This document shows, piece after piece, positions 1 through 9,930 of a stretch of DNA of 9,930 bases. The notes beneath the pieces were generated by a model. That model was not told the origin of the DNA. It saw nothing but the letters and a program-made list of their open reading frames with translations, and did not search any database. Made by a program: the position numbers and the translations under genes. The stretch's first letter is position 1, and the number at the start of each line of letters is the position of its first letter. Origin of the DNA: Saprospiraceae bacterium (GTDB taxonomy: Bacteria; Bacteroidota; Bacteroidia; Bacteroidales; JAIPBB01); the NCBI GenBank assembly GCA_021739805.1, contig JAIPBB010000202.1:1-9930 (forward strand), written 5' to 3'.

Positions 1-822
1 AAAGAACTTGGAAGTGATACAATTCATTTTTATCCCGGAGTAAGTTACCGTCATTTATTTGTATTGAAAAATGGTAAAAACGATTTTGCTTGTACGCCTC
101 CGCATGATGTTCCCGGAACTCCATTTAAAGATGTTCTTATAAAACCAAAAGGAGAAGACTCAACAACAACGGATTTATTAAATAATTTAATTCTTCGTTC
201 CCAGGAAATACTTAAAAATCATCCTGTAAATATTAAAAGAAAAGCTGAAGGAAAAGATGCTGCAAATTCAATTTGGTTTTGGTCGCCGGGGAATAAACCT
301 AAGATGAAAACCTTTATGGAGCTTTATGGAAAAACCGGAGCAGTAATTTCAGCAGTTGATTTGATTTATGGAATTGGAGCTTATGCAGGACTTAAACAAA
401 TTCATGTTGAAGGTTCAACCGGACTTTACGACACAAATTACGAAGGAAAAGCAAAAGCTGCCGTTGAAGCTTTAAAAGAAGTTGACTTTGTTTTTCTTCA
501 TATTGAAGCAAGCGACGAAGCCGGACATGAAGGCAATGAAATTCTAAAGACAAAAACTATTGAATATCTCGATTACAGAGTAATAAAATATATAGTTGAA
601 GAAACATCCAAATTTGACGAAGATGTTGCTATTGCTTTTATCCCTGACCATGCAACTCCCTGTGCTTTAAGAACGCATACTCATGACCCCGTTCCATTTT
701 TAATTTATCATCCTGATGAAGAAGGTGATGAAGTAACTGAATACAATGAAGTTGCTGTTGAAAAAGGATTTTATGGTTTACTTAAAGATGATGAGTTTAT
801 TAAGGCTTTGTTGAAGGTTTAA
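1..822 (+). CDS. apgM: ApgM-superfamily enzyme, 3' part: probable homoserine kinase or cofactor-independent phosphoglycerate mutase
   Basis: The frame is open from base 1, so this is the last 273 residues of a protein that is usually about 400 long; the ATG at 64 is internal. Family signatures are clear: FYPGVSYRH at residues 10-18, TPPHDVPG at 32-39, AVDLIYGIG at 118-126, YDTNYEGKA at 143-151, EASDEAGHEG at 169-178, and DHATPCALRTHTHDPVPF at 215-232. The last two blocks hold the Asp and His metal ligands of the alkaline-phosphatase fold. Archaeal ApgM interconverts 2- and 3-phosphoglycerate. A Bacteroidetes branch (TIGR02535; BT2402 of B. thetaiotaomicron, from memory) instead phosphorylates homoserine for threonine synthesis. 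The WFWSPGNKPKMKTF block and the nearby methionine-metabolism genes favour homoserine kinase, but this is inference. The upstream genes, which would decide it (thrA, thrC), lie outside the window. Family call is firm, substrate is not. Confidence 0.88.
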   Translation, partial: KELGSDTIHFYPGVSYRHLFVLKNGKNDFACTPPHDVPGTPFKDVLIKPKGEDSTTTDLLNNLILRSQEILKNHPVNIKRKAEGKDAANSIWFWSPGNKPKMKTFMELYGKTGAVISAVDLIYGIGAYAGLKQIHVEGSTGLYDTNYEGKAKAAVEALKEVDFVFLHIEASDEAGHEGNEILKTKTIEYLDYRVIKYIVEETSKFDEDVAIAFIPDHATPCALRTHTHDPVPFLIYHPDEEGDEVTEYNEVAVEKGFYGLLKDDEFIKALLKV

Positions 823-850
823 ATTACACATAAAATACAAAAAATAATTT

Positions 851-878
851 AAGCAGCTTTTTTAGCTGCTTTTTTATT
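851..878. terminator. Bidirectional intrinsic terminator between convergent apgM and lrp-like genes
   Basis: A perfect 8-bp stem AAGCAGCT (851-858) / AGCTGCTT (864-871) encloses a 5-base T loop. On the plus strand it is followed by a T-rich run, TTTTATTATT. On the minus strand the hairpin is followed by AAATTATTTTTT. It sits between the stop codon at 822 and the minus-strand stop at 877, so it can end transcription from both sides. Confidence 0.85.
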
Positions 879-1353
879 ATTCAACATCCACAGGCAATTG
901 CCTTATAAATCCTTCTTCCAAAGAAATAATAGTTTCGGTATTTGTTACTTCTTCAATAGATTGGATTTTCTCAACTAAGATTTTCTTTAAATGCTCATTT
1001 GTTTTAGCATAAATTTTCAACAGAAGTGAATAGTTTCCTGTTACGTGATGACATTCAATTATTTCAGGAATTTTATTTATTTTTTCAAAAACTTCATTAT
1101 GAGTGTGTGAAGCAATAAGGTTAACATGAATTCCTATAAAAGCACATGTTAAATATCCCATAGCCCGATAATCAACAGTAAACCTTGAACCACTAATGAT
1201 TCCGGCTTCAGTAAGTTTTTGCACTCTTTGATGCACTGCTGCACCAGATACATTGCACAAACGTGCAACTTCAATAAAAGGCATTCTGGCATTTTTTGTT
1301 AAATACGATAAGATTCTTTTATCCAAACTATCAATATGAAATTTTTCAGCCAT
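877..1353 (-). CDS. Lrp/AsnC family transcriptional regulator
   Basis: This 158-residue protein has the full length and layout of Lrp/AsnC regulators. Residues 8-52 form an AsnC-type winged helix-turn-helix (DSLDKRILSYL, then VARLCNVSGAAVHQRVQKL as the recognition unit). Residues 68-150 form the RAM ligand-binding and oligomerisation domain. In the RAM domain the usual TG-x-x-D turn reads TGNYS (105-109), with Ser where E. coli Lrp and many relatives have Asp. Such proteins bind DNA as dimers to hexadecamers and often respond to amino acids. It is transcribed away from the methionine gamma-lyase-like gene across a 377-bp gap, as mdeR is from mdeA in Pseudomonas, so control of that lyase and of its own gene is likely. 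The start is the ATG at 1351-1353; a TAnnTTTG element lies about 30 bp upstream. The specific effector is unknown. Confidence 0.92.
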   Translation of the reverse strand: MAEKFHIDSLDKRILSYLTKNARMPFIEVARLCNVSGAAVHQRVQKLTEAGIISGSRFTVDYRAMGYLTCAFIGIHVNLIASHTHNEVFEKINKIPEIIECHHVTGNYSLLLKIYAKTNEHLKKILVEKIQSIEEVTNTETIISLEEGFIRQLPVDVE

Positions 1354-1381
1354 TTTTTTATAGGTTAAATTACAATTAGTG

Positions 1382-1389
1382 CAAATTTA
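1382..1389 (-). promoter_or_regulatory. Candidate Bacteroidetes -7 promoter element for the lrp-like gene
   Basis: The minus strand reads TAAATTTG, an exact match to the Bacteroidetes -7 consensus TAnnTTTG, 28 bp before the ATG at 1353. No convincing TTTG -33 element is seen at the expected distance upstream, and AT-rich DNA gives such matches by chance, so this is a moderate call. Confidence 0.45.
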
Positions 1390-1475
1390 CTAATTAATAC
1401 TTTCTTTTTTAAATTTTATTTAACTTTTTACTTTCATTTATTCATATTATAGAAAGTTATTGTTTCATATCTTAA

Positions 1476-1489
1476 TTTAGCAATCTAAA
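1476..1489. promoter_or_regulatory. Candidate operator: short inverted repeat in the divergent region
   Basis: TTTAG-CAAT-CTAAA is a perfect 5-4-5 inverted repeat. Lrp/AsnC proteins typically bind AT-rich imperfect palindromes of about 15 bp, and this one lies between the regulator and its likely target. The link to this regulator is inference; such short palindromes arise by chance in AT-rich DNA. Confidence 0.3.
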
Positions 1490-1542
1490 GGTTTATGGTA
1501 TACTGAACTTATTTTAAGTAACTGTTAAACTCAAAGTAAACT

Positions 1543-1665
1543 GTCATTAAGTGGTCATATATGCTACGCATGTCATTTGCCCTTCGGGCGTCATTTGCTT
1601 CGCGTCATTTTGATATCCTAACTTCAAATGACAACTTAATAACTACCTAATGACAACTTAATGAC
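1543..1665. repeat. GTCATT word array with converging orientations
   Basis: GTCATT-type words start at 1543, 1554 (as GTCATA), 1572, 1590 and 1604 on the plus strand. The complement AATGAC occurs at 1627, 1649 and 1660. Some intervals are 11 or 22 bp. Two copies share the longer form GTCATTTGC, and between them CCTTCGGG can form a small GC-rich hairpin. The plus and minus blocks therefore face each other around position 1615. The same word recurs downstream of the lyase gene. Confidence 0.8.
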
Positions 1666-1730
1666 ACGCAACAAATATTGGAACGCAAAAAATAAAAATA
1701 TTTTAATCATAATTTTAGACATTAATTATC

Positions 1731-2924
1731 ATGAAACACGATCCGGCAACAAGAATTCAGGAATTAAAACAATTTGGTGAGTTTGGTGGAGTAAATCCAT
1801 CTATAACAGATTCAGCAACTTTTACTTTTTTAGGAACCAAAACAATGGAAGACACTTTTCATGGAGATGCAGAAGGTTGTTTTCTTTATTCACGACATTG
1901 GAATCCAAGTAATAAATATTTGGCTGACGCAATTGCAGCAATGGAAGGAACCGAAGCAGCATGGGTAACAGCTTCAGGAATGGGAGCAATAACTTGTGCT
2001 ATTCTTCAACTTTGCAGTGCGGGTGATCATTTTATTGCAAGCGAAACAATTTATGGTGGTTCTTTTGCCTTCTTTAAAAACTATCTTCCTAAATTTAATA
2101 TTAATGTAACTTTTGTAAACATCACTGATTTGGATGCTGTGAAAGCTGCTATCAGACCCAACACCAAACTTATTTATACTGAAACAATGACAAATCCGCT
2201 ACTTCAGATTTCGGATGTGCCAAAACTTTCAGAAATAACAAAAGCAAACAATATAAAACTTGTTGTTGACAATACTTTCACACCAATGATGCTTAATCCA
2301 AGTGCACAAGGTGCTGATGTGGTTGTTTATAGTATGACAAAATATATCAATGGAAAAAATGATTGTGTTGCAGGAGCTATTTGTGGTTCACTGGAATATA
2401 TCAATAGTTTATCAAGTGTGATTGATGGAACTGCAATGCTTTTAGGACCTGTTCTTGATCCTTTGCGTTCGTCAAATATTTTAAAAAACCTTCACACTCT
2501 TCATATCCGAATGAAACAACATAGTAAAAATGCTATGTATCTTGCCGAAAAATTCAAAGAAGCAGGATTAAAATTCAACTATCCCGGAATGCCAGAACAC
2601 CCTCAATATGAACTTTTAAAAAGCATGTTAAATGAAGAATTTGGATTTGGTGGTATGATTGCAATTGATATGGAAACTGAAGAGAGAGCATCATTGCTGA
2701 TGGAAAAAATGCAAAATGCCGGAGTTGGATATTTAGCAGTAAGCTTAGGCTATTTTAAAACTATTTTTAGTAATTCAGGAAAATCAACTTCATCAGAAGT
2801 ACCTGAAGAAACACAAAAAGGAATGGGAATGTCGCCCGGATTGGTTCGTTTTTCAGTTGGTCTTGATAATGATATTGAGAATACCTGGCAAATGATTAAA
2901 GCTTGTCTTGCTGAGATAGAATAA
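1731..2924 (+). CDS. PLP-dependent methionine gamma-lyase-like enzyme (Cys/Met metabolism family, plant-type)
   Basis: This 397-residue protein has the normal length for the Cys/Met-metabolism PLP family. Visible cofactor residues are YSRHWNPS (53-60, the neighbour-subunit phosphate site), Y108 stacking on the ring, D180 in VVDNTF, and K204 in SMTKYINGK as the Schiff-base lysine; R373 in GLVRFSVG should bind the substrate carboxylate. Bacterial methionine gamma-lyases have a Cys after YG (Cys116 in P. putida); here it is Gly110. That Gly, the HPQY block (290-293), the IDMETEE block (312-318) and the SLGYFKT...SGKSTSSE segment match my recollection of Arabidopsis methionine gamma-lyase. The expected reaction splits methionine into methanethiol, 2-oxobutyrate and ammonia. 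The divergent Lrp-type regulator supports amino-acid catabolism. Cystathionine gamma-lyase or a related activity is the alternative. No Shine-Dalgarno site is visible. Confidence 0.85.
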   Translation: MKHDPATRIQELKQFGEFGGVNPSITDSATFTFLGTKTMEDTFHGDAEGCFLYSRHWNPSNKYLADAIAAMEGTEAAWVTASGMGAITCAILQLCSAGDHFIASETIYGGSFAFFKNYLPKFNINVTFVNITDLDAVKAAIRPNTKLIYTETMTNPLLQISDVPKLSEITKANNIKLVVDNTFTPMMLNPSAQGADVVVYSMTKYINGKNDCVAGAICGSLEYINSLSSVIDGTAMLLGPVLDPLRSSNILKNLHTLHIRMKQHSKNAMYLAEKFKEAGLKFNYPGMPEHPQYELLKSMLNEEFGFGGMIAIDMETEERASLLMEKMQNAGVGYLAVSLGYFKTIFSNSGKSTSSEVPEETQKGMGMSPGLVRFSVGLDNDIENTWQMIKACLAEIE

Positions 2925-2931
2925 ATTGATA

Positions 2932-3031
2932 GTCATTAGGTTGTCATTTGCTTTGTGTCATTAAGTAGTCATTCGCTTCGCTGTCATTCAATTGTCATTC
3001 AATTGTCATTCAATAGTCATTGATTGTCATT
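2932..3031 (+). repeat. GTCATT array with about 11-bp spacing, downstream of the lyase gene
   Basis: Nine exact GTCATT words start at 2932, 2943, 2957, 2968, 2983, 2994, 3005, 3016 and 3026, giving intervals of 11, 14, 11, 15, 11, 11, 11 and 10 bp. The cleanest unit is GTCATTCAATT, repeated at 2983, 2994 and 3005. The array begins eight bases after the lyase stop codon. The remaining gap from 3032 to 3161 is AT-rich with decayed copies at its start and nothing else recognisable. Confidence 0.9.
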
Positions 3032-3161
3032 AATTGTGGTTAGTTGTTATTGAATGCTATTGGTAAATATTTGCTAATGTCATAATTTAACATCCCACAA
3101 ATAATTTTTGGATTAGGATTAACAATTTGTCAATTTGACGATATTCTAATTTGGGGGAAAT

Positions 3162-3265
3162 CCTGTATCTTGCATCTTGAATCTTGCATCTTGAATCCTG
3201 AACTTGAAACCTGAAACCTGAAACCTGAAACTTGAAACCTGAAACTTGAAACTTGAAACTTGAAA
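3162..3265. repeat. 7-bp tandem repeat, about 15 units of CYTGAAA
   Basis: The tract reads as consecutive 7-mers: CCTGTAT, then CTTGCAT and CTTGAAT alternating, one 6-mer CCTGAA, then CTTGAAA and CCTGAAA in mixed order, ending in three CTTGAAA. The period is kept for over 100 bp with one single-base slip. The last unit ends at 3265, and the next C is already the first base of the complement of the TAG stop of the minus-strand methyltransferase. A 7-bp period is incompatible with a simple coding repeat. Confidence 0.95.
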
Positions 3266-4006
3266 CTATCTTCCTTTAACTTCAAGAACCTTAGTGTATT
3301 TTTTCAATGATCTGAAAACTATAAATACCACAAATCCAATTGGTAGAATTATCATCCAATGTAAACTTAATGTGAATTCACCATTATAGAAATAGTGCTT
3401 GGCAAAATCGATAAAGGAAAATGAAAAGATAGTTGCGAAAAATCCGCTATACTCACGTTTTAAAACATTTTTTGTTGAGAAAGGAAGTTCTGACTTTTTC
3501 CAGATTGAAAATTTTGGCCAAAATGAAGGAACTGTTTCCGACCATTTTAAATATGCTTCACCAAATTTCTTTCTTAAGAAAAATTCTTCGGCAAACATAA
3601 TTCTTTCGTAATAAAGCCAATAAAGTAATGAGCTGACTATTACAAACCAAATATTGCTCACATAAAGAAATAAGCCAAACCACATTAAGAAATTTCCTAA
3701 ATATAATGGATGTCTGACAGCAGAATAAATTCCATCAGTATTTAGCTTTTCAGCCACCTGACCTTGAGTAGTATTTCGTCCTGATGTACCTTTTGGTGCA
3801 TGTGCAATTGTAATTATGCGAACTAATAAACCTAAAAAAGAAATTGCCAAACAAGCCATACTCCAAATAATATTTGTATGTGAAACTACTTCATAATCAA
3901 CAAAAGCAATCACCAAAACAGCAAAAACATATAATACTATTGGAATAAAACTTCTATGTTTAAATAACCAATTTCCTGATTTATCAAATTCTTCAATTAG
4001 AGCCAT
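3266..4006 (-). CDS. Integral-membrane methyltransferase, ICMT/PEMT-like (lipid A 1-phosphate methyltransferase LmtA is a candidate)
   Basis: This 246-residue protein is strongly hydrophobic, with membrane segments near residues 20-36, 46-66, 102-131 (a hairpin pair), about 188-204 and 217-232. The ICMT/PEMT core is visible: GTSGRNTTQ (73-81), the SAM-site motif RHPLYLGN (98-105), and YYERIMFAEEFFLRKKFGEAYLKW across 132-155. Family members use S-adenosylmethionine to methylate isoprenylcysteine, phosphatidylethanolamine or other membrane lipids. A characterised bacterial relative, Leptospira LmtA, methylates the lipid A 1-phosphate, and I recall similar annotations in Bacteroidetes; that substrate is a guess here. 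The last 75 residues, with two further membrane segments, extend beyond the core. The start is the ATG at 4004-4006, with a TAnnTTTG element 16 bp upstream. It diverges from the MORN-like gene. Confidence 0.78.
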   Translation of the reverse strand: MALIEEFDKSGNWLFKHRSFIPIVLYVFAVLVIAFVDYEVVSHTNIIWSMACLAISFLGLLVRIITIAHAPKGTSGRNTTQGQVAEKLNTDGIYSAVRHPLYLGNFLMWFGLFLYVSNIWFVIVSSLLYWLYYERIMFAEEFFLRKKFGEAYLKWSETVPSFWPKFSIWKKSELPFSTKNVLKREYSGFFATIFSFSFIDFAKHYFYNGEFTLSLHWMIILPIGFVVFIVFRSLKKYTKVLEVKGR

Positions 4007-4021
4007 ATTTTAAATTTTTGG

Positions 4022-4029
4022 CAAACTTA
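4022..4029 (-). promoter_or_regulatory. Candidate -7 promoter element for the membrane methyltransferase
   Basis: The minus strand reads TAAGTTTG, an exact TAnnTTTG match, ending 15 bp before the ATG at 4006, which would leave a very short leader. No TTTG -33 partner is evident at the usual distance. Confidence 0.45.
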
Positions 4030-4098
4030 CAAATTCTTGCTTTATTATTTTAATTTTACATTTTAATAAAACTCATAGTCAAGATACTACTTTACTCA

Positions 4099-5019
4099 AT
4101 GAAGAAATTATTTCAAATATTACTATTTACATTATTATATTTAAATGCACTCGGTCAAATACAAAAGGAATATTTTCTTTTTAAAAATGATACTTTTAAA
4201 ATTCTTAATAATAAATACACATACAATAATTTCACAAATTCCAATAATATTATATGGCAAATAGATTCATTCCCTAATGGCAAATATGTCCAGATTAAGG
4301 ATAGCAATGTTGTTGCCATATTTGCATTAAGAAATATGATGTTAAATGGGGAGTTTGTATTTTATGTAAATGGTAAGGTCAATGAGACTGGATTTTATGA
4401 GAATGGTGCTAAATCATCAATTTGGAGAATTTATAATAATGGGAACTTATCTGGTCTTTATTATTATAAAAATAACGTTCACTCAGAATTTGAAACTTAT
4501 TACGATAATGGGAACAAGAAAACAAGAGGAATAACAATTGAACAAGGTAATGAAAAAGGAGATTATTATACCATAAGGTTGGAAACTCATTGGTATGCTA
4601 ATGGGAATAAAAAAGAGCAAGGTTTAATTAAAATAGATTCTAAATGTAATACATGTTTAAATTGTTGTAAATATAAAAAATGGATTTATTGGCATGAAAA
4701 CGGAAAATTATATACAAGTGGAAATTATAAACTAAACAAGAAAGATGGAATTTGGCATTATACCGATTCTGTTGGGAGTATGATAAAAACTGAATACTAC
4801 AAAAAAGGGGGAATAACTAAGATTTATTGCTACTCCACTGAAATAGTTGGAAGCAAACTATTATACAAGACTACAATTCGTGATTCAAAAAACAATATTA
4901 GTAAAACCATCCGATGGTATTACGAAGAAAGCGTTCTAGTTAAAGAGACCTTGAATAGGAAAGGAAAAATAGTAAAAAAGAAAAGGAAAAAAATCACACC
5001 TGAGATTTATTATCAATAA
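4099..5019 (+). CDS. Exported MORN_2/YwqK-like repeat protein with a cysteine cluster
   Basis: The first 20 residues (MKKLFQILLFTLLYLNALGQ) form a plausible Sec signal peptide, probably cleaved before or after Q20. The rest of the 306 residues is rich in Y, N, K and G and carries MORN_2-type repeats (toxin-antitoxin YwqK-family antitoxin domain), seen as FYENGAKSSIW (99-109), IYNNGNLSG (111-119), YYDNGNKKTRG (134-144), WYANGNKKEQG (165-175) and YWHENGKLYTSGNY (197-210). Between two repeats lies CxxCxxCC (183, 186, 189, 190), which could bind metal or form disulfides. The C-terminus is very basic (KKKRKK near 293-298). In Bacteroidetes such proteins are common and exported; their function is mostly unknown, and the antitoxin label is inherited from the family name. 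No toxin partner is visible. It is followed 27 bp later by the NimA-like gene, possibly in one transcript. Confidence 0.72.
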   Translation: MKKLFQILLFTLLYLNALGQIQKEYFLFKNDTFKILNNKYTYNNFTNSNNIIWQIDSFPNGKYVQIKDSNVVAIFALRNMMLNGEFVFYVNGKVNETGFYENGAKSSIWRIYNNGNLSGLYYYKNNVHSEFETYYDNGNKKTRGITIEQGNEKGDYYTIRLETHWYANGNKKEQGLIKIDSKCNTCLNCCKYKKWIYWHENGKLYTSGNYKLNKKDGIWHYTDSVGSMIKTEYYKKGGITKIYCYSTEIVGSKLLYKTTIRDSKNNISKTIRWYYEESVLVKETLNRKGKIVKKKRKKITPEIYYQ

Positions 5020-5046
5020 ATATTCCATTAAACAAAAGAATTAACC

Positions 5047-5520
5047 ATGAAAAGCCGATTTAACCTAAAACAAAAAGAAATTGAAGAAATCATTAATAAG
5101 TGTGATGTTTGCACTCTTAGCATGATTGACAAAAACAATATGCCTTATGCTTTGCCATTTAATTTTGCTTATGAAGATGGAATAATCTATCTGCACTCTG
5201 CACCCGAAGGTAAAAAAATTGGCATACTCGAAAACAATAATAATGTCTGTATTTCATTTTCTTCAGATTATCAAATGTATATTCAAAGTGAAAAGCTGGC
5301 TTGCAGCTATAGCATGAAATACAGAAGTGTTTTAGCTTTCGGCAAAGTTGAGTTTTGCGACCATGACGACCTTGAAATGAAACAAAAGGTTTTGGATTTA
5401 TTTATGCAAAAATATGCTCCCGGAAGCGAAGGATATAAATACAATCCTCCGGCACTAAAAAATGTTAAGATGTTTAAGGTTGTTCCTGAGAAGGTTGAAG
5501 GGAAAGCTTACGGGTATTAG
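5047..5520 (+). CDS. Pyridoxamine 5'-phosphate oxidase-like split-barrel flavoprotein, NimA-type
   Basis: This 157-residue protein fits the NimA/PNPOx-like family in length and order. CTLSMIDKNNMPYALPFNF (22-40) is the first barrel strand pair, IIYLHSAPEGKKI (46-58) is the cofactor-contact block with H50, VCISF (67-71) follows, and MKYRSVLAFGKVEF (90-103) is the conserved dimer-interface strand. Such proteins bind FMN or F420-like cofactors and carry out reductions. NimA itself reduces 5-nitroimidazoles to inactive amines, and H50 is at the place of its cofactor-linked His as I recall it. Chromosomal relatives are frequent in Bacteroidetes and most have no demonstrated drug-resistance role, so I do not call resistance. 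The start ATG follows the MORN-like stop by 27 bp. It converges on the PAP2 gene. Confidence 0.82.
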   Translation: MKSRFNLKQKEIEEIINKCDVCTLSMIDKNNMPYALPFNFAYEDGIIYLHSAPEGKKIGILENNNNVCISFSSDYQMYIQSEKLACSYSMKYRSVLAFGKVEFCDHDDLEMKQKVLDLFMQKYAPGSEGYKYNPPALKNVKMFKVVPEKVEGKAYGY

Positions 5521-5584
5521 AATTAGTAATTAGAAATTGGAAATTTGTTCAATATAGCAATTTAACAATTTAGCCATTTAACAA
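5521..5584. repeat. Degenerate 7- and 8-bp tandem repeat filling the gap between two convergent stop codons
   Basis: After the TAG at 5518-5520 the sequence reads AATTAGT, AATTAGA, AATTGGA, AATTTGT (7-mers), then after a 9-base spacer CAATTTAA, CAATTTAG, CCATTTAA, CAATTATT (8-mers). The last unit runs into the complement of the PAP2 stop (5585-5587). The whole intergenic space is thus built of the two repeats. The region is AT-rich, so the left half is less certain than the right. No hairpin terminator is visible for either gene. Confidence 0.7.
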
Positions 5585-6160
5585 TTATTCATTCTTATAT
5601 ATTGCTTTCTGAATTAAACCAAAAATTGTAAACACAAAAAATCCAATTGCAAAACCTAATATTCCACCACAAATCACATCGAGTGGAAAGTGAACTCCAA
5701 GGTAAATTCTGCTATATGCAATTAGTCCGGCCCAAACAAATAGGTACAGAAATATAAATTTGATTTTATCTTTTAGTAGAAATGCTAAAAAAGTTGCAAT
5801 ACCAAAACTATTGGTTGCATGTGATGAAACAAAACTAAACTGTCCACCACAATGGTCTTTCACAAGATGAACTAAATGAGAAATTGTTGGATTATGGCAA
5901 GGTCGAAGTCTTTCAAAAACATTCTTAAAGAAATGGACAGAAATTAAATCAGTCAAAGCAATCAAAATTGCAATTAGTAAAATAATTGTTATTGATTGTT
6001 TTTTATAATGTTTAATAACCAGATATAAAAAGAAAATATAAAGTGGAATCCAGATTAGTTTATCGCTTAACCAAAACATCACAAAATCAAAAAAGGAATT
6101 ATGGTTTCCATTTATAAAAAGGAAAAGGTCGATATCTAGCTGTTTGATGGTTTGAATCAT
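5585..6160 (-). CDS. PAP2-family membrane phosphatase
   Basis: The 191-residue protein carries all three motifs of the acid phosphatase/PAP2 superfamily: K79-x6-R86-P87 (KNVFERLRP), SSHA at 112-115 with the catalytic H114, and S150-R151-x5-H157-x3-D161 (SRIYLGVHFPLD) with the nucleophilic His. Hydrophobic segments near 23-49, 57-77, 116-130, 133-150 and 161-185 indicate an integral membrane enzyme with its active site at the outer face of the inner membrane. Family members dephosphorylate undecaprenyl pyrophosphate, phosphatidate, phosphatidylglycerol phosphate or lipid A; sequence alone does not separate these. The acidic-aromatic N-terminus (DIDLFLFINGNHNSFFDFVM) is typical of the Bacteroidetes subgroup. 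The start at ATG 6160 gives the normal length. The upstream lipoprotein gene on the same strand is 87 bp away and may be co-transcribed. Confidence 0.9.
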   Translation of the reverse strand: MIQTIKQLDIDLFLFINGNHNSFFDFVMFWLSDKLIWIPLYIFFLYLVIKHYKKQSITIILLIAILIALTDLISVHFFKNVFERLRPCHNPTISHLVHLVKDHCGGQFSFVSSHATNSFGIATFLAFLLKDKIKFIFLYLFVWAGLIAYSRIYLGVHFPLDVICGGILGFAIGFFVFTIFGLIQKAIYKNE

Positions 6161-6247
6161 AACAAAACGATAATAATATTAAACTTTAAATTTGCAATCC
6201 ATCAAATGAATAGATAATAATATAGATATTTTTAAAAAATCAACCAC

Positions 6248-7084
6248 CTATTGAAGGGTGATATTATAAACATTTCCATTAACCGTAACACTAGCTTGAT
6301 TATCGCAACTGCCGTTTCCATAATCTACAAATCTGGTGGCAATTCCTTGAGATTTTAACTCAAGTTTGCCTTCAACTATCCATCTGCATCCAATTTCAAC
6401 TCTTAATGAGCTTGTAATATCAACAGTAAAACTAACTCCATTTATATTGGATCCATTGGCAGAGCCGGAGATTAGATAAACATCATCCCAAATGTTTGGC
6501 CATTTGGTAGATTCGCCTGCAATCCATTCTCTTGTTCTTGTTGAATTCCATAGAATTGTTCCGCTTGAATTAATGATTTTTGCGTTAATTACATTGATAG
6601 AAAAAGAGAGATTCCCATTTGAATTATGACCATTATTTGTTACGATTTTCGTTCCTTCGACCTTATTGTCATTAACATAATAATTATCAAATGTAATTGT
6701 AATTACAGTTGTAGAATCCCTGTATCTTCCTGTAAAATTTGCCAAAATCTTACCCCTTCTATATTTATTATCAATGCATAGACAATTTGTTACACCGAAA
6801 TCAACAACTAAGGTTTTGGGCCAAGTAATAGTATCAAACGGACTAATGCTTACTGTTGCACATCCACCGGCTTGAGATAATTGTTGACTTTTACTTTTAC
6901 TGTTAAACAAAGAATCATCCTCACTTTTAGCTGCATCATCAACTTGCTTAAAAACATCTGAAAAAATATTTTCGGCTAAAGCATAATCCTTCGCCGACTG
7001 TGTGCTATTGTCGGCTTTATCTTTTTTGCAACCGAAATAAACAATTGTAAAAATCATAATAAATAATAAAGCAATTTTTTTCAT
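6248..7084 (-). CDS. Unrecognised exported lipoprotein
   Basis: The 278-residue protein begins with a lipoprotein signal peptide: KK, a hydrophobic core at residues 4-17, and a lipobox ending in FGC with Cys19 as the lipidated residue. The -3 position is Tyr rather than Leu, which is tolerated in Bacteroidetes. The residues after Cys (KKDKADNS) are charged and could act as a surface-export signal of the type described in this phylum; that is inference. After a hydrophilic linker (about 20-72) the mature part is rich in beta-prone stretches, with Cys at 75, 120, 122, 233 and 260 and aromatic strands such as TRTREWIAGESTKWPNIWDD. No enzymatic motif is seen. I do not recognise the family beyond 'Bacteroidetes lipoprotein'; a beta-sandwich substrate- or envelope-associated protein is possible. 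Confidence 0.8.
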   Translation of the reverse strand: MKKIALLFIMIFTIVYFGCKKDKADNSTQSAKDYALAENIFSDVFKQVDDAAKSEDDSLFNSKSKSQQLSQAGGCATVSISPFDTITWPKTLVVDFGVTNCLCIDNKYRRGKILANFTGRYRDSTTVITITFDNYYVNDNKVEGTKIVTNNGHNSNGNLSFSINVINAKIINSSGTILWNSTRTREWIAGESTKWPNIWDDVYLISGSANGSNINGVSFTVDITSSLRVEIGCRWIVEGKLELKSQGIATRFVDYGNGSCDNQASVTVNGNVYNITLQ

Positions 7085-7183
7085 TTGTCAAAATTTTAAT
7101 AAATACAAAATTGTTTGTTTTCTTGTAAGACATTGTATATCTCAAAACGTTGCATTACAAAATTTGTTTTCTTCAGTAAACAC

Positions 7184-7253
7184 AAACTCTAGACTCTCCA
7201 AACTCTAAGTACTCCAAACTTTAGGCACTCCAAACTCTAGGCACTCCAGGCAC
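7184..7253. repeat. 16-bp tandem repeat, four units, just after the obgE stop
   Basis: Four adjacent 16-mers run from 7184 to 7247: AAACTCTAGACTCTCC, AAACTCTAAGTACTCC, AAACTTTAGGCACTCC and AAACTCTAGGCACTCC, followed by a partial AGGCAC. Each unit consists of two similar 8-bp halves (AACTCTAG and GCACTCCA). The tract ends eight bases before the complement of the obgE TAG at 7262. The stretch 7085-7183 upstream of the lipoprotein gene is AT-rich with no certain promoter. Confidence 0.92.
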
Positions 7254-7261
7254 TTCTTAAA

Positions 7262-8272
7262 CTAGAAAACATACGAAGTCAAATTTCTCCAAATCACATC
7301 TTTCAACTCTGATATTCCTTTATTAGCAACGGATGAAATAAATACTAATTGTAAATCCGGTAAATCTTTCTCTACTTCTTTTCTGACTTCTTCAATTAAT
7401 TCATCATCCAACATATCAATTTTCGTGACTGCAAGAATTCTTGATTTATGAATTAATTCAGGATTATATTTTTCAAGTTCATTAAGTAATATTTTATACT
7501 CTTTAGTAATATTTTTTGTATCAACAGGAACCATAAAAAGCAAAAGTGAATTTCTTTCAATATGTCGAAGAAATCTTAAGCCAAGACCTTTTCCTTCGTG
7601 CGCTCCCTCAATAATTCCCGGAATATCAGCCATTACAAATGAATGATTATCTCTATAAGATACAATGCCAAGATTAGGTCTTAAAGTAGTGAACGGATAG
7701 TTTGCAATTTCAGGTTTTGCAGCAGAAACTACCGACAACAATGTCGATTTACCTGCATTTGGAAATCCAACCAAACCAACATCAGCAAGAATCTTAAGCT
7801 CCATGATTTTCCAGGTTTCGATTCCTTCTTCACCCGGTTGAGCAAATCTGGGAGTTTGGTTAGTTGGGGTTTTAAAATGGTCGTTTCCAAGTCCGCCTCT
7901 CCCACCCTGAACAATGATTTTCTCTTGATTATGTTCTGTGATTTCACATTCAATTTCTCCGGTTTCAGCATCTTTAATTATCGTTCCAAGAGGTACTTCA
8001 ATATAAGAATCTTTTCCAAATGAACCGGAACTCAAATTTTTTGAACCGTTTTCACCATTTTCGGCGATAATATGCTTGGTGTAACGCAAATGCAACAAAG
8101 TCCAAAGGTTACGATTGCCTTTTACAATAATATGTCCCCCTCTACCGCCGTCACCACCACCAGGACCACCTTTGGCAATGAATTTTTCACGGCGCAAATG
8201 AGCAGAGCCAGCCCCACCTTTACCGGAACGACAATAAATCTTAATGTAATCGACAAAATTGGAGTTTCCCAT
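7262..8272 (-). CDS. obgE: GTPase Obg/CgtA
   Basis: The 336-residue protein has the Obg fold followed by the G domain. The glycine-rich Obg domain covers about 1-160 ([13 protein letters not shown] at 35-47, [13 protein letters not shown] near 123-135). The G domain has G1 GFPNAGKST (169-177), G2 with TT in [11 protein letters not shown] (192-202), G3 DIPG (216-219), G4 TKID (283-286) and a G5-like SSVANKGI (313-320). Obg is an essential GTPase that binds the 50S subunit late in assembly and responds to ppGpp. There is no C-terminal OCT domain; the chain ends soon after G5, which is the short form also seen in other Bacteroidetes. It lies 241 bp downstream of adk on the same strand, in the common hpt-adk-obgE order. 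The ATG at 8272 gives the expected N-terminus ([15 protein letters not shown]). Confidence 0.97.
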
Positions 8273-8326
8273 TATAAAATATTAAAATGCTGCATTTATT
8301 TGAATAAAATTTACTGTTAAGTTTTC

Positions 8327-8442
8327 GTCCGAAGTCGGAAGTAATTCATTTATTTCTTAATCCTTCTTATAATTATTTTCTCTAATACTTATTATTCTTT
8401 ACGCTATGTTTCTTCACATTCTTCGGTCTTCCGTCTTCGGAC
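8327..8442. repeat. Long-spaced inverted repeat in the adk-obgE gap
   Basis: The 15-mer GTCCGAAGTCGGAAG (8327-8341) is matched by CTTCCGTCTTCGGAC (8428-8442), its reverse complement with one mismatch, 86 bases apart. The arms are notably GC-rich compared with the AT-rich spacer. In RNA the arms could pair and form a long hairpin between adk and obgE. The arms may instead be two oppositely oriented copies of the same 7-bp repeat. Confidence 0.8.
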
Positions 8443-8449
8443 TTCTGAC
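8421..8449. repeat. Short 7-bp tandem repeat, CTTCGGT type
   Basis: Four consecutive 7-mers CTTCGGT, CTTCCGT, CTTCGGA, CTTCTGA run from 8421 to 8448. The left arm of the inverted repeat (GTCCGAA, GTCGGAA at 8327-8340) is two units of the same type in reverse orientation. Confidence 0.75.
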
Positions 8450-8513
8450 CTTTTATGAACAATCAGAGAAATGAACTTTCAATTTAATATGAAAACCCAA
8501 AAAAAAAGCTCGC

Positions 8514-9683
8514 CTACCTCACATTTTTAAATGCAGTTTTAACAAGTATTGACAATTTATCTGCGATCTCTTTTTCATCACCCATACCATTAATAGAATA
8601 GAACTTATCCATCTTCTTATAATAATCGGCAACATAATAAGTTTTAGTTTCAAATTCTTCCAGCCTTCTAATAATCACTTCAGAGTCGGCATCATAACTT
8701 CTTCCTTGTGGTGTTTTATTTCTTGCATAAAGCCTTTTCATTGCTTCAAGTGCCGAAACTTCTAATCTAATCATACAAGAAACCGAAGATTCAAATCTTT
8801 CTAGAAGTCCATCCAGAATGTAAGCTTGCACAAGATTTTTTGGAAATCCTTTAAAAATAAAACCTTTTGAATCAGGGTTTTCATTAATTTTTCTTTCTAT
8901 CAATCGGATTGGAATTTCATCAGGAACAAAATCTCCTTTATCCATATATGGTTTTACAATTTTCCCTATTTCGGTATTTCTGGCTATTTCATCCCTTAAC
9001 ATCTCGCCGGTGGAAATATAAACCAGATTATACTGTTTCGAAAGTTTTTTAGCTTGTGTATCTTTTCCTGCTCCTGGATAACCTTGAATAACAACATTAA
9101 GCCATTTTTTCTCAAGTGTATTTTGTATTTCGTCGTTAAGCTTAACAAAAATATCTTCAATTTTTCCAACTCCATTGATAGGAATATACTTTCCAATATC
9201 CTGATAAAATTTAGCAACAGGAACAGTTTTTTCATCGTACTCATGGAGTCTGTTTTCAATAACGTCAATGTTATCATCCGACCTTCCCGACATTTTACCT
9301 CTGTTAAGCAAACGAGCTATCAACTCCTCCCTGGGAACTTCAAGGCTTAACATGCATGTTAAAGAAGTATTGAGTTTCAGCAATAAACCCTCAAGAATAT
9401 AAGCCTGAACAACTGTTCGTGGAAAACCATCAAATAAAACTCCATTAGAATTTGGCAATGACATTAATTTTCTTTCAAGAATTTGAACAATTAATTCATC
9501 ATCAACAAGTCCACCTTGTTCAATAATGTTTTTAGCTTGCATTCCAAGTTTAGTTCTATCAGCAATTTCTTTTCTCAAAATATCACCCGTGGAAATGTAG
9601 GTTAGGTTATATTTTTCAATTAAGTATTGAGACTGAGTGCCTTTACCGGCACCCGGTGGTCCAAAAAGTGCAACATTCAACAT
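8514..9683 (-). CDS. adk: Adenylate kinase with two tandem kinase domains
   Basis: The chain of 389 residues is twice the usual short-form Adk length (about 190). Domain 1 (1-192) is canonical: P-loop GPPGAGKGTQ (8-17), AMP-site STGDILR (31-37), DGFPR (85-89), short LID with RGKMSGRSDD (128-137) and ENRLHEY (143-149). Domain 2 (about 194-389) aligns throughout with only two single-residue gaps, at roughly 44% identity by hand count. It has GYPGAGKDTQ (201-210), STGEMLR (224-230), KGFPK (278-282), QGRSYD (326-331) and RRLEEF (339-344). Thus domain 2 keeps the P-loop Lys, the AMP-site Arg and the LID Arg residues, but replaces the DGFPR Asp and Arg with Lys and the P-loop Gly with Asp. Domain 1 should interconvert ATP, AMP and ADP; domain 2 may be regulatory, structural or altered in specificity. 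The frame is uninterrupted. The gene is between hpt and obgE on the same strand, which supports its being the housekeeping copy. Confidence 0.95.
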   Translation of the reverse strand: MLNVALFGPPGAGKGTQSQYLIEKYNLTYISTGDILRKEIADRTKLGMQAKNIIEQGGLVDDELIVQILERKLMSLPNSNGVLFDGFPRTVVQAYILEGLLLKLNTSLTCMLSLEVPREELIARLLNRGKMSGRSDDNIDVIENRLHEYDEKTVPVAKFYQDIGKYIPINGVGKIEDIFVKLNDEIQNTLEKKWLNVVIQGYPGAGKDTQAKKLSKQYNLVYISTGEMLRDEIARNTEIGKIVKPYMDKGDFVPDEIPIRLIERKINENPDSKGFIFKGFPKNLVQAYILDGLLERFESSVSCMIRLEVSALEAMKRLYARNKTPQGRSYDADSEVIIRRLEEFETKTYYVADYYKKMDKFYSINGMGDEKEIADKLSILVKTAFKNVR

Positions 9684-9757
9684 AGTCTTTAAAAGTTAGT
9701 TTATTTTAATTTAGTTTTATATAGTTGTAATACTTATTTTTCCTTTCAATCTTCTCC

Positions 9758-9853
9758 TTTTGCCTTTTTACTTTTGCCTTTTTACTTTTGTCTTTTTACT
9801 TTCTACTTTTGCCTTCTGCCTACTTTTCCTTTGCCTTCTACTTAGCCTTCGCC
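9758..9853. repeat. 7-bp tandem repeat between hpt and adk (TTTTGCC / TTTTTAC)
   Basis: From 9758 to 9820 nine uninterrupted 7-mers alternate: TTTTGCC, TTTTTAC, TTTTGCC, TTTTTAC, TTTTGTC, TTTTTAC, TTTCTAC, TTTTGCC, TTCTGCC. The period then breaks into 6-mers (TTTGCC, TTCTAC, TTAGCC, TTCGCC) up to 9853. The plus strand is almost all pyrimidine with scattered A and G; the transcribed minus-sense RNA is purine-rich. It starts 16 bases after the hpt stop. The remaining 74 bases up to the adk ATG are AT-rich without a certain promoter. Confidence 0.92.
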
Positions 9854-9869
9854 TTTTTTTTTATAATTT

Positions 9870-9930
9870 CTATTCTGTTATTTTATAAATATCCGGCAAA
9901 TTTCGTCCAAATCCATCATAATCCAAACCA
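9870..9930 (-). CDS. hpt: Hypoxanthine phosphoribosyltransferase, C-terminal end only
   Basis: The minus strand from the window edge reads GLDYDGFGRNLPDIYKITE and then TAG (9870-9872), in one open frame. This matches the C-terminal signature of bacterial hypoxanthine-guanine phosphoribosyltransferases (G-x-D-Y-x2-x-x-R-x-LP-x-I). The enzyme salvages hypoxanthine and guanine to IMP and GMP with PRPP. Position directly upstream of adk and obgE is the usual Bacteroidetes order and supports the call. Only 20 codons are visible, so the identification rests on this short motif plus context. Confidence 0.78.
   Translation of the reverse strand, partial: GLDYDGFGRNLPDIYKITE

Follow-up and report, generated by a model that had tools for sequence, protein, structure and literature searches.

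The window, by which we mean the whole stretch of 9,930 nucleotides that was analysed, carries on its minus strand a single open reading frame (8514..9683) for a two-domain adenylate kinase of 389 amino acids, in which the Pfam family ADK (PF00406) is matched twice, with a total of 286.9 bits over the whole protein. The first match marks domain 1 (residues 1-190; 9114..9683, minus strand; 155.1 bits), a complete adenylate kinase (Adk) in which the checked catalytic residues are present, and the second marks domain 2 (residues 193-389; 8517..9107, minus strand; 136.2 bits), a putative pseudo-adenylate-kinase domain. Downstream on the same strand lies the gene for an Obg GTPase (7262..8272, minus strand), with matches to Pfam GTP1_OBG and MMR_HSR1. 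The initial annotation had described one frame with two full Adk domains of about 44% identity, and both statements hold, the aligned halves being identical at 84 of 185 residues (45%).

Unless window positions are given, residues are numbered by reference to E. coli Adk (from NC_000913.3). In domain 1 the P-loop GPPGAGKGT (residues 8-16; 9636..9662, minus strand) conforms to GxPGxGKGT, and R36, the DGFPR motif (residues 85-89; 9417..9431, minus strand), Q92, R119, R123, R156, the DD pair and R167 are all present. The corresponding site in domain 2 has K207, D208, K278, K282, R317, R321, R328, Y330, D331 and R340, and differs at four places. G14 has become D208, right after the Lys of the P-loop GYPGAGKDT (residues 201-209; 9057..9083, minus strand); D84, the Walker-B Asp, has become K278 and R88 has become K282, at the two ends of KGFPK (residues 278-282; 8838..8852, minus strand); and D158 has become Y330 in the LID sequence RSYD (residues 328-331; 8691..8702, minus strand), such that the LID motif reads GRSDD in domain 1 and GRSYD in domain 2. 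This fourth change was absent from the list given in the initial annotation.

An AlphaFold2 model built with 59 sequences has a mean pLDDT of 89.1 and a pTM of 0.63, and from residue 191 onwards pLDDT is at least 87 in 19 of the 20 ten-residue blocks. As modelled, both folds are sure and the placement of one domain relative to the other, to judge by the pTM, unsure; because of the latter, no interface is offered here in support of regulation.

Profile models separate the two halves. Domain 1 passes five of the 24 listed NCBIfam models, all of them for adenylate kinase, namely NF001381 (212.2, cut-off 187), TIGR01351 (184, cut-off 168), NF011100 (185.8, cut-off 154), NF011105 (170.6, cut-off 162) and NF011104 (166, cut-off 160), and does not pass the other 19. 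Domain 2 alone falls below the cut-off of all 24 listed models, its best score being 171.4 against 187. The whole protein reaches 378.6 bits against a cut-off of 187 and is named adenylate kinase by NCBIfam because the scores of the two halves add up, and the second half, with its acids replaced (hereafter acid-swapped), is thereby hidden by automatic naming.

Distribution, classes and gene neighbourhoods

When the whole protein was used as the query, 7,992 matches were obtained among 8,000 scored, and the best 120 of these (window included) are 388-390 amino acids long with 96-100% query cover. A scan of genome contigs kept at least 80 loci, comprising 24 tandems (L001-L024), three tandems labelled Verrucomicrobiota and 53 single-domain genes, and the tandem is carried by the isolates Ancylomarina euxinus (L003) and Labilibaculum manganireducens (L016). 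An assembly or gene-calling artefact that fused two adk genes, or a recent duplication introduced in assembly, is ruled out by the uniform length of these best 120 of 7,992 matches and by the two isolates; furthermore, in G816, G817 and G823, among the 56 genomes of the family of L003, both of the tandem classes described below and one single-domain gene lie on one contig of 4.8-5.7 Mb. The initial annotation had argued against an assembly error, and we likewise regard an artefact as exceedingly improbable.

A literature search of open-licence PubMed Central text found no prior description of a bacterial two-domain Adk. In genome draws, where a tandem was called from a match to the whole window protein at E <= 1e-80, a tandem was present in 8 of 392 genomes from the phylum of L003 (its own genome included), seven of the eight being class B by their P-loop, and in 88 of 393 genomes from the order of L003 (its own genome again included). 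The form had been described as unusual for a core enzyme, which is true of the phylum as a whole and does not hold for this one order, where it is common. At least 22 of the 88 tandem genomes carry two tandem genes, a lower bound, since at most four candidates per genome were scored in the order draw. Over all 88, the number of ADK domains per genome is two in 30, three in 32, four in 19 and five in seven; the fifth match in G781 is a fragment with internal stops. The initial annotation had also raised the matter of an additional single-domain adk. Relatives show both states, and the tandem is the sole ADK gene found in 30 of the 88 genomes, a count in which some cases may reflect missing data. 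Seven of the 24 tandems in L001-L024 bear titles outside Bacteroidota or as Ignavibacteria (L006, Fermentibacteraceae; L008 and L017, Ignavibacteria; L012, Opitutaceae; L013 and L024, Myxococcales; L019, Krumholzibacteriota); all are metagenome-assembled genomes, and mis-binning or transfer may be responsible.

By the P-loop motif of domain 2 the tandems were labelled class A (57 non-redundant loci, window included) or class B (48 loci, with GY/GH/GF...GR P-loops), labels that sit imperfectly with the tree described below in the case of L166 (class A, inside the B set) and of L013, L024, L093 and L105 (class A, beside B in the domain 2 part). The class B label also required that no hpt or obg match be present in the flank; every GY/GH/GF...GR tandem shows neither, so that no row was moved by this requirement. 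Among the class A loci, and as far as the fetched flanks extend, an hpt-like phosphoribosyltransferase gene upstream together with obg downstream is found in 31 of 57, obg only in three (the window among them) and neither in 23. The upstream gene matches Pfam PF00156 in L001, the one locus checked in this manner, where obg was also confirmed by Pfam. Obg is a frequent neighbour of adk in relatives, and the hpt/obg setting recurs at many single-domain adk loci of the phylum. Neither gene was seen in the fetched flank of the 48 class B loci (e.g. L016, L169, L172, L175), an absence that is weak evidence because some flanks are short, and no fixed class B neighbourhood was found over these 48 loci, the largest class-B-only neighbour clusters being of five proteins.

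Several further arrangements were observed at individual loci. In L090, L121, L122, L124, L141, L155, L157 and L161 a tandem is followed by a single-domain adk and then obg, which places three ADK domains in a row, and in L161 (G771:C26) tandem and single share a frame, separated by one stop codon. The hpt-obg locus of Ancylomarina and Labilibaculum is occupied by a single Adk that has diverged and reads DGIPRH or DGMPRH (L085, 2513-3121; L100, 2969-3571), and the class A tandem lies elsewhere; that of Labilibaculum (L098, 1624-2739) adjoins a FIST sensor-domain gene. A histidine-kinase-like gene, labelled by eye, is located near the tandem of L168.

Residue changes and descent of the second half

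Residues were counted over 224 tandem proteins, namely the 57 class A loci, the 48 class B loci and 119 database proteins, the last of which and the 105 loci may hold near-copies of each other. Left out were L023 (cut by a contig end), L034, L035 and L051 (Verrucomicrobiota), second entries for a place already counted, and P0001, which duplicates the window. At the D84 position the second halves have Lys in 221 of 224, Thr in two, Asn in one and Asp never; at D158 they have Tyr in 223 and Leu in one. Asp stands at both positions in all 224 first halves and in all 69 single-domain Adks. The tandem is conserved, with its first half intact and its second half consistently acid-swapped. Elsewhere in the second halves G85, P87, Q92, R119, R123 and R167 are invariant (224/224), D159 is retained in 223 and R88 is still Arg in 160.

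These counts alter the emphasis of the initial annotation, which had pointed to GKDT and KGFPK and to an Asp and an Arg that had both become Lys. Both motifs are indeed present in the window, and neither is the key change of the family: among the best 120 of the 7,992 matches (window included) GKDT occurs in two and KGFPK in 21, the common element being the Lys for Asp. Replacement of the Asp is thus a family rule, and replacement of the Arg, which most second halves retain, is not. The K278/K282 pair, which had been mentioned as a potentially common active variant, is common in respect of K278 and a minority form in its entirety.

The two classes differ in the remainder of the pocket. Class A and database second halves together (n=176) keep K13 in 162, R36 in 169, R156 in 168 and R88 in 113, with K, S or L at R88 in 63; in class A itself the P-loop Lys is present in 46 of 57. 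Among the 48 class B second halves, K13 is Arg without exception, R36 is replaced by an acid in 37 (E 19, D 18) and R156 by Met in 42.

D84 of Adk holds the water shell of Mg. According to PMC11835391, Mg in a simulated Adk model is coordinated by two nucleotide oxygens and four waters, and phosphoryl transfer, which exceeds 500 per s when Mg is present, drops to 7.5e-4 per s in its absence. In Aquifex Adk the Walker-B Asp is Asp81, and Arg85, at D+4, grips the acceptor (PMC9599734); because of the DGFPR spacing these correspond to E. coli D84 and R88. For the R85K variant of the Aquifex enzyme, 0.3 per s is reported in one direction and 1.6 per s in the other; R36K, R85K, R124K, R150K and R161K together span 0.3-14 per s, and an estimated penalty of more than three orders of magnitude is given for Arg to Lys at the R88 place of that enzyme (PMC11835391). 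In the window, domain 2 is substituted at both the Walker-B Asp and the D+4 Arg. Pseudoenzymes are recognised in part by loss of catalytic residues from a conserved fold, which is the pattern found in domain 2.

It might be supposed instead that domain 2 is an active, re-specialised nucleotide kinase that uses a different NMP acceptor or a different metal, or that reacts without metal with the help of the Lys. Such an enzyme would be expected to hold on to the P-loop Lys, R36 and R156, as the class A and database second halves mostly do, and to Q92, R119, R123 and R167, as all 224 do, and the purifying selection described below would follow as well; it would, however, have to operate with the Walker-B Asp replaced in every second half (by Lys in 221), with Tyr at D158 in 223, with R88 exchanged for K, S or L in 63 of 176, where the Lys form is estimated to be costly in the Aquifex enzyme (PMC11835391), and, in all 48 class B proteins, with no P-loop Lys. 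We consider this explanation unlikely. The initial annotation had entertained a kinase for another monophosphate, and this is disfavoured, as none of the 224 second halves retains the Walker-B Asp.

The descent of the halves was examined in a quick tree of 104 rows, drawn from 34 of the 105 tandems, 29 singles, the three Verrucomicrobiota tandems and E. coli, with no eukaryotic rows; support is SH-aLRT without bootstrap, and 40 of 101 inner branches are open. The 34 first halves form one set (92) and the 34 second halves another (99), and these two and two Bacteroidota singles together form a third (95), with no settled branching order between the first halves, the second halves and the two singles. 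The stem of domain 2 has a length of 0.73 and that of domain 1 a length of 0.17. Separate origins of the halves are not favoured, both joining in the one set with the two singles. Median dN/dS, in pairs that had been chosen beforehand (domain 1 identity of about 72% or higher, dS below 2 in both halves) and are not independent, is 0.058 for domain 1 and 0.078 for domain 2 in class A (7 pairs), and 0.033 and 0.042 in class B (13 pairs). By these codon comparisons, domain 2 is under purifying selection.

Mean pairwise identity among the 105 second halves is 0.505 (sampled pairs), with 28 columns conserved at 97% or more, the swapped K and Y included; the first halves have 0.622 and 55 such columns, and the single-domain Adks 0.497 and 29. 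By identity and by conserved columns, then, domain 2 is less conserved than domain 1 and about as conserved as the singles. The tree and the constraint taken together fit one old duplication, after which domain 2 changed quickly and then came under constraint. The initial annotation had spoken of an old and maintained duplication with an altered second active site, and the tree, the dN/dS values, the residue counts and the 88 of 393 genomes agree with it.

Purifying selection and a confident fold would also follow if domain 2 bound nothing in particular and were a structural partner, serving stability, an intramolecular dimer or a scaffold, and the much altered pocket of class B is in line with such a role. 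A purely structural role sits poorly with the identity of the conserved columns, however, as many of the 28 are nucleotide-site residues (G7, P9, G10, G12, G85, P87, Q92, R119, R123, D159 and R167) and the swapped K and Y are among them; we judge it quite unlikely.

A search with domain 2 only returned 5,538 matches, of which the best 120 were sorted by motif: 69 have two domain matches with Lys in the last motif, and 29 a single match with Lys; Asp is found in 10 with two matches and in nine with one, and three are other. P0160 is a stand-alone domain 2 of 204 amino acids on a 3.27-Mb contig of Candidatus Sulfidibacterium hydrothermale, and may represent a gene that has been split or frameshifted, or a genuine single pseudo-Adk. 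P0187 is a protein resembling domain 2 with Asp at D84 yet Tyr at the D158 place, as read from its letters, and is a possible intermediate.

Possible roles of the second domain, and related systems

The interpretation that we favour, with moderate confidence, is that domain 1 is the working adenylate kinase, regulated or stabilised by domain 2, a conserved pseudo-adenylate-kinase that probably binds nucleotide. Domain 1 is taken as the chemistry half because its catalytic residues are intact, because it sits beside obg as many single-domain adks do, and because a third of the tandem genomes yielded no further ADK domain; with those residues it would run the reaction 2 ADP <-> ATP + AMP. Domain 2, probably the product of one old tandem duplication, retains the fold, the P-loop glycines, Q92, R119, R123 and R167 and has exchanged D84 for Lys and D158 for Tyr. 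It may still bind an adenine nucleotide, its Lys standing in for Mg2+, and would be expected to transfer phosphate badly or not at all. It is reasonable to postulate that it acts as an internal sensor of Mg-free ADP/AMP or of another adenylate, tuning or stabilising domain 1. Several observations count against this. The retained arginines could equally mean residual catalysis, R88 being Arg in the majority of second halves, and P0187 retains its Asp at D84. Furthermore, a single ligand shared by both classes is made less credible by the greater loss of pocket residues in class B. Of the roles proposed in the initial annotation, an allosteric or scaffold domain is the one that the residue pattern would favour, and the regulatory or scaffolding function itself we infer.

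A more specific version of the favoured interpretation, which we put forward tentatively and regard as doubtful, is that domain 2 is a Mg-independent adenylate sensor, in which a Lys standing where the Mg/Asp pair would be enables the closed, non-reacting Adk fold to keep hold of an adenine alarmone or of ADP/AMP free of Mg, and so to gate domain 1. The usual view of adenylate kinase is of an unregulated, near-equilibrium enzyme. Were the sensor real, adenylate kinase would be allosterically controlled in these bacteria, and the second paralogue class, with its P-loop Lys changed to Arg, would be tuned to another ligand.

Adenylate kinase, one of the best studied enzymes, is as a rule regarded as a single catalytic domain. 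A fused and conserved copy of the same fold that is acid-swapped, and that is sometimes part of the sole ADK gene found, offers a direct way to ask if the adenylate pool of bacteria is regulated at this step. The tandems also supply, for a textbook active site, a naturally occurring set of pocket changes: D84 to K and D158 to Y in the two classes alike, to which class B adds K13 to R, R36 to D/E and R156 to M.

Among known systems, domain 1 of the window is an ordinary member of the bacterial short-LID Adks (NF001381/PF00406), as found in single-domain form in Bacteroidota, and what the tandem adds to these is the acid-swapped second ADK domain. The multi-domain eukaryotic Adks, such as AK9 and the axonemal chain 9fqr_G8, which we take to be AK8, resemble the window protein in having more than one Adk fold per chain; AK5, AK7 and AK8 are likewise multi-domain. 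The domain 2 portion of the profile is matched by residues 1395-1588 of AK9. In the PDB, the top match in fold over the full length is 9fqr_G8 (E 3.1e-16, a low TM of 0.39, 19% identity), followed mostly by single Adks; the likeness described here is one of fold. The tandems labelled Verrucomicrobiota (L034, L035, L051) also have two ADK domains in one frame; unlike the window, all three have DGFPRT in both halves, and L034 carries ADK_lid (PF05191). A common origin with these is not favoured, their separate set in the tree (94) indicating a fusion of its own. In L034 (714-3906) the tandem is followed by a gene with two matches to PPK2, polyphosphate kinase 2. Last, in the phosphoribosyltransferase-Adk fusions (L060, 3401-4585; L102, 2938-4068) the partner of adk is a phosphoribosyltransferase domain, and not a second ADK as in the window.
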